NCBI RefSeq assembly: GCF_014652655.1
Contig: NZ_BMZF01000004.1
Coordinates: 31,979 to 95,978 of the forward strand
Length of the DNA stretch: 64,000 nucleotides
Reading direction: 5' to 3'
From: Paramylibacter ulvae
Lineage (GTDB): Bacteria > Pseudomonadota > Alphaproteobacteria > Rhodobacterales > Rhodobacteraceae
Shown: positions 1 through 64,000 of the stretch, piece by piece
Layout: each line of letters starts with the position of its first letter
How positions within the stretch are numbered: the first letter of the stretch is position 1
Program-made: the position numbers and the translations under genes
The notes under the pieces: generated by a model
Seen by the model: the letters and a program-made list of their open reading frames with translations, nothing else
Databases searched by the model: none
Told to the model about the DNA's origin: nothing

Positions 1-1971
1 TTGGCCGCCAAACTGTACGATCACACCATGAAGTGTTCCGTTTTCCTGTTCCACGCGCAGGATCTCCATCACGTTTTCCATGGTCAGCGGTTCGAAATAC
101 AAACGATCCGATGTGTCGTAATCGGTGGATACCGTTTCGGGGTTACAGTTCACCATGATGGTTTCATAACCCGCATCTGTCAGCGCATAACACGCATGAC
201 AACAGCAGTAATCAAATTCGATGCCTTGGCCGATGCGGTTTGGTCCACCGCCCAGAATGACAACCTTTTTGGCGTCTGATGGGCGTGCTTCGCATTCGAC
301 CTCGCCCATCGCATCTGATTCATATGTTGAATACATATATGGCGTTTGGGCCTCGAATTCGGCAGCACAGGTATCAATGCGTTTGAATACGGCGGTAACG
401 CCCGCCTTTGTACGGGTGATGCGGATATCGCGTTCGGCTTGGCCTGTTAATGTGGCAAGGCGTGCATCAGAAAAGCCGTACATTTTCACACGGCGCAGTG
501 CCGCGGTTTCTGTTGGCAATCCGTTTTCGCGAATGTCATTTTCCATATCAATGATTTCGCGGATACGCGCAAGGAACCAAGGATCGAATGATGTGACCTC
601 GTTGATTTCATCATTGGTCAGCCCATGACGCATGGCCTGTGCAATCAGTAACATACGGTCTGGTGTTTGTTTGCTGATCGCTTTGATGATCGCGGATTTT
701 TCGGGTGCACCTTCGATGATTTGTTCATCAAAACCTGACAGGCCAGTTTCCATCGATGCCAATGCTTTTTGCAATGATTCATGGATTGTACGCCCGATTG
801 ACATCACCTCGCCCACGGATTTCATCGCTGTGGTCAATGATGCTTCGGCACCTGGGAATTTTTCAAATGCGAAACGTGGGATTTTGGTGACCACGTAATC
901 AATGGATGGTTCAAACGATGCTGGTGTCACCTTGGTGATGTCGTTGTCGAGTTCATCCAATGTGTAACCAACCGCCAGTTTTGCGGCGATTTTTGCAATC
1001 GGGAAACCTGTGGCCTTGGATGCAAGTGCAGATGAACGAGACACACGTGGGTTCATTTCAATCACAACCATACGTCCATCGGCTGGGTTTACCGACCACT
1101 GGACATTGGAGCCACCCGTTTCCACACCAATTTCACGCAGTACATTAATCGAATGTGTCCGCATCATTTGATATTCTTTATCCGTCAGGGTTAGGGCAGG
1201 GGCGACAGTGATACTATCGCCTGTGTGGACACCCATTGGATCGATGTTTTCAATCGCACAAACGATAATGGCGTTGTCCGCTTTGTCGCGCACCACTTCC
1301 ATTTCGTATTCTTTCCAACCCAACAACGATTCATCAATCAAGATTTGATTAACGGGGCTGGCATCAATGCCGCTGGCACAGATTTTTTCGTAATCTTCGC
1401 GGTTATAGGCAATACCGCCACCCGTACCACCCATGGTGAATGCGGGGCGAATGATTGCCGGCAGACCAACCGTTTCAATGGCGGCCATTGCCTCTTCCAT
1501 TGATTCAGCGATTGTGGCGCGCGGGTTTTCGATGCCCAAACGATCCATTGCCTCGCGGAATAATTTGCGATCTTCGGCCATTTCAATCGCCTTGCGATCC
1601 GCACCGATCAATTCGATGTTGAATTTTTCAAGTGTGCCGTCTTCGTCTAATGAAAGGGCGGTGTTCAAACCTGTTTGCCCGCCCATCGTGGGCAAGAGAA
1701 CCATTTTATCATTGGGGTGTAGATTGATTTCTTTTTCAATGATTTTTGCGACGACCTCTGGTGTGATGGGCTCGATATAGGTGGCATCGGCCATATTTGG
1801 GTCGGTCATAATCGTGGCAGGATTGGAATTGACCAAGACCACGCGGTAACCTTCTTCTTTGAGCGCCTTACAGGCCTGTGCACCAGAATAGTCGAATTCG
1901 CAGGCTTGGCCGATAATAATGGGGCCCGCACCGATGATCATAACTGTGTTGATGTCGGTTCTTTTTGGCAT
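1..1971 (-). CDS. carB: Carbamoyl-phosphate synthase large subunit, 3' end outside window
   Basis: CarB makes carbamoyl phosphate from bicarbonate, ATP and glutamine-derived ammonia for arginine and pyrimidine synthesis, together with the CarA glutaminase subunit. The minus-strand frame runs unbroken for 657 codons from an ATG at 1971 to the window edge, roughly 60% of the usual ~1,100-residue protein. It opens [21 protein letters not shown], followed by the EFDYSG nucleotide-binding signature near residues 25-30. The pseudo-duplicated second half begins near residue 565 with [15 protein letters not shown], as expected for this internally repeated ATP-grasp enzyme. The Shine-Dalgarno before the ATG is weak. 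The allosteric C-terminus is not visible. No carA is seen nearby. Confidence 0.97.
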
Positions 1972-2260
1972 AGCGCGTGGCCCCTGATGGTGTGCATGTC
2001 CAATCCCGTGGCAGCGGAATCGCCGTGCAGTTTGCAAATTATCGTGGGTGTAATGATTTGGCGCGTTTGGTTCAAGGATGAATTGCGCGGATTTACGTGT
2101 TTTTTAAAGGTTCGAATGCCTGCGGCGCGGATATTTGGAACATTTGGAAAATGGAGGATGCCATAGGCGAAGTGTATATATGTTGAGGTTGTTGTTGAGG
2201 CAGATGGTTGTTACGCTTGAAAGGATAATTGATGTGTAAGATTGAGAGTATTTTATCACG
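1972..2260. other. Noncoding region upstream of carB
   Basis: About 290 bases lie between the carB start (minus strand) and the broken TPR gene (plus strand). No open frame here has recognisable content. It must hold the carB promoter and contains one copy of an 18-nt element seen again at 22265-22282. I see no riboswitch or clear terminator. Confidence 0.5.
2119..2136 (+). repeat. 18-nt extragenic repeat, copy 1
   Basis: CCTGCGGCGCGGATATTT occurs here and, base for base, at 22265-22282 on the same strand. Both copies lie in intergenic DNA and both are followed within about 20 bases by AAAATGG. This points to a dispersed extragenic element, not chance. Its function is unknown. Confidence 0.6.
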
Positions 2261-3394
2261 CTGCGCCATATCGCAATAATCGTATCCGCAATGGCGATAT
2301 CCCTGACGATTTTTAATGCCACCCGAAAGCCCGTTTTGATAATCCGACCCATCGTGGCGGAGCATAATGGATGTGTTAACAACAAACAAAAAGCCGCTGA
2401 TATTATTGCGGCCTGTACCAAGGTTTCAGCGCGTGATGTCGATGAAACGTTTGAACATCAGTATTATAAAAGCCGCGCTTGGGCGCATAGGCGGGCGGGC
2501 GATTACGACAAAGCGTTATCCGACATTGACGCGGCGATTACATTGCAGCCCAAGAATGTGAATGATTTGGAATAGCGGGCGTATATCCACAACGCAGCAG
2601 GTGATATTGATGCGGCAGAGGCCGATTTTGAAACGGCAATTGCGTTGCGGCCAACGCGGTTCCACACATATTTGAACCGTGCAAAGTTTTATAAAAAACG
2701 CGGTGAATATGGCAAAGCATTGCGTGATTTTCAGCAGGTGCTGGAAATGAAACCTTCGAATTACGCCGCACTAAATGGTGTTTCGGCAATGCATTTGAAA
2801 GCGCAAAATTATGACCAGTTGGTTGGCTTTTTGAACGAAACCGCACAACGGTGGGAGAACAAACAGCTGCCATATTTTTTTCTTGGTTTGTTACATGTTC
2901 AACAGACGGGCGATTATGAAAAGGCATTGGCGGCATTCACCACAGTAGCACAATTGGAGCCAGAACATGAAGCAAGGCATATCCTGTTGGCAATGGCGCA
3001 TTTTAAGTTGAACGATGATACACAAGCAAAGATTTATATCGAGAAAGATGTGGAAGCAGCGTTGCTCGCACGAGCAGCTCGAAGTGACCTATGGGATACG
3101 TTTCTATTTTTCTTCGGCAAACACATCTTGGGTATGGATACAGATGAATTGATCCGTGGGGTAGCATATAGTGCCGCTGGACGCCCCGAAGAAGGCGCGC
3201 GGGCGTTTGCAAGGTTCATTGAAAAGGGCGGTGTTGCGTCGCGAAAGGCGATGAATGCAATGTTTCAAGAGCAGGGCATTGAGCCAATCTCTGAATCGCC
3301 AATTGATAATGCAAACATTACGCAAAACCTGCGTGAACTTGCCAACAAGATAGAACAGTTATTCTCATTAGAAGAGCTTGCAAAGAAGTTGTAA
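2261..3394 (+). pseudogene. TPR-repeat protein interrupted by an in-frame TAG
   Basis: One reading frame encodes tetratricopeptide repeats on both sides of a TAG at 2573-2575. Before it come ACTKV and a TPR with YYKSRAWAHRRAGDYDKAL, and directly after it comes RAYIHNAAGDIDAAEADFE, which continues the same repeat register. The rest (to 3394) has further TPRs and a 150-residue helical tail. The stop therefore looks like a nonsense mutation in one ancestral gene. The 5' end also looks damaged: the first ATG (2291) sits inside what reads as a signal peptide, which would start at a CTG at 2261 (LRHIAIIVSAMAIS). TPR proteins of this kind are usually exported and bind other proteins. A downstream restart (ATG 2645) could still give a 249-residue fragment. 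A sequencing error cannot be excluded. Confidence 0.7.
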
Positions 3395-3472
3395 TACGCG
3401 GCATATTTCACGTTTCTCTCTGGCATAGATGTGATCGGGTGATTACATAGGTGTGCAAGTAAGGGATGGCGT

Positions 3473-4627
3473 GTGAGCGAGCGGTTTATCATATTTGACA
3501 CGGGGCCAAATGGTGATTTGGCGGGATTTGTTGATCCAAGCGAAGTGATTGTCGCATGGGACGCGGACGATGTGGCGGATGCGTTTGCGCGCATCGAGGC
3601 GGCGCGAGCGGCTGGTAAATGGCTGGCGGGGTTTGCGTCATACGAGCTTGGCTATGTGTTTGAGCCGCGATTGGCGCCGCGTATGCCAGAGGGACGGCAA
3701 AGCCCGTTGTTATGTTTTGGCGTGTTTGATGGTGTGGAAATGGCCGCAACGCGTGGGTTGATGCATCGCGCACAAAGTGAAGCGGCGCAAGCGACACTGG
3801 ATGCGCCAAGCCCCAAATGGTCAGCGGATGAATATGGTACTGCATTTGCGCAGGTGGCGGAATATATCGCCGCTGGTGATTTTTATCAGACCAATCTGAC
3901 ATTCCCGATGGACAGTAAATTCAAAGGTTCGCCCCTTGGTCTTTACGCCGCATTGCGCCATGGGCAGCCTGTGAATTATGGTGGGATTGTTCAACTGGGG
4001 CAGGGGCCGATATTGGTGAGCCGCTCGCCAGAGCTGTTTTTCAAAGTGGACGCAGCGGGTGTGATTTCAACGCGCCCGATGAAAGGCACGGTACCACGGG
4101 GCAAGACCGCGGGTGAGGATGCCGATCTCAAAGCATTCTTGCAAAGTGATGAGAAAAACCGTGCGGAAAACCTGATGATTGTGGATTTGTTGCGCAATGA
4201 TATTTCACGCGTGGCCAAGGTGGGATCGGTGCGTGTGCCTGAATTGTTCACCATCGAGAGTTACGCCACCGTGCATCAGATGACATCGCTGGTCGAGGCG
4301 GATTTGCAAGATGGGTTAAGCGTAGAAGATCTGTTTCAAGCGCTGTTCCCCTGTGGATCGATCACAGGCGCGCCCAAGTTGCGCGCGATGGAAGTGATTA
4401 ATGATCTGGAACCATTCCCGCGTGATATTTATTGCGGGTCCATTGGGTGGATCGCACCATCTGGGGAAATGGCGTTTAATGTGGCAATCCGCACATTAAG
4501 CCTGTTTGACGATCAATCGGTGCGACTAAACGTAGGTGGCGGGGTTGTTTATGATTCAACCGCGGACAGCGAATATGAGGAAGCATTGTGGAAAGCACGC
4601 TATACCAAAATTCGCCCGATGGGCTGA
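3473..4627 (+). CDS. pabB: Aminodeoxychorismate synthase component I
   Basis: PabB converts chorismate and ammonia to 4-amino-4-deoxychorismate, the first committed step to p-aminobenzoate and folate. The 384-residue protein has the chorismate-binding fold: RSPELFF near 184-190, PMKGT at 202-206 (Lys204 matches the lysine that separates PabB from anthranilate synthase, which has Ala there), ENLMIVDLLRND at 232-243 and GSITGAPKLRAMEV at 295-308. The GTG start at 3473 gives MSERFIIF. It is shorter than enteric PabB (~450), as is common for alphaproteobacterial PabB. It overlaps the next gene by 40 bases, so the two are probably made together. The glutaminase PabA is not in the window. Confidence 0.93.
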   Translation: MSERFIIFDTGPNGDLAGFVDPSEVIVAWDADDVADAFARIEAARAAGKWLAGFASYELGYVFEPRLAPRMPEGRQSPLLCFGVFDGVEMAATRGLMHRAQSEAAQATLDAPSPKWSADEYGTAFAQVAEYIAAGDFYQTNLTFPMDSKFKGSPLGLYAALRHGQPVNYGGIVQLGQGPILVSRSPELFFKVDAAGVISTRPMKGTVPRGKTAGEDADLKAFLQSDEKNRAENLMIVDLLRNDISRVAKVGSVRVPELFTIESYATVHQMTSLVEADLQDGLSVEDLFQALFPCGSITGAPKLRAMEVINDLEPFPRDIYCGSIGWIAPSGEMAFNVAIRTLSLFDDQSVRLNVGGGVVYDSTADSEYEEALWKARYTKIRPMG

Positions 4628-5226
4628 TTGTAATTGAAACCTTGCGGTTTGATGGGCAGGACGGATTCGTGCGTCTTGGGCTGCATCTGGATCGCGCGGC
4701 GCGTAGTTGTGAAACGCTCGGGGTTTCGTTTGATCGTGCAGATGCGTTGCAAACCTTGGGGGCGGCTGTTGGTGATGCCACATGCCGCGTGCGCTTAACG
4801 ATTGCAAAAACAGGTGCGATTGTGGTTGAAACATTCGCGTTCACACCGATTGCGCGCGATTGGAATGTCGCAATTGCACCGCGCCGATTGCAATCGGATG
4901 ATCCGTGGTTAAGGGTAAAAACAAACCAGCGCGCTGGATATGATCAGGATCGCGCCAATCTGCCCGATGGGGTGGATGAATATATTTATCAAAACGAACG
5001 GGGGGAACTGTGCGAGGGTGCGATTACCAATCTGTTTGTGGAGATTGATGGCCAGTTATGCACGCCGCCGCTGCAATCGGGTTTGCTGCCTGGTATTTTG
5101 CGCCAATCCATGTTGGATGAACATCGCGTTCGCGAAGCAATTTTAACACCCGCTGATTTGAAAGTGGCCAGTGCGATTTATGTTGGCAATTCGCTCCGCG
5201 GCCTTATTCGTGCCAAGTTGATTTGA
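4588..5226 (+). CDS. pabC: Aminotransferase class IV, probable 4-amino-4-deoxychorismate lyase
   Basis: This is a 212-residue fold-type IV PLP enzyme. Lys111 in KTNQRAGYD is the likely Schiff-base lysine. EGAITNLF (143-150) and LLPGILR (166-172) are the other family signatures. Being downstream of pabB and overlapping it by 40 bases argues for the lyase that releases pyruvate to give p-aminobenzoate, not for a branched-chain or D-amino acid aminotransferase. It is shorter than E. coli PabC (269 residues). The start at 4588 lies within pabB. A later start is possible, but the N-terminal MESTLYQNSPDGLIVIETLR fits the family well. It is likely translated by coupling to pabB. Confidence 0.85.
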   Translation: MESTLYQNSPDGLIVIETLRFDGQDGFVRLGLHLDRAARSCETLGVSFDRADALQTLGAAVGDATCRVRLTIAKTGAIVVETFAFTPIARDWNVAIAPRRLQSDDPWLRVKTNQRAGYDQDRANLPDGVDEYIYQNERGELCEGAITNLFVEIDGQLCTPPLQSGLLPGILRQSMLDEHRVREAILTPADLKVASAIYVGNSLRGLIRAKLI

Positions 5227-5275
5227 CAGGCTGAGCCGCAATACGCAAAGCTGTGCGAAACAATAGGAGAGTTCA

Positions 5276-6094
5276 ATGCGGTATCTTATTTCATGTGTCG
5301 CCATCGTTTTTACAATTGCGACATCTGTGCAGGCCTATGAAGACACGCGCGGTGGTAAATTGTTGACCCTGATGGGATTTGATGTGGCGATTGCCAGCTT
5401 GGTGCCACAAATGAAGGCCGTCAAAGATAACGCACCCGATATGGGCGACGAGGTTTTTGACGATTGGGACGTGGTTGTTGAACAAGTTTACCAGCCAGAC
5501 GCCATCATGCAGGCCACAGCAGAGGCGCTGACAAATGCGTTGACTGCAACGCAGTCCGAAACGCTGACTACTTATTTTTCATCGGGCATCGGATATGAAA
5601 TGACGCAGTTGGAAAATGCGGCCAATGGTGTGGAAAGTATTGGTATGGCCGAAACCTATGGCCCCGGTATTTTGCAAGAATTGTCAGAGGTAAATCCAGA
5701 ACGTCTGGGGCAAATCAATGATTTGATCGATGCGCTGGGCATTGTTGAAAATAGCACGGCGGGTGCGATGAATATGGGGTTTGCGCTGACCATGGGGATG
5801 ATCAGTGCGAGCGACAATCCATTGGGTGTGACAGAACAACAAGTGTTGCGTCATATGGCGGCGCAACATGATGAAATCGCCAATGGTATGAAGCTGGACA
5901 TTTTGAATGGCACCGCGTTCACATATCAAAACGCATCCAATGAAGAGTTCGCAGAATATGTGGAATTTTTGAAATCTGACCTCGCACAAAAACTGTATCG
6001 TACTGTGCGTGATGTCGAAAATGAAATGATCAACGGTTTTTCACGCAAATTGGGCCGTGAACTGGTGAAGCGCGCATCGGCACGTAAATTATAG
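5276..6094 (+). CDS. Secreted DUF2059 family protein
   Basis: This is a 272-residue protein with a clear Sec signal peptide (MRYLISCVAIVFTIATSVQA, cleavage after residue 20). The rest is helical. The C-terminal half (about 180-260) has the EEFAEYVEFLKSDLAQKLY pattern typical of DUF2059, a periplasmic family without a known activity. AGGAGA lies seven bases before the ATG. It follows pabC by 50 bases and may share its transcript. Its last codons overlap the 3' end of the convergent oxyR by six bases. Confidence 0.8.
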   Translation: MRYLISCVAIVFTIATSVQAYEDTRGGKLLTLMGFDVAIASLVPQMKAVKDNAPDMGDEVFDDWDVVVEQVYQPDAIMQATAEALTNALTATQSETLTTYFSSGIGYEMTQLENAANGVESIGMAETYGPGILQELSEVNPERLGQINDLIDALGIVENSTAGAMNMGFALTMGMISASDNPLGVTEQQVLRHMAAQHDEIANGMKLDILNGTAFTYQNASNEEFAEYVEFLKSDLAQKLYRTVRDVENEMINGFSRKLGRELVKRASARKL

Positions 6095-7024
6095 GTTGGG
6101 AAAACAGGCGCGGGTTGCCTCTGTTTTTTCGCGTCCTGCATCGGCGAGGATATCGGCGATTTGGGTGACGTCCATCGCGCGATCCAAGTTGCGTTTCGTG
6201 ACCAACGATATTTTGCGATCGGGTTGGGGTTCGGCCAATCGTAATACCGATAGGTTTTCATCGCGATACGATGGATCAAACGCAAGTTCGGGCAATAATG
6301 TAGCACCATACCCCCCCGCCGCAAGTTGCGTGAGGGTTAACAATGAACTCGCCCCGATTTGGTTCAATGTTTCTTGGCTAGCATAACGGCACAGGCTTTG
6401 TGCTTGGTCGCGCAAACAATGACCTTCTGACAATAATAGCAATTTCAGGGGTGCCATATCGGTGAGCGCGATTTCACCATCTGCTAAAAACATTGCCGCC
6501 GCTTGGTCGGCATGTATGGCCAACATGAAACGGTCATCGAACAAATGGCGTTGGCGCAAATTATCATTGAGCACGTCGGTTGCAATGACACAGGCATCAA
6601 GCTGTCCGTTTTGCAACTCTTCCAGCAAAATGTCGGTTTGTGCTTCGCGCAGGTGCAGATCCAGATCAGGCAGATTTGATTGAATTTTGGCAATCGCACT
6701 CGGCAATAGATAGGGCGCCACGGTTGGGATCACCCCAAGGCTAAACCGCCCCTGTAATCCGCGTTTCAGGCGTGCCGCATTTTCCAGATCATGCACATCG
6801 GTCAAAATTGATTTTGACCGCGCCAATATATCCGCCCCAAACGGCGTTGGCGATATGGGGCGTGCAGTGCGATCTATTAATGCACTGCCCAATGTTTCCT
6901 CCAACTCTTTGATTTTTACGGAAAGTGCGGGTTGAGATACATTTGCCGCTGCCGCCGCACGGCCAAAATGGCCATGCTGACACAAACTTTGGAAATATTG
7001 CAATTGACGCAAAGATACTTTCAT
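6089..7024 (-). CDS. oxyR: Hydrogen-peroxide-sensing LysR regulator OxyR
   Basis: OxyR is oxidised by H2O2 to an intramolecular disulfide and then activates catalase and related genes. The 311-residue protein has the N-terminal LysR winged helix (residues 1-60, MKVSLRQLQYFQSLCQHGHF) and a substrate-binding-like domain. The redox pair is visible as GHCLRDQAQSLC with Cys203 and Cys212, the same nine-residue spacing as Cys199/Cys208 of E. coli OxyR. It is divergent from katA across a 105-base gap, the classic arrangement for local control. The end of the gene overlaps the convergent DUF2059 gene by six bases. Confidence 0.95.
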   Translation of the reverse strand: MKVSLRQLQYFQSLCQHGHFGRAAAAANVSQPALSVKIKELEETLGSALIDRTARPISPTPFGADILARSKSILTDVHDLENAARLKRGLQGRFSLGVIPTVAPYLLPSAIAKIQSNLPDLDLHLREAQTDILLEELQNGQLDACVIATDVLNDNLRQRHLFDDRFMLAIHADQAAAMFLADGEIALTDMAPLKLLLLSEGHCLRDQAQSLCRYASQETLNQIGASSLLTLTQLAAGGYGATLLPELAFDPSYRDENLSVLRLAEPQPDRKISLVTKRNLDRAMDVTQIADILADAGREKTEATRACFPNL

Positions 7025-7129
7025 AACTTTTACCTATCAAAATTAAATTATTTTGCAATTTTAAATTATCATTTTTCTAGATTACTCTGTTTTTAAGAAC
7101 AGTTGATTCCATAACCAGAGGAGAGCCAG
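7025..7129. promoter_or_regulatory. oxyR-katA divergent control region
   Basis: This 105-base, very AT-rich spacer must hold both promoters and the OxyR operator. TTAAATTA occurs at 7043-7050 and again at 7061-7068, 18 bases apart, in a tract with several T-N11-A contacts of the LysR type. I cannot match the full four-part ATAG-N7-CTAT OxyR consensus with confidence. AGAGGAGAG just before the katA ATG is a strong ribosome-binding site. Confidence 0.55.
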
Positions 7130-8581
7130 ATGTCTGACAAAACCAAGCGATTAACCACCACCGCAGGTGCGCCAATCGGAGATAACCAAAATTCACAAAC
7201 CGCAGGTGAACGCGGCCCTGTATTGATGCAGGATTACCAATTGATCGAAAAGTTGGCGCATCAAAACCGCGAACGTATCCCAGAACGTGTTGTACACGCC
7301 AAAGGTTGGGGTGCACACGGGACATTGACCATCACCAACGACATTTCCAAATACACCAAGGCGGATATTTTTTCCAAAGTAGGCAAACAAACATCGATGA
7401 TTTGCCGCTTTTCTACGGTAGCAGGTGAATTGGGTGCGGCGGACAACGAACGCGATGTGCGTGGTTTTGCGCTGAAATTTTACACGGACGAGGGCAACTG
7501 GGATCTGGTTGGCAATAACACACCTGTGTTTTTCCTGCGCGACCCTTACAAATTCCCAGATTTCATCCACACGCAAAAACGCCACCCGCGCACCAACCTG
7601 CGTAGCGCCACCGCGATGTGGGATTACTGGTCGCAAAGCCCAGAGGCATTGCATCAGGTAACAATCTTGATGTCCGATCGCGGTTGCCCAACAACACCAA
7701 TGAACATGAACGGCTACGGCAGCCATACATATGCGATGATCAATGCGGATAATGAACGTGTTTGGGTGAAGTTCCACTTTAAAACACAACAAGGCCACGC
7801 GCATTTGACAAACGAAGAAGCGGGCCAAAAAATTGGCGAAACCCGCGAGGGATACCAAGAATCCTTGTTCGGTACGATTGAATCTGGTGAATTCCCAAAA
7901 TGGGACATGAAAATTCAGGTGATGACCGAGGAACAAGCCGCGCAAACACCATATAACCCGTTTGATCTGACCAAGGTTTGGCCGCATGGCGATTTCCCAT
8001 TGATCGACGTGGGCACATTGGAATTGAACCGCAATGCCGATAACTATTTCGCGGAAATTGAAACGGCTGCGTATAGCCCATCAAACATCGTACCCGGCAT
8101 CGGGTTTAGCCCAGATAAGGTTCTGCAAGCGCGTATATTCAGTTATGCGGATGCGCATCGCTATCGGATTGGCACACATTACGAACAACTGCCTGTGAAC
8201 CAGCCAAAATGCCCTGTGCATCATTATCACAAAGATGGTGCTATGAATGTGTTGGGTCAGGTGACAGGTGCGAAAGATGCCTATTACGAGCCAAACTCAA
8301 TGGGTGGCGCAACTGAATCACCCGACTTTAACGAGCCAGCATTGCCACTTGATGGAAATGCCGATCGTTTCAATCACCGTGATGGCAATGATGACTACGG
8401 TCAGCCACGCGCGTTGCATGATTTGATGAACGCTGACCAACAGGCGCGGCTGTATTCAAACACCGCCGCATCCATGGTGGGCGTGCCCGATCATATCGTA
8501 GATTTGGCGCTGAGCCACTATGCGAAGATCAGCCAGCAATACGCAGACGGCATTCGCTCAGCATTGAATGGCATGTCGTAA
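7130..8581 (+). CDS. katA: Monofunctional haem catalase, small-subunit type
   Basis: It breaks 2 H2O2 into water and oxygen. The 483 residues match small-subunit (clade 3) catalases. The distal His56 lies in [12 protein letters not shown], the active-site Asn in [12 protein letters not shown] (129-130), and the proximal haem ligand Tyr339 in [17 protein letters not shown]. No flavodoxin-like C-terminal domain is present, which excludes the large-subunit class. No signal peptide is seen, so it is cytoplasmic. It is divergent from oxyR and very probably OxyR-activated. An intrinsic terminator follows 27 bases downstream. Confidence 0.97.
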
Positions 8582-8607
8582 TTCACGACTTTTGATCATT
8601 AAAATTG

Positions 8608-8633
8608 CGGCGTCCCATTGGGGCGCCGTTTTT
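8608..8633 (+). terminator. Intrinsic terminator after katA
   Basis: CGGCGTCCC (8608-8616) pairs with GGGGCGCCG (8620-8628) apart from one G-U pair, across a three-base loop, and is followed by TTTTT. It ends the monocistronic katA transcript. Confidence 0.8.
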
Positions 8634-8790
8634 GGTTCTGTCAGATCGCGGTTTTTCCCGAACCGATGGAAAACAACGTCGATCCGTGTTGTTTGGCGGT
8701 TTTATGCGCCCAAGGCTTGACAATTTGGCGATAAACAAGTGTATCAGCGCAACAGAATAATCCAAATTTAAACCCTTGAAGGGATGTCCG

Positions 8791-10575
8791 ATGCACAGCT
8801 ACCGCAGCCATACTTGCGCAGATCTTAACGCGAAACATGTTGGCGAAAATGTTCGCCTGTCTGGTTGGGTGCATCGTGTGCGCGATCACGGCGGGATTTT
8901 GTTCATCGACCTGCGCGATCATTACGGCATTACACAGGTTTTGGCCGATCCCGACAGCCCTGCGTTTTCTGAACTGGAAAAGGTCCGTTCAGAATGGTGC
9001 ATTCGCATTGATGGCGAGGTAAAGGCACGCGCACCAGAATTGGTAAACAAAAACATTCCCACGGGCGAAGTGGAAATTTTTGTGCGTGATATGGAAGTGT
9101 TGGGCGCCTCCAAAGAATTGCCATTGCAAGTGTTCGACGAACCAGATTTCCCCGAAGAAACCCGCCTGAAATATCGTTTCTTGGACCTGCGCCGTGAAAC
9201 ATTGCACAACAATATTATCCTGCGTTCAAACGTCGTGAAATCCATCCGTAGCCGCATGGATGGACAGGGTTTCAACGAATTTCAAACGCCAATTATCACC
9301 GCATCATCACCAGAGGGTGCACGCGATTTTTTGGTGCCATCACGCCTGCACCCGGGCAAGTTTTACGCCCTGCCACAAGCCCCGCAACAGTTCAAACAAA
9401 TGATCATGGTCGCGGGTTTTGATAAATACTTCCAAATCGCACCGTGTTTCCGTGACGAAGACCCGCGCGCCGACCGAAGCCCAACCGATTTTTACCAGCT
9501 CGATCTGGAAATGTCCTTTGTAAATCAACAAGATGTGTTCGATACGATTGAGCCAGTGGTTAAGGGTATTTTTGAGGAATTTGGCAAGGGTCGCCCCGTG
9601 TCTCAAGACTGGCCACAGATTTCATACAAAGATTCCGCGCTGTGGTATGGCACCGATAAACCAGACCTGCGTAACCCGATTAAAATGCAGGTTGTGTCTG
9701 AACATTTCGCAGGCTCTGGTTTCGCAATTTTTGCCAAGCTTTTGGAAAACGAAGGCACTGAAATTCGTGCGATCCCGGCGCCCAAGGGTGGGTCGCGGAA
9801 ATTCTGTGATCGGATGAACAAATTTGCGCAACAAGAAGGGTTGCCCGGCATGGGCTATATTTTCTGGCGCGATCAGGGCGAAGGGATGGAGGCCGCGGGG
9901 CCGTTGGCAAAAAACATCGGGCCAGAGCGTACAGAGGCGATCCGTCAACAGCTTGGCCTTGCGGTTGGCGATGCTGCGTTTTTCTTGGGCGGCAAACCAG
10001 CGGCATTTGAATCGGTTGCGGGGCGTGCGCGCACCGTGATTGGCGAAGAGCTGGAATTGACCGATAAGGACAGTTTCCAATTCGCATGGATCGTCGATTT
10101 CCCGATGTATGAGCGCGATCCAGAAAGCGGCAAGGTCGATTTCAGCCACAACCCATTTTCCATGCCACAAGGCGGGATGGATGCGTTGAGCGCAGAAGAC
10201 CCCGAAACGATTTTGGGTTACCAATACGATCTGGCCTGTAACGGTTACGAGCTGATTTCGGGTGCGATCCGAAACCACCAGCCCGAAATCATGTACAAGG
10301 CATTTGAAATCGCGGGATACCCCAAAGAAGAGGTTGAAAAACGCTTTGGCGGGATGGTCAATGCGTTCACATATGGCGCGCCACCCCATGGTGGTTGTGC
10401 GGCAGGGATTGACCGTATTGTGATGCTGTTGGCCGATGAATCAAACATCCGCCAAGTGATCATGTTCCCGATGAACCAACGCGCCGAAGATTTGATGCTG
10501 GGCGGCCCATCAGAGCCGACAAATGAACAGCTTCGTGAATTGCACCTGCGGGTTATTCCCGCAGAGGATAAATAA
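8791..10575 (+). CDS. aspS: Aspartyl-tRNA synthetase
   Basis: It charges tRNA-Asp. In organisms with GatCAB it is often non-discriminating and also makes Asp-tRNA-Asn. The 594-residue bacterial-type enzyme has the N-terminal OB anticodon-binding fold ([15 protein letters not shown]), class II motif 2 in [19 protein letters not shown], the bacterial GAD insertion in the middle, and motif 3 in [18 protein letters not shown] chose ATG 8791 because AAGGGA lies at 8779-8784, at normal distance. An in-frame TTG at 8776 would swallow that site. gatC and gatA lie about 47 kb downstream in this window. Confidence 0.96.
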
Positions 10576-10605
10576 TTCTGCGCAGATTTGCGACATAAAA
10601 TCAAA

Positions 10606-10637
10606 GACTTGCCCGATCACAAAACTTTGGGCAAGTC
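10606..10637. other. Perfect 9-bp hairpin after aspS
   Basis: GACTTGCCC (10606-10614) and GGGCAAGTC (10629-10637) are exact complements around a 14-base loop, 30 bases past the aspS stop. No T tract follows, so it could be a processing or stabilising stem rather than an intrinsic terminator. Confidence 0.4.
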
Positions 10638-10694
10638 GTTGCTGGAAATTTTGCGAATAAGGATTAGGTTGCATTCTAACAAAGGATGAAACCG

Positions 10695-11375
10695 ATGATA
10701 TTCAGCGATTTTCAGAAAGCCATTTCACAATTAAATGATAGCCGATTTTTGCGCGTCATGGGATATGGCGTGGCGTTGACGGTTGCGTTGCTGGCCACCG
10801 TGACCATGGGGGTGCAATGGATTTTACCCGATACGATTAGCCTGCCTTGGGTCGGCGAAATTGCTTGGTTAAGCAGCCTGTTGTCTGGCTTTGTTCTGTT
10901 CGCAATGATCGGCATGTCGGTGTTTTTAATGGTGCCTGTGGCATCAATTTTCACAGGGTTCTTTTTGGAACAAGTGGCCGATGCGGTGGAGGATAAACAT
11001 TACCCCACGCTGGCGGATGTCAGCCCCGTTCCGTTCATGGATATGCTGATTGATAGCGCGAAATTTTTGGCATTGTTGGTGGTGGTGAACCTGTGCGCAC
11101 TGGTGCTGTATTTGATATTTACACCGATTGCACCGATCCTGTTTTGGGCGGTGAATGGGATGTTATTGGGGCGTGAATATTTCCAACTTGTCGCGATGCG
11201 AAAACTGGGCCGTGCGGGCGCAAATGCAATGCGTAAAAAACACCGATTTCAGATTTTCCTGGCAGGATTTTTGATGGCGGTACCGCTGTCGGTTCCGTTC
11301 ATAAACCTGTTCATCCCCGTGCTGGGTGTGGCCACATTTACCCACCTGTTTCACCGTATCAACACCGCGAAATAG
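10695..11375 (+). CDS. EI24/CysZ-like integral membrane protein
   Basis: This 226-residue polytopic protein has about four to five hydrophobic segments (near 22-45, 60-85, 120-150 and 185-210). The overall pattern, with the soluble loop EQVADAVEDKHYP after the second pair, is that of the EI24 domain family, which includes the sulfate transporter CysZ. The substrate here is unknown and no cysteine-synthesis gene is adjacent. I chose ATG 10695 because AAAGGA (10681-10686) is then nine bases upstream. The in-frame ATG at 10686 overlaps that site. Confidence 0.75.
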   Translation: MIFSDFQKAISQLNDSRFLRVMGYGVALTVALLATVTMGVQWILPDTISLPWVGEIAWLSSLLSGFVLFAMIGMSVFLMVPVASIFTGFFLEQVADAVEDKHYPTLADVSPVPFMDMLIDSAKFLALLVVVNLCALVLYLIFTPIAPILFWAVNGMLLGREYFQLVAMRKLGRAGANAMRKKHRFQIFLAGFLMAVPLSVPFINLFIPVLGVATFTHLFHRINTAK

Positions 11376-11392
11376 CCCCGATTTTGGGTGTA

Positions 11393-11436
11393 GGACATCC
11401 GTCGGACATGCGGGGGACACGTGGCGGACAGATGGG
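11393..11436. repeat. Four-unit 11-bp tandem repeat
   Basis: GGACA recurs at 11393, 11404, 11415 and 11426, exactly 11 bases apart, with a decayed fifth unit (GGGCA) at 11437. The units read roughly GGACATGCGGC. They sit between the 3' ends of the convergent EI24 gene and the AT-rich cassette, and their GC content contrasts with that cassette. Confidence 0.6.
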
Positions 11437-11466
11437 GGGCATGGTTCAAGGGCAAAAAGACTAGGT

Positions 11467-12246
11467 TTACATTCTTTGTTCACGTAAGGCTTCTGCATCA
11501 CTCAAAGAGCGAAAAGTTTGTGCATCCCATGAACCACTTGGAAATATACCTAATTCATTTTGTGCTTTTTCTAGATATGACTTGCCGTTGTTTGACATCA
11601 CTATCAGGTCGCGTTGGTAATCTACGACCATCAAAGAATTTTCAATTTGACCTATAGAATTGATCGACGAATTTTCTATATTTGCGAATGATGCAAAGCC
11701 AGCTGCTTGAGCAAAAACCCCAAATTCGTAAGCGGATATTGAACGCCCTTCGTTTAGCAAAGACCATTGGAGGTTATTTGCTGACTCTGCTGCTTTTGAA
11801 ACATTTGCGGATTCGACTGCTTGTTGGAACTCTACAAAATAATTCCTTGAGGTAATTGGGTAGCTTTCCTGATTTTCTTGACTGATCCGCCTTAAGACAC
11901 TTTCAACTAACCCAGCTTGGATTGTCGGGGTCATTTCGAGCTCTACTGGCACAGGATCGCAATTTTTGCGCGCCATCGTATGTGTTCCCCAGATCGAGCG
12001 TGCCTCGATTTTGACGTTAGCATCACACATTTTCAGCTTTGCGTTTCGATAGCCGTTTTCGTTCGTGCGAAACTCTTGAATTGAATCGTCTGGATAGATG
12101 ACTTTTATATCTGCTTGAACGCCAGTTTCTTTGGATAGAGAAGAATAAGTATTAAACTCAATTTGAAATTCCTGAGCTCTCGCTAGTTGGAGGGGCGCTA
12201 CCAGTGCCGCTAGGACTATGGGTATTGGAAGTTTCAGCTTGCGCAT
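11467..12246 (-). CDS. Secreted protein of unknown function with a peptidoglycan-binding-like end
   Basis: I do not recognise the family. The 259-residue product starts with a Sec signal (MRKLKLPIPIVLAALVAPLQLARA, cleavage near residue 24). Residues 25-95 look beta-rich with two cysteines. The centre is helical (SANVSKAAESANN). The last 30 residues, LEKAQNELGIFPSGSWDAQTFRSL, resemble half of a peptidoglycan-binding type 1 repeat. That is a similarity I see, not a proven domain. I chose the start at 12246 because GGGAGA lies about seven bases upstream. The frame stays open further upstream, but only within the neighbouring gene. It overlaps the upstream membrane gene by 89 bases. Codon use is AT-rich compared with neighbours. 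Confidence 0.65.
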   Translation of the reverse strand: MRKLKLPIPIVLAALVAPLQLARAQEFQIEFNTYSSLSKETGVQADIKVIYPDDSIQEFRTNENGYRNAKLKMCDANVKIEARSIWGTHTMARKNCDPVPVELEMTPTIQAGLVESVLRRISQENQESYPITSRNYFVEFQQAVESANVSKAAESANNLQWSLLNEGRSISAYEFGVFAQAAGFASFANIENSSINSIGQIENSLMVVDYQRDLIVMSNNGKSYLEKAQNELGIFPSGSWDAQTFRSLSDAEALREQRM

Positions 12247-12877
12247 TTTGTCGTCTCCCATTTGGTACGATTTTTTTAAAGTAAGGCTTAATTTCATTGA
12301 GAAGGTGTTTGGCCACATAAATTGCGAAGACAATTGATGTAATGGCAAAAGCGTAGATGAGGGCTGAATCAAAGTGTTTGATAACACTGCTTTGCAAATT
12401 TTTTTCAAAGAACTTTGGATTGCTTTCTTTAGATACAACGTTTTTTGAAGGAAAGTACTGGAACCGAAAGTTCTTTAGGGGGTAGTCAGATTGAAAAATA
12501 ATCTCGACCGATGCGGAGGGAGGAATCCAAGCCGTAACTTTTATGGTGCCACCTAGAGGCGACATCGTTGGGTCGATTTCGTTTGATAAATTATAAGGTG
12601 TTACAATACGGTATTGTGGTTTGTTATTATTAGACACGTCAAAGCAGGGAGCCGAACTATCTTGCGATAGGCACGTGAGCGTAAATTCACCTTCGAAAAC
12701 ATTTTCTCTAGATATGTTTTCAAGTCGAAATACAGAGCCAGATTGAGATTTTGAAAAAGAATATATCAATGAAAGCCGGTCACTTAACGCCTCTTGCAAA
12801 GTTGAAATATACCAACCTAGCGCAGCGACGAAAATGACAATAGCAAAAGGCGCAGTTTCACTCTTGAATATATTCAT
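12158..12877 (-). CDS. Membrane protein of unknown function, two transmembrane segments
   Basis: I do not recognise the family. The 239-residue protein has an N-terminal hydrophobic segment (about 10-27), an extracytoplasmic domain of about 130 residues with two cysteines that could pair (TCLSQDSSAPCF), a second transmembrane helix (about 170-192, SALIYAFAITSIVFAIYV), and a short polar tail rich in Ser, Thr and Pro. It overlaps the next gene by 89 bases in another frame, so the two probably act together at the envelope. The region upstream (12880-13000) is extremely AT-rich. The pair differs in base composition from both flanks, which suggests acquisition by transfer. Confidence 0.65.
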   Translation of the reverse strand: MNIFKSETAPFAIVIFVAALGWYISTLQEALSDRLSLIYSFSKSQSGSVFRLENISRENVFEGEFTLTCLSQDSSAPCFDVSNNNKPQYRIVTPYNLSNEIDPTMSPLGGTIKVTAWIPPSASVEIIFQSDYPLKNFRFQYFPSKNVVSKESNPKFFEKNLQSSVIKHFDSALIYAFAITSIVFAIYVAKHLLNEIKPYFKKIVPNGRRQNAQAETSNTHSPSGTGSAPPTSESSGISN

Positions 12878-13000
12878 TCTCGAATTCTCTTCCGAGCAAA
12901 TTTATTACTCTGTTTTTCAATTACTTAAATATTGTGGCACAATAGCAAGAAAATAAAATTTTTTCAACTATAGGTGGTTTTTTGTTTGCTCGTTATTCAC

Positions 13001-13030
13001 AAAAAAACGGCCAAGGTTTCCCTTGACCGT
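13001..13030 (-). terminator. Intrinsic terminator of the mce operon
   Basis: On the minus strand ACGGTCAAGG, GAAA and CCTTGGCCGT form a 10-bp stem (one G-T pair) with a GNRA-type tetraloop, followed by seven T. It lies 39 bases past the DUF2158 gene. Confidence 0.88.
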
Positions 13031-13069
13031 CTCCTAATTCTTTACCCGCGCGTTACCGCGCCCAACGGA

Positions 13070-13465
13070 TCAATCTTTGCGAAAGAATGATTTGTCTTTG
13101 TTGGGTTTGTCAAAGCTTTTGCCTTCGAACGGTTTGCCGCGACCCTTGTCGCCGCCACGATCACCACCGCGATCACCGCCCTTAAAGCCGCCTTTGCCGC
13201 CGCGATCTCCACCACGGTCGCCGCCTTTGAATCCGCCACGGTCACCACCGCGGTCGCCACCCTTGAAACCGCCACGATCACCGCCACGGTCGCCACCTGC
13301 TGGGGCCTCCCATTTGCGAATGAGGGCGATATCGAATGTATCGCGATTGACGCTGCCTTCGTTGATCCAAACAACAGAGATGGCTTTGCCAGTGATTTTT
13401 TCGACTGCCAAACGTGGCGAGCCAGAGACGAGTACGACGATATCGCCTTCGGTAAGTACAGACAT
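13070..13465 (-). CDS. DUF2158-like protein with a GGDRGG-repeat tail
   Basis: Residues 1-52 form a small SH3-like domain (GDIVVLVSGSPRLAVEKITG, then VVWIN and FDIALIRKW) that I place in the DUF2158/YodC group of small proteins. From residue 57 to about 110 the chain is almost only Gly, Asp, Arg and Lys in a 12-residue repeat (GGDRGGDRGGFK). It ends in a lysine-rich stretch. Such RGG-like tails often bind RNA or drive condensate formation. The usual DUF2158 protein lacks this tail. AAGGAAC before the ATG is a good ribosome-binding site. It is the last gene of mce-DUF1467-DUF2158. Confidence 0.75.
   Translation of the reverse strand: MSVLTEGDIVVLVSGSPRLAVEKITGKAISVVWINEGSVNRDTFDIALIRKWEAPAGGDRGGDRGGFKGGDRGGDRGGFKGGDRGGDRGGKGGFKGGDRGGDRGGDKGRGKPFEGKSFDKPNKDKSFFRKD
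13136..13297 (-). repeat. 36-bp coding tandem repeat (GGDRGGDRGGFK)
   Basis: The tail of the DUF2158-like gene consists of about four 36-bp units with synonymous drift. Such arrays change length easily by slippage or recombination, so strains may differ in tail length. Confidence 0.8.
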
Positions 13466-13500
13466 GTTATGTTCCTTTGAACAGAGGTTTCCACCTGCCC

Positions 13501-13773
13501 CTAGTTGGATTCAATGATATTGTAAATGTCCATTTGTTCCGCTGTGATCAAACCAGATGAAATCAGCCACACAAAAAACAGCCAGAGCGGGATGGAAATT
13601 ATCGTCACGATCAGCATGCGTTTTTTGATTTGCGGATCGGCCGGGGCGCTGGCAGGAGTACCAGGCACCACGTTGTTATCCTCGCCCTGTGATTTCAGGC
13701 GGATGGGCAGGACGATAAACAGAACCATAAACCATGTGACGGCCAAGAGGACGAGTGCGGCGCTGATGTTCAT
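13501..13773 (-). CDS. DUF1467 family small membrane protein
   Basis: The 90-residue protein has two transmembrane helices (about 5-24 and 52-72) joined by a loop with VVPGTPASAPADPQIKKR, the DUF1467 signature of alphaproteobacteria. Its function is unknown. Its ATG overlaps the mce stop codon in a TAATG junction, so it is translationally coupled to methylmalonyl-CoA epimerase, as this family often is. Confidence 0.88.
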   Translation of the reverse strand: MNISAALVLLAVTWFMVLFIVLPIRLKSQGEDNNVVPGTPASAPADPQIKKRMLIVTIISIPLWLFFVWLISSGLITAEQMDIYNIIESN

Positions 13774-14177
13774 TACACTTGTTCCAATTCGATCAAGGTG
13801 CCGTTGAAATCTTTGGGGTGCAGAAACAGCACGGGTTTGCCATGCGCCCCGATTTTGGGTTCGCCCTTGCCAAGGACGCGCGCGCCATTGGCGATCAGTT
13901 TGTCACGTGAAGCGATGATATCGTCCACCTCATAACACATGTGATGGATGCCGCCATCGGGGTTTTTGGCCAAAAAGTTATTGATCGGGCTATCGTCACC
14001 CAGTGGATAGATCAGCTCTATTTTTGTGTTGGGCAGGGTGATGAACACCACCGTCACACCGTGTTCGGGTTGATCAAATGGTTCTGCCACATCTGCACCC
14101 AATGTATCGCGATACATCGCCATCGCGCTGTTCAAATCTGGCACTGCGATGGCCACGTGGTTTAATCGTCCAATCAT
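13773..14177 (-). CDS. mce: Methylmalonyl-CoA epimerase
   Basis: It interconverts (R)- and (S)-methylmalonyl-CoA in the propionyl-CoA to succinyl-CoA route, between propionyl-CoA carboxylase and the B12-dependent mutase. The 134 residues form one vicinal-oxygen-chelate domain pair: MIGRLNHVAIAVPDL at the start, GIHHMCYEVDDI in the middle and KDFNGTLIELEQV at the end, with metal ligands His, Gln/His and Glu in those segments. It heads a three-gene minus-strand operon. GGAGACC precedes the ATG on the minus strand. Confidence 0.93.
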   Translation of the reverse strand: MIGRLNHVAIAVPDLNSAMAMYRDTLGADVAEPFDQPEHGVTVVFITLPNTKIELIYPLGDDSPINNFLAKNPDGGIHHMCYEVDDIIASRDKLIANGARVLGKGEPKIGAHGKPVLFLHPKDFNGTLIELEQV

Positions 14178-14320
14178 TGTGGTCTCCTTTGGGGGTATCT
14201 AGGCCAAATGGATTTAGGCTTGCAAGGGAATTAGCGGGGCAAATGCGCGCGGCGTTAGGGCGATATTAGGATTCAATTGGTTTTATAAAAATACGCTGCA
14301 ATTTGACTGGAGAACCGAAA

Positions 14321-15049
14321 ATGGAAGAATTTGCCAGTGATGACAATCACTTAGCCCCGCGCAGAACCGCCAAACGCCCGCTGTTGGGGTTGACGATTCT
14401 GTTGATCGAAGACAGCCGTTATTTCGCCGATGCGGTGCGACTGTTGGCCATTCGCAGCGGTGCGCGTTTGCGCCGTGCGGATTGTTTGGAATCGGCGCGC
14501 AAACATATCCGCATTTACCGCCCCGATGTGGTGATCGTTGATATGGGCCTGCCAGATGGATCTGGTGTGGATTTTATCACCCAAATTGTCGCGATCGGGC
14601 AAGGGGCGCCAAAGGTGATCGCAATGAGCGGTGCAGATTATTTGCGCGGCGATGCGCTGGCATCTGGCGCGGCGCAATTCATCGAAAAACCGTTCTTTGA
14701 TTTGGCAGGATTTCAACAATCGGTGTTGTCGGTATTGGATGCGAGCGAAAAATCGGCGGATTTTGTACCGCGGGTTGCGGGCGATGCGGTTGAACCAGAT
14801 GAAGACGCATACGAAGAAGATTTGCGCGACATTGCCAAAATGATGGATGCCGCAATTATTCGCGCGGATCACGAGGTGTTGCAATACACCGCACAATTTT
14901 TGCAATCCGTTGCGCGCGTGGCGCATGACCAGGAAATGATGGAATGCGCAACGCGGTTTGCGGCGCGACTGGCCGGTGATGATTGGAAAAGCAATCTGCG
15001 CGATTTGCAATGTCTAGTGCGTGGGCGTTTAACACAGGCATCGGTCTGA
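14321..15049 (+). CDS. Response regulator with a helical C-terminal region
   Basis: Residues 24-145 form a CheY-like receiver: acidic pair Glu30/Asp31, phosphoacceptor Asp74 in VVIVDMGLPDGSG, a conserved Ser in VIAMSGAD and Lys in FIEKPFF. The remaining 100 residues are helical and acidic, with no DNA-binding helix-turn-helix that I can see. They could be an HPt-like or protein-binding module. No histidine kinase lies next to it. I chose ATG 14321 over the upstream TTG 14303 because TGGAGAA lies at the right distance before it. Confidence 0.8.
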   Translation: MEEFASDDNHLAPRRTAKRPLLGLTILLIEDSRYFADAVRLLAIRSGARLRRADCLESARKHIRIYRPDVVIVDMGLPDGSGVDFITQIVAIGQGAPKVIAMSGADYLRGDALASGAAQFIEKPFFDLAGFQQSVLSVLDASEKSADFVPRVAGDAVEPDEDAYEEDLRDIAKMMDAAIIRADHEVLQYTAQFLQSVARVAHDQEMMECATRFAARLAGDDWKSNLRDLQCLVRGRLTQASV

Positions 15050-15055
15050 ATGCGC

Positions 15056-15083
15056 TTGGATTTTGTGATACGCCACCTATAAT
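15056..15083 (+). promoter_or_regulatory. Sigma-70-type promoter before the 15108 gene
   Basis: TTGGAT (15056-15061) and TATAAT (15078-15083) are separated by 16 bases, 25 bases before the next start codon. AGAGGTG lies just upstream of that ATG. Confidence 0.5.
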
Positions 15084-15107
15084 CGCCGCAAATTATAGAG
15101 GTGCGTT

Positions 15108-15872
15108 ATGGAAACGGGTATAGTATTTTTTAAAAAAGCCATTGCGATGGTTGGCGACAATATCAACGATGCAGTTCGGGTGAGCGCGGTTATTTATATC
15201 GTGCAATTTGTGATTGTCACGGCGTTGATGGTCTCTATCACTGGCGGTTTTGACGCGGCACAATTACAAGACCCTGCACAAATGGCACAACGCGCGGGGG
15301 GTGCCACGATCAGCGCATTGTTGATTGTTGTTGTCACCATCTTGTCGTTGTCGTGGATCGCGGTTGCGTGGCATCGATTTGTATTGTTGGAAGAATACGC
15401 CCAAGGTGTTGTGCCCGCGTGGAACCGTGCACGTGTGATGGCGTATATTTGGAAATCAATTTTATTGGGGTTGTTAATCATCGGAATCGCAATCATCCCC
15501 ATGATGATCGTGGGGATGCTGGCAGCGGTTTCGCCGATTTTATCAGGGCTTGGTATGATCGCGTTGTTTGCAGGTATTATCTGGTTGTCGACACGATTGG
15601 CGATGGTGTTACCCGCCACCGCGATCGGGAGCGAAATGACATTTGCACAGGCTTGGAAACACACGGAAAGCCGTAGCAAAGATATCTTTGTCGCGGCTGT
15701 TTTGATGTCGTTGATATTCAGCATCACCGGACAGGTATTGCAATCATTCCTGCCCGTGAATGTGATCGGCGCGGTTGTGATGGGTGCGTTTCAATGGGTT
15801 GCAACGATGGTGGGGTTGTCGTTAATCACCACCATTTATGGCGCCTGTGTGGAAGGGCGCGAAATCGCGTAA
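15108..15872 (+). CDS. Polytopic membrane protein of unknown function
   Basis: The 254-residue protein has about six hydrophobic segments (near 25-45, 68-88, 112-135, 137-160, 190-210 and 222-245). The motif WHRFVLLEEYAQG follows the second helix. This layout recurs in uncharacterised alphaproteobacterial membrane proteins, but I cannot assign a transport substrate. It appears monocistronic, with its own promoter and a strong terminator that overlaps the 3' end of topA. Confidence 0.75.
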   Translation: METGIVFFKKAIAMVGDNINDAVRVSAVIYIVQFVIVTALMVSITGGFDAAQLQDPAQMAQRAGGATISALLIVVVTILSLSWIAVAWHRFVLLEEYAQGVVPAWNRARVMAYIWKSILLGLLIIGIAIIPMMIVGMLAAVSPILSGLGMIALFAGIIWLSTRLAMVLPATAIGSEMTFAQAWKHTESRSKDIFVAAVLMSLIFSITGQVLQSFLPVNVIGAVVMGAFQWVATMVGLSLITTIYGACVEGREIA

Positions 15873-15876
15873 CGGC

Positions 15877-15910
15877 AAGCCGCGGGAATTATTCCGCGGC
15901 TTTGGTTTTT
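15877..15910 (+). terminator. Terminator between convergent membrane gene and topA
   Basis: AAGCCGCGG (15877-15885) and CCGCGGCTT (15894-15902) pair perfectly around an eight-base loop, followed by TGGTTTTT. The hairpin contains the last codons and stop of topA, so the same DNA serves both genes. Confidence 0.8.
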
Positions 15911-18522
15911 GAAGCGGCCTTTTTGGGGGCCGCTTTTTTTGCAGGTGCCTTTTTCTTGGCTGCCGCTTTTTTCTTGGGCGCAGCTTTCTTGCGCGCAGGT
16001 TTTGCCTTGCCTGCCTTTTCTGTGATCAATTCCACAGCCTTTTCCATTGTCACATCTGCAGGTTCGATGTCCTTTGGCAATGTTGCATTAACCTTGGCCC
16101 ATTTGACATAGGGGCCATATCGACCGTCCATGACGTTCACTGAGCCACCCTCGGTTGGGTGTTCACCCAATTCTTTCAACGGTGTCGCCGCGGCGCCGCG
16201 CCCAGTTTTATTGGCCTTTTCTGTGATCAATTCCACCGCGCGGTTCATGCCAACGGTAAAAACCTCTTCTGGGTCTTTCATGTTGGCATAGATTTTTTGT
16301 GCGGTTTTCTTACCTTCTTCCAGTGGTTTTTCCCACATCACATAGGGACCAAAACGCCCGATTGCGGCGGTGATTGTGCCCCCATCGGGATGGTCGCCAA
16401 CCTTGCGCGGCAGGGATAACAATTGCAATGCACGCTCGAGCCCTACCTCGCTGAGATCCGACCCTTTGGGGATGGATGCACGTGGTGGTTTTGGAATTTC
16501 ATCCGTTGCATTGCCGCGCTGAACATAGGGGCCAAAACGACCTGTTCGCAAGGTGATGGTTTCGCCGTCATCATCAAGCCCTAGCGGTTTCCCGTCGGGG
16601 CCTGCGATATCGCCACCCTCGAGTTCACCTGCCAATGGACGGGTGTATCGGCATTCGGGATAATTCGAACAGCCAATAAATGCACCACCTGATCGTGCGG
16701 TACGCATGGACAAACGCCCTGTGCCACATGTTTTACACACGCGTGGATCTGATCCATCCTCGGTTGGGGGGAACAGGTGGGGTTCCAACACCTCGTTGAT
16801 TTTTTCCAATACTTCGGTGATGCGCAAATCGGCGGTTTCACCGATCGCAGCGGAAAAATCACGCCAGAAACGGGTCAGAACATCGATGTAATTAGCGTCA
16901 CCTGCGGAAATTTCATCAAGTTCTTCTTCCAACTGGGCGGTGAAATTATAGCCCACGTATTGGCGGAAATAGTTTTCCAAAAAGGCGATCACCAATCGCC
17001 CTTTATCCTCGGCGATCAGGCGATTTTTTTCTTTGCGCACATATTCGCGCGTTTGAATTGTTGTGACGATTGATGCATATGTCGATGGGCGACCGATGCC
17101 CAATTCTTCCATGCGTTTGACCAATGTCGCCTCTGTGTAACGGGGCGGTGGTTGGGTGAAATGCTGGTTCGGTGTGACCGATTTTTTCGCGCAAGCCTCG
17201 CCATTGGTTAGCTGTGGTAAACGCTTGTCATCATCATCAATCACCGCGTCATCATCGCGACCTTCTTCGTAAACCTTTAAGAAACCTTCGAACGTGATCA
17301 CTTGACCCGTGGCGCGCAGGCCAACCTGACCGTCATCCGATCCGATGTCGACCGTGGTACGTTCGATTTTGGCCGATGACATTTGGCTGGCAAGCGTACG
17401 TTTCCAAATCAAATCGTATAATTTGCGTTGATCCGCTTCCAATTTGGACAGGCTTTCTGGCGTTGCGTCCATCACGGTTGGGCGAATACATTCGTGCGCC
17501 TCTTGTGCGTTTTTCGCTTTGTTTTTGTAAATGCGCGGCTCCGGTGACACAAATTCTTTGCCGTAGAGGCCAGAAATTGCGGTGCGTGCTTCGGTCACGG
17601 CTTCGGGAGCCATGTCGATGCCATCGGTACGCATATATGTGATGTGTCCAGCCTCGTATAAACGTTGCGCGGTGGACATGGTTTGACGTGCGCCAAAGCC
17701 AAATTTGCGGCTTGCTTCTTGTTGCAGGGTCGATGTCATAAACGGTGCGGATGGGTTGCGATTGGCAGGTTTACTTTCGACCGATTGCACCGACAAATCA
17801 CGCGAGGTGACGGCCTGAACCGCCATTTCCGCGCTGACCTCGTTTTCAAGATCGTATTTCTCAAGCTTTTTGCCGGCAAGCATACGCAAACTGGTATCAA
17901 AATCTTGGCCACGCGAATTGGTTAGGGTGGTTTTCACCGACCAATATTCGCGCGGTTTGAATTTTTCAATTTCCATTTCGCGTTCAACAATCAAACGCAG
18001 ACATACGGATTGCACGCGCCCTGCGGATTTTGAACCGGGCAATTTGCGCCACAATACGGGCGAGAGGTTAAAACCCACCAGATAATCAAGCGCACGGCGT
18101 GCCAAATATGCCTCGACCAGTTCCATATCAACGGCGCGGGGATTTTTCATCGCTTCGGTTACGGCGGTTTTTGTGATGGCGTTGAACACAACGCGGCTTA
18201 CGGCCGTGGACTTTTTGATCGCTTTGCGTTTGCGCAAAGTTTCTTCGAGATGCCAACTGATGGCTTCGCCTTCGCGGTCGGGGTCGGTTGCGAGGATCAG
18301 TTCATCATCGCTCTTAAGCGCATCGGCAATGGCCTTGATGTGTTTGCGGCTGTCGTTTGCGACCTCCCATTTCATATCGAAATTATTGTCGGTATCAACC
18401 GAACCATCCTTGGGCGGCAGATCACGCACGTGACCATAAGAGGCAAGCACGGTGTAGTCTTTGCCAAGGTATTTATTAATGGTCTTTGCTTTGGCAGGAG
18501 ACTCGACAACAACAACAGGCAT
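15889..18522 (-). CDS. topA: DNA topoisomerase I
   Basis: Type IA topoisomerase that relaxes negative supercoils. The 877-residue protein has an N-terminal Toprim domain (MPVVVVESPAKAKTINKYLG, then ATDPDREGEAISWH at 78-91), the catalytic Tyr296 in GHITYMRTDG, and a single C4 zinc finger in the C-terminal third (CKTCGT and CSNYPEC). Three repeats with GRFGPYV or GRYGPYV follow, and then a basic tail made almost only of Ala, Lys and Pro (about 840-877) that probably adds unspecific DNA binding. It lies downstream of dprA with a 110-base gap, a common order in alphaproteobacteria. Confidence 0.97.
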   Translation of the reverse strand: MPVVVVESPAKAKTINKYLGKDYTVLASYGHVRDLPPKDGSVDTDNNFDMKWEVANDSRKHIKAIADALKSDDELILATDPDREGEAISWHLEETLRKRKAIKKSTAVSRVVFNAITKTAVTEAMKNPRAVDMELVEAYLARRALDYLVGFNLSPVLWRKLPGSKSAGRVQSVCLRLIVEREMEIEKFKPREYWSVKTTLTNSRGQDFDTSLRMLAGKKLEKYDLENEVSAEMAVQAVTSRDLSVQSVESKPANRNPSAPFMTSTLQQEASRKFGFGARQTMSTAQRLYEAGHITYMRTDGIDMAPEAVTEARTAISGLYGKEFVSPEPRIYKNKAKNAQEAHECIRPTVMDATPESLSKLEADQRKLYDLIWKRTLASQMSSAKIERTTVDIGSDDGQVGLRATGQVITFEGFLKVYEEGRDDDAVIDDDDKRLPQLTNGEACAKKSVTPNQHFTQPPPRYTEATLVKRMEELGIGRPSTYASIVTTIQTREYVRKEKNRLIAEDKGRLVIAFLENYFRQYVGYNFTAQLEEELDEISAGDANYIDVLTRFWRDFSAAIGETADLRITEVLEKINEVLEPHLFPPTEDGSDPRVCKTCGTGRLSMRTARSGGAFIGCSNYPECRYTRPLAGELEGGDIAGPDGKPLGLDDDGETITLRTGRFGPYVQRGNATDEIPKPPRASIPKGSDLSEVGLERALQLLSLPRKVGDHPDGGTITAAIGRFGPYVMWEKPLEEGKKTAQKIYANMKDPEEVFTVGMNRAVELITEKANKTGRGAAATPLKELGEHPTEGGSVNVMDGRYGPYVKWAKVNATLPKDIEPADVTMEKAVELITEKAGKAKPARKKAAPKKKAAAKKKAPAKKAAPKKAASKTKAAE

Positions 18523-18632
18523 AACTGATTCCTTTAAGCGAATTTGGCCATAGGCTATGGGCGCGGAACATGTGTTGGTTATCGGTACAATGTCAATGGG
18601 GCGGACAAAAATAAGATTTGAAGCGGGGTGAA

Positions 18633-19757
18633 TTATGCCTTTCTTGCCAGCTTGCCACCTGGGTGGCGCGAAATATCGCCCGTGATTTCAAGTGCGGTGA
18701 TTTGGGGGGAAACGGAATTTGTTGGCAAGCCTGTATCGCGGATCACGTCATCCTCGGAGACCGCAGAAGGGCCAAGCAGATTTAGAATCCGATCGGCAAT
18801 TTGGCGCGCAGACAGGCGCGGGATTTCAGCGGCGGGTGGTTCGGCAAACGCCATTTGCGATTGTTCGGGGCGGTCAAGTGACTCAAGGATGTCTGCACCG
18901 CTTCGGATTAATGTGGCCCCTTCGCGGATTAATATATTGCACCCTGTGGCGCGCCCATCCATGGGATTGCCGGGCACGGCCATCACCTCGCGCCCCAATT
19001 CGGCGGCGATACGTGCGGTGATTAAACTGCCTGATCTTGCGGCACCTTCCACCACAACAATGGCGGATGAAACACCCGCGATGATACGGTTGCGTTGGGG
19101 AAAATGGCGTGCCTGTGGGATTAATCCGATGGGTTGTTCGGACAGGCGCAGACCCGATTGTGCGATATCATTTGTGAGTGCGTCATTTTCTTTGGGATAA
19201 ATCACATCAAGGCCACCCGCTTGCACCGCGATTGTTCCCGTTTGCAAGCTTGCCTGATGTGCGGCGGCGTCGATACCACGCGCCAAACCCGATGCAACGC
19301 AAACGCCAGCTGCGCCCAATTCACGCGCGATATTCCCCGCAATGCGCCGCCCCAACGATGATGCGTTGCGCGCACCAACCATGGCCACGATGTCGCGTTG
19401 CCCAAGTGTGATATTTCCCTGTGCCCATAAAAATGGCGGTGCGTCGGGGGCTTCGTTTAATAGCGTTGGATAATCTGGATGACCCAGAAATAACGGGGTG
19501 AACCCCAAATGCCGCCCCGCATCATATTCGCGTTCGGCGACGCCAACGTTACAGGTTGTGTATTTTGAAACACCTGCGTCGCGCGCGATGTTTGGCAATG
19601 CGTCAAGTGCCGCATCAACCGATTCATATTCATTCAACAGACGGATGAATGTCGCGGGCCCCACCCGGCGCGATCGGGTCAGGCGCAGCCAGTTGATCTG
19701 ATCCTTCACGGATTTCGGCATGCGGTTGGGTGGTATTTTGTGGAATCGTTCGCTCAT
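18633..19757 (-). CDS. dprA: DNA-processing protein DprA
   Basis: DprA protects incoming single-stranded DNA in natural transformation and loads RecA on it. The 374-residue protein has an N-terminal SAM-like part (INWLRLTRSRRVGPATFIRLL), the Rossmann core (VGARNASSLGRRIAGNIARELG, SGLARGIDAAAH, IYPKEN, RNRIIAG) and a C-terminal winged helix (about 315-374). The start at 19757 has a poor ribosome-binding site. An ATG twelve codons in is possible but has none. Either start leaves the 5' end inside the upstream gene, so translation probably depends on coupling. It closes a six-gene overlapping operon with the five RR-signal paralogues. Confidence 0.93.
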   Translation of the reverse strand: MSERFHKIPPNRMPKSVKDQINWLRLTRSRRVGPATFIRLLNEYESVDAALDALPNIARDAGVSKYTTCNVGVAEREYDAGRHLGFTPLFLGHPDYPTLLNEAPDAPPFLWAQGNITLGQRDIVAMVGARNASSLGRRIAGNIARELGAAGVCVASGLARGIDAAAHQASLQTGTIAVQAGGLDVIYPKENDALTNDIAQSGLRLSEQPIGLIPQARHFPQRNRIIAGVSSAIVVVEGAARSGSLITARIAAELGREVMAVPGNPMDGRATGCNILIREGATLIRSGADILESLDRPEQSQMAFAEPPAAEIPRLSARQIADRILNLLGPSAVSEDDVIRDTGLPTNSVSPQITALEITGDISRHPGGKLARKA

Positions 19758-20217
19758 GTTCTGACTGTGTCACCTGATGGTTAACAGAGTTTGAATCATT
19801 TGATTCAATTTCACCCGCTTCATCATCATTCAACATTTTTTCAGCACGTTCGCGCAGATTGGATTTCAACGAAGCCTGATCGGTATTTTGGGAATACAGG
19901 TTCGCAACACGTTCAGCCGAACGCCCGAATGGTTTCAGTGTTTTACTGACCCCCAGCGCATCCGGCATCGTAATGACGTTTTCCTTAAGCAGCACATCAT
20001 AGACATGTTGTGCCATTTCATCGGTTAGCGCCAATTGGCGTTTGAACATGGCTGGGGATGCTTTGTCATGGATGCGCGCCGTGAATGCGGCCCAGCTATA
20101 CGGGTGTTGAAACATATGAAGCGGCGTTGTCGTCGCGGTTTTTGCAAGTGCTGCGGCGGGGATTGCGGGCGCGCTGATCAATGCGGCGAGCGATTGGGTG
20201 AATTGACGACGGTTCAT
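19630..20217 (-). CDS. RR-signal array protein A (fifth paralogue)
   Basis: Unrecognised family. The 195-residue product starts MNRRQFTQSLAALISAPAIPAAALA, a twin-arginine-type signal. The shared core follows: FTARIHDKASPAMFKRQL, a helical stretch, then LLKENVITMPDALGVSKTL. The C-terminal tail is acidic and Asn/Gln-rich. The last 43 codons overlap the start of dprA by 128 bases in a different frame. Without that part the protein would be about 152 residues, close to its sisters (137-146), so the tail may have arisen by loss of an earlier stop. Its ATG overlaps the stop of the preceding paralogue as ATGA. Confidence 0.75.
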   Translation of the reverse strand: MNRRQFTQSLAALISAPAIPAAALAKTATTTPLHMFQHPYSWAAFTARIHDKASPAMFKRQLALTDEMAQHVYDVLLKENVITMPDALGVSKTLKPFGRSAERVANLYSQNTDQASLKSNLRERAEKMLNDDEAGEIESNDSNSVNHQVTQSEHERTIPQNTTQPHAEIREGSDQLAAPDPIAPGGARDIHPSVE

Positions 20218-20627
20218 ATGGTTGGTTCCTGTGGCAACGCAGTTTTGGTTCCATCCTCGTCCGCGATGATGCGATTTGCCAGTTTTTTAACATTGGTGGT
20301 GTCGAAATTTAGACTGGTTCGATTCATGGTGGCAATATCGGGGCGGATGGTTTGATACACGCCTTGGGCATTTGCGGCGGTGACTACGTTGGTTTTAACC
20401 AGATGCCGCATCACGTCTTGTGCCAGTGGTTGGGGAATTTGCAAGATAGAGGTCAGCGTTTTGGCGGTGATGTCTGGGCGTGCCTGCGCAATGCCGCGCC
20501 CCCATAAATGTGCATATTGTGCCGATTTCGCACCGAGCGTTTTTGTTACGCCTGACGGTGTCGCAATTGATATGTTTGGCATAACAGCAGCTGCGCCAAG
20601 TGCGAGTGTGAATTGACGCCGGTTCAT
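20214..20627 (-). CDS. RR-signal array protein B (fourth paralogue)
   Basis: Unrecognised family. The 137 residues begin MNRRQFTLALGAAAVMPNISIA (RR signal). The core aligns by eye with the sister genes: YAHLWGRGIAQARPDITAKTLTSIL, then MRHLVKTNVVTAANAQGVYQTIRPD. It is the shortest copy and has no cysteine. It joins its neighbours by four-base ATGA overlaps at both ends. Confidence 0.75.
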   Translation of the reverse strand: MNRRQFTLALGAAAVMPNISIATPSGVTKTLGAKSAQYAHLWGRGIAQARPDITAKTLTSILQIPQPLAQDVMRHLVKTNVVTAANAQGVYQTIRPDIATMNRTSLNFDTTNVKKLANRIIADEDGTKTALPQEPTI

Positions 20628-21064
20628 GATGTTTCCTCAGGTGTTGATTGCGCTGTTTCCTGTGGATCTGTTTCCACGGGTTCATCAATGATACGTTCAA
20701 TCGTGGATCTGATATCTGGTTTTTTGACGATGTTGGAAACGGTCACCGCGCTTTGTTGTGCGACGCGCAATGCGGCATCGGACAATTTCCAATAGGGCGC
20801 AATGGCGCGTACAAAACCGTTTTCATCGGGAACTGAAATCACATTTTGTGATTGCAATTTGGCAATGATGGATAGTGTTTCATCCTCTGTCGTGTTGAGC
20901 ACACCCATAAACATTTCAGGTGCGGCACGATCCCAGAGGTTTGCGTAGTACACCGCGCGTTCATACAGATTGGATTGCGTAAGCCCGCCCAACCCAAATG
21001 TGAGCGGTTTGATCGGTGCGGATGCGATGGCGCCAAGGCCTTGTGTGAATTGGCGACGGTTCAT
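20624..21064 (-). CDS. RR-signal array protein C (third paralogue)
   Basis: Unrecognised family. The 146 residues begin MNRRQFTQGLGAIASAPIKP (RR signal). The core shows YANLWDRAAPEMFMGVLNTTEDET, then LQSQNVISVPDENGFVRAIAPYW. A helical region and an acidic Thr/Glu-rich tail follow. It is linked to both neighbours by four-base overlaps. No catalytic motif or metal site is apparent. Confidence 0.75.
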   Translation of the reverse strand: MNRRQFTQGLGAIASAPIKPLTFGLGGLTQSNLYERAVYYANLWDRAAPEMFMGVLNTTEDETLSIIAKLQSQNVISVPDENGFVRAIAPYWKLSDAALRVAQQSAVTVSNIVKKPDIRSTIERIIDEPVETDPQETAQSTPEETS

Positions 21065-21729
21065 AACATTGGTTCCTGATCTGAAAGGGTGTGTGGTGAT
21101 TGATCACCAAGTACAGTGGCGTTTGCGTGATCGCGCAGCGTTGTTTCAGCGTCGGCAGTTTGTGCAAACAGATGACAAATGGATGTTCCGTTGTGAATGT
21201 AAAACCCCACAGGCGCACCAATGGCACCGATGACGATAGTGTTGGCAAGTTCGGTATGAAGGTATGTATTGATGTCTTCGCAAGGTTGATCTGAGTTTTG
21301 TTCCCAGATTTCCGCGAGCGCTGGTATATCGTCTTGGACAGCGTTGCGTGGTTGTTCGTGGGGTTGTGGGGTGTTTGTCGTATTTGTGCGTTTGGCTTGC
21401 TGTTTTGGTTCAACTGTTTTTGACGCGGCATGTGGAATGGATTTTGGTTGGCGTGCGACCAAGTTGGGGTGGGCAGCACCACTGGCGGTGAGGTAATTTT
21501 CAGCGATCAGTTGTGCGTGAATGAGTTTTGCTGTGCTTTGATCAATGCGCAAAAAAGGCGCGAGCATTTGTGGGCTACAGACCTTGTGCATACGCGTAAG
21601 ATAATCCGCCCAGCAATAGGCCATGCTGGGCACCGCAGTTTGTGCAACAGGTGTCGCCAATGCTGCCGTTGGCAATGCGGGTGCAGCGAAAAGGGCGGCG
21701 ATGGATTGGGAGAATTGGCGCCTATTCAT
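21061..21729 (-). CDS. RR-signal array protein D (second paralogue, enlarged)
   Basis: Unrecognised family. The real start is ATG 21729, giving 222 residues beginning MNRRQFSQSIAALFAAPALP (RR signal). An in-frame ATG further upstream (21831) lies wholly within paralogue E and has no signal. The core reads WADYLTRMHKVCSPQMLAPFL and AQLIAENYLTASGA. Unlike its sisters it has a polar linker and an extra C-terminal segment (about 160-205) with ELANTIVIGAIGAPVGFYIHNG and four cysteines in all. It overlaps paralogue E by eight bases and C by four. Confidence 0.75.
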   Translation of the reverse strand: MNRRQFSQSIAALFAAPALPTAALATPVAQTAVPSMAYCWADYLTRMHKVCSPQMLAPFLRIDQSTAKLIHAQLIAENYLTASGAAHPNLVARQPKSIPHAASKTVEPKQQAKRTNTTNTPQPHEQPRNAVQDDIPALAEIWEQNSDQPCEDINTYLHTELANTIVIGAIGAPVGFYIHNGTSICHLFAQTADAETTLRDHANATVLGDQSPHTLSDQEPML

Positions 21730-22162
21730 CTGTTTCAGGCTCTTTGATCGGTTCAACCGAAATGTCGCACTCGTCAAAATGGTGTTTGATCTGTGAAAGC
21801 GATTTTCGTGCGTCGGGCTGTTTGGCCGCAATGTTTTGAATTGGCGCAGGTGTGTCGAAATAATCTATCGCCTTGAACACGCCCTGCGCATTTGCCGGCG
21901 CGATGACATTTGTTTTGATCAGATGTTGCATCAAGTCTGTCGCGACATCGGGTGGAAATGAATAATTATGGATGAATGTTTCGAGCGTCAGATTATCGTG
22001 AATACGTGCGGCAAATCCCGCCATCCCATATGCATCGAGCCCTGTTTTGGCAACGTAGGCCGCAGCGGGTGATGTGCCCATTGCACCGATGGCAAAGCGC
22101 GTGGGCGCGGCAAGTGCGCCACCCGTGGCGAGGATGGATTGTGTAAATTGGCGTCTGTTCAT
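21722..22162 (-). CDS. RR-signal array protein E (first paralogue)
   Basis: Unrecognised family. This is the first gene of the operon. The 146 residues begin MNRRQFTQSILATGGALAAP (RR signal). The core reads GFAARIHDNLTLETFIHNYSF, then MQHLIKTNVIAPANAQGVFKAIDYF, closest to copies A and B. The gene has no Shine-Dalgarno, and a TATAAT box lies only five bases before its ATG, which suggests leaderless translation. The tail is acidic. Confidence 0.75.
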   Translation of the reverse strand: MNRRQFTQSILATGGALAAPTRFAIGAMGTSPAAAYVAKTGLDAYGMAGFAARIHDNLTLETFIHNYSFPPDVATDLMQHLIKTNVIAPANAQGVFKAIDYFDTPAPIQNIAAKQPDARKSLSQIKHHFDECDISVEPIKEPETDE

Positions 22163-22208
22163 GCCATATTATATAGGGCGTGACCACCAAATTGCGAGTC
22201 ATTCGCAA
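22163..22208 (-). promoter_or_regulatory. Promoter and palindrome of the RR-array/dprA operon
   Basis: On the minus strand TATAAT occupies 22173-22168, five bases before the first ATG, so the transcript would start at or near that ATG. The 17-bp palindrome TTGCGAGTCATTCGCAA (22192-22208; 6-bp arms, 5-bp centre) covers the expected -35 position. This looks like an operator for an unidentified regulator. Confidence 0.5.
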
Positions 22209-22264
22209 CTAAAAATGTAGACGGAGCGCTGCACCGACGAAAAATCCCACTTGCCGTGCGGATA

Positions 22265-22282
22265 CCTGCGGCGCGGATATTT
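22265..22282 (+). repeat. 18-nt extragenic repeat, copy 2
   Basis: It is identical over 18 bases to 2119-2136 and lies between the tldD 3' end and the promoter of the RR array. Confidence 0.6.
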
Positions 22283-22308
22283 TTGCAAAATGGCGATGGG
22301 AGAGGGGT

Positions 22309-23736
22309 TTAAGTTTGTGAGCCACCCACGGTGAGCCCACCGATCAACAATGTTGGCTGACCAACGCCCACGGGCACCCATTGACCCGCCTTGCCACAAT
22401 TACCCATGCCGGGGTCAAGTGCCATATCGTTGCCAATGGCGCGGATATGTTTCAGGGCGGTTGCCCCATCGCCGATTAGTGTTGCCCCTTTGACGGGTGC
22501 GCCGATTTTACCGTTTTTGACACGGTAAGCCTCGGTACAGGAAAACACGAATTTTCCGTTGGTGATATCGACCTGACCACCGCCAAACCCAACGGCATAT
22601 ATACCATCTTTAATGTCGGCAACGATTTCAGAAGGATCCGCATTGCCGCCTTCCATATAGGTGTTGGTCATGCGCGGCATTGGGGCATGCGCATAGCTTT
22701 CGCGTCGTCCATTGCCCGTGGGGGCGACACCCATCAAGCGTGCATTTTGACGATCTTGCATATAGCCGACCAGAATACCGTCTTCGATCAGGGTGTTTTT
22801 TTGTGATTGTGTGCCTTCGTCATCAAAGCTGATGGAGCCGCGACGATCAGGGATTGTGCCATCGTCCAGAACGGTGACACCTTTGGCGGCGACTTGTTTC
22901 CCCATCAGCCCCGCAAAGGCAGAGGTTTTTTTGCGGTTAAAATCGCCTTCTAGTCCGTGGCCGACAGCCTCGTGTAGCAAGATACCCGGCCAGCCATTGC
23001 CAAGGGCTACGTCAAACACACCTGCGGGGGCAGGTTCGGCATCAAGATTAACAAGCGCGATGCGCAATGCCTCTTTCGCGGTTTTTTGCCAGTGATCAGA
23101 TTGCAAAAGTGGGGAAAGCAAATAGCGGCCACCGCCTCCTGCGGATCCGCTTTCGCGCCGCCCGTTTTGTTCAACAATGACGCTGACGTTTAGGCGGGTC
23201 ATCGGGCGCACATCGCGCAAAATTGTACCCTCGGGTCGCATGATTTCAACCTCTTGTAGGCTGGCGGCGATTGTCGCGCTGACCTGTACCACGCGTTTAT
23301 CGAGGGTTCGGGTGAAATCGTCGATCTCTTTCAGGGTTTCGATTTTGACAGAAAATTCTGCATCGGCCATTGGATCGGCATCGGTGTAAAGGCGTTGATT
23401 GGTTGCCTGTGGTGCGCTTGCAAGGGTGGCACCACCCGCGCCAACCGCGAGGCGAGCAGTTTCAGCGGCGCGTTTCAGTGCGGATTCGGTCATTGTTGTG
23501 GAATGGGCATAACCCGCAGTTTCACCGCGCACGGCGCGAAGGCCAAAACCCTCTGACGCGTTGTAGCTGGCGTTTTTGAGACGGCCATCATCGAATACCA
23601 ATGCCTCTGATTTACGCCGTTCCAGAAATAATTCCCCATCATCGGCACCCGCTACTGCGTTTTGCAGAGTTTTTAGGGCAGCTTTTTCGTCGATATCGGT
23701 TTCAAACGGGCGAAAGGGCGCTGTTTGGTTGTTCAT
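22309..23736 (-). CDS. tldD: Metalloprotease TldD
   Basis: TldD works with TldE/PmbA as a zinc protease that trims unfolded peptides, such as microcin B17 precursor or the CcdA antitoxin. The 475-residue protein has the HEAVGHGLEGDFNRK motif, with the HExxxH metal site in the C-terminal half, and the family end GQPTLLIGGLTVGG. I chose ATG 23736 (MNNQTAPFRPFETD), preceded by GGACAG. The frame stays open ten codons further upstream without a site. Its 3' end faces the RR array in the same direction, but that array has its own promoter. Confidence 0.94.
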   Translation of the reverse strand: MNNQTAPFRPFETDIDEKAALKTLQNAVAGADDGELFLERRKSEALVFDDGRLKNASYNASEGFGLRAVRGETAGYAHSTTMTESALKRAAETARLAVGAGGATLASAPQATNQRLYTDADPMADAEFSVKIETLKEIDDFTRTLDKRVVQVSATIAASLQEVEIMRPEGTILRDVRPMTRLNVSVIVEQNGRRESGSAGGGGRYLLSPLLQSDHWQKTAKEALRIALVNLDAEPAPAGVFDVALGNGWPGILLHEAVGHGLEGDFNRKKTSAFAGLMGKQVAAKGVTVLDDGTIPDRRGSISFDDEGTQSQKNTLIEDGILVGYMQDRQNARLMGVAPTGNGRRESYAHAPMPRMTNTYMEGGNADPSEIVADIKDGIYAVGFGGGQVDITNGKFVFSCTEAYRVKNGKIGAPVKGATLIGDGATALKHIRAIGNDMALDPGMGNCGKAGQWVPVGVGQPTLLIGGLTVGGSQT

Positions 23737-23912
23737 TTGTGCTGTCCTTTTGATAAATCTGTCCAAAAGCGGCTGAATGCCGCAAAGGGAATACTTGTTC
23801 TTTTGCCCTTATTATGGTTTTTCAGGCCAAGGAAACAACTGGGGATTCTCTTGTTACATTGTAAGAGCCCCGAAAAATGGCTAAAACAGCCAAGAATGAC
23901 AGGATCGGACGC

Positions 23913-24836
23913 ATGGCGATTTCAAAGGTTTTGAATAGATTTGGCGCAACACTGGCAGGTGTAATGGCCGCGGGGAGTGCATTGGCACAAGATTCGCTGC
24001 AAGGTTTGGAATCAATTGGTAAACCCGTTGATGGTGCTATGGGCTGGCAGCCCGCCGTGACAGAATTGGCGCGTGATATCCATTGGATGGATAATTTCCT
24101 GTTGATTATCATTACGATTATCACTGTTTTTGTGACGCTTTTGTTGGTTTGGGTGATTATTCGCTATAACCGTCGTCGCAACCCAACACCTGCGACATTC
24201 ACCCACAACACTGCGATTGAAATCGCGTGGACGTTTATTCCTGTTCTGGTGCTGATCTTTATGGTCGGCCCAAGCTTGAACCGTTTGAACAAGCAACAAA
24301 TCATTCCAGAGGCGGATATCACCATCAAGGCGATTGGCAACCAATGGTACTGGACACATGAATATGTGGATCACGGTTTTGGTTTTGACAGCTATATGTT
24401 GGGCCACCCTGCGACCATGCCCGAGGGTACAGAGGGCGATGAATTCAAATTGTCACCATCCGTGAAAACTTTGCTGGCCGACAAAGGTTACAGCGAAGAC
24501 GAATTTTTGCTGGCAACAGACACAGCCGTTGTTGTGCCCGTTGGTAAAACCGTTGTTGTACAGGTGACGGGCGCGGATGTGATCCATTCATGGACAATAC
24601 CAGCGTTTGGCGTAAAGCAAGACGCAGTTCCTGGTCGTTTGGCAGAGCTTTGGTTTAACGCTGAAAAAGAAGGCGTTTATTTTGGCCAGTGTTCAGAATT
24701 GTGCGGTAAAGACCACACATATATGCCGATCACGGTCAAGGTTGTGAGCGAAGAAGTATATGAAAACTGGTTGGATGGCGCGATCGAAGAATATGCAGGC
24801 ATCCCACGTGACGTGAAAGTTGCAACTGCAAACTAA
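23913..24836 (+). CDS. coxB: Cytochrome c oxidase subunit II
   Basis: It carries the dinuclear CuA centre that takes electrons from cytochrome c. From ATG 23913 the 307 residues begin with a signal ([25 protein letters not shown]), followed by two transmembrane helices (near 60-85 and 105-125). The CuA ligands are visible: His in VIHSWTIP, then [14 protein letters not shown] (Cys-x3-Cys-x3-His-x2-Met). An in-frame ATG at 23877 would add twelve basic residues before the signal, which seems less likely. It heads the cluster coxB-ctaB-small protein-ctaG-coxC. Subunit I (coxA) is not here. Confidence 0.95.
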
Positions 24837-24893
24837 TCCCTATCGCGGATGGGTCGATGACCTGTCCGCGCTGCAATTTGGGCAGGAACAACC

Positions 24894-25829
24894 GTGACAA
24901 ATCAATCCTATGACGCCGAATTCGGCGATTTTTTTGCATTGTTAAAACCACGAGTCATGTCGTTGGTGGTTTTTACCGCTGCGGTTGGATTGTTGGTGGC
25001 ACCCGTTTCCATGAACCCTGTTTTGGCGTTTTCTGCCGTATTGTTCATTGCGTTGGGCGCGGGTGCGTCAGGTGCGTTGAACATGTGGTGGGATGCCGAC
25101 ATTGATCAGATTATGAAGCGCACACAAGGGCGCCCCATTCCATCTGGGCGTGTAACGCCAAGCAATGCATTGATCATGGGATTGTGGTTATCTGTGTTGG
25201 CGGTTGGCATGTTGGGGCTGACTTCCAATTGGGTGGCGGCGGGATTGCTGGCATTTACCATCTTTTTCTATGCGGTGGTGTATTCGATGTGGCTGAAACG
25301 CTCGACCCCGCAAAACATCGTGATTGGTGGTGCGGCGGGCGCATTCCCACCGATGGTGGGTTGGGCCGCGGCAACGGGTGGCGTTTCTGTTGAAAGCGTG
25401 TTGATGTTTTCGTTGATTTTTATGTGGACTCCACCCCATTTTTGGTCGCTGGCATTGTTTATGAACCATGATTATTCGGCGGCGGGGGTGCCGATGATGA
25501 CTGTGACACATGGCAAACCATATACGCGTAAACAAATTTTAATTTACACGATCTTGTTGGCGCCCGTTACCCTTGCGCTGGCATTCACAAGTATTGGTGG
25601 CCCAGTGTATTTCGCCGCTGCGGTGATATTAAGCGTTGGATTTTTACGCGGGGCGTGGGGATTGTTTCAACGCAGTGAAGACGTTGCAACCAGTGACGAT
25701 TATCGCGCCGAGCGCGGCGTTTTTAAATTTTCGCTGTTATACTTGTTCACCTTGTTTTTCGCACTGTTGATAGAGGCCGCGTTGCGCGGCTTGAACCTTA
25801 CTTGGGGCGCTTGGCCCGTTTGGATATAA
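24894..25829 (+). CDS. ctaB: Protohaem IX farnesyltransferase
   Basis: It attaches farnesyl to haem B to make haem O, the precursor of haem A for the oxidase. The 311-residue UbiA-type prenyltransferase has LLKPRVMSLVVFTAAVG at the start, the aspartate-rich NMWWDADIDQIMKRTQGRPIPSG motif near 65-85 (DxxxD), and about eight to nine transmembrane helices. It uses a GTG start with AGGAAC upstream. It is also called cyoE. It sits two bases before a 56-residue small gene of the same cluster. Confidence 0.95.
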   Translation: MTNQSYDAEFGDFFALLKPRVMSLVVFTAAVGLLVAPVSMNPVLAFSAVLFIALGAGASGALNMWWDADIDQIMKRTQGRPIPSGRVTPSNALIMGLWLSVLAVGMLGLTSNWVAAGLLAFTIFFYAVVYSMWLKRSTPQNIVIGGAAGAFPPMVGWAAATGGVSVESVLMFSLIFMWTPPHFWSLALFMNHDYSAAGVPMMTVTHGKPYTRKQILIYTILLAPVTLALAFTSIGGPVYFAAAVILSVGFLRGAWGLFQRSEDVATSDDYRAERGVFKFSLLYLFTLFFALLIEAALRGLNLTWGAWPVWI

Positions 25830-25830
25830 A

Positions 25831-26001
25831 ATGACGATACGAAAAGATCACGAAGTGCATAAACGCCGCGGCAAAACCAATATGACATTGGGCATTGTAT
25901 TGGGCGCATTTGTCCTGTTGGTTTTTGCGATTACCATTTCTAAGATGGTGGGCGAAGCACAACGTGTGCAATCTGAAAACGCAACAACACAGGCCGAGTG
26001 A
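25831..26001 (+). CDS. 56-residue single-helix protein of the oxidase cluster (CoxF-like)
   Basis: ATG 25831 opens a 57-codon frame one base after the ctaB stop. Its TGA overlaps the ctaG ATG (TGATG). The product has a basic N-terminus (KDHEVHKRRGKTN), one transmembrane helix (MTLGIVLGAFVLLVFAITI, about 18-36) and a polar tail. A protein of this size and layout is often found between ctaB and ctaG in Rhodobacteraceae and has been called CoxF. Its role in oxidase assembly is not established. Perfect packing between two coupled genes supports it being real. Confidence 0.8.
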   Translation: MTIRKDHEVHKRRGKTNMTLGIVLGAFVLLVFAITISKMVGEAQRVQSENATTQAE

Positions 26002-26585
26002 TGGCAATGAACCAAAACAACAAAATCGCATTCCGTTTCTTAGGGGTTGCCGCATTCATGCTGGCAATGTCATTTGCGGCGGTGCCGTTTTATGATTGGT
26101 TCTGCCGTGTCACTGGATTTGGTGGCGTGACACAAGTTGCCGTGCAACAAAGCGATGAAATCTTGGATGAAACCATGAATGTTCGTTTTGATGGGTCGCT
26201 TGAATCTGGGATGCCTTGGGAATTTAAACCCGTTGAACGCAAGATGAAAATCAAAATTGGCGAAACCGGTTTGGCATTTTACGAAGCCTATAACCCAACC
26301 GATAAACCCATTGCAGGCACGGCCAGCTATAACGTTTACCCATATGTTGCCGGTGCATATTTCACAAAAATCGATTGTTTTTGTTTTGAAATGCAGGTTT
26401 TGCAACCAGGCGAGCGGGTGCAAATGCCAGTGACTTTCTTTGTTGATCCCGAAATCAAGGACGATCCAGAGACAAGTTTGATCAAATCCATCACTTTATC
26501 TTACACATTCCATGTGACAGATTTACCTAATACACAAGCAAGTCTTGCCACGGACGACAAAAGCCAAGTAAAAGCGGCTCAATAA
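26001..26585 (+). CDS. ctaG: Cytochrome c oxidase assembly protein CtaG (Cox11)
   Basis: It delivers copper to CuB of subunit I. The 194-residue protein has one N-terminal transmembrane helix (about 12-30, ending PFYDWFCRVTGFGG) and a periplasmic beta domain with the copper-binding motif CFCFEMQ and the flanking QPGERVQMPVTFFVDP. Its start overlaps the stop of the small gene before it. An in-frame GTG at 25998 and an ATG at 26007 are alternative starts. Confidence 0.94.
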   Translation: MAMNQNNKIAFRFLGVAAFMLAMSFAAVPFYDWFCRVTGFGGVTQVAVQQSDEILDETMNVRFDGSLESGMPWEFKPVERKMKIKIGETGLAFYEAYNPTDKPIAGTASYNVYPYVAGAYFTKIDCFCFEMQVLQPGERVQMPVTFFVDPEIKDDPETSLIKSITLSYTFHVTDLPNTQASLATDDKSQVKAAQ

Positions 26586-26601
26586 CAAGGGAACTTGATT
26601 C

Positions 26602-27444
26602 ATGGCGCATGAAAAAAATCACGACTATCACATTCTTCAACCCAGCATTTGGCCTGCATTTGGTGCGTTAAGCGCGTTTACAATGTTGTTCGGCGCTGTT
26701 TTGGCATCGCACCACTTGGGGCGTGGCAATGATCCGGTAACATTTGTTGGCATTCCAATGTCACCTTGGTTGTTCATCCTTGGCCTTGTGATGGTGTTAT
26801 ACACCATGTTCGGCTGGTGGTCAGAGGTTGTCAAAGAATCCCATGTCGGCGATCATACACCCGTTGTTGTGATTGGTCTGCGTTACGGCGTGATCATGTT
26901 CATCATGTCAGAGGTAATGTTCTTTGCCGCTTGGTTCTGGTCATTCTTTAAACATGCAATGTACCCAATGACAGAGGGCTCCCCTGCAATCGATGGCGTT
27001 TGGCCACCCGTTGGGATTGAAACATTCGATCCATGGCATTTGCCACTGATCAACACGTTGATTTTGTTGTGCTCTGGTTGTTTCGCAACATGGGCGCACC
27101 ACGCATTGGCACATGAAAATGACCGCAAAGGTTTGGTGTGGGGGCTGGTTGGCGCGATTGTTCTGGGCGCGATCTTTACCGTGTTCCAAGCATATGAATA
27201 TGGCCATGCCGCGTTTAGCTTCCGCGAAAATATTTACGGTGCGAACTTCTTCATGGCGACAGGGTTCCACGGCTTCCACGTGATCATCGGTACGATCTTT
27301 TTGGCGGTATGTCTGGCGCGCGCGCTCAAAGGTCACTTTACCCAAGAACGCCACGTCGGGTTCGAGGCCGCCGCATGGTACTGGCACTTTGTTGATGTTG
27401 TATGGTTGTTCTTGTTCGCAGCCGTTTACATCTGGGGTGGCTGA
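26602..27444 (+). CDS. coxC: Cytochrome c oxidase subunit III
   Basis: Core subunit without redox cofactors, needed for stable proton pumping. The 280 residues hold seven transmembrane helices. Typical segments are [20 protein letters not shown] at the start, [16 protein letters not shown] in the middle, [11 protein letters not shown] and a terminal [30 protein letters not shown] precedes the ATG. An intrinsic terminator follows, so SURF1 may be made from a separate or read-through transcript. Confidence 0.96.
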
Positions 27445-27466
27445 ACCATCCATCAATAACTAATTT

Positions 27467-27496
27467 AAAAGCGTAGGGCGATTGTCCTGCGCTTTT
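27467..27496 (+). terminator. Hairpin terminator after coxC
   Basis: AAAAGCGTAGG (27467-27477) pairs with CCTGCGCTTTT (27486-27496) with one T-G pair. The TTTT lies at the stem end. It is short of a long U tract, so termination may be partial. Confidence 0.6.
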
Positions 27497-27513
27497 GCAT
27501 TTGTAGGGCACGA

Positions 27514-28209
27514 ATGACAAAACGAATGATCTTACCGCTGATCTTTGGGGTGGCGGGCATTGCGGTGTTGCTTTGGCTAGGGCTGTGGCAGATGCAGCGG
27601 CTGGAATGGAAGCTGGGCATCATTGACGCAATTGAAACGCGCATGGCAGCAGAGCCTGTGGCGCTGGCTGAATTACCGCAACAATTGAGCAAGGATGTAA
27701 ATAATTATCAGCGTGTGAAATTAAACGCGACCCTGACGGGGCGCGAAATGCATGTGCTGACCTCGATCAAATTCAAGGGCCCTGGGTTTCGTGTGGTGGC
27801 AGAGGCGATTTGGAATGACCAAACGATCTTGGTCGATCTTGGGTTTGTGTTAGAGGAATCAAAAAACACTCCGCGTACGGGTGAAGAATTGCAATTCATC
27901 GGCAATCTGATTTGGCCAAATGAATGGGATCCAGCGTTCACACCTGAACCTGATTTGACCAAAAACATTTGGTTTGCACGCGATTTACCGCGCATGTCTG
28001 AAAATTTCAAAACCGCGCCAATTATGGTTGTGATGCAATCTGCAACACTTGTGGATGGGGGCGAATATAACGACACACTGCCCCAACCCGTGAGCGTGAA
28101 TATCACCAATGATCATTTGCAATATGCGATCACATGGTTTTCGCTGGCATTGGTATGGTTTGGGATGACACTCTATCTGCTTTGGCGTATTAAGCGCAAA
28201 ACCGTGTAA
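27514..28209 (+). CDS. SURF1 family cytochrome oxidase assembly factor
   Basis: SURF1 proteins help insert haem A into subunit I. The 231-residue protein has transmembrane helices at both ends (about 5-25 and 203-223) and the expected periplasmic signature: LGLWQMQRLEWKLGII near 20-35, the YQRVKLNATLTG stretch, and ATLVDGGEYNDTLPQP before the last helix, where the family's conserved residues lie. It follows coxC by 70 bases and precedes thrC by 11. Confidence 0.92.
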   Translation: MTKRMILPLIFGVAGIAVLLWLGLWQMQRLEWKLGIIDAIETRMAAEPVALAELPQQLSKDVNNYQRVKLNATLTGREMHVLTSIKFKGPGFRVVAEAIWNDQTILVDLGFVLEESKNTPRTGEELQFIGNLIWPNEWDPAFTPEPDLTKNIWFARDLPRMSENFKTAPIMVVMQSATLVDGGEYNDTLPQPVSVNITNDHLQYAITWFSLALVWFGMTLYLLWRIKRKTV

Positions 28210-28220
28210 GGCTTGATCAC

Positions 28221-29612
28221 ATGAAATATATTTCCACACGCGGGCAGGCGCCCGAACTCACCTTCGAAGAAGCGATGCTGACGGGTTTGGCACGTGATGG
28301 AGGGCTTTATGTTCCTGAAACATGGCCAACGTTAAGCGTCGATGAAATCGCTGGTTTTGCAGGGCAAAAATACGAAGACGTTGCATTCGCGGTAATGAAA
28401 CCATTCATTGGCGATACATTTAGCGATGCAGAGTTTCGCGAAATTTTGGCCAAGTCATACGCATCATTCGAACATGATGCGCGTTGCCCGCTTGTGCAAC
28501 TGGACGAAAACCATTTCTTGTTGGAATTGTTCCACGGGCCGACATTGGCATTCAAAGATGTGGCCATGCAATTGATCGGACAAATGTTCGAAGTGGCGCT
28601 GAAACGCCGTGGTGAAACCGTCACAATCGTGGGGGCAACATCGGGCGATACGGGTTCCGCCGCGATGGAAGCATTCAAAGGTTTGGACGCGGTTAATCTA
28701 TTCATTATGTACCCACATGGGCGTGTATCCGATGTGCAGCGATTACAGATGACAACACCATCAGAATCAAATGTTCACGCCTTGGCGGTGGATGGTGATT
28801 TTGACACCTGTCAGGCCTTGCTCAAGGATATGTTCAACGATTTCGAATTTCGTGACGGTGTGAAATTGGCCGGCGTGAATTCTATTAACTGGGCGCGAGT
28901 TTTGGCGCAGGTGGTGTATTATTTCACCTCTGCCGTTGCACTTGGTGCGCCACATCGCAAGGTTTCATTCACCGTGCCCACGGGCAATTTTGGCGATATT
29001 TTTGCAGGCTACGTTGCCAAACGCATGGGGTTGCCGATTGATCGTTTGGTGATTGCGACCAATCAAAACGACATCTTGCATCGCACAATGGAAAGCGGGG
29101 ATCACGCCAAAACCGGTGTGACTCCATCCATCAGCCCGTCAATGGATATTCAGGTTAGCTCGAATTTTGAACGCTTGGTTTTTGATCTTTATGATCGCGA
29201 AGGATTGGCCGTGGCGCAATTGTTTGATGCGCTGAAAACGGATGGCAATTTTGCGCTATCGCAAGGTGCGCTTGGTAAATTGCGCGATGAATTTGATAGC
29301 GGCCGTTGTTCAGAAGGTGAAACAAGTGCGACCATCAAATCAATGGCGGCACGTACCGGTGAAATCCTCTGCCCGCACAGCGCCGTTGGCGTAAAGGTTG
29401 CAAATGAACACCGCGATGGTGCGACACCGATGATCACATTGGCCACCGCACATCCCGCAAAATTCCCCGCAGCGGTAAAAGATGCCTGTGGCATTCACCC
29501 CGAACTGCCCCCACGCATGGCCGATCTGTTTGATCGCGATGAACGTTTTACCCGTGTTGACGGTACATTGGATGCCGTGACCAAATTGATTAAGGATCGC
29601 ATAGGCGCATGA
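28221..29612 (+). CDS. thrC: Threonine synthase
   Basis: It converts O-phosphohomoserine to threonine with PLP. The 463-residue protein is of the long class-1 type: MKYISTRGQAP at the start, the PLP lysine in HGPTLAFKDVAMQ (near residue 114), the phosphate-binding GATSGDTGSAA, and TGNFGDIFAGY. It overlaps the next gene by four bases (ATGA). The aspartate kinase of the same pathway lies at 41.3-42.6 kb. Confidence 0.96.
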   Translation: MKYISTRGQAPELTFEEAMLTGLARDGGLYVPETWPTLSVDEIAGFAGQKYEDVAFAVMKPFIGDTFSDAEFREILAKSYASFEHDARCPLVQLDENHFLLELFHGPTLAFKDVAMQLIGQMFEVALKRRGETVTIVGATSGDTGSAAMEAFKGLDAVNLFIMYPHGRVSDVQRLQMTTPSESNVHALAVDGDFDTCQALLKDMFNDFEFRDGVKLAGVNSINWARVLAQVVYYFTSAVALGAPHRKVSFTVPTGNFGDIFAGYVAKRMGLPIDRLVIATNQNDILHRTMESGDHAKTGVTPSISPSMDIQVSSNFERLVFDLYDREGLAVAQLFDALKTDGNFALSQGALGKLRDEFDSGRCSEGETSATIKSMAARTGEILCPHSAVGVKVANEHRDGATPMITLATAHPAKFPAAVKDACGIHPELPPRMADLFDRDERFTRVDGTLDAVTKLIKDRIGA

Positions 29613-30877
29613 AAGACCGCGTTGAAATAACAACCCTTGCAAACGGGTTTCGCATTGTATCCGAGCGCATGCCCGGTCTGGCATCTGCATCGATTGGTGT
29701 ATGGGTTAGTGCGGGTGGCCGCCATGAACGCGTGGAACAAAACGGTATCGCGCATTTCTTGGAACATATGGCGTTCAAGGGCACAAAGCGGCGCAATGCA
29801 TTGGAAATTGCCGAGGCGATTGAAAATGTCGGCGGGTTTATCAATGCCTATACCAGCCGCGAAATGACGGCCTATTACGTGCGCGTTTTGGAAAATGATG
29901 TACCGCTCGCATTTGATGTGATTTCTGACATTGTTTTGAATTCAGTATTCGATCCGCGTGAATTGGAAATCGAACGCGGTGTGATATTACAGGAAATCGG
30001 GCAAACATTGGATACGCCTGATGACATCGTATTCGACTGGCTACAAGAAGTTGCATATCCAGATCAACCCATTGGTCGATCTATCCTTGGCCCTGCTGAA
30101 CGTGTGCAAAATTTTTCGCGTGCAGATTTGCAGGGTTTCGTTGGCGAACATTACGGGCCTGAACAAATGGTGCTGGCCGCCGCCGGTGCGGTGGATCACG
30201 ATGCGTTGGTACGCGCCGCAGAGGCCACATTTGGTCATCTGCAAAAACAGGTGCAAAAACCAGCACTAGTGGCACAGTTCAAAGGTGGCGAATATCGTCA
30301 ATCCAAGGATTTGGAACAGGCACATTTCACGCTGGCGCTGGAAACGGTTGGCTATCGCGATGATGACATTTACACCGCACAGATTTACGCCAGTGCGCTT
30401 GGCGGGGGCATGTCATCGCGATTGTTTCAAGAAATCCGTGAAAAACGTGGGCTATGTTATTCGATTTACGCATCCGCTGGCGGATTTGTCGATACGGGTT
30501 TGTTGACCATTTATGCGGGGACAAGTGGTGGTGATCTGGCAGGGCTTGCCGAATTGACCATTGATGAAATTAAACGCAGCGCCAAAGACATGACATTGGC
30601 AGAGGTTGATCGCGCCCGTGTTCAGCTTAAGGCGGGGATGTTGATGGGGCTGGAAAGCCCATCGTCACGTTGCGAACGTCTGGCACGTATGGTTTGTATT
30701 TGGAATCGCGTGCCAACATTGGACGAAGTCGTGGCCAAGGTTGATGCCGTCACACTTGAAAAAGTGGCTGCATTTGCCGACGGGTTACAACAGGGCGGCG
30801 CACCTGCGGTTGCGCTTTATGGGCCGGTGGATGATGCGCCAACGCATGGTGAATTATCTGATCGTTTGGCGGCGTAA
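29609..30877 (+). CDS. M16 family zinc peptidase
   Basis: This is a 422-residue protein related to the beta subunit of mitochondrial processing peptidase. The inverted zinc motif HFLEH is at residues 49-53, and the third ligand is in the downstream ERGVILQEIGQ segment. GGMSSRLFQEIREKRGLCYSIYA in the C-terminal half is the usual second signature. No signal peptide is seen. Bacterial relatives degrade small peptides. The true substrate is unknown. It is coupled to thrC by ATGA and precedes an acetyltransferase by three bases. Confidence 0.92.
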   Translation: MKDRVEITTLANGFRIVSERMPGLASASIGVWVSAGGRHERVEQNGIAHFLEHMAFKGTKRRNALEIAEAIENVGGFINAYTSREMTAYYVRVLENDVPLAFDVISDIVLNSVFDPRELEIERGVILQEIGQTLDTPDDIVFDWLQEVAYPDQPIGRSILGPAERVQNFSRADLQGFVGEHYGPEQMVLAAAGAVDHDALVRAAEATFGHLQKQVQKPALVAQFKGGEYRQSKDLEQAHFTLALETVGYRDDDIYTAQIYASALGGGMSSRLFQEIREKRGLCYSIYASAGGFVDTGLLTIYAGTSGGDLAGLAELTIDEIKRSAKDMTLAEVDRARVQLKAGMLMGLESPSSRCERLARMVCIWNRVPTLDEVVAKVDAVTLEKVAAFADGLQQGGAPAVALYGPVDDAPTHGELSDRLAA

Positions 30878-30880
30878 CAC

Positions 30881-31465
30881 ATGTTTTTGCGCGCTCCCAA
30901 AGTTCGTATCGAAGCACCGCGTTTATATCTACGCCTCCCCGAAATGACGGATCATTTGCATTGGGTGGCATTGCGCGAACAGGGTGTTGAGTTTTTGCGC
31001 CAATGGGAACCCGATTGGGCAAGCAATCATTTTTCCAAACGCGCCTTTCAAAACCGAGTTTACTGGGCGCGCAAATCATTTGATAGCGACGATGGCATGC
31101 CGCTGTTTTTGATCAACAAAGAAACCGATCAATTGATGGGTGCAATCACGCTTGATAATATTCGTCGTGGCCCGGCACAGGCGGGTACAATTGGATATTG
31201 GGTTGGCCAAGAATTCGCCCGCGCGGGTTATATGACCGAGGCAATAAATGCGGTTGTGAACTACGCATTCGCCAAAATGGACCTAAGCAGAATAGAGGCC
31301 GCAACATTACCCGAAAACGCACCATCACGCGGCGTTTTGGAAAAGACCGGGTTTAAATACGAAGGCGTTGCGCAAAGCTATCTTCAAATTAATGGACGCT
31401 GGCGCACCCATGTTTTATACGCAAATTTGCGCAATGATCGCCGTGGGAAAACCGACGCCGGTTAA
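30881..31465 (+). CDS. GNAT acetyltransferase, RimJ/RimL type
   Basis: The 194-residue protein has the order typical of N-terminal ribosomal-protein acetyltransferases: APRLYLRLPEMTDH at the start, the acetyl-CoA region GTIGYWVGQEFARAGYMTEAINAVV (about 105-130) and PENAPSRGVLEKTGFKYEGV at the end. The substrate cannot be read from sequence. It is the third gene of thrC-M16-GNAT. Confidence 0.88.
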   Translation: MFLRAPKVRIEAPRLYLRLPEMTDHLHWVALREQGVEFLRQWEPDWASNHFSKRAFQNRVYWARKSFDSDDGMPLFLINKETDQLMGAITLDNIRRGPAQAGTIGYWVGQEFARAGYMTEAINAVVNYAFAKMDLSRIEAATLPENAPSRGVLEKTGFKYEGVAQSYLQINGRWRTHVLYANLRNDRRGKTDAG

Positions 31466-31528
31466 TGTTACTTTGTGCTTTCCCAAACATCGGGTAGCAT
31501 CCCTATCATAGCGACAAGGGAATGTAAC

Positions 31529-32332
31529 ATGAAACGCATTTTGTTTGGACTATCACTTTTACTGGCACCGATGGCACAGGCCGAACGCATGCCAAGCCAT
31601 TGTTTGGCATTTGCAGAGCGCGCGCCAACCAACCCAATTCGACTTGCCAGCACGCAATTGGCGCAAGACGAAATCAACCTGACCTTCATCGATCATTCGA
31701 TGTACCAGATTGATACATATGGTGGCCTGTCGGTCGTAACCGATTTTAACGGGCGCGTGCCAAGCCCACCTGACGTTGTCACCATGAACCACGCACATTC
31801 AAGCCATTACACTTCTAACCCACACCCAGATATTAAACATGTTTTACGGGGTTGGGACCCAAACGGGGGCAGGGCGGAACATGCGCTGGAACTTGATGAA
31901 ATGCTGATCCGCAATGTGACCACGGATATTCGATCAGGTTACACTGGGATAGAACCAGACGGAAATTCGATTTTCATATTCGAGGTGGCGGGATTATGTA
32001 TTGGGCATCTGGGTCATATTCACCATGAACCCACAGAGGAACAATATGCCATGATTGGACGTCTTGATGTGGTGATGGCCCCAATGGATGGCGGGCGCAC
32101 CTTGGATATTCCCAGCATGACCCGCATGTTAAAGCGGTTTCGATCTGTGGTTGTTTTGCCGATGCATTGGTTTGGACGTGGTACATTGGAAACATATCTG
32201 CGCGAAATGGGCGATACATTCGTGATTGAACGCTTGGATACCAATGCGATAACCCTGTCGCTTGATACATTACCAGACGTGCCAACAGTCAAGGTTTTAA
32301 ACCCGAAATTTTTACCAGTATTTGACGAATAA
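31529..32332 (+). CDS. Exported metallo-beta-lactamase-fold protein
   Basis: From ATG 31529 (AAGGGA seven bases upstream) the 267 residues begin with a Sec signal (MKRILFGLSLLLAPMAQA). The rest resembles UlaG-like MBL-fold hydrolases: INLTFIDHSMYQIDT, then NHAHSSHY in place of the usual HxHxDH, GHLGHIHHEPT, and VVMAPMDGG. The metal-binding Asp of the motif is Ser here, so metal content or activity may differ. The substrate is unknown. The frame continues upstream to 31475 but lacks a signal. Confidence 0.8.
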   Translation: MKRILFGLSLLLAPMAQAERMPSHCLAFAERAPTNPIRLASTQLAQDEINLTFIDHSMYQIDTYGGLSVVTDFNGRVPSPPDVVTMNHAHSSHYTSNPHPDIKHVLRGWDPNGGRAEHALELDEMLIRNVTTDIRSGYTGIEPDGNSIFIFEVAGLCIGHLGHIHHEPTEEQYAMIGRLDVVMAPMDGGRTLDIPSMTRMLKRFRSVVVLPMHWFGRGTLETYLREMGDTFVIERLDTNAITLSLDTLPDVPTVKVLNPKFLPVFDE

Positions 32333-32390
32333 CTTGTGGTTATCCGTCCAAGAATGTTAGCTGCGATTGACGATAAAGGAGTCTTTGATA

Positions 32391-33788
32391 GTGGCGGATA
32401 TACTTGGGCAATTACTGGATAAATTTGGCGCGGGCGTTGTGGAACAAGCGCCGCAATCATATCTGGAAGAGCCGCGCGGAACATATCAATCCGCCCCCAT
32501 GCCCCTGATCCGTCCACATGATACACAAGGCGTGTCCGAAGTGGTGGCATTTTGCCATCAGCATCACATTGCAATCATTCCATATGCTGGTGGCACGGGG
32601 TTGGTGGGCGGACAAACCAAAACAGATGGTAATGCGGTTATTTTGTCTATCGAGCGTCTGAATAAAATCCGTGATGTATTCCCAACCGAAAACGTGATTG
32701 TGGTCGAGGCCGGGATGGTTTTGTCTGATGTTCAGAGTGCTGCGGATGACAGTAACCGCCTGTTCCCCTTATCGCTCGCCGCCGAGGGGTCATGCCGTAT
32801 TGGTGGCAACCTTGCAACCAACGCGGGGGGCACACAGGTGTTGCGATACGGCAATGCGCGTGATTTGTGTTTGGGGGTCGAGGCTGTGTTGCCAGATGGT
32901 TCGATCCATCACGGATTACGTCGCTTGCGCAAGGATAACACTGGATATGATCTGCGCAATTTGTTGATCGGATCAGAAGGGTCGCTTGGTATTATTACGG
33001 CTGCTGCGCTTAAGCTGTTTCCAAAACCGCAAGAAACCACAACGGCTTTGCTGGCGGTATCAAGTGTGGATGCCGCCGTACAGTTGCTTGGCTTGGTTCA
33101 GGATCAAACGGGTGGATTGGTATCTGGGTTTGAATTGATGCATCGCAACGGTTTCGAATTTCTGACCGAAACCATGCCAACCCTGCGCCAAGCATTTGAC
33201 ACGCCACCCGAATGGTCGGTCTTGCTAGAGGTTTCGGGCGGTTCCGATTTCAATTTGGACGATCGGGTGATGAACGTATTGGAAACCGCGATGGAAACGG
33301 AATTGGTGATTGATGCATTATTAGCGCAATCACAATCACAGCGCGATGAATTTTGGAACTTGCGCGAAACCATACCAGAGGCAAACCGTATGATTGGTGC
33401 AATTTCATCACATGATATATCGGTGCCGATTTCACGTATCCCTGAATTCATCGCAAAAACCCCAGCGTTACTTGCGAAATTTGGCGATATCCGCATCAAC
33501 TGTTTTGGGCATCTGGGTGATGGGAACTTGCATTATAATGTCTACCCGCCAAAAGGTGGTCTGAAAAAAGATTACGTATATCTGCGCGATGACGTGCAAG
33601 GTACAGTACATGATCAGGTTCAACGGTTTGATGGTTCAATGTCCGCCGAACACGGAATTGGGCGGTTAAAGGTTGCGGACTTGGAAAAATATGGCGATCC
33701 TGCCAAACTTGCCGCGATGCGTGCGATCAAATTCGCACTTGATCCAAAGGGGATTATGAACCCTGGAGCAGTGTTGAGAAACGATTAA
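32391..33788 (+). CDS. FAD-linked oxidase of the GlcD/D-2-hydroxyacid dehydrogenase type
   Basis: The 465-residue protein has an FAD-binding type 4 domain (PYAGGTGLVGGQT near 65, NLATNAGGTQVLRYGNARDLCLG near 140) and the C-terminal FAD-oxidase domain ending in FGHLGDGNLHYNVYPPKG and GSMSAEHGIGRLK. Such enzymes oxidise D-lactate, glycolate or D-2-hydroxyglutarate. The close match to the single-subunit type favours D-2-hydroxyglutarate or D-lactate. I chose GTG 32391, ten bases after AAAGGAG. A TTG at 32367 is upstream of that site. Confidence 0.9.
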   Translation: MADILGQLLDKFGAGVVEQAPQSYLEEPRGTYQSAPMPLIRPHDTQGVSEVVAFCHQHHIAIIPYAGGTGLVGGQTKTDGNAVILSIERLNKIRDVFPTENVIVVEAGMVLSDVQSAADDSNRLFPLSLAAEGSCRIGGNLATNAGGTQVLRYGNARDLCLGVEAVLPDGSIHHGLRRLRKDNTGYDLRNLLIGSEGSLGIITAAALKLFPKPQETTTALLAVSSVDAAVQLLGLVQDQTGGLVSGFELMHRNGFEFLTETMPTLRQAFDTPPEWSVLLEVSGGSDFNLDDRVMNVLETAMETELVIDALLAQSQSQRDEFWNLRETIPEANRMIGAISSHDISVPISRIPEFIAKTPALLAKFGDIRINCFGHLGDGNLHYNVYPPKGGLKKDYVYLRDDVQGTVHDQVQRFDGSMSAEHGIGRLKVADLEKYGDPAKLAAMRAIKFALDPKGIMNPGAVLRND

Positions 33789-33817
33789 CGCCCTGCCAAG
33801 GGTATGCAGGGCGTTAA
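33785..33817. other. Perfect 12-bp inverted repeat after the FAD oxidase
   Basis: TTAACGCCCTGC (33785-33796) and GCAGGGCGTTAA (33806-33817) are exact complements around a nine-base loop. The left arm contains the TAA stop of the oxidase. Neither strand has a T tract after it, so it may be a Rho-type or 3'-end-protecting stem. Confidence 0.55.
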
Positions 33818-33888
33818 GGGTACAAACATCGTTTTTATCTAAACACCTGATATTTGGCGCAAAAAACTTACTTATTGGTTAACGTGGG

Positions 33889-34422
33889 TTAAAGACCTTC
33901 GAACGCGCATAAAACATGCACTGGGATGCCCATCGCCTCGATTTTGGCAGCCCCGCCCAGATCGGGCAGATCAATCACAAATGCGGATTGTGTGACTTGT
34001 GCGCCAAGGCGTTCCACCAGCTTTATTCCCGCCTCTGCGGTGCCACCTGTTGCGATCAAATCATCCAACAACAACACCTTTTCACCCGGTTCCAATGCAT
34101 CATCATGCAATTCCAGCGTCGCCTTGCCGTATTCCAATTCGTAATCTTCGGAAATGGTTTTACCAGGTAACTTACCCGCCTTGCGAATGGGCACGAATCC
34201 CACGCCCAAATCACGCGCCACGGCACCGCCCAGAATAAATCCGCGTGCTTCCAATGCGGCGACCTTGTCGATACCGCTGTCTTTGAACAGGTCAACGATA
34301 CGTTCAATCGTTAAACGCAATCCTTCGGGATGACCAAACAGTGTTGTCACATCGCGAAACATGATTCCCTCGTGTGGGAAATCGGGGATGGTGCGAATAA
34401 ATTCGCGAAGATCTTTTTGCAT
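33889..34422 (-). CDS. apt: Adenine phosphoribosyltransferase
   Basis: It salvages adenine to AMP with PRPP. The 177 residues have the Apt layout: [25 protein letters not shown] at the start, [29 protein letters not shown], and the PRPP-binding loop [17 protein letters not shown] (about 123-139). It is the last gene of mtnP-DUF900-apt, where mtnP releases the adenine that Apt reuses. Confidence 0.95.
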
Positions 34423-34432
34423 GAAATACCTG

Positions 34433-35530
34433 TTAGTTGGCGTTAAGCGGATTTACGATAATTTGGGTCGCATCATTTGCGGTTTGTATGATCAAGGACA
34501 CAACATTGGCGCCTTTGCGTGCCTCGCGTGTTGGATCGAACACTTCGCGCATACGCTGTGTATTTCCCAAAAGTTTGAGTAACGTCGGGGACGTTGCCGC
34601 AATAGAATGGTTCAGCATATCGCCACCGTCTTTGATATTGGTCACATCAATCATATCAATATTAAAGCGTGCCAATTTTTTTTCGTTGTCCAGCAATCCA
34701 ACGCGATTGCGTGTGCCCGTCAACAGCGATGAAATACGCAGCGCCAAATCTTTGCGCGATGCAAATATCAAAAACGGTTGGGGCAGGGGATTAATGCGAG
34801 TTAATTGCGTGGCAAACACATCAACATCTATGTCGGGCGAAATTAAAACCACCCCGCGAATTTTGTTTTTTAAGGTTGCATCACCACCAATCGACATTTG
34901 GCGCAAGGTTTCAACCGTCAATGCAGAACCAATGGAATGGGCGACAATGAAAATATCCTTGGCACCCGTTTTTGCAATGTCATTCAGAAATGTTTCCAAA
35001 CCGTCACGCGCAAACAGCACGCTGTCACGATCGTAAATATATCCCCGTGCATCCCCCGCAGATGGCCATGAATAATGATATTTTGTGCCATCTAATTCCA
35101 AATCTTTGGACATCTGAGCAAAGCGGTAAATGCCTTCGGCGAAATTATTGTTATATCCGTGGATAAAAACAAATGCCTCATCAGGGTTTTTAACAGTTTG
35201 TTTTTTTGTATCTGCAATCATGCGTGCGGAGTTGTCGAAATTCGAGATACTCGTGGTGATAAAATCAGTTTGCGGATTGGGTGTGGATTTTGGCCATTCA
35301 ACTTGACCAGGCTTATGTAGCGGGGGGACAGAAACATCATATCGCGAAAAATGGATAGTTTCGCTGCGAACCTGTGAGAAACGGCGAGGTTCGTTGATGG
35401 GTTCACGCGATGTGGCGACGTAAATTTGTTGCAAAAAACCGTTTTGGATAGTTTGCGTGATCAATGTGATTTCACCACGCGGCGCACAGGCCGCAACGAT
35501 CAACACCAGTGAAATCAATAATCGTTTCAT
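34433..35530 (-). CDS. DUF900 alpha/beta-hydrolase lipoprotein
   Basis: From ATG 35530 (GGGA seven bases upstream) the 365-residue protein starts with a lipoprotein signal ([15 protein letters not shown]). The hydrolase core shows [16 protein letters not shown] (oxyanion region) and the nucleophile elbow [10 protein letters not shown] (Gxx-type HSxG), the layout of the DUF900 family of unknown substrate. It lies between mtnP and apt with short gaps (13 and 10 bases) and is very probably cotranscribed, although an envelope esterase has no obvious part in purine salvage. Confidence 0.85.
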
Positions 35531-35543
35531 CCACACATCCCGA

Positions 35544-36419
35544 TTAACGGTTCAACACACGCCCAGCAACCGCATCCAATTTTGCAACCAATGCAGGGTC
35601 ACGCATTTCTGGTTGCGTTAATATCGCATATTCCAACGCACGATCACAACCATGCGGGCAATCTTCGCGCGTTGCTCCCAGCAATTCGGGCAATCGTGCG
35701 ACAATGGATTTCGCTTTGGTAGCATTCTCCATCAAGGTTTCGATGATTTGGGTCACGTCCACCTCGCCGTGATCTGGATGCCAGCTATCGTAATCAGTAA
35801 TCATCGCAACGGAGGCATAGCAAAGCTCTGCCTCGCGTGCCAATTTTGCCTCTGGCATATTTGTCATGCCAATCACATCCGCACCCCAGCTTTCGCGATA
35901 CATTTTGCTTTCGGCAAGGGTGGAAAATTGAGGGCCTTCCATTGCCAGATATGTGCCACCCTTATGCACATTGATCCCCGCATCCTTGGCCGCCGTATAA
36001 CAGGCATCGCCCAGACGTGGACAGGTTGGGTGTGCCACTGAAACATGCGCCACACATCCCGCGTCGAAAAAGCTTTTCTCGCGCGCAAATGTACGATCAA
36101 TGAATTGATCCACGATCACAAAATCACCCGGTGCCATTTCTTCGCGAAAGGAACCACAGGCGGACACGGAAATTACATCCGTCACACCCGCACGTTTCAA
36201 GGCATCAATATTGGCGCGATAATTCACGGTGCTTGGTGTTTGCAGATGCCCGCGCCCATGGCGGGGTAAAAACGCCATTTTCACGCCGTTTAACTGGCCA
36301 AACAGGATATCATCGGATGGTGTTCCAAATGGGCTATCAATTTGAATCCATTGTGAGTTTTCAAGCCCGTCAATATCATATACGCCACTGCCGCCAATGA
36401 CGCCGATCATTGTTTCCAT
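35544..36419 (-). CDS. mtnP: S-methyl-5'-thioadenosine phosphorylase
   Basis: It splits methylthioadenosine, a by-product of polyamine and acyl-homoserine lactone synthesis, into adenine and methylthioribose-1-phosphate. The 291-residue protein has IGVIGGSGVYDIDGL at the start, FLPRHGRGH, SACGSFREEMAPGDFV, EGPQFSTLAESKMYR and DVIGMTNMPEAKLAREAELCYA, all typical of the MTAP group of nucleoside phosphorylases. An ATG three codons later is also possible. It is first in the operon with apt. Confidence 0.95.
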   Translation of the reverse strand: METMIGVIGGSGVYDIDGLENSQWIQIDSPFGTPSDDILFGQLNGVKMAFLPRHGRGHLQTPSTVNYRANIDALKRAGVTDVISVSACGSFREEMAPGDFVIVDQFIDRTFAREKSFFDAGCVAHVSVAHPTCPRLGDACYTAAKDAGINVHKGGTYLAMEGPQFSTLAESKMYRESWGADVIGMTNMPEAKLAREAELCYASVAMITDYDSWHPDHGEVDVTQIIETLMENATKAKSIVARLPELLGATREDCPHGCDRALEYAILTQPEMRDPALVAKLDAVAGRVLNR

Positions 36420-36488
36420 GATTGATAATCCCTGTTGTTCGTGGACAATTTAACGATTGGTTGGATAAACTCAAGCGTGGGTTGAACG

Positions 36489-37097
36489 CTATTTCTGATC
36501 TGGACGATCGAGCGAAAATAGTTCGGTGACAACCGAATAATCTTTGTACCCCAAACGCGCAACGGGTTGGTAGCTTGTCACATCCAAAATACCGTCTTTG
36601 ATATGTTCATCGGCAATATGAATACCAACGACATTGCCCATGACCCAAGTCGTACCACCGGGCAAACCGGTTGTGGAAAACAGGGTGCATTCCATCGAAA
36701 TCGGGCTTTCTTTGACCATCGGCGCTTTGACGATATTACCCGTCTGTTTTGTTAGGCCCGCCATTTCAAATTCATCGGCACCATGGGGGTAATGGCCGCT
36801 GCTGATGTTCATTTCGTCGCGCAAGGCGTAGCTGACGATATTGACGCAAAACTCGCCTGTGTCCATGATGTTGCGCAGGCTATCTTTGCCCTCGTCAATG
36901 CCTGCTTTGTTGCCAGAGGACGCAAAACCAATCATTGGCGGCATGGCGGAGACACCGTTGAAAAATGAATAGGGGGCAAGGTTTGCCCGGCCTTGATTGT
37001 CAATTGTAGAAATCCAACCAATGGGGCGTGGGGATACAATTGCCTTGAACGGATTGTATGGCAATCCGTGATTATTCTTGTCCGGTTCGTAAAACAT
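36489..37097 (-). CDS. Flavin reductase family FMN-binding protein
   Basis: The 202-residue split-barrel protein begins PDKNNHGLPYNPFKAIVSPRPIGWISTID. It carries NLAPYSFFNGVSAMPPMIGFAS and GEFCVNIVS, the FMN-binding features of the flavin-reductase-like family. Members reduce FMN for a partner oxygenase or act as oxygen-sensitive reductases. No partner is adjacent. It looks monocistronic. Confidence 0.88.
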   Translation of the reverse strand: MFYEPDKNNHGLPYNPFKAIVSPRPIGWISTIDNQGRANLAPYSFFNGVSAMPPMIGFASSGNKAGIDEGKDSLRNIMDTGEFCVNIVSYALRDEMNISSGHYPHGADEFEMAGLTKQTGNIVKAPMVKESPISMECTLFSTTGLPGGTTWVMGNVVGIHIADEHIKDGILDVTSYQPVARLGYKDYSVVTELFSLDRPDQK

Positions 37098-37183
37098 CTA
37101 AAATTCTCTATCTTTGTTTGATCAAGGACTAGCCGCATGTTATCGCCAATTCCAGAACAAATTCAAAATTCTAACGGTAAGCA

Positions 37184-37678
37184 ATGTTTCAAATCAGCCA
37201 AGAATCCAAAGATGACCTGTGGGAGGTTGAATTCTTGTATGATTTGTCGTTCGCACCTGGGCGCGAGGCGCTAAGCTCGTATCGCTTGCGCGAAGATGTG
37301 GAGCGCGTTGCACAACTTTGTTTGGTGGCACGTGACGAGGGCAATAGCGTTGCTGGCGCTATTCGGTATTGGCCGGTTGTCATTGGGGATAAAAATGCGC
37401 CTGCGCTTTTGCTCGGCCCAGTTGCGGTGCACCCCACACATCAAGGCGAAGGACTTGGTGCGTTACTGATTCAAAAATCGCTGGAAATTGCACGCGATCT
37501 GGGCTGGGCGCGGGTGATTTTGGTTGGGGATGCGCCATACTATGCGCGATTCGGGTTCCGACGGGCTACGAATCTGGAATTTCCACCACCAACCAACCCC
37601 GAACGGCTGTTGTTTTTGGAACTTTTGCCCCAAGGATTCGAAAATACATCGGGAAAGATTCATAAGTTTTTAAAGTAA
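37184..37678 (+). CDS. GNAT family N-acetyltransferase (YhbS-like)
   Basis: The 164-residue protein has the acetyl-CoA site LLGPVAVHPTHQGEGLGALLIQKSLEIA (about 85-112) and then VILVGDAPYYARFGFRRA, the arrangement of YhbS-type acetyltransferases. The substrate is unknown. It is divergent from the flavin reductase gene. Confidence 0.88.
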   Translation: MFQISQESKDDLWEVEFLYDLSFAPGREALSSYRLREDVERVAQLCLVARDEGNSVAGAIRYWPVVIGDKNAPALLLGPVAVHPTHQGEGLGALLIQKSLEIARDLGWARVILVGDAPYYARFGFRRATNLEFPPPTNPERLLFLELLPQGFENTSGKIHKFLK

Positions 37679-37868
37679 ACGTAGCGAAAAAAATGAATTT
37701 CTTAGCATATTTAGGGGAAATAACGCTGATTTTCTTGGTTTGCTATGTATAATCACAACAGCAAAATTTAAATGGAGTGAGAAACGCGCCGCACTGTTGA
37801 CGCTTTTCCATTCTACTTTTACCAATTGGTGGTCAAAACATCTGGCGCGTTCAGGGGGATACTGCACT

Positions 37869-39086
37869 ATGAGAATTCGGTTCTTGGGAATCATGTTGGC
37901 TTATGTTGTTGTTGCCATTGGTATTTACCAATATTGGCCACAGCCAGAGGGTGTGCAAAATGCCGTTACATCACCCGAACAACCCGCCGCACCCACTGTG
38001 AATGTAACAGAAACACCGTCCCCTGAACCAGAGCAACAACCCGCAACAGCGACGCCAACCCCGGTGGAACCTGCTCAGCCTGTTCAAACGCCAGAAAATA
38101 CTGCTGTTGCTGTGACGCAAGAAACCCCAACAACAACCGCGCCCGTGCAAACACAGGCCGCCCCAGTTGAGCCGACTCCTGCGGCACCGTCAAACGCCGA
38201 TCGTTTGGCAACGGCGGATCGGATGCAGGTTTTGCGGATTTGGACATTGGTCGAGGAATGCCGTCTAAATAAATGTGATTCACTGGATTTTTCCGATTTC
38301 ACACTATCGTGGCTACCCGATGAAATCCGTGATTTGCGCCGTGTAAACCATATCACCTCTGGACCAAAAATGGCCGATATCAATGCGCTTGATGGCCTGA
38401 GCAATATCCGCCATTTGGTGATGAAAGACGGCGTTGTTAATGATTTGCGCGCGATCGAAGGTTTGCGTGGTTTAAAATCAATCGATTTGCAAGGTTCACG
38501 AGTCACAAACATTACACCCGTCAAAGATTTGGCCGCGCTTGAATATTTAAACATCGCCGATACAAAAGTGTTCGATTTGTCGCCAGCGCGCGAACTGTTC
38601 AGCCTGACCAGCCTTGACGCCAGCAATACACGTGTGAGCGAGCTGGAACCACTAAAAGAAATGTACCAATTGCAAGAATTGAACCTGAGCAATTCCAACA
38701 TTTTGGACCTGTCATATTTGGCGCGATTGTCATCGCTGATATCTGTTGATGTTTCGAATACCAACCTACGGATTTTGCCTGACTTTAGCGAAAATGTCGA
38801 TTTGCAGATGCTGAATATCAAAGACACTGATATTTCTGATTTGACACCACTTAACCGTATGGAAAATTTGGAAACGCTGAATATTTCGGGCACAAACGTG
38901 AGCAGCTTGAAACCACTGGCGAATTTGAAAAAGCTGAAAAATCTAGACATGCGCGATACGCGTGTGACTGATCTTAGCTTTTTGGAAAACCTGACAGGGT
39001 TAGAAGAGTTATTACTCAGCAACGTTTCACGCGTAGATACCAATATGATTAATCAACTGGAATCGCGTGGTGTTCAGGTGAAATAA
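37869..39086 (+). CDS. Membrane-anchored leucine-rich-repeat protein
   Basis: From ATG 37869 (GGGGGA nine bases upstream) the 405-residue protein has an N-terminal membrane helix (MRIRFLGIMLAYVVVAIGIY), then a stalk of about 90 residues rich in Pro, Thr, Glu and Gln. A short cap with two cysteines (VEECRLNKCDSLD) follows. About ten to eleven LRR units of 21-22 residues fill the rest, in the internalin-like pattern (LETLNISGTNVSSLKPL). Proteins of this build display an LRR arc in the periplasm or at the surface for protein binding. The frame is open 43 codons further upstream but without a signal. Confidence 0.88.
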   Translation: MRIRFLGIMLAYVVVAIGIYQYWPQPEGVQNAVTSPEQPAAPTVNVTETPSPEPEQQPATATPTPVEPAQPVQTPENTAVAVTQETPTTTAPVQTQAAPVEPTPAAPSNADRLATADRMQVLRIWTLVEECRLNKCDSLDFSDFTLSWLPDEIRDLRRVNHITSGPKMADINALDGLSNIRHLVMKDGVVNDLRAIEGLRGLKSIDLQGSRVTNITPVKDLAALEYLNIADTKVFDLSPARELFSLTSLDASNTRVSELEPLKEMYQLQELNLSNSNILDLSYLARLSSLISVDVSNTNLRILPDFSENVDLQMLNIKDTDISDLTPLNRMENLETLNISGTNVSSLKPLANLKKLKNLDMRDTRVTDLSFLENLTGLEELLLSNVSRVDTNMINQLESRGVQVK

Positions 39087-39092
39087 CCGCGC

Positions 39093-41336
39093 TTAACCGC
39101 GATTTTTCAACCAATCCATTAAATCTTTGCGAACCGACTGTGCGCCTGATCCGCGCGCAGTGTCGATCACTTGTTTCGCCTCGGCTAAATTGGCCTTGCG
39201 CAGCATGTGTTTCACTGGCCCGATGGAGGCGGGGCGCATCGATAGATTGCGCAAACCCATCGCAGCGAAACACAATGCCTCTACTGGTTTACCAGCGTCT
39301 TCGCCGCAAAAACTGACGGGTGTGTCAAAGCTTTTGCAGCGTTCCGCAATCAATTCGATGAACGACAAAAAGCTGACATTCAGCGTGTCATAACGGCTAC
39401 GTACGCGTTCGTTTTCACGATCAGCGGCGTAGAAAAATTGTTTCAAATCATTGCCACCGATGGAAATAAAATCACAGGTTTCGAAAAACTGATCTGGGGC
39501 GAATGCAAGGCTGGGGGTTTCCAACATCGCGCCGACCTTTAATTCAGACGGGACAGCATGGCCCAGTTTTTTTTCGCTTTCGACCACGGCTTCCAACATC
39601 GCACGAGAATCTAAAAATTCGCTGTATTGCGCGATAAACGGAAACATGATGTTCATTGGGCGCCCCTTGGCGCCGCGCAACAATGCCTGCAGCTGCATTT
39701 TCATTACGCCAGGTTTATCAAGCCCCATGCGGATTGCACGCCAGCCCATCGCAGGGTTGGGTTCATTGATGTTTTTCATATAGGACAATACCTTGTCCGA
39801 CCCGATATCAAGCGTGCGAAATGTGACGCGTTTATCCCCCGCCGCATCCATCACGCGTGAATAAAGCGCCGCCAATTCATCGCGTTTTGGTACGGCATTG
39901 CGCATCAAAAATTGTAATTCAGTGCGGAACAATCCAACGCCCTCTGCACCTGATGTCTCTAGGCTTGGCAGATCAACCATCAGCCCTGCGTTCATTTGCA
40001 TACCGACGGTCACACCATCCAGCGTGGTTGCGGGTTCGTTGCGAATTGCTGCGTATTTGGTTTGTGCTGCGGTTAACATCGCGATTTTGTCTTGGAACGC
40101 TGATGTTACTTCTTCTGTTGGGCGTAAGTGTACAACACCTTGATCGCCATCAACCAAGATTGGGTCGTTGTTCAATGCTTCGCGGGTGATTGGTTCGGCA
40201 TGGATTACCATTGGGATCGCCCACGCCCGCGCAATGATTGCAGCGTGTGATCCAACCGAACCGCCCTCGAGAACGATGCCCTTTAGGGTTTTGCCATATT
40301 CCAATAGTTCCGCAGGCCCGATATTGCGCGCAACCAGAATTGCGTTTTCTGGCACGGCGTCACCTGCCCGGCGGCCTTGACCTGTTAGCAATCGCAGCAA
40401 ACGGTTCGACAAATCATCCAGATCATGCAGGCGTTCACGCAAATACGGATCGGGGACACGCGCCATACGTGCGCGTGTTGCCGATTGTTCTTTTTCAACA
40501 GCAACCTCTGCGGTCAGGCCGCGATCAATGCTGGTTTCAAGTCGTGATACCCAGCTTTTGGAATTCGCAAACATGCGATACGCTTCCATCACGTCTTTTT
40601 GGTCTTGCCCGCCTGTGTTTGTGCTGGTCAGCAGATCATCAACATTCAGGCGCAATTGATCCATTGCGGTGCTAAGCCGTTCTTTTTCAGCCTCTGGATC
40701 ATCGGCCACCACGTTTGACACCACGATTTGTGGGTCATGCAGCAATACCACACCCTTGGCTGAACCTTCTTGGGCGGATGCGCCTTTGAACAGGTGCGGA
40801 CGTTGGTGTGGGGCGGTCATGGCCTCGCCATCTCCCACAAAAGCACCCAGCTCTTTCATTTCGGCGATGACCATGGCCACCACTTCTAATGCGTATACGT
40901 CATCTTCGGAAAACTGGCGTGCGGATTTGTTTTGCACAACCAAAACGCCCAAAACCTCGCCCAGACGTTGCACAGGAACACCCAAAAGCGAGGTGTATAA
41001 TTCCTCGCCCGTTTCGGGCATGTAACGGAAACCCTTTTCTTGGGGAGCGTCGGCGGCATTGATGGGTGCGGCACGTTTAGCGACCAAGCCCACCAAACCT
41101 TCGCCAAAGCGCAGGCGGGTTTGGTGAACGGATTCTTGTTTTAACCCTTGGGTCGCACAAAGTTCCAGCGTTTGACGGTCACGGCGCAGGTAAATTGAAC
41201 AAACTTCTGTGCCCATATGTTCGGCGACAAGCCCAACAATATGGTCCAAGCGTTCCTGCCCGTCGCCTTCGACGGCGAGCGTTTCACGCAGCTTTTTCAG
41301 AAGATCGCGGGAATTACCCCCTGCATTTATGTCCAT
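39093..41336 (-). CDS. ptsP: Phosphoenolpyruvate-protein phosphotransferase of the nitrogen PTS
   Basis: This is EI-Ntr, which takes phosphate from PEP and passes it to NPr and EIIA-Ntr to regulate metabolism. The 747-residue protein has an N-terminal GAF domain (about 1-165) that senses glutamine/2-oxoglutarate in relatives, the phospho-His domain with His364 in GGSVGSHAAIIARAWAIP, and the PEP-utilising TIM barrel with EGVGLFRTELQFL and SFCGEDAGKP. It starts four bases after lysC on the same strand, a pairing often seen in Rhodobacterales. Confidence 0.96.
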   Translation of the reverse strand: MDINAGGNSRDLLKKLRETLAVEGDGQERLDHIVGLVAEHMGTEVCSIYLRRDRQTLELCATQGLKQESVHQTRLRFGEGLVGLVAKRAAPINAADAPQEKGFRYMPETGEELYTSLLGVPVQRLGEVLGVLVVQNKSARQFSEDDVYALEVVAMVIAEMKELGAFVGDGEAMTAPHQRPHLFKGASAQEGSAKGVVLLHDPQIVVSNVVADDPEAEKERLSTAMDQLRLNVDDLLTSTNTGGQDQKDVMEAYRMFANSKSWVSRLETSIDRGLTAEVAVEKEQSATRARMARVPDPYLRERLHDLDDLSNRLLRLLTGQGRRAGDAVPENAILVARNIGPAELLEYGKTLKGIVLEGGSVGSHAAIIARAWAIPMVIHAEPITREALNNDPILVDGDQGVVHLRPTEEVTSAFQDKIAMLTAAQTKYAAIRNEPATTLDGVTVGMQMNAGLMVDLPSLETSGAEGVGLFRTELQFLMRNAVPKRDELAALYSRVMDAAGDKRVTFRTLDIGSDKVLSYMKNINEPNPAMGWRAIRMGLDKPGVMKMQLQALLRGAKGRPMNIMFPFIAQYSEFLDSRAMLEAVVESEKKLGHAVPSELKVGAMLETPSLAFAPDQFFETCDFISIGGNDLKQFFYAADRENERVRSRYDTLNVSFLSFIELIAERCKSFDTPVSFCGEDAGKPVEALCFAAMGLRNLSMRPASIGPVKHMLRKANLAEAKQVIDTARGSGAQSVRKDLMDWLKNRG

Positions 41337-41340
41337 TTAG

Positions 41341-42582
41341 TTAGGCTACTTTCTCCAACTCAAATGCATCATGCAACGCGCGAACGGCGAGTTCCATATA
41401 TTTCCGATCAACCAGAACGGAAACTTTGATTTCGGATGTTGTGATGACGCGAATATTCACGCCCTCATTTGCCAAAATTTGGAACATTTGCGCGGCGATG
41501 CCAGCGTGGCTCCGCATACCTACCCCAACCATGGAAACTTTGGCGACTTCTTTATCCGTGGCCAATTCGGCAAAGTTCAATTCGCCCGATGTTTTCAATG
41601 CGTTCATAGCATTTTCGGCGCGCTCCACCTGATCGACTGGGCATGAAAATGTCATGTCTGTGCGCCCATCTTCGGAGATGTTTTGAACGATCATGTCAAC
41701 ATTTACACCTGCATCTGCAAGCGGCCCAAAGATCGCCGCCGCAATGCCTGGACGGTCGGCAACGGACACCAATGTGACCTTTGCTTCGTCTTTGGAATAG
41801 GCGATCCCGTGAACTACTTTGCTTTCCATTGTGTCATCCTCCTGAACAACCATCGTGCCGGCTGTCATTGATATATCGTCGTCAAAACTTGAAAGAACCC
41901 GCAGGGGTACTTGGTAACGCATGGCCAGCTCGACCGAGCGGGTTTGTAAAACTTTGGCACCCAATGATGCTAATTCTAACATCTCTTCGTAAGAAATCTT
42001 ACGGATTTTACGAGCTGTGTCTACGATGCGTGGATCGGTAGTGTAAATGCCATCCACATCGGTATAGATATCACAACGCTCGGCACTCAGAGCGGCCGCA
42101 AATGCCACGGCGGTGGTGTCCGATCCACCGCGACCAAGTGTCGTGATGCGACCATCGGGCCCGATCCCCTGAAACCCAGCAACAACCGCAACCTTATGAC
42201 CCGAAGCAAATGATGCATCCAGATTATCGGTTGGAATTTCCTCAATCCGCGCGGCCTCATGCGCATCGGTGGTTTTTAGGGGCACTTGCCAGCCCTGCCA
42301 GCTTCGCGCGTTGATCCCCATTTCCTGCAATGTCATTGCCATTAACCCAGCAGTGATATTTTCACCCGACGATACAACCGCATCATATTCAGCACGATCA
42401 TAGATCGGGGATGTTTGGCGTACCCAGCCCACCATTTCATTGGTTTTACCCGACATGGCGGATACGATCACGACCACCTCGTGGCCATTTGCAACCTCTT
42501 GTGCAACCTTTTTGGCGGCAACTGAAATACGTTCCAGATCTGCAACCGAGGTTCCACCAAATTTCATCACGAGACGAGACAT
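41341..42582 (-). CDS. lysC: Aspartate kinase
   Basis: First step of the aspartate pathway to lysine, threonine, methionine and diaminopimelate. From ATG 42582 (AGGAG seven bases upstream) the 413 residues begin MSRLVMKFGGTSVADLERI. They contain the FTTLGRGGSDTTA-type substrate loop (ITTLGRGGSDTTAVAFA) and two C-terminal ACT domains (about 265-413) for feedback control. Upstream in-frame codons to 42609 lie before the ribosome-binding site. It is cotranscribed with ptsP. Confidence 0.96.
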   Translation of the reverse strand: MSRLVMKFGGTSVADLERISVAAKKVAQEVANGHEVVVIVSAMSGKTNEMVGWVRQTSPIYDRAEYDAVVSSGENITAGLMAMTLQEMGINARSWQGWQVPLKTTDAHEAARIEEIPTDNLDASFASGHKVAVVAGFQGIGPDGRITTLGRGGSDTTAVAFAAALSAERCDIYTDVDGIYTTDPRIVDTARKIRKISYEEMLELASLGAKVLQTRSVELAMRYQVPLRVLSSFDDDISMTAGTMVVQEDDTMESKVVHGIAYSKDEAKVTLVSVADRPGIAAAIFGPLADAGVNVDMIVQNISEDGRTDMTFSCPVDQVERAENAMNALKTSGELNFAELATDKEVAKVSMVGVGMRSHAGIAAQMFQILANEGVNIRVITTSEIKVSVLVDRKYMELAVRALHDAFELEKVA

Positions 42583-42746
42583 CACATTCTCCTGCGTCTT
42601 TGTATTCATTCGGATTGTTGGTTAGCGATTGCAACCGCAAAGGGCAAGGGAAACTGCGATTTGCACCCCGTAAATAGGCGTAATCTGGGTGACAAGTTTG
42701 TCCATTCCCATTATCGGTGTCAAAAGCATCTTTTGGTGAAATCATA

Positions 42747-43913
42747 ATGCGGTTCAATCAATCATTATCAGGGCTTCGTATCGAATGGATGACATTTCGA
42801 ATGCAGCTTGGTGACAAGGCAAATGCAGCGACGCTGTTTAATTCGGCCGTCGCGACCGCGCAGACAAATATCGCAAACGGTGGGGATGGGGTTTCATTTC
42901 GTCAATATGGGTTTTTGTTAATCGAAGGATTGCGTTTATGCGAAGGATCGGATGAACGCGCTCGCATGCTGGAATTGGCGCGCGCGCAATTTAATGCGGC
43001 GCTGGATCTGGTGTCGACCGATTGTGCCGCGATGGCGGGAATTGCACATTGTGATTTCGAGCTTGGTCAGATGCAAATTGGCGGCGCGCGAAAGACGTTG
43101 TTCTTGGCCGCCCAAGATATGGCAATTGCCAGCCTGTCAGATGGAAAACAGTTTAAACGCCGCGTCTATCTGTTGTGTTATATCCTAAATGCGTTGGCTT
43201 ATTATCTTCCACGTCCGATGGCGCGCGATTCACTTGAATTGGCGGGGCAGTATTTGGCGCGTGTAAAACCGCGTTTCATTGGAAAGTCACAGTTTCAACA
43301 ATTGGCGTTATGGTTGGATTTGCATCGCTTGATGCGCGAACAATCAACGGATTTTGCAGCATATTCCGCCTGTGCTAAGATCGCGGAAAACTTGGCCGCA
43401 CGGGTGGTGACAGGTGCTGAGCTGAATTCACAAACGAATGCCCATATCCAGACCCAATGGGTGGTTTGTTTGGTGCATCAGGCGCTGACATGTGACGATC
43501 ATGAACAACGTTTGGCGTTTTTGAGCAAGGCAGAAATCAAAGCACGTGCGGCCATTCACATGGTGGGAAAATCGGGCGAGCGGTTGTGTAATCTGGGTGC
43601 GGTATTGTCGTTAATCAACATCCACGGCGATGCGCGTGCACAATTTAACGCGTTGAGCGAATTCAATAAAATTTTGCCAGAAATTAAACGGTTAACCCCC
43701 AATGGATTGATAAACTATGCCGCGTTGCTGTCTGAAATAGGGCATGTTGATGATGCAATGGCGCATCTGAATGTCTGTATCGAACATGACACGTTGTACC
43801 CATTGGATATGGTGATCCGTGCAAAATCATTTGCGAATTTGCGGGCGCATCGCGATTACCCTGCGCTCATAGCAACGCAACTGGAACGCCTTGGCGCAAA
43901 TTGGGCGCAATAA
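42747..43913 (+). CDS. Helical-repeat protein of unknown function
   Basis: I do not recognise the family. The 388-residue protein is helical throughout, with TPR/SEL1-like periodicity (ARMLELARAQFNAALDLVSTDC; CARIAENLAAR-type helices; LLSEIGHVDDAMAHLNVCIEHD near the end). No signal or membrane segment is seen. It probably works as a cytoplasmic scaffold. The start is uncertain: ATG 42747 has GGTGAAA upstream, while a GTG at 42717 extends the frame by ten codons. It is convergent with the DUF1178 gene, three bases away. Confidence 0.7.
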   Translation: MRFNQSLSGLRIEWMTFRMQLGDKANAATLFNSAVATAQTNIANGGDGVSFRQYGFLLIEGLRLCEGSDERARMLELARAQFNAALDLVSTDCAAMAGIAHCDFELGQMQIGGARKTLFLAAQDMAIASLSDGKQFKRRVYLLCYILNALAYYLPRPMARDSLELAGQYLARVKPRFIGKSQFQQLALWLDLHRLMREQSTDFAAYSACAKIAENLAARVVTGAELNSQTNAHIQTQWVVCLVHQALTCDDHEQRLAFLSKAEIKARAAIHMVGKSGERLCNLGAVLSLINIHGDARAQFNALSEFNKILPEIKRLTPNGLINYAALLSEIGHVDDAMAHLNVCIEHDTLYPLDMVIRAKSFANLRAHRDYPALIATQLERLGANWAQ

Positions 43914-43916
43914 TAT

Positions 43917-44342
43917 CTAGTTGGAGCGCTTGTTGCGCCCCCACGGGAGCGGTACGACTGGAATACCATCGTCGATCAATGCTTTGGCATCGTCGATTTT
44001 TGCCTCGCCAATGATGGAACGCTCGGGCGTTTCACCATCATGCATTTTACGTGCTTCGGTGGCGAAGTTTTCACCGACATTTTCGGCCTCTGCCTCGATT
44101 TTTTTGCGCATTTCGGCCAACGCTTGTTCGGCAGGTGATGCGGGTTGCGATAACGGCCCCTTGGCGGGGCGTTCGCGCGAGGTTTGCACGCGCGGTGCCA
44201 TGATGGATTTTTCCACGCCTAAAGTACCACAAATAGAACAGATCACCATGCCCGCGCCAAACAATTTGTCATAGGCGCTGGCGGATTCAAACCAGCTTTC
44301 GAACTGATGGCCATCTTCACATTTTAACGTGTATTTTATCAT
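43917..44342 (-). CDS. DUF1178 family protein
   Basis: The 141-residue protein begins MIKYTLKCEDGHQFESWFESA and has a CSICGT pair with Cys8 that could bind zinc. It ends in GIPVVPLPW, all hallmarks of DUF1178. Its function is unknown. Its start overlaps the VOC gene stop by four bases. Confidence 0.9.
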   Translation of the reverse strand: MIKYTLKCEDGHQFESWFESASAYDKLFGAGMVICSICGTLGVEKSIMAPRVQTSRERPAKGPLSQPASPAEQALAEMRKKIEAEAENVGENFATEARKMHDGETPERSIIGEAKIDDAKALIDDGIPVVPLPWGRNKRSN

Positions 44343-44728
44343 GTTTTTGCCTGTGGGCGGTTACGTGGAACGGCTGGCGTGTCTTCAAAAAACACCAACC
44401 GATTGCCAAACGGGTCGGTGATGATCACCTCGCGACATCCCCAATCTTGGTCCATGATACCGGGGCGTGCGTATTTATATTCGGGCAGGGCGGCATGAAA
44501 TGCATCAATGTCATCGGTTTCGATACGGATCGCACTGCCAGGGGTGGCATCGCCGTGATGTTCGGATAGATGGATCACGCAGTTGTCTTTAGTTAGCCCC
44601 ATATACAACGGTGCATCGCCAAAAAAACGATGTTCGAAAAACGGAACAAAACCTAAATAATCAATGTAAAATGCGCGCGCCGCATCTTCGTCAAACATAC
44701 GCAAGATTGGAACAGGCGCGCGTAACAT
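44339..44728 (-). CDS. VOC-fold (glyoxalase/bleomycin-resistance-like) protein
   Basis: The 129 residues show the two beta-alpha-beta-beta-beta halves of the vicinal-oxygen-chelate fold: VPILRMFDEDAARAFYIDYLGFVPFF and CREVIITDPFGNRLVFFE. It most resembles the 'glyoxalase superfamily' proteins without a known substrate. It is translated together with DUF1178 and starts nine bases after gcrA. Confidence 0.85.
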   Translation of the reverse strand: MLRAPVPILRMFDEDAARAFYIDYLGFVPFFEHRFFGDAPLYMGLTKDNCVIHLSEHHGDATPGSAIRIETDDIDAFHAALPEYKYARPGIMDQDWGCREVIITDPFGNRLVFFEDTPAVPRNRPQAKT

Positions 44729-44737
44729 TTTTACACC

Positions 44738-45328
44738 CTAGCGTGAACGGCGATCGCGCCGTGCAGACATGGGTTGGAATGCAACGGCGTTATGTGCCTC
44801 GCAATATGGTTTGCCCGTTTCGGTGCCCAAACCACAAAACCAAAAATCATCTGTGGCGGGATCGCCAACAGGCCATTTGCATGTTTTTTCCGTCAATTCC
44901 ATCAGGTGCAATTTCTTGGCCTTTTTCACCACTTCGGCGGCTTTGGTTAACGCCTCTTCGCTGATTTCATTGGTAGATGGTTGTGGCGGTAATGGTTGGC
45001 CTGCCTTGATGATCGGTTTGCGCGGCGGAATGTTCACAGCATTGATCGGCAACGGGGTTTCTGCCGCGACTTTTGGCGCTGGCTTGTTGGATGATGCTGG
45101 TGCGGCCTTGGTCTTGGGCGCGGATGCGGCCTTGGGCTTGGCCGCCGCGGCTGGTTTCTTTGCAGGGGCCTTTGTTGTTGTCGCACGGTTGGACAAACCC
45201 AAACGGTGTACTTTGCCGATCACGGCATTGCGGGTCACACCACCAAGTTCCTTGGCGATTTGACTTGCGGATTTACCCTCGCCCCACATTTTTTTAAGAA
45301 CTTCTACGCGATCATCTGTCCAAGCCAT
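44738..45328 (-). CDS. gcrA: Cell-cycle regulator GcrA
   Basis: GcrA binds sigma-70 RNA polymerase and activates promoters carrying CcrM-methylated GANTC sites. The 196-residue protein has the N-terminal helix-turn-helix MAWTDDRVEVLKKMWGEGKSA...GGVTRNAVIGKVHRLGL (1-46), a long Ala/Lys/Pro linker (50-125), and a C-terminal RNA-polymerase-binding end with CKWPVGDPATDDFWFCG and YCEAHNAVAF. No GANTC is seen in the 130 bases upstream. It is limited to alphaproteobacteria, which supports the taxonomic call. Confidence 0.95.
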   Translation of the reverse strand: MAWTDDRVEVLKKMWGEGKSASQIAKELGGVTRNAVIGKVHRLGLSNRATTTKAPAKKPAAAAKPKAASAPKTKAAPASSNKPAPKVAAETPLPINAVNIPPRKPIIKAGQPLPPQPSTNEISEEALTKAAEVVKKAKKLHLMELTEKTCKWPVGDPATDDFWFCGLGTETGKPYCEAHNAVAFQPMSARRDRRSR

Positions 45329-45460
45329 TTTGGGCCTCCAAGCCTATCAGATCAACAGTGGCGCACCATATTGCCAACGGATCTGAAAAAATTCAACTGT
45401 TCTATAATAGCGATTGGTCAAAGGGTTACAAGGCAAAGCCTTATTTTTATCGCCAAAGGT

Positions 45461-46339
45461 TTAAGTTTTTTGTTGCAAGCCTTCGCGCCACGCCAGCAAT
45501 AGCGCTCCGCCAAGAATGAAAACCGCGCCAATCACGCTGATCCGATCAAGTGTTTGGCCGAAAAATGCATAGTCATAGAGCGCAGCATAGGCCAATGTTG
45601 CATATGAAAACGGTGCCACGAAACTGGCGTCCGCGCGTTTCATTGCGTTTACAAAACAGGTTTGCGCACAGACCATCAATGCGCCAACGCCGGCCAGCGC
45701 AATCCACTGTGCACCAGTTGGTGGGTGCCACACAAAACTGGCGGCGATGCTGGCCAACGCCAACCCGATGGCATTGTTCACCCAGAGAATTTGCATTGAA
45801 TTTTCGGTGTTTGAAATCAGTTTGATGACAATTAATTCCAAACCAAGTGCGAGGGCCGCCGTCAATGCGACAAGCCCGCCGAATTGTACGCTGGTTGCGC
45901 TGGGGCGTAACAATATGACCGCGCCAATGATGGCGGTGATTGCCGCAATCCAACGATACCGCCCAACACGTTCGCCCAATAATGGAATGGCAAAGATCAT
46001 GCCAAATACTGGGTTCAAAAAACTGATCGCGGTGGCATCTGACAATGGGATCATGGATGCGGATGCAAACATCAAACTGACCCCGAACCAGCCGCAGGCG
46101 GATCGCAAAACATGTAATTTCAAATTGGGTTTTACAATTTTTTCACGCAATACAACGAATGCGCATGACAAGATGATGAAAGCAAACAAAAATCTGCCAA
46201 AGCTGATTTGAAACGGATGTAATGCAGGGCCCAAGGTATCTTGGCCTAACATTTTCGCCAGTACCATCGTGCCTGCGATAAACAGCCCCGCAAATAGGAT
46301 CAGGCTTGCGGCCAGCAATGGATTTTGGCGAGGCATCAC
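45461..46339 (-). CDS. EamA/DMT family transporter
   Basis: The 292-residue protein has about ten transmembrane helices in two EamA halves (about 10-140 and 155-285). NPVFGMIFAIPLLGERVGRYRWIAAITAIIG is typical of the first half. Substrates of this superfamily include amino acids, nucleosides and S-adenosylmethionine. The start may be the first or second Met. No linked pathway gene suggests the cargo. Confidence 0.88.
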   Translation of the reverse strand: MMPRQNPLLAASLILFAGLFIAGTMVLAKMLGQDTLGPALHPFQISFGRFLFAFIILSCAFVVLREKIVKPNLKLHVLRSACGWFGVSLMFASASMIPLSDATAISFLNPVFGMIFAIPLLGERVGRYRWIAAITAIIGAVILLRPSATSVQFGGLVALTAALALGLELIVIKLISNTENSMQILWVNNAIGLALASIAASFVWHPPTGAQWIALAGVGALMVCAQTCFVNAMKRADASFVAPFSYATLAYAALYDYAFFGQTLDRISVIGAVFILGGALLLAWREGLQQKT

Positions 46340-46471
46340 GCAGCCTTTGATATTGTTAGAAATTCGTCACTAGCGATATAGTATTGCGCGCAATCCACAA
46401 GCAATAATTGACTCGTCACAGTAATTGCGCCAACAGGGTTTTTTGACGTTTCATCAACAGGAGTAAACGCT

Positions 46472-47650
46472 GTGATTTCTTCAGTATTGCCAACCTATTC
46501 TCGTGCACCTCTTTCGTTTGTAAAAGGCGAAGGCGCTTGGTTGATTGATGAAACGGGCCGACGATTTTTGGATGTGGCTGGTGGCATTGCGGTAAACGTA
46601 TTGGGCCACGCGCACCCTGCGTTGGTATCTGCGTTGACAGACCAAGCTGGACAATTGTGGCATACATCCAATTTGTACAATATCCCAAATCAACAGGCAT
46701 TGGCCGATGCGTTGGTTGTACATACCTTTGCTGATACGGTGTTTTTCACCAATTCGGGAACCGAGAGCATGGAATGCGCGGTCAAAATGGCACGCAAATT
46801 TCATTATGAAAACGGCGCACCAGAACGCAGCGAAATCATTGCATTCAACGGATCATTTCATGGCCGATCATTGGGCATGATTTCTGCCGCTGGTGCAGAA
46901 AAACTGACCAAAGGGTTTGGGCCATTGTTGCCTGGGTTCACACATGTTCCATTCGCCGATCTTGACGCAACCAAGGCTGCGATCAGCGATAAAACAGCCG
47001 CGATTTTGATCGAACCTGTTCAGGGCGAGGGCGGTATTGTTCCCGTTCCTGATCCGTTCTTAAAAGCATTGCGCGAGCTATGCGATCAAAACGGTATCTT
47101 GTTGATCTTGGATGAAATCCAATGTGGCATGGGGCGTACTGGTAAATTGTTTGCACACGAATGGGCAGGTGTCACACCCGATATTATGGCGATTGCCAAA
47201 GGTATCGGTGGTGGCTTTCCGCTTGGCGCGTGTCTGGCAACAGAACGCGCGGCCAGTGGCATGGTGGCGGGTACGCACGGATCCACATATGGCGGTAATC
47301 CATTGGCTTGTGCCGTGGGCAAGGCGGTGATGAACATTGTTGCCGATGATACGTTTTTAACGGGTGTTGGCGAAAAGGCAGGGCTGTTTCGCCAAAAGCT
47401 AGAAGGTTTGGTCGCAATCCATCCTGATATATTTGAAGAGATACGCGGATCTGGTTTGATGCTGGGCATTAAATGCAAGGTCACAAATATCGATGTGGTG
47501 AATGCAGGTTACGACGCGGAAATATTAACCGTGCCAGGTGGGGATAATGTGATCCGCCTGTTGCCGCCATTAAACATCACAAACGAAGAAATCGCGACAG
47601 CAGTTGATCGGCTGGATCAGGCCGCAACTGCGTTGGAGGCAAAATTATGA
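46472..47650 (+). CDS. argD: Acetylornithine aminotransferase
   Basis: It makes N-acetylornithine from N-acetylglutamate semialdehyde with PLP. The 392-residue class III aminotransferase has [27 protein letters not shown], the [21 protein letters not shown] motif and the PLP lysine in [15 protein letters not shown]. The GTG start has CAGGAG upstream. Its stop overlaps argF as ATGA. Confidence 0.95.
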
Positions 47651-48573
47651 ACCATTTTTTAGATATTCACAAAACGGGTGCGGATGATCTGCGTGAAATT
47701 TTGGATCAGGCAAATGCGATGAAATCTGCGCGTGCGGGATTGCCAAAGGGCACGCCAGATTCTGAAACCCCGCTGGATGGGCGCATGGTCGCACTGATCT
47801 TTGAAAAACCATCTACACGCACACGTGTTTCATTTGATATGGGCGTGCGTCAATTGGGTGGACAATCAATGGTTCTGTCTGGGTCCGAAATGCAATTGGG
47901 ACATGGTGAAACGATTGCGGATACCGCGCGTGTTTTGTCACGCTATGTCGACATGATCATGATCCGCACATTCGACGAAAGCATTCTGCTGGAATTGGCG
48001 GAATACGCCGATGTGCCAGTGATCAACGGCCTGACGGATCGCACGCATCCCTGCCAGATTATGGCCGACATCATGACGTTCGAAGAACATCGCGGCCCGA
48101 TCAAAGGTAAGAAAGTGGTATATCTAGGTGATGGCAATAATGTCTGTCACAGCTTGCTTCATGCGGCGGGGCAGTTTGAATTTGACGTCACTTTCGCAGG
48201 CCCTGCACAGTTGGAACCAGAGGCCGAGATTATTGGATATGCCCGTGGCAAAGGATCCGAAATTTTGATCGAGCGCGACGCGGACAAGGCTGTTGCAGGT
48301 GCCGATTTGATCGTCACTGACACATGGTTGTCGATGCACGACAAACAATCCGCACGTGAACGCCGCCATAATATGTTGCGCCCCTATCAGGTGAACAAAG
48401 CATTGATGAAAACCGCAGGTGAACAAGCGGTATTCATGCATTGCCTGCCAGCGCACCGTGAAGAAGAAGTGACATCAGAGGTCATGGACGGCCCGCAATC
48501 CGTTGTGTTTGACGAGGCAGAAAACCGATTGCACGCACAAAAAGCGGTGATGCGGTTTTGTCTGGGTCTATGA
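47647..48573 (+). CDS. argF: Ornithine carbamoyltransferase
   Basis: It joins ornithine and carbamoyl phosphate (the product of CarAB) to give citrulline. The 308 residues contain the carbamoyl-phosphate loop [12 protein letters not shown], the DRTHPCQ motif, and [12 protein letters not shown] with the active-site Cys. It is coupled to argD upstream and to the cysteine hydrolase downstream (ATGA both times). Confidence 0.96.
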
Positions 48574-49124
48574 CGAATACCGCACTTTTGGTGATCGATG
48601 TGCAAATGGCATTTGTGCATCGAGACGCAGCGGGTGCTGTTCGTTCGTGTCCAGAGGCGAGCCAAAACATTGGGATGTTATTAAGCGCTGCGCGGGCGAA
48701 CGGTTTGCCCGTGATCCACGTGCACCATCATTCATTGGAAGAAAATTCCGCATTTCGCGCAGAGCTGAGCGGATCAGACGTTCAACCATTCGCAGCACCT
48801 CAAAATGACGAGGCTGTTTATGTGAAACACGTGAACAGCAGCTTTATCGGGACAAGTTTAGAAACCGATTTGCGCGATGCTGGGATTGAACGATTGATCC
48901 TCTGCGGTGGCACGGCCAACCATTGTGTGGAAACCACCACGCGGATGGCAGGGAACCTTGGCTTTGACGCTGTCTATGTTTCCGATGCGGTGTGGGCCTA
49001 CAATGCGGACGGCATCGATGGTTCTGTAATCCCCGCAGATACGGTTCATGCAGTGAGCATGGCGAATTTACACGGCGAATTTGCAACGGTTATGAATACT
49101 GAGACGGTGTTAGAACAGCTTTAA
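48570..49124 (+). CDS. Cysteine hydrolase of the isochorismatase family
   Basis: From ATG 48570, which overlaps the argF stop, the 184 residues carry the triad of this family: Asp10 in LLVIDVQ, Lys in [12 protein letters not shown], and the nucleophile Cys in [16 protein letters not shown] cis-peptide GGTAN precedes it. Substrates may be nicotinamide, ureidoacrylate or similar amides. Being in an arginine operon hints at nitrogen release, but this is inference. Confidence 0.87.
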
Positions 49125-49137
49125 CACCGACAGCGGC

Positions 49138-49503
49138 CTATTCATCACTTGGATGGTTAACCCCATCCATCCATGGCGGGTTTTCGATTTTGGACGGGTC
49201 GACCCCATCAATTGCGCCGACATTCACACCATATTCATTCGGATTTGAACGGCGACGGTGGTGCGTATAATTTCCACAAATCGAACAGAAGTAATGTTCC
49301 GCGGCATGGGTGTTGAATTGATAAAGAGTCAACTTATCCGCACCTTTAACAATTTCCAATCCATCGGGATAGGCCACCGCCGCGCTCAGCGCGCCACGAC
49401 GGCGACAAAATGAACAGGTGCAACGATGTGCGGATTTCAACCCGTGTTTAAATTCAACGCGCAGTTCAACCGCGCCACAATGACAGGTTAGTTTTTGTTT
49501 CAT
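49138..49503 (-). CDS. GFA/CENP-V domain zinc protein
   Basis: The 121-residue protein has the zinc ligands of the glutathione-dependent formaldehyde-activating family: CHCGAVEL at the start, CTCSFCRRRG (about 32-41) and HYFCSICGNYTHHRR (about 70-84). Whether it binds glutathione adducts is unknown. It is the last gene of the long minus-strand run and overlaps the rhomboid gene by four bases. Confidence 0.9.
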   Translation of the reverse strand: MKQKLTCHCGAVELRVEFKHGLKSAHRCTCSFCRRRGALSAAVAYPDGLEIVKGADKLTLYQFNTHAAEHYFCSICGNYTHHRRRSNPNEYGVNVGAIDGVDPSKIENPPWMDGVNHPSDE

Positions 49504-50243
49504 TTTCGTCTGCGTACCACTGGGATTGTTGTGCTGCGCGTTTCAAATGTGGGTTTGTGTGGCGGATGGTAATCGCTGCGTTTCCAAAACTGTACGCCAC
49601 CGCGTTTCGCCCATAAGGGCAGTGTCAGAATAACACCTGCGATAAATCCGCCGACATGCGCCCAATATGCAACGCCACCACCCGCAGCAGAACTGGCCAC
49701 ACCGCCAAACAATTGCATCGCCATCCACACGCCCAGTACGATAAATGCAGGCAGGGTAAAGATGCGAAATATCACCACTAGGATGATCAAGATATCGACC
49801 TTGGCATTGGGGTATAATAACAAATACGCCCCCATGACGCCCGCAATCGCACCCGATGCACCAACGGTTGGAATGGGGGAATTGGGATCGGATAAAACAT
49901 GGATTGCGTCCGCCGCGAACCCCGCGGCAAGGTAAAATGCAAGGAATGGGATATGCCCCATTGCATCCTCGACGTTGTCACCAAAAATCCACAAGAACAG
50001 CATGTTCCCCGCAATGTGCATAAACCCACCATGCAAAAACATTGATGTCAGGGCAGTGTGATAATCGCTGCCTGATGTAATTTCGGCGGGCACCATCGCC
50101 CAGTTATCAAAAAACGTGGACAGCGCGATTTCGTCTCCCAGTAGCGGGACATACATCATGAATACAATAATATTCACCGCCATAAGTCCCCATGTCACAT
50201 AAGCAGGGTGGCGGGATGGATTGTGATCGCGAATTGGAAACAT
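49500..50243 (-). CDS. Rhomboid family intramembrane serine protease
   Basis: The 247-residue protein has about six transmembrane helices. The catalytic Ser lies in TVGASGAIAGVMGAYLLLYP and the catalytic His in YWAHVGGFIAG. The N-terminal MFPIRDHNPSRHPAYVTWGLMAVNIIVF is typical of alphaproteobacterial rhomboids. It cleaves membrane proteins within the bilayer. It follows the zinc-ribbon gene by three bases. Confidence 0.93.
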   Translation of the reverse strand: MFPIRDHNPSRHPAYVTWGLMAVNIIVFMMYVPLLGDEIALSTFFDNWAMVPAEITSGSDYHTALTSMFLHGGFMHIAGNMLFLWIFGDNVEDAMGHIPFLAFYLAAGFAADAIHVLSDPNSPIPTVGASGAIAGVMGAYLLLYPNAKVDILIILVVIFRIFTLPAFIVLGVWMAMQLFGGVASSAAGGGVAYWAHVGGFIAGVILTLPLWAKRGGVQFWKRSDYHPPHKPTFETRSTTIPVVRRRK

Positions 50244-50246
50244 GGA

Positions 50247-51428
50247 TTAGTCTAACCATTCTATGTTGAAATTGCCGCTTGAAAAGCTTCCGTTATTTTG
50301 GCCATGCGCAACCATGTAGCCAATGATCGCTGCCGCCAGCAACCCAAACAGAACCGCGAAAAAGATTTTCCATTTGGAAAATGGGCGTTCACCCTGAACA
50401 TTGCCCGTGCGTCCGTTCACAACAAAGCGATAGGTTTTACCCTGATATTTATATGCGGCCACCCAAACAGGCAGCAACACATGTTTGAACGTCAGCGTTC
50501 CCACATCTGTTGCGATGTGATCAATTTGTTGACGATCCCCGCCGATATCAAACCGCACATCGCGCTCAATCATGCGGTTCATGTAATCGGCGGCCTCGGC
50601 ATAGCCATCTTCGAGTGTCACGGTGTACGCTTCGGCGCGAAACCCTGCCAGATATTCGGGGCGATAGGGTTGCATGGATGACAGATCCCAAGGCGCCAAA
50701 CCATCGGTATATTTTTTCGGCAGGCTCTTGGAGGCCAGTACCAATACATCATCGAAAAATCGTGAAACACGCCCACGCACATTCTTCCAACGGATTTTGG
50801 CAACCTGACGATTGCGCATCTGACGCCGTCCATTCACCACAACCGAAACACGGCGGGTTTCATAATAAACCGTGCCACGTTGACCAGTATAATCCGATTG
50901 TGTTTGCGCATCATATGTCCAATAGGGGACGTAAACCCCTGACATTTTGCGCCCCTTACGGGCATACGCCTTGAGCCCCGATGGCGCAAACCACAAACGC
51001 CCCAGCCAATCTGTCATCTGTTTGCGCGCTTCTTTTTCGCTTAGATGAAATGGCAACAGGCCACGCGGTTTGATTTGGCGCTCAACCCCTGTGCCTGTGA
51101 CAATGGGCGTGGCACAAAACGGGCATTCGGCGGCGTGGGTGTCCGCATCAAATTCGTTATGCGCCCCGCAATTGGTACAGGTAACAGTTTGGATTTCGGC
51201 CATGTCAAATTCGGACAGGCCTTCTTTGATTGCGCGGCGAAAATCCAATTCACGAACCGCTTGGCCACGAAACCCAGCACTGTGTTCAATTTGTTGTTGA
51301 TTGCCGCAATGATCACAGCTTAACAAATCCGTGCCCGGTTCAAACCGTAGATCCGAACCACAGCTTTGGCAGGGAAAACGGTGTTCCTCGGTCATGGAAA
51401 TTTGTTCAAAGGCGGGTGCCTCGGCCAT
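50247..51428 (-). CDS. Zinc-ribbon membrane-tethered protein
   Basis: The 393-residue protein starts with two zinc ribbons (CQSCGS...CDHCG near 20-42 and CTNCGAHNEF...CPFCA near 83-105), which is why relatives are sometimes mislabelled as TFIIB-like or primosomal proteins. A large domain with YVPYWTYDAQTQSDYTGQRG and a repeated LPVWVAAYKYQGKTYRF follows. One transmembrane helix (about 350-372) lies near the C-terminus. Its function is unknown. It consistently sits beside SPFH and TelA genes, as here. Confidence 0.8.
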   Translation of the reverse strand: MAEAPAFEQISMTEEHRFPCQSCGSDLRFEPGTDLLSCDHCGNQQQIEHSAGFRGQAVRELDFRRAIKEGLSEFDMAEIQTVTCTNCGAHNEFDADTHAAECPFCATPIVTGTGVERQIKPRGLLPFHLSEKEARKQMTDWLGRLWFAPSGLKAYARKGRKMSGVYVPYWTYDAQTQSDYTGQRGTVYYETRRVSVVVNGRRQMRNRQVAKIRWKNVRGRVSRFFDDVLVLASKSLPKKYTDGLAPWDLSSMQPYRPEYLAGFRAEAYTVTLEDGYAEAADYMNRMIERDVRFDIGGDRQQIDHIATDVGTLTFKHVLLPVWVAAYKYQGKTYRFVVNGRTGNVQGERPFSKWKIFFAVLFGLLAAAIIGYMVAHGQNNGSFSSGNFNIEWLD

Positions 51429-51437
51429 GTTCTGTGA

Positions 51438-52553
51438 TTAACCCTTTGGTGCGGGGGGCGGCATGATGGTGAAAAGCTGTGCCAATTCATCCAATTCGGC
51501 CGCGGTTTTCCAACCATCCAAACCAACAGTCCAGACAAAGGTGTCGCGTTTCAATTTACCCTCTTCGGCCATGCGGCCAAGTTCTGCGCGCGCATATGGC
51601 CCCTTGGTTTTACCATTGTCGGCAATGTGCCACACCTTTTCCACAGGCGGTGGTGGGGGGGGCATATAGGCGTTATCAGCGCGTGCACCCCAAGGGCCAT
51701 GGTTTTGTGCCATTTGTCCCGCCATTGCCATGCCCATGCCCGCACCCATGCCAGCGGCCAAACCGCCGCCGTTTCCAGGTGTGGCCGCACCAGTGGTCAA
51801 TGCTTCTGCAGTGGAATATTGCGTGAATGTGCGCAGATCACCAACGATGCCCATGGATGTGCGTTTGTCTAATGCAGCCTCGACCGCATCGGGCAGGGAA
51901 ATGTTTTCGATAAACAGATTTGGCAATTCAATGCCGTATTCGGCAATTTCTGGCGCGATGCGTTGTGCCAGATGTTTGCCCAGCTCTGGCGTATTCGCGG
52001 CCATATCAAGCACGGGAATGCCCGAAGTCGCAATCGCAGAGGAAAAACGAGACACGATGATATTGCGGATTTGATAGCTGATTTCATCGGTGGTGAATTC
52101 ACCATCCGTACCGACGATTTCGGTCAAGAAACGTGCAGGATCAGAAACCTTAACCTCGTATGTCCCATATGCACGTAATCGCACAGGGCCAAATTCGCCG
52201 TCGCGACACATCACAGGGTTTTTTGTGCCCCATTTCAGATCGCTAAACCGTGTTGTGTTCACGAAATAGATTTCGGATTTAAATGGGCTTTTGAAACCGT
52301 GATCCCAGTAATTCAATGTGGTCAAGATTGGCATATTGTTGGTTTCCAACATATAAAGCCCCGGCGAAAACACATCGGCAATCTGGCCTTCATGCACGAA
52401 TACGGCCGCTTGGCCTTCGCGCACGGTCAGTTTGGCACCGTATTTGATTTCGTGGCCTTCGCGTTCAAAACGCCAAACCATTGTATCGTCGCTGTCATCC
52501 GTCCAATGGATAACGTCAATCAATTCACCCGTGATAAAATCCAGAATACCCAT
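51438..52553 (-). CDS. SPFH-domain protein with C-terminal GYF-like domain
   Basis: From ATG 52553 (AAGGAG upstream) the 371 residues begin MGILDFITGELIDVIHW. The N-terminal two thirds form an SPFH/band-7-like domain of the YdjI type (AVFVHEGQIADVFSPGLYML; LFIENISLPDAVEAALDKR). A Gly/Met-rich linker and a proline run (PPPPPP) follow. A GYF_2-type domain ends the protein (VWHIADNGKTKGPYARAELG). No membrane helix is seen. YdjI-like proteins form membrane-associated oligomers in stress responses. Confidence 0.85.
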   Translation of the reverse strand: MGILDFITGELIDVIHWTDDSDDTMVWRFEREGHEIKYGAKLTVREGQAAVFVHEGQIADVFSPGLYMLETNNMPILTTLNYWDHGFKSPFKSEIYFVNTTRFSDLKWGTKNPVMCRDGEFGPVRLRAYGTYEVKVSDPARFLTEIVGTDGEFTTDEISYQIRNIIVSRFSSAIATSGIPVLDMAANTPELGKHLAQRIAPEIAEYGIELPNLFIENISLPDAVEAALDKRTSMGIVGDLRTFTQYSTAEALTTGAATPGNGGGLAAGMGAGMGMAMAGQMAQNHGPWGARADNAYMPPPPPPVEKVWHIADNGKTKGPYARAELGRMAEEGKLKRDTFVWTVGLDGWKTAAELDELAQLFTIMPPPAPKG

Positions 52554-52608
52554 TTCACCGCTCCTTAGTGTCGAAATGCGCGGCATTTAGGGATGCCGCG
52601 CGCCTATT

Positions 52609-53796
52609 TTAGCTGTCCGCAGATGTTGCGATGTTATCGCCAGTGCCAGTTTCCTTGGCCTTCGCCGCGGCCAAAGTCTCTTTCAGCTTGGCTTCCATTT
52701 CTTGCAATTCGGTTTCGGCGGTTGCACGGCGTGCTTTGCCTTCGTCGGCGATTTGCAGGCTTTCTTCGATCGTGTCGATCAAATATTGGTTCGCCTTTTT
52801 GATGCTTTCGATATCGAATACACCACGTTCCATTTGTTGACGCACTTCGCGGTTTGCGGCTTGTAGGTTCTCCGCGTTGCTTTCCAACAATTCGTTGGTC
52901 AAATCGGTGGCTTCTTTCACCACTTCTGCGGCTTCGCGTGAACGATGGATAGTCACGGATTGCGCTAATTGGGTTTCCCACAGTGGAACCGTGTTAACCA
53001 ATGTTGAATTGATCTTTGTGACCAGCGATTTGTCGTTTTCCTGAACCAAACGAATGGATGGCAAGGATTGCATTGTCACCTGACGGGTCAGTTTCAAATC
53101 ATGGACACGGCGTTCCAAATCATCACGCGCCGAACGCAGATCGCGCAATTCTTGTGCCTTGATAACACCTTGGTCTTTTTTGGCCTTTTCGACCTGCTTT
53201 TCTTTGGCAGGGATGGTTGTGGCGTCTAGATCGGCGATTTTGGTTTCACCTGCGGCGATGTACAAACCAATCTCGTCGTAAAACGCGAGTGTTTTACCGT
53301 ACAGTTTATCAAGTGATTTAATATCCTTGAGCAATACATGTTCGTGGTTCAGCAATTCATCGGTGATTGTGTCAATTTGCCCTTGCACGGTTTCGTAACG
53401 CGCCATGAATTTTGCAACAGGGGCGGTACGCCCGATTAGACGTTCCCACCATGACAATTTGCGATTTGGGTTTAGTTCATCGACTGAAAATCCGCGAATG
53501 GACGTCACCATTGATCGCAGGCTTTCACCCGCTGGGCCAACATCCTTGTTGCGTACACCTGCCAACATTTCCTGGCTGATGGCTTGCAATTCCGCTTGTG
53601 CGGATGATCCAAATTCGATGATGGATTGCGTGTTGTCCATGTCGATTTCTTTGACACGCGCATCAATCGCGGCCTGTTCATTTGGTTTCATCTCTTCGAT
53701 CACAACCAATTCGCCCTTTGGCTCTGGCAAAATCACGGCGGTGACTTCTTCCACTTCTTTGAGGGCAGTTTCTGCCTTTACGCGGACATCGGACAT
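52609..53796 (-). CDS. TelA-family toxic-anion-resistance protein
   Basis: The 395-residue, largely coiled-coil protein matches the TelA family: IEFGSSAQAELQAISQEMLAGVRNKDVGPAGE at 60-92, WWERLIGRTAPVAKFMARYETVQGQIDTI, and the QSLPSIRLVQ segment. TelA genes are linked to tellurite resistance and wider envelope stress, but their biochemistry is unknown. It lies between xpaC-like and SPFH genes. Confidence 0.9.
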   Translation of the reverse strand: MSDVRVKAETALKEVEEVTAVILPEPKGELVVIEEMKPNEQAAIDARVKEIDMDNTQSIIEFGSSAQAELQAISQEMLAGVRNKDVGPAGESLRSMVTSIRGFSVDELNPNRKLSWWERLIGRTAPVAKFMARYETVQGQIDTITDELLNHEHVLLKDIKSLDKLYGKTLAFYDEIGLYIAAGETKIADLDATTIPAKEKQVEKAKKDQGVIKAQELRDLRSARDDLERRVHDLKLTRQVTMQSLPSIRLVQENDKSLVTKINSTLVNTVPLWETQLAQSVTIHRSREAAEVVKEATDLTNELLESNAENLQAANREVRQQMERGVFDIESIKKANQYLIDTIEESLQIADEGKARRATAETELQEMEAKLKETLAAAKAKETGTGDNIATSADS

Positions 53797-53820
53797 ATAA
53801 TCTCTCCTAATCGGTCGGTG

Positions 53821-54702
53821 TTATGGTTTGGCCTGAAGGCCTTCTTGTTTCAATCGGTCGCGTAAAACCTCGATTTCGACATCAAGGTCTGTGCGGTTAT
53901 CTAACAGCATGGTTTCACGTTGCGCATCAAAGCTGTGTTCAAGATCGCTGAGCAAATCTTTATAATCTTGGCGCGCGTTTTCATCTTTGGTTTTACTAAA
54001 AAAATCGGCAAATTTAACAGTCGCATCACGCGCACCTTTTAAATAGATGCTCATGAATTTTCGCGCCGTTGTCAAATCGCGAGGGTCTTCTTCGACGGTG
54101 CGAAACATATCGCGTGCGGCGGATGCCAATGCTTCGACGCGACCTTCGATCTGGCGATCACCAATACGTTTGGATGCAGCGAGTGTTTCAGCAACCAGTT
54201 TTTCCGCTTTTTCCACGGCCTTGGCGACGCGCTGTGCGTCAAATTCATTGACACCTTCCATGCCTTTTTTACGCAGGGGATCAATGCCAAAGCTGAACGT
54301 GTGTGCCATGCCCGCGATAATTGCAAAAACGGTGGATGCAACAAAACTCTGTTGCCAACCAAAATAGCTGGCAATGCCAACGCCAAAAGCGGTGAGAACG
54401 GATGCAAAAATTTTGCGTGGGATCGCGGGGGGACGTGCAATTTTACGTGCGTGATACGCCTGTTCGGCGTCTAACCCATCGCGCAACAACCACGCCGCCA
54501 AAATCAAAATCGAAAATGCGCCCAGTTCGGCCAGCATTCCCATTGCATCCCCTGCGCGCAGTTCGCCAATTGCAGCAAATAACAAGGGCAGCGGCGCCAA
54601 GAACAAAATCTTGGTACGGATGTTGGATTGATATGTTTTGCGCCCACGAAATTTATTCGTTTGCACTGTAGGGCTATATTTCCCGCCAAATCGTTGCGCC
54701 AT
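53821..54702 (-). CDS. XpaC-like (5-bromo-4-chloroindolyl phosphate hydrolysis family) protein
   Basis: The 293-residue protein has two to four hydrophobic segments in its first half (about 30-45, 53-70, 100-135). A cytoplasmic helical domain (about 150-293) with RIGDRQIEGRVEALASAARDMFRTVEEDPRDL is characteristic of XpaC. The family name comes from a staining phenotype and does not prove a hydrolase. XpaC and TelA genes are adjacent in many bacteria, as here. Its ATG overlaps the stop of the 30-residue gene upstream (TAATG). Confidence 0.85.
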   Translation of the reverse strand: MAQRFGGKYSPTVQTNKFRGRKTYQSNIRTKILFLAPLPLLFAAIGELRAGDAMGMLAELGAFSILILAAWLLRDGLDAEQAYHARKIARPPAIPRKIFASVLTAFGVGIASYFGWQQSFVASTVFAIIAGMAHTFSFGIDPLRKKGMEGVNEFDAQRVAKAVEKAEKLVAETLAASKRIGDRQIEGRVEALASAARDMFRTVEEDPRDLTTARKFMSIYLKGARDATVKFADFFSKTKDENARQDYKDLLSDLEHSFDAQRETMLLDNRTDLDVEIEVLRDRLKQEGLQAKP

Positions 54703-54794
54703 TACAGACCACCTGCAAATGCGCCAAAGGACACCGTGACGATCACGGCAACAAGGATAATAAAGTTAAACCATTTCAGGCTGGATGCAGACAT
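54702..54794 (-). CDS. 30-residue single-helix membrane peptide
   Basis: ATG 54794 is preceded by GAGGAAA, the best ribosome-binding site of the region. The 30 residues are MSASSLKWFNFIILVAVIVT and ten more, mostly one hydrophobic helix (about 9-25). The stop overlaps the xpaC-like start as TAATG, which implies coupling. It is too short for most gene finders. It may be a regulator or subunit of the XpaC/TelA complex, but that is inference. Confidence 0.7.
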   Translation of the reverse strand: MSASSLKWFNFIILVAVIVTVSFGAFAGGL

Positions 54795-54841
54795 TCTTTC
54801 CTCAATTCGAGAAAACCCCAAGTACAACCAATATATAAAGG

Positions 54842-54869
54842 AAAACCGCAGATACTAGTCTGCGGTTTT
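54842..54869 (-). terminator. Bidirectional hairpin terminator between terC and the XpaC operon
   Basis: AAAACCGCAGA (54842-54852) and TCTGCGGTTTT (54859-54869) are exact complements around a six-base loop. T runs occur on both strands. It ends the terC transcript, 18 bases past its stop. Confidence 0.85.
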
Positions 54870-54886
54870 CATTATTTTTACTTATT

Positions 54887-55705
54887 TTAGTGTTCAGCGC
54901 TTGATTTGCGTTCATGCGCCAGCTTTTTCTGATAGCCAGATTGGATGATTTCCACCGCAACCAAAACGATCACAGAGAAGTAGAACGTTGTTTTAGACAT
55001 CGGTAACAATTCATATCCAAAGATTTTAATTTGCAGCCCATCATCATGCATTGCATGTGCGGCGGCGGGGCCTGCTTCGCCCAACAGAACAACACCAACG
55101 ATCAACAGAATGAACAGGCCTAAAACCTCGTACATGCGGTTTTTCTTTAAAAACTCGGTCACGCCATCGGCCAAGATCAACATCGCAGCACCCGAGGCCA
55201 AAATCGCAATGGCAAGCACAGGGAACACATCGGTAATGGCAAGGGCAGACAGGATTGAATCAAAGCTGAAAATCAAGTTCATCATTACGATCAACATGAT
55301 CACTTGCCCGGCAGATTTACCGCCTTTATTCTCGACATCATGATCAAGCTGTTCAATCGTTAGCATATGCGTGATTTCTTTGAACGCGGTGTACATAATG
55401 AACACCCCACCTATCAGGAACACGATGGTGGCAAAGTTTATGCCCCCTTCCAGTACACCTGGAATGTCGAACACATAAAGCGGTGCTTTTAGCATTTCGA
55501 TCAATTGGATCATGACGAACAGCAAAACAACACGCAGGACAACGGCAATGATAATGCCCCAGAACCGAACTTGTTTTTGCATTTCTTTGGGTGCGCGTTG
55601 CGATTCAATTGAAATATATAACAAGTTGTCAAAGCCAAGCACGGCTTGCAAAAAGATCAATACGGCCAAATTGCCGAGGTTTTCGATGGTTAATAAATCT
55701 GCCAT
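54887..55705 (-). CDS. TerC family integral membrane protein
   Basis: The 272-residue protein has about seven to eight transmembrane helices with the TerC signatures LQAVLGFDNLLYISI (near 18-32) and NLIFSFDSILSALAITDVFPVLAIAILASG, the buried acidic residues that coordinate metal. TerC/Alx relatives export Mn2+ or act in metal and tellurite stress. A terminator separates it from the XpaC-TelA genes, but it faces the same way and lies immediately upstream. Confidence 0.92.
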   Translation of the reverse strand: MADLLTIENLGNLAVLIFLQAVLGFDNLLYISIESQRAPKEMQKQVRFWGIIIAVVLRVVLLFVMIQLIEMLKAPLYVFDIPGVLEGGINFATIVFLIGGVFIMYTAFKEITHMLTIEQLDHDVENKGGKSAGQVIMLIVMMNLIFSFDSILSALAITDVFPVLAIAILASGAAMLILADGVTEFLKKNRMYEVLGLFILLIVGVVLLGEAGPAAAHAMHDDGLQIKIFGYELLPMSKTTFYFSVIVLVAVEIIQSGYQKKLAHERKSSAEH

Positions 55706-55968
55706 TTGGGGATTCTCCGCCTAAATTACTCATTTCCATCAGAAATAGGGGCTGTGAATCATCCCTGCAAGCAACTTTTGGCCAATCGACCTGCGCGCGT
55801 CCCAGCAAGTATTTTGAAAAAATCACTTTTTGGGTTAAGTTACGCTACGTCGCGATGTCTGCTGTGACTTTGTCAAATTTTAGAACCTCACCCCCGAGGG
55901 TGCATGGCAGAGGCGCGCGTGGCACGGAATTTCGCCGTGTTTCTGTTCAAGATTAAGGGACTAATCTA

Positions 55969-56175
55969 ATGGCAAAGGGAAAAGTGAAGTGGTTTAATGC
56001 CGCAAAGGGTTATGGATTTATTCAACCCGAAGACGGCGACAAGGATATTTTTGTTCATGTATCCGCGTTGCAAGAAGCTGGGATTGAATCGCTTCAGGAT
56101 GATCAACCTATTGAATATGAATTGATTGATGGGCGCGATGGGCGTCAGATGGCGGGCCATCTGAAACCCAGTTAA
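55969..56175 (+). CDS. cspA: Cold-shock domain protein
   Basis: The 68-residue single CSD protein has both RNA-binding motifs: KGYGFIQ (RNP1) and DIFVHVS (RNP2). It binds single-stranded RNA and DNA and melts structure at low temperature. The 260-base upstream region is unusually long for this window, with small hairpins (CACGG/CCGTG at about 55922-55938), as expected for a thermoregulated leader. Its stop directly abuts the stop of the convergent pseudouridine synthase gene. Confidence 0.94.
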   Translation: MAKGKVKWFNAAKGYGFIQPEDGDKDIFVHVSALQEAGIESLQDDQPIEYELIDGRDGRQMAGHLKPS

Positions 56176-57036
56176 TTAACGCCGTTTTTTATTTGGCTTT
56201 TTGTTGCCTGCATCGCTGCGGGGCGAATTTCGTGTGCCGCGCGATTTGTTTGGGCGTGGCTTTAACGTGCGTTTTGGCTTGTCGTTTTCATCCACCGCGT
56301 CAAATAAATCAGCACCCTCTGGGCCAAGCTGTTCTTTGAACACGCGGGTTGGAATGCTGCGCACTTCACCCGGTTCCATATCGCCCAATTGAAATGGGCC
56401 GTAACTGATACGGATCAGGCGGTTCACTTTCATGCCAACATGTTCCATGGCGCGGCGTACCTCGCGGTATTTACCTTCGCGCAGGCCAACAGTGAGCCAC
56501 GCATTTGCACCTTGTTGACGATCCAAAACCACTTCCATTGGTGCGAAAACTTCGCGATCGATCACAACACCTTGGCGTAATGGTTCGAACGTTTCATCCG
56601 TAGGGCGGCCATTCACACGCACGCGGTATCGGCGCAACCAACCCGTGGCGGGCAATTCCAATTTGCGTTTGATACCACCATCATTGGTTAACAATAACAA
56701 TCCTTCGGAATTGATATCCAAACGCCCCACGCTCATGGTGCGCGGCATGTCTTCAGGCAGATCATCAAAAATGGTTTTGCGCCCTTTTTCATCACGTTCT
56801 GTGCTGACCAAACCAAGCGGTTTGTAATAGCGCCAAAACCGCGGGGGCTGTTTTGTTGGGGCGGGTTTGTTGTCGACAATGATATTATCGGCATCCGTTA
56901 CCTTGACCGCGGGTGTTTTCAACACCTCGCCATTTAATGTGATCCGACCCGCTTCAATCATACGTTCGATTTCGCGGCGCGATGCAACGCCCGCGCGGGC
57001 AAGGAATTTGGCAATACGTTCTGGTTCTTGGCTCAT
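56176..57036 (-). CDS. RluB-type 23S rRNA pseudouridine synthase
   Basis: From ATG 57036 (AGGGGG upstream) the 286 residues have an N-terminal S4 RNA-binding domain (IAKFLARAGVASRREIERMI...GRITLNGE) and the RsuA/RluB catalytic core with the Asp in VGRLDINSEGLLLLTNDG. EGKYREVRRAMEHVGM follows. A basic tail of 45 residues rich in Lys, Arg, Asn and Pro ends it. RluB (position 2605) is more likely than RsuA or RluF because of the layout, but the target cannot be settled by reading. Confidence 0.9.
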   Translation of the reverse strand: MSQEPERIAKFLARAGVASRREIERMIEAGRITLNGEVLKTPAVKVTDADNIIVDNKPAPTKQPPRFWRYYKPLGLVSTERDEKGRKTIFDDLPEDMPRTMSVGRLDINSEGLLLLTNDGGIKRKLELPATGWLRRYRVRVNGRPTDETFEPLRQGVVIDREVFAPMEVVLDRQQGANAWLTVGLREGKYREVRRAMEHVGMKVNRLIRISYGPFQLGDMEPGEVRSIPTRVFKEQLGPEGADLFDAVDENDKPKRTLKPRPNKSRGTRNSPRSDAGNKKPNKKRR

Positions 57037-57101
57037 ATGCCCCCTATGGGCCAAACGCTTGGGTCTTGCAAGTTATGTTCGTTTTGGCGCAAGACAATTC
57101 T

Positions 57102-57554
57102 ATGACACAATTTAACAGCTTTATGGATATAGCATTGGAACAGGCCGCCGCCGCCGCCGATCGTGGCGAAGTGCCCGTTGGGGCGGTGATCGTGCGAAAT
57201 GGTGATGTGATCGCATCGACTGGGAATCGGACGCGCGAATTGAATGATCCCACAGCACATGCTGAAATCTTGGCCATTCGCGCAGCCTGTGATGCATTGG
57301 GTGCGGAAAGGTTAACCGATGCCGACCTATACGTCACGCTGGAACCATGCCCGATGTGTGCTGCCGCCATTTCAAATGCACGCCTCGCGCGTCTTTATTA
57401 TGGGGCAAGTGATCCAAAATCGGGTGGGGTGGAACAAGGACCACGCATTTTCCAGCACGCCCAATGCCATCATGCACCAGAGGTTTACGATGGTATCAAC
57501 GCCAAGCGGGCAGAGCGTTTGTTAACAGATTTTTTTGCAAAACTGCGTGAATAG
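57102..57554 (+). CDS. tadA: tRNA-specific adenosine-34 deaminase
   Basis: It makes inosine at the wobble position of tRNA-Arg(ACG). The 150-residue protein has the zinc site HAEILAIR (catalytic Glu) and EPCPMCAAA, with [13 protein letters not shown] after it, as in other TadA. I chose ATG 57102 ([15 protein letters not shown]). The frame remains open upstream within the divergent gene, but the homologous region starts here. An ATG at 57123 is possible. Confidence 0.93.
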
Positions 57555-57639
57555 CGAGCAGGGTGCATTGTCGCCTTGCGAAACTGCGCCTTGCCCGATA
57601 AATATCGCCCAAACAGATGACCATCGAACGGAACAGCAC

Positions 57640-57927
57640 ATGTCGATCGACAAAGAAACAGCACGCCGCGCAGCATATTTGGCGCGGATCGAAGTAAAAG
57701 ACGAAGATTTAGAAGCCTTGGCAGGGGAACTGTCTGGTATTTTGGATTTTATGGAACAGCTGTCTGAGGTTGATGTCGAAGGTGTGGAACCGTTGACATC
57801 CGTGACCCCAATGAACCTGCCGATGCGCAAGGACGAGGTGACAGATGGTTATCAACAAGACAAGATTTTGGCCAATGCGCCTGATGCGCGCGAAGGTTTC
57901 TTTGCCGTGCCAAAAGTGGTGGAATAG
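57640..57927 (+). CDS. gatC: Asp-tRNA(Asn)/Glu-tRNA(Gln) amidotransferase subunit C
   Basis: GatC stabilises the GatAB complex that amidates mischarged tRNAs. From ATG 57640 the 95 residues match the family: [30 protein letters not shown], then [19 protein letters not shown] and an end of [13 protein letters not shown]. It precedes gatA by three bases. gatB lies elsewhere. Confidence 0.95.
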
Positions 57928-57930
57928 ATT

Positions 57931-59418
57931 ATGAGCGAATTATCAAAACTAACCATATCGGGTGCTCGCGCAAAGCTCCGTGCCAAAGAAATTACAGCTG
58001 TTGAATTAACGCAAAGCTGTCTGGATGCGGCGGCGGGTGCGGATGCGTTGAACGCATATTGTGCACATACCCCTGAAATCGCCACAGAACAGGCCAAGGC
58101 GGCGGATGCACGCATCGGCGCAGGCGATGCGCCTGATATGTGTGGTATTCCGCTTGGTATCAAAGATTTGTTTTGCACCAAAGGTGTGAAATCACAGGCG
58201 GCATCAAATATCCTTGATGGGTTTAAACCCGAATATGAAAGCACGATCACTACCAAACTGTGGGATTCTGGTGCGGTTATGTTGGGCAAATTGAACATGG
58301 ATGAATTCGCGATGGGTTCGTCCAATGAAACATCTGCCTATGGCCCTGCAATCAATCCATGGCGTCGTGAAGGCTCGGATGCAAAATTGACACCGGGTGG
58401 TTCATCTGGTGGGTCGGCGGCGGCGGTTGCTGCGGATTTGTGTTTGGCGGCAACGGGTACGGATACGGGTGGTTCCATTCGCCAGCCTGCGGCATTTGTT
58501 GGGATTACTGGTGTGAAACCAACATACGGGCGTTGTTCGCGTTGGGGTGTGATCGCATTTGCATCATCGCTGGATCAAGCGGGCCCAATGACCAAAGACG
58601 TGCGCGATGCCGCGATCATGTTGGAAGCCATGGCTGGGTATGATGCCAAAGATTCCACATCTGCAAACCTGCCTGTGCCAAATTTTGAATCGATGCTGAC
58701 GGGTGATATCAAAGGCAAGAAAATCGGTATTCCAAATGAATATCGCATTGATGGCATGCCCGCCGAAATTGAAAAACTGTGGGCCGATGGTGCGGATATG
58801 TTGCGCGATGCGGGTGCTGAAATCGTGGATGTTTCACTGCCTCATACCAAATACGCATTGCCTGCATATTATGTTTTGGCACCAGCCGAAGCATCATCAA
58901 ACCTCGCCCGTTACGACGGTGTGCGGTATGGCAAACGCGCGACGTTGCAATCTGGCGAAGGCATCAATGAAATGTACGAACGCACTCGCGCCGAAGGTTT
59001 TGGTGACGAAGTCAAGCGCCGTGTGATGATTGGCGCATATGTATTATCCGCAGGATTTTATGATGCCTATTATCGCCGTGCACAGCGTGTACGCACATTG
59101 ATCAAGAAAGATTTCGACGATGTATATGCATCGGGTGTGGATGCGATTTTAACACCTGCAACACCATCCGCTGCGTTTGGCATTGGTGAAATGAAAAACG
59201 CAGACCCGATTAAAATGTATCTCAACGATGTATTCACCGTGACGGTCAACATGGCTGGTTTACCTGGCGTGGCGATCCCAACGGGCATGGATGCCAATGG
59301 GTTGCCATTGGGGCTACAGTTGATTGGACGCCCTTGGGAAGAGGGTGATATGCTAAATATCGCTTATCGCTTGGAACAATCCGCAGGTTTTGTTTCCAAA
59401 CCAAATAAATGGTGGTAA
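57931..59418 (+). CDS. gatA: Asp-tRNA(Asn)/Glu-tRNA(Gln) amidotransferase subunit A
   Basis: This is the glutaminase subunit of GatCAB, which produces ammonia for tRNA amidation. The 495-residue amidase-signature protein has Lys in [14 protein letters not shown], the Ser-cisSer region in [16 protein letters not shown] and the nucleophile in [14 protein letters not shown]. It is in an operon with gatC. Together with the AspRS in this window it supports tRNA-dependent Asn or Gln synthesis. Confidence 0.97.
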
Positions 59419-59464
59419 GTTTTTGTTAAGGGCATAGAATGCCTAAAAATTGTAAGAGGCAAAT

Positions 59465-60148
59465 ATGCGTTTAATTTTGGGTATGACGATTACTGCGGGT
59501 TTGTTGGCGGCGTGTTCACCACCACCGCCAACGCCGGATGATTATTTTGAATCTGTAACGCCACAGTCGCCCGCGCTATCCATCGAAGAACAACGTTTGC
59601 AACGCGCTGAACAGGCACAAGCCCAGCGTGAATTGGCGGCTGAAAACACATTGGCGACCGCACCAAGCAATGACGCTTCGGTTGATAATCTGTTGGAACA
59701 GGCCGAAAATGAATTGAACGCAACGGATACACCCGCGCCTCTGCCAGAAACAGATCGTTCAACGATTTCCAATTCCCAAGATTTCGAGGCGGTGACACAA
59801 CGTGAGACCATCGAAACGGACGCTGCGAAATTGGATGAATTGAAACGCACATACACCGTGTTTGACGCCAAAGAATTGCCGCAAAAACAAGGGGGCACAG
59901 ATTTGGCTAGCTATGCCCAAGATAACAAAGATCGCACCGTTGGTCGTTCGCGTTATCGTCGTAACAAAAAAGATTACACCGCAAATAACTGTACAAATTA
60001 TACTGATCGCGATTTGGCGCAGGTGACATTTTTATTGCAGGGTGGCCCACGCAAGGATCCATTGAAACTGGATGCCGATGGTGATGGTTTTGCCTGTTCA
60101 TGGACACCTTATGGTTATTTCAATTCGCGTAGTGCATCCGCACAGTAA
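59465..60148 (+). CDS. Lipoprotein with an Excalibur-like end
   Basis: The 227-residue protein has a lipobox (MRLILGMTITAGLLAAC, Cys17), then a long acidic, Ala/Gln-rich low-complexity part (about 20-120). At the end it has a calcium-loop-like segment LDADGDGFACSW after NCTNYTDRDLAQ (about 177-215), which resembles the Excalibur domain (DxDxDGxxC). It probably sits in the outer membrane or on the periplasmic side. The function is unknown. It precedes a cell-wall amidase by seven bases. Confidence 0.8.
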   Translation: MRLILGMTITAGLLAACSPPPPTPDDYFESVTPQSPALSIEEQRLQRAEQAQAQRELAAENTLATAPSNDASVDNLLEQAENELNATDTPAPLPETDRSTISNSQDFEAVTQRETIETDAAKLDELKRTYTVFDAKELPQKQGGTDLASYAQDNKDRTVGRSRYRRNKKDYTANNCTNYTDRDLAQVTFLLQGGPRKDPLKLDADGDGFACSWTPYGYFNSRSASAQ

Positions 60149-60155
60149 GCGTTGA

Positions 60156-60881
60156 ATGGTTGATATTCACCACGTGAAATCCCAAAATTGCGGCCCGCGT
60201 AAACACGGGCTGCACCCCGACATGGTGGTGCTGCATTACACCGCGATGGAAACCGCAGACGCAGCAATTGAACGGCTGTGTGATCCTTCTGTCGAAGTTT
60301 CCGCGCATTATGTCATTGCCGAAGACGGCGTGATCACCCAATTGGTTGATGAATCCATGCGGGCTTGGCATGCGGGCGCTGGGCGCTGGGGTAATGTGGT
60401 TGATGTCAATTCCCACAGCATCGGCATTGAAATCGCCAACAAAGGCCCAGAAAGCGATGCACCCGATTTTCCTGATACACAAATGATTGCACTGCAAGGA
60501 TTGCTTGCGGGTATTCGTGATCGCAACAATATACCCGCTGCCCGTGTGATTGGCCATTCGGACATGGCGCCAGGGCGCAAATTTGACCCAGGTCCCAATT
60601 TTGATTGGCAACGCCTTGCCCACAAGAGGCTATCCATTTGGCCAAGCCCCGATTTTTTGGCCGTGCCGGATTGGGATCGGTTCAGCATGGCCGCGACGGC
60701 CTTTGGTTATCGTGCGCCCAATGATGATTTGACGGCATGGAAAACCGTGCTGGATGCGTTTCGTTTGCGGTTTAACCCATCCGCGGTTGGAAAACTGACA
60801 GGCGCAGATGTTGCAATCATCGAAACACTGGCACGCGATTACCCCTGCGCGGATGTTGACCTTGGGCAAACTTGTGCGTAA
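60156..60881 (+). CDS. N-acetylmuramoyl-L-alanine amidase, AmpD/AmiD type
   Basis: It cleaves the bond between muramic acid and the stem peptide. The 241-residue Amidase_2 protein has LHYTAMETADAAIERLCDP (zinc His), VSAHYVIAEDGVITQLVDE, AWHAGAG and the second zinc site GHSDMAPGRKFDPGPNFDW. A peptidoglycan-binding-like helical end follows (about 190-240). No signal peptide is seen, so it may act in the cytoplasm on recycled muropeptides like AmpD. It directly precedes rnpB. Confidence 0.92.
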   Translation: MVDIHHVKSQNCGPRKHGLHPDMVVLHYTAMETADAAIERLCDPSVEVSAHYVIAEDGVITQLVDESMRAWHAGAGRWGNVVDVNSHSIGIEIANKGPESDAPDFPDTQMIALQGLLAGIRDRNNIPAARVIGHSDMAPGRKFDPGPNFDWQRLAHKRLSIWPSPDFLAVPDWDRFSMAATAFGYRAPNDDLTAWKTVLDAFRLRFNPSAVGKLTGADVAIIETLARDYPCADVDLGQTCA

Positions 60882-60888
60882 TGCGCAA

Positions 60889-61258
60889 TTGCGGATGGCT
60901 GGATGGCTGCACGTTTACGTGAGGAAAGTCCGGACACCACAAGGCAACGGCGGCGGGTAACGCCCGCCTGGGGTAACCCAAGGGAAAGCGCCACAGAGAA
61001 CAGACAGCCCGCGTTTACGCAGGTCAAGGTGAAACGGTGGAGTAAGAGCCCACCGCGGTGGTGGTAACATCACTGGCAAGGCAAGCCCCGCCTGGTGCAA
61101 AACCAAATAGGGATCGCGTGACCGCTTGCGGTCGGGGTTGCTTTGGCCCCAGCAGATCCGGGTTGGTTGCAAGAGCCTGTTGGCAACAGCAGGCCCAGAT
61201 GAATGGTCATCAACGGGCGCAAGCCCTGAACAAAATCCGGCTTACAGGCCATCCGCAA
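60889..61258 (+). ncRNA. rnpB: RNase P RNA, class A
   Basis: Catalytic RNA of the enzyme that matures tRNA 5' ends. The conserved blocks are all present and in order: GAGGAAAGTCCGGAC (60920s), ACAGAGAACAGACAGCC, GGAGTAAGAGCCCACC, AGATGAATGGTCATC and ACAAAATCCGGCTTACAGGCC. The P1 helix pairs TTGCGGATGGC (60889-60899) with GCCATCCGCAA (61248-61258), which sets the ends. About 370 nt is normal for alphaproteobacteria. Confidence 0.97.
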
Positions 61259-61427
61259 AATATCTGTGTTCAACCCTAGATTTTTAAAATTTTGATGGCT
61301 AGTCTGATCCAGTGTCGTGATATTGATACAATCGCCGCATAGTCAATTTGAACCACAGATTTCAATGTTTTTCATCTTTGCCCGCAAAGAAGAAAACCAT
61401 TGGTCTTTCAAAACGTCGGAGCCACAC

Positions 61428-63407
61428 ATGCCAATTGATAAAACCAAACTTAGTCGTCGCACATTGCTTGGAACGGGTGTTGCCGCCAGTTCACTGTTTG
61501 CATTGCACCCGTTTTCGGCCAATGCTGCTGGCAATCAGGCGCATCTGCGCATTATGGAAACAACCGATTTGCACGTGCATGTCATGCCATATGATTATTA
61601 TGGTGATCGCCCGGCCGATACGGTTGGCTTGGCACGTACCGCCGCCATCATTGAGGACATCCGTGCAGAATCCACCAATGCAATGTTGGTTGATAATGGT
61701 GATTTTCTACAAGGTAATCCGATGGGGGATTACATCGCCTATGAGCGTGGGATGAAAGAGGGTGATATGCACCCGATCATTACCGCAATGAATACGTTGG
61801 GTTACGAGGCATCCACACTTGGTAATCACGAATTCAACTATGGTTTGGATTTTTTGATGAAATCCGTCGCGGGTGCTGATTTTCCAGTGGTTAGTGCGAA
61901 TATCGCCAAGGAAATGGGAGCAAACCCGCGTGACGATCAAACGCTGTTGCCACCATATGTGTTGATCGACAAACAGATCAAAGACGGGAATGGCGAAACA
62001 CATACCATTAAAATCGGTTTGATCGGTTTCGTCCCGCCACAGGTCATGGGCTGGGATCGCCGCCACCTAGAGGGTAATGTGAATGCGCGCGATATCGTTG
62101 AGACCGCCAGGGCATACGTTCCCGAAATGAAAGAGAAGGGCGCGGATATCATCATCGCGCTGTCCCATTCGGGCATCGGTTCTGCGAACCACACAGAGGG
62201 TATGGAAAACGCATCTGTTCCATTGGCAGAGGTGGACGGCATTGATGCATTGATGACGGGCCACAGCCATCTGGTATTCCCAAGCGAAAAATATGCAGAT
62301 TTTGCAGCTGTTGATGCAGCCAAAGGCACGATCCATGGCAAACCTGCCGCGATGGGTGGTTTCTGGGGTTCGCATTTGGGTGTGATCGATTTGATGTTGG
62401 AAAAATCGGGTAATGAATGGCAGGTGGTCACATCATCCGTCGAAGCACGCCCCATTTCTCAGCGCGGCGAAGATCGCAAAATCACGCCATTGGTCGAAAG
62501 CGTCGCATCGGTCGAGGCAAGCATCGCCGCCGAACATGATGCGACCTTGGCCTATGTGCGCCGCTCTGTTGGTCAAACAGAGGCGCCATTGCATTCCTAT
62601 TTCGCACTTGTCGCGGATGACCCATCGGTGCAAATCGTATCCCAAGCACAGACTTGGTATATCAATGAAATGATGCAAGGCACTGAATGGGAAGGCTTGC
62701 CCATCCTATCCGCCGCTGCTCCGTTCAAGGCGGGTGGCCGTGGGGGTCCTGAATATTACACCGATGTTCCCGTGGGCGATGTTGCGATTAAAAACGTATC
62801 TGATCTGTATCTGTATCCAAACACCGTGCGCGCGGTAAAGGTATCTGGCGCACAAGTGAAGGATTGGTTGGAACGCTCTGCAGGTATGTTTAATCAGGTA
62901 ACTGTGGGGCAGGCGGATCAGGTATTGCTGAACCCTGATTTCCCATCCTACAATTTTGATGTGATTGATGGCGTAACCTATCAGGTTGATTTGTCCCAAC
63001 CATCCAAATTCGATTCAAAGGGTGGTGCGTTGAACCCAGATGCGAACCGCATTGTTGATCTGCAATATAACGGCGCGCCCGTCACGCCCGATATGACGTT
63101 TGTGATCGCCACTAATAATTACCGTGCATCGGGTGGTGGATCGTTCCCAGGTGCCATGGGGGATACAATTATATTTGAGGGTCCAGATACCAACCGTGAT
63201 GTGATCGTGCGCTATATCGTTGAACAAGGCACGATTAATCCTCGCGCCGATGCCAACTGGCGGTTTAAATCATTGCCAGACACCAGCGTGTTATTTGACA
63301 CAGGTCCAATGGCCAAAGAGCGCATCGCTGATGTAAAGGGTGTAAACCTTGCATCCGCAGGGGACGGCCCCGATGGGTTTGCGCGTTTCCGCATCACGCT
63401 CGACTAA
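61428..63407 (+). CDS. cpdB: 2',3'-cyclic-nucleotide 2'-phosphodiesterase/3'-nucleotidase
   Basis: Periplasmic enzyme that turns cyclic and 3'-nucleotides into nucleosides for uptake. From ATG 61428 (CGGAG seven bases upstream) the 659 residues begin with a Tat-type signal (LSRRTLLGTGVAASSLFAL). The metallophosphatase domain follows (METTDLHVHVMPYDYY, VDNGDFLQGNPM, TLGNHEFNYGLDF, ALSHSGIG, MTGHSHLVFP). The 5'-nucleotidase C-terminal domain ends it (about 390-600; VVIATNNYRASGGGSF-like). Upstream codons to 61317 lack a signal. A strong terminator follows. Confidence 0.93.
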   Translation: MPIDKTKLSRRTLLGTGVAASSLFALHPFSANAAGNQAHLRIMETTDLHVHVMPYDYYGDRPADTVGLARTAAIIEDIRAESTNAMLVDNGDFLQGNPMGDYIAYERGMKEGDMHPIITAMNTLGYEASTLGNHEFNYGLDFLMKSVAGADFPVVSANIAKEMGANPRDDQTLLPPYVLIDKQIKDGNGETHTIKIGLIGFVPPQVMGWDRRHLEGNVNARDIVETARAYVPEMKEKGADIIIALSHSGIGSANHTEGMENASVPLAEVDGIDALMTGHSHLVFPSEKYADFAAVDAAKGTIHGKPAAMGGFWGSHLGVIDLMLEKSGNEWQVVTSSVEARPISQRGEDRKITPLVESVASVEASIAAEHDATLAYVRRSVGQTEAPLHSYFALVADDPSVQIVSQAQTWYINEMMQGTEWEGLPILSAAAPFKAGGRGGPEYYTDVPVGDVAIKNVSDLYLYPNTVRAVKVSGAQVKDWLERSAGMFNQVTVGQADQVLLNPDFPSYNFDVIDGVTYQVDLSQPSKFDSKGGALNPDANRIVDLQYNGAPVTPDMTFVIATNNYRASGGGSFPGAMGDTIIFEGPDTNRDVIVRYIVEQGTINPRADANWRFKSLPDTSVLFDTGPMAKERIADVKGVNLASAGDGPDGFARFRITLD

Positions 63408-63437
63408 CACCCGTTATCACAACGATTCACAGAACTG

Positions 63438-63466
63438 AGACCGCCAAGATGCTTGGCGGTCTTTTC
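63438..63466 (+). terminator. Intrinsic terminator after cpdB
   Basis: AGACCGCCAAG (63438-63448) and CTTGGCGGTCT (63452-63462) are exact complements with a three-base loop, followed by TTTC. It ends the cpdB transcript 30 bases past the stop. Confidence 0.85.
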
Positions 63467-63532
63467 ATTTCTGCGGGTTGTTACGAATCAAAACGACCAT
63501 CGATTCCGCGAAAATCACATAGTTTTCAGTAT

Positions 63533-63547
63533 GTTCCGCATATGTTC
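63533..63547 (+). promoter_or_regulatory. Possible LexA (SOS) box
   Basis: GTTC-N7-GTTC, the direct-repeat SOS box of Rhodobacter-like alphaproteobacteria, occurs in intergenic DNA. About one chance match per strand is expected in 64 kb (another lies inside array gene A at 19900-19914), so this is suggestive only. Confidence 0.4.
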
Positions 63548-63588
63548 TGACGTATCGGCACAAGACTTAGTCCTGACAGCGAGAAAAA

Positions 63589-63775
63589 TAGGAATAAATG
63601 GGAATTCTTCAGATTTCACTATATCTGGTGGAAATCACAAATTTAGACACAATAATGTGTGTTCGAATGCGGGTTTCACAGCGGTGTTATGCAAAATATC
63701 GCTATCAGATACGCTATTTTTGCTCTATGTCCTAAAAAAATCCCTTTGCAGACTATGCATTCCCATGTATTCCTA
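63589..63775. repeat. 17-bp inverted repeat with a 153-bp centre
   Basis: TAGGAATAAATGGGAAT (63589-63605) and the complement of 63759-63775 agree at 16 of 17 bases. Each arm itself shows a 10-bp-spaced GGAAT repeat. This could be a paired protein-binding site or the ends of a small invertible or mobile segment. Confidence 0.55.
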
Positions 63776-63801
63776 ATTGCAAGATAAGGTTTAGGGCAAT
63801 T

Positions 63802-63816
63802 TTAAACGGGCGTTAA
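63802..63816 (+). promoter_or_regulatory. Possible CtrA-binding site
   Basis: TTAA-N7-TTAA matches the core spacing of CtrA sites; the preferred final C is G here. It lies in the leader region of the gene beyond the window. A chance match is possible. Confidence 0.3.
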
Positions 63817-63948
63817 GACCCACATTAGAAAACCTCGCAGGTTTCGTACAGGCACCCTCCTTATTGAAAGAAAGATCTGACGTGCGTGCGAGCAGACACC
63901 CCCCCAAGGTGGCACCACAAATCAGACAGTCCAAAGTGGGACAGAGAG

Positions 63949-63984
63949 CGGCGGATTGAGCAGTGGCAGCAGCTCAATCCGCCG
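63949..63984 (+). promoter_or_regulatory. Strong hairpin near the right edge (attenuator or leader stem)
   Basis: CGGCGGATTGAGC (63949-63961) and GCTCAATCCGCCG (63972-63984) are exact 13-bp complements around a ten-base loop, followed by TTTCC. It may be an attenuator or a structured leader for the next gene. The following sequence is outside the window. Confidence 0.55.
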
Positions 63985-64000
63985 TTTCCATTTCTGGCCC

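Follow-up and report, generated by a model that had tools for sequence, protein, structure and literature searches.

FtsK is a chromosome motor whose DNA-reading end is its γ domain (PF09397; PDB 2ve8, 2ve9, 2j5o and 2j5p). That domain adopts a winged-helix fold, with R1300, E1303 and E1306 as KOPS-reading residues and, according to the contacts given in PMC5052618, with Q1288, R1289, R1292, G1294 and N1296 among the residues that touch XerD. A γ-like domain also occurs outside FtsK, in a GapR-FtsK γ fusion (L171) from a different bacterial family; there, its partner is the DNA-binding domain of GapR. Among the open-licence papers searched, none connects FtsK γ with Tat, export, orphan copies or the Rhodobacteraceae. 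Two further described systems serve for comparison, namely Tat substrates, represented by the curated models PF10518 and TIGR01409, and the sitABC/sitABCD genes of alphaproteobacteria with a Mur-type box. The sitA upstream region of R. sphaeroides is a predicted Mur target, according to PMC3413700.

The window analysed here is a stretch of 64,000 nucleotides from Paramylibacter ulvae, in which five short genes occupy the slot between tldD and dprA. The features discussed below are located as follows.

18633..19757, minus strand: dprA, downstream neighbour (Pfam DNA_processg_A, DprA_N, DprA_WH)
19630..20217, minus strand: array gene 5, adjoining dprA; RR leader, predicted winged-helix core, then a long tail modelled with low confidence; 195 aa (ORF)
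19921..20100, minus strand: predicted winged-helix core of gene 5 (profile alignment, AlphaFold and fold comparison)
20214..20627, minus strand: array gene 4; RR leader, predicted winged-helix core; 137 aa (ORF)
20331..20510, minus strand: predicted winged-helix core of gene 4 (profile alignment)
20624..21064, minus strand: array gene 3; RR leader, predicted winged-helix core, tail; 146 aa (ORF)
20786..20965, minus strand: predicted winged-helix core of gene 3 (profile alignment)
21061..21729, minus strand: array gene 2; RR leader, predicted winged-helix core, GNAT remnant; 222 aa (translation)
21160..21333, minus strand: GNAT remnant in gene 2, its limits estimated by eye; similar to the first portion of the GNAT region in L043, L046 and L048
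21430..21618, minus strand: predicted winged-helix core of gene 2 (profile alignment)
21722..22162, minus strand: array gene 1; RR leader, predicted winged-helix core, short tail; 146 aa (ORF)
21851..22030, minus strand: predicted winged-helix core of gene 1 (profile alignment)
22168..22173, minus strand: TATAAT immediately before the start codon of gene 1, proposed from the sequence as a candidate -10 element for a leaderless transcript
22192..22208, minus strand: inverted repeat of 17 bases, TTGCGAATGACTCGCAA, which is probably the array's operator; the copy before sitA in this genome has the same sequence
22309..23766, minus strand: tldD, upstream neighbour bounding the slot (NCBIfam NF008006 above cut-off)

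The initial annotation had described five minus-strand paralogues starting with MNRRQF(T/S) and overlapping by 8, 4, 4 and 4 bases, the last one also overlapping dprA by 128 bases. The open reading frames and translations bear this out, with the correction that gene 2 starts at the ATG at 21729 and not at the TTG of a longer listed frame. Together they make up a single operon-like array. Compared with the five orthologues in genome G020, genes 1 to 5 showed dN/dS values of 0.18, 0.13, 0.13, 0.16 and 0.26 (dprA 0.05, tldD 0.02, topA 0.03), and the array frames are therefore under purifying selection. Conservation is lowest in the tails (35-72% identity), compared with 73-93% for the core and 67-97% for the leader. 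Gene 5 has a conserved motif close to its 3' end, but by eye this is partly a product of the overlapping dprA frame, and it was not used as evidence.

That the five products share one core was likewise confirmed. A profile was built from 31 cores, with the rows of the window, L034, L035 and L036 left out, and matched the cores of genes 1 to 5 at E-values of 2.7e-10, 4e-21, 1.4e-11, 9.4e-12 and 2.4e-22; among 1000 shuffled cores, the lowest E-value was 0.26. In the AlphaFold model of gene 5, residues 41-90 have block pLDDT values of 91-96, and a winged-helix fold is predicted for the core. The nearest solved structure to this modelled core in the fold comparison is FtsK γ. In Foldseek, a Bacillus regulator was the first row and FtsK γ the second, MarR-type chains were interleaved with FtsK γ, and no row reached E<=0.001 with the gene 5 core model; in the VIA fold comparison, rows that differ by no more than 1 are treated as ties, which leaves just the first two rows distinct from the rest. 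The gene 5 core scored 11.8 bits against Pfam FtsK_gamma, below the curated cut-off of 30.6, and the whole proteins of genes 1-5 gave no FtsK_gamma match at E<=1 in Pfam. Other winged helices were compared with the core through these Pfam and fold searches. Weak matches to TIGR04423 (E 0.0039), PdxR (E 0.013), TrmB (E 0.018) and DUF4840 (E 0.019), as well as to DUF771 and SARA (E 0.16-0.19), are treated as chance or generic helix-turn-helix signal. The earlier statement that no known family is recognisable thus holds for the whole proteins, none of which reaches the cut-off of any Pfam or NCBIfam family, but not for the core, which is FtsK-γ-like.

Taken from sequence profiles, model and fold comparison, the core is predicted to be a relative of the winged-helix γ domain of FtsK and to descend from it. 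The two have the predicted fold, 50 ungapped columns in register and hydrophobic positions in common, and a Cys stands at one place in 18/43 cores and 9/21 FtsK γ domains. Unlike FtsK, the array proteins (137-222 aa) carry an RR leader and contain no FtsK/SpoIIIE ATPase motor in their ORFs or by Pfam. All three KOPS-reading residues are kept in 21/21 FtsK sequences, whereas at least two of the three are kept in 0/43 cores. At the XerD contacts, the residue class is kept at Q1288 in 5/43, R1289 in 19/43, R1292 in 15/43, G1294 in 0/43 and N1296 in 1/43. The aligned residues indicate that the cores have lost the KOPS-reading positions of γ and mostly also its XerD contacts. Since the cores are slightly basic (median charge +3, versus +1 for FtsK γ), they may still bind DNA without KOPS specificity.

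The leaders, which can be read directly from the translations, carry RRxF in 67/70 family members, lack charge at residues 9-20 in 62/70 and show an AxA-like site in 70/70, the last being a weak sign given its composition. Because RRxF is so widely kept and a TatC gene is present in the genome, Tat export of the array proteins is likely, and the proposal of exported paralogues with a common core is supported in this predicted form. The array leaders resemble those of Tat substrates in RRxF, a mostly uncharged h-region and an AxA-like end. In contrast to known Tat substrates, the cargo is a tiny winged helix in which no enzyme domain was recognised. The curated TAT models match a minority of members (PF10518, 10/37 at E<=5; TIGR01409, 3/49 at E<=0.1), which may count against Tat export.

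GNAT domains need acetyl-CoA, and winged-helix folds are usually cytoplasmic. Both points favour an alternative in which the array proteins stay inside, either as winged-helix regulators in the cytoplasm or tethered to the membrane, or as modulators of Xer/FtsK, with the RR segment as an anchor. The GNAT domain is intact in the fusions of L043, L046, L048 and L049, and these speak against export of such forms because the periplasm would offer no acetyl-CoA. Gene 2 shares 43-47% identity with the L043, L046 and L048 fusions. It showed no GNAT match at E<=1 in the Pfam search and no complete acetyl-CoA fold as in a GNAT acetyltransferase, and no GNAT match was found in its G020 orthologue. The XerD contact R1289 (PMC5052618), which is R or K in those 19/43 cores, would also fit a Xer/FtsK modulator, but Q1288, R1289 and R1292 occur jointly in only 5/43 cores and G1294 in none. 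As RRxF, the uncharged segment and, more weakly, the AxA-like site persist across diverged members, we regard retention in the cytoplasm as doubtful.

Upstream of the array lies TTGCGAATGACTCGCAA. At 12/12 testable tldD-dprA loci, the first family gene has this repeat ahead of it (<=3 mismatches), and the repeat is found at 0/14 same-genus slots without the family; one such slot (L153) has a version with 4 mismatches before dprA. The only other exact copy in the genome lies before sitA-sitB, encoding a manganese/iron importer, and the pairing of family array and sit genes through this repeat recurs in relatives. As would be expected for a Mur/Fur regulon member, the array has the same upstream repeat as sitABC in its genome, and this repeat stays close to the first gene's start across loci. 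A second sitA site presumably resembles a Fur box. At <=2 mismatches, 12/28 repeat sites in 33 genomes lie elsewhere than at array or sit genes. Nine of the 12 are inside a stop-to-stop frame of at least 200 aa (one of them, L198, also 22 bases before an ATG), two have no frame start nearby, and the last one, at L219, sits 25 bases ahead of an unidentified frame. When the pattern was reversed as a control, it matched 8 times in these 33 genomes. The TATAAT at gene 1 was not among the listings of the promoter scan.

We call the repeat a Mur-type box on account of its place before sitA here and the R. sphaeroides prediction (PMC3413700). Compared with sitABC/sitABCD, the array has an identical or near-identical inverted repeat upstream but encodes no transporter, and its regulator is deduced from sitA. 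Since the same 17 bases precede the array and sitA-sitB, the array likely serves the cell's response to metal shortage. Outside the tldD-dprA slot, 33/34 first family genes lack the repeat, and metal control therefore does not extend to all family members; the L048 fusion gene, with 18 bases of upstream DNA only, was left out of the repeat count.

Combined, these observations suggest, with a probability of roughly 0.46, that the array is a metal-regulated operon of Tat-exported, KOPS-blind proteins of the FtsK γ fold, whose likely site of action is the envelope when manganese or iron is short. A putative Fur-family regulator of the Mur type would repress the array when these metals are plentiful, and shortage would switch it on, with dprA at its 3' end expressed along with it. 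The proteins would fold in the cytoplasm and then pass through Tat; in the periplasm, the winged-helix face, no longer reading KOPS, would bind envelope partner proteins, with each array member perhaps differing in its partner. If true, a family that retains the γ fold, has shed the residues for reading DNA and has gained a leader for export would be an uncommon instance of a nucleoid domain put to use in the envelope. The repeat in common provides a testable condition, manganese or iron shortage, and predicts that dprA is metal-regulated only in species with the array.

Tat substrates fold in the cytoplasm, and Tat export is a way to load metal before export. The repeat that the array has in common with sitA-sitB would also suit metal-binding carriers that load manganese or iron in the cytoplasm and either deliver the metal to enzymes in the periplasm or serve as a buffer for it there. 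Past the leader, 4/5 window products are acidic, and the cores have H at position 11 in 29/43 and C at position 14 in 18/43. Nevertheless, no conserved set of at least three metal ligands was seen in the cores and the H is present in only 3/5 window cores, which makes a carrier role improbable.

Returning to the γ-like proteins, their family is sparse in the Rhodobacteraceae, found at many loci in at least about 18 of the 295 genomes searched, a lower bound since the best 12-13 candidates per genome were scored. A match at E<=0.001 occurred in 40 genomes, of which 22 had only weak ones, mostly leader alone or core alone, and were not counted. As to the proposed repeated local duplication, the paralogues are old: for genes 2-5, the nearest row outside the G000/G020 pair comes from another species (few columns), and gene 1 groups with gene 4 and a G019 gene, though this grouping is not strongly supported.

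The initial annotation had further taken the coupling to dprA to suggest a role in transformation, an argument from neighbourhood that appears weak. A family gene lies directly upstream of dprA in 11/11 family-bearing same-genus genomes and in two other genera (L049, L118), and 0/8 same-genus genomes without a dprA match hold the family (P 0.023, kinship ignored). However, the constant association with dprA expected of a competence gene set does not hold across the family, as 34/46 first genes with testable upstream DNA lie outside the slot, and the repeat, through its copy before sitA-sitB, points to manganese/iron instead. Quite improbable, then, is a role of exported DNA-binding proteins in DNA uptake or GTA reception with DprA, the winged helix holding incoming periplasmic DNA without sequence preference: comEC is present and the cores are slightly basic, but the KOPS-reading residues are lost, and the metal-type repeat occurs in the slot only when the family is present. 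Most speculative of all is the combined idea that Rhodobacteraceae moved a copy of FtsK γ out of the cell, where, Tat-exported, KOPS-blind and made with DprA on manganese/iron starvation, it would handle periplasmic DNA, so that metal shortage would turn on an envelope DNA-handling programme (uptake or vesicle DNA).

A phage or plasmid origin was also considered and set aside, as the gene 1 product has no confirmed relative in IMG/VR and the leader plus core of gene 5 none in PLSDB. No partner common to the family loci was seen among the neighbours, part of which are annotated. HNH endonuclease and HhH-GPD genes adjoin the copy at the dsbB locus, but the other loci differ and a DNA-repair neighbourhood was rejected. 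At the loci examined outside the slot, the family stands beside unrelated housekeeping genes, such as those for isocitrate lyase, rplO-secY, an S1-domain protein, PNPase, PMSR, ArgJ and an aconitase C-terminal domain.

The five paralogues lie between tldD and dprA and are numbered here from the tldD side, so that gene 5 adjoins dprA.

22309-23766, minus strand, tldD
22192-22208, inverted repeat TTGCGAATGACTCGCAA upstream of gene 1
18633-19757, minus strand, dprA

The minus-strand open reading frames of genes 1-5 comprise 146, 222, 146, 137 and 195 aa, respectively, and all five start with MNRRQF. The head-to-tail array running into dprA, as described in the initial annotation, was borne out, with overlaps of 8, 4, 4 and 4 bases between the genes and of 128 bases between the last gene and dprA. 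The bacterium is closely related to Amylibacter kogurei, one protein of which shares 79% identity with the gene 5 product, and the related genome G020 carries the same five genes in identical order. Compared with G020, dN/dS of the array genes is 0.13-0.26, values at which all five look translated and maintained. Identity to G020 is 73-93% in the cores (a predicted winged-helix domain), 67-97% in the leaders (the N-terminal RR-type segment) and 35-63% in the tails, while the tail of the copy at the dsbB locus is 72% identical.

The repeat before gene 1 is identical in G020, where the flanking bases differ. One other exact copy is present in the P. ulvae genome (contig C6, C6:31452-31468), directly upstream of a metal ABC importer and adjoined by a second site with 3 mismatches. 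The importer ATPase scores above the cut-off of NF011630 (manganese/iron ABC transporter ATP-binding protein), and the substrate-binding protein scores with manganese/iron and zinc families, all below cut-offs. Across genomes, the 300 bases before each gene were searched allowing at most 3 mismatches. The repeat was found at 12/12 first genes (the 5'-most family gene of a locus) in the tldD-dprA slot, before 1/34 first genes outside it and before 0/23 internal genes; random stretches of the same loci gave 22/2992, true sites counted in, and same-genus slots without the family 0/14. Its start lies 45-46 bases from the gene start in eight of the 12 slots and at 65 or 77 bases in the remaining four. 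A Marinosulfonomonas locus obtained after the motif had been defined has the repeat at 45 bases with 3 mismatches. A genus scan (at most 2 mismatches) returned 28 sites in 17 of 33 genomes, nine before family arrays, seven before the importer gene sitA and 12 elsewhere (9 inside long frames), and the reversed pattern, as a control, 8 matches. There is strong evidence that the repeat is common to the upstream regions of the array and sitA.

For R. sphaeroides, an excerpt of PMC3413700 gives the region upstream of sitA as a predicted target of Mur, a regulator of the Fur family. A Mur-type regulator would control the array together with sitABC. A TATAAT ends five bases before the gene 1 ATG, and the repeat occupies the -35 position relative to it, a layout that would fit control by a repressor and leaderless transcription; a promoter scan did not list this TATAAT. 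The sit operon with two repeat sites (L191:5453-10996, on contig C6) lies near znuB-like, znuC and Zur-like genes.

The leader reads RRxF in 67 and RR in 69 of the 70 members, carries no charge at residues 9-20 in 62/70 and has a moderate median peak hydropathy of 1.57. Curated Tat models match 10/37 (E<=5) and 3/49 (E<=0.1), and TatC is present in the P. ulvae genome. There is good evidence for Tat export of the family proteins, as a prediction. At four loci in the dprA slot (L043, L046, L048 and L049; four genomes, two genera), the frame of leader and core continues into an intact GNAT domain. A GNAT domain requires acetyl-CoA, and fusion to an intact one counts against export. In each of these fusions, an in-frame ATG immediately precedes the GNAT part, which could possibly also be made separately from there in the cytoplasm. 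In G032 (L052), a free-standing GNAT gene lies upstream of the family gene, and in the window the GNAT half is decayed. By eye, six slots without the family hold a GNAT-like gene on its own.

We tentatively regard the family proteins as metal-regulated, exported adaptors of the envelope (probability about 0.46); for their biochemical act the evidence is weak. Action in the cytoplasm, in line with the GNAT fusions and opposed by the leader, is unlikely, and metal carriage, on which the repeat shared with sitA would bear, ranks next as a doubtful alternative. A role in DNA uptake is the least probable: the coupling to dprA proposed earlier is real as a neighbourhood, since a copy lies beside dprA in 11/11 same-genus genomes with the family and the family occurs in 0/8 without a dprA match, but does not hold across the family, with 34/46 testable first genes outside the slot. 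In G022, dprA (L164/L166, G022:C1:778841-779957) was matched as two slightly overlapping pieces beside an intact family array and is either broken or misassembled.

There is strong evidence for a relationship of the core to FtsK gamma. In E. coli gamma, KOPS reading depends in part on R1300, E1303 and E1306 (PMC2680272, in excerpt); via the 2j5p sequence, with numbering counted by hand, they correspond to core positions 32, 35 and 38. At these positions, 21/21 FtsK proteins of relatives retain the residue class throughout, against 3/43, 7/43 and 0/43 of the family cores, respectively, and none of the 43 retains two. Of the residues directly following the invariant glycine, K51 is retained in 0/43 and R52 in 1/43 cores, and the XerD-contact residues of gamma (excerpt of PMC5052618) are mostly lost. 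With these residues gone, the proteins resemble gamma and should not act as gamma. W3 (24/43), R9 (25/43) and H11 (29/43) are frequent and account for the core motif first noted by inspection. A minus-strand frame of 358 aa from an alphaproteobacterium of another family (L171:1165-2238) combines a GapR DNA-binding domain (E 3.8e-33) with an FtsK gamma domain (36.2 bits, above cut-off).

A more daring reading is that, under metal stress, the family proteins might handle periplasmic DNA. The vesicles of Dinoroseobacter, which belongs to the same bacterial family as P. ulvae, are enriched in FtsK, and the DNA that they carry is enriched for the dif site; passage of this DNA via the periplasm is a hypothesis of the authors (PMC7901474, in excerpt).

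The collection held 43 members at first and later 70. The first profile search revealed a sixth P. ulvae copy, beside dsbB, and copies in relatives (13/61 genomes). A 49-sequence profile (E<=1e-6) matched at least 19 of 295 Rhodobacteraceae genomes, sampled at nearly one per genus; the match in G271 covers only the core, has internal stops and probably lies outside the family, which leaves about 18/295. Within the genus, 14/33 genomes match, or 11 after removal of G008, G009 and G016, whose matches are leader-only or decayed. Copies number up to nine per genome (G019), single or arrayed, with arrays of six in G019 and of four in tandem in G088. A class-wide search (E<=1e-5) matched at least 72/289 genomes, mostly within frames of 700-1100 aa; apart from P. 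ulvae itself, none of the 71 matches starts before model position 12, and therefore none spans the RR motif. Among the matches listed, the family was seen only in Rhodobacteraceae and at two loci (L227, L228) in MAGs labelled 'Rhizobiaceae group', a placement taken as labelled.

In the tree (70 rows, few columns, many unresolved forks), each of genes 2-5 has its closest row, once the G020 orthologue is set aside, in another species. Gene 2 clusters with the GNAT fusions and gene 4 with a G019 gene (both starred forks), gene 3 is closest to a G025 gene (fork not starred), and from gene 5 the shortest path leads to the genes next to dprA in G019 and G022. Gene 1 joins gene 4 and the same G019 gene (support 94/82, not starred). 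Judged from these nearest rows, the array paralogues mostly predate these species.

A decayed copy adjoining dprA (G016:C2:1065024-1065191) retains the leader and part of the core with two internal stops, which suggests loss of the family from G016. L122, L131, L137 and L138, which belong to a divergent subfamily, have in common a cysteine-containing tail motif like C...GMT..PRC that, by eye, is absent from the other members compared. In two genomes, a copy lies near rplO (ribosomal protein L15) and secY (L042:835-1224, L047:7282-7713). The sixth P. ulvae copy and dsbB are arranged tail to tail and overlap by 84 bases (L034:6853-7287 and L034:6409-6936), and an HNH gene lies upstream of the copy. 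At other same-genus loci, a frame of equal size, judged by size only, occupies the dsbB position, and the copies from dsbB-type loci cluster together in the tree.
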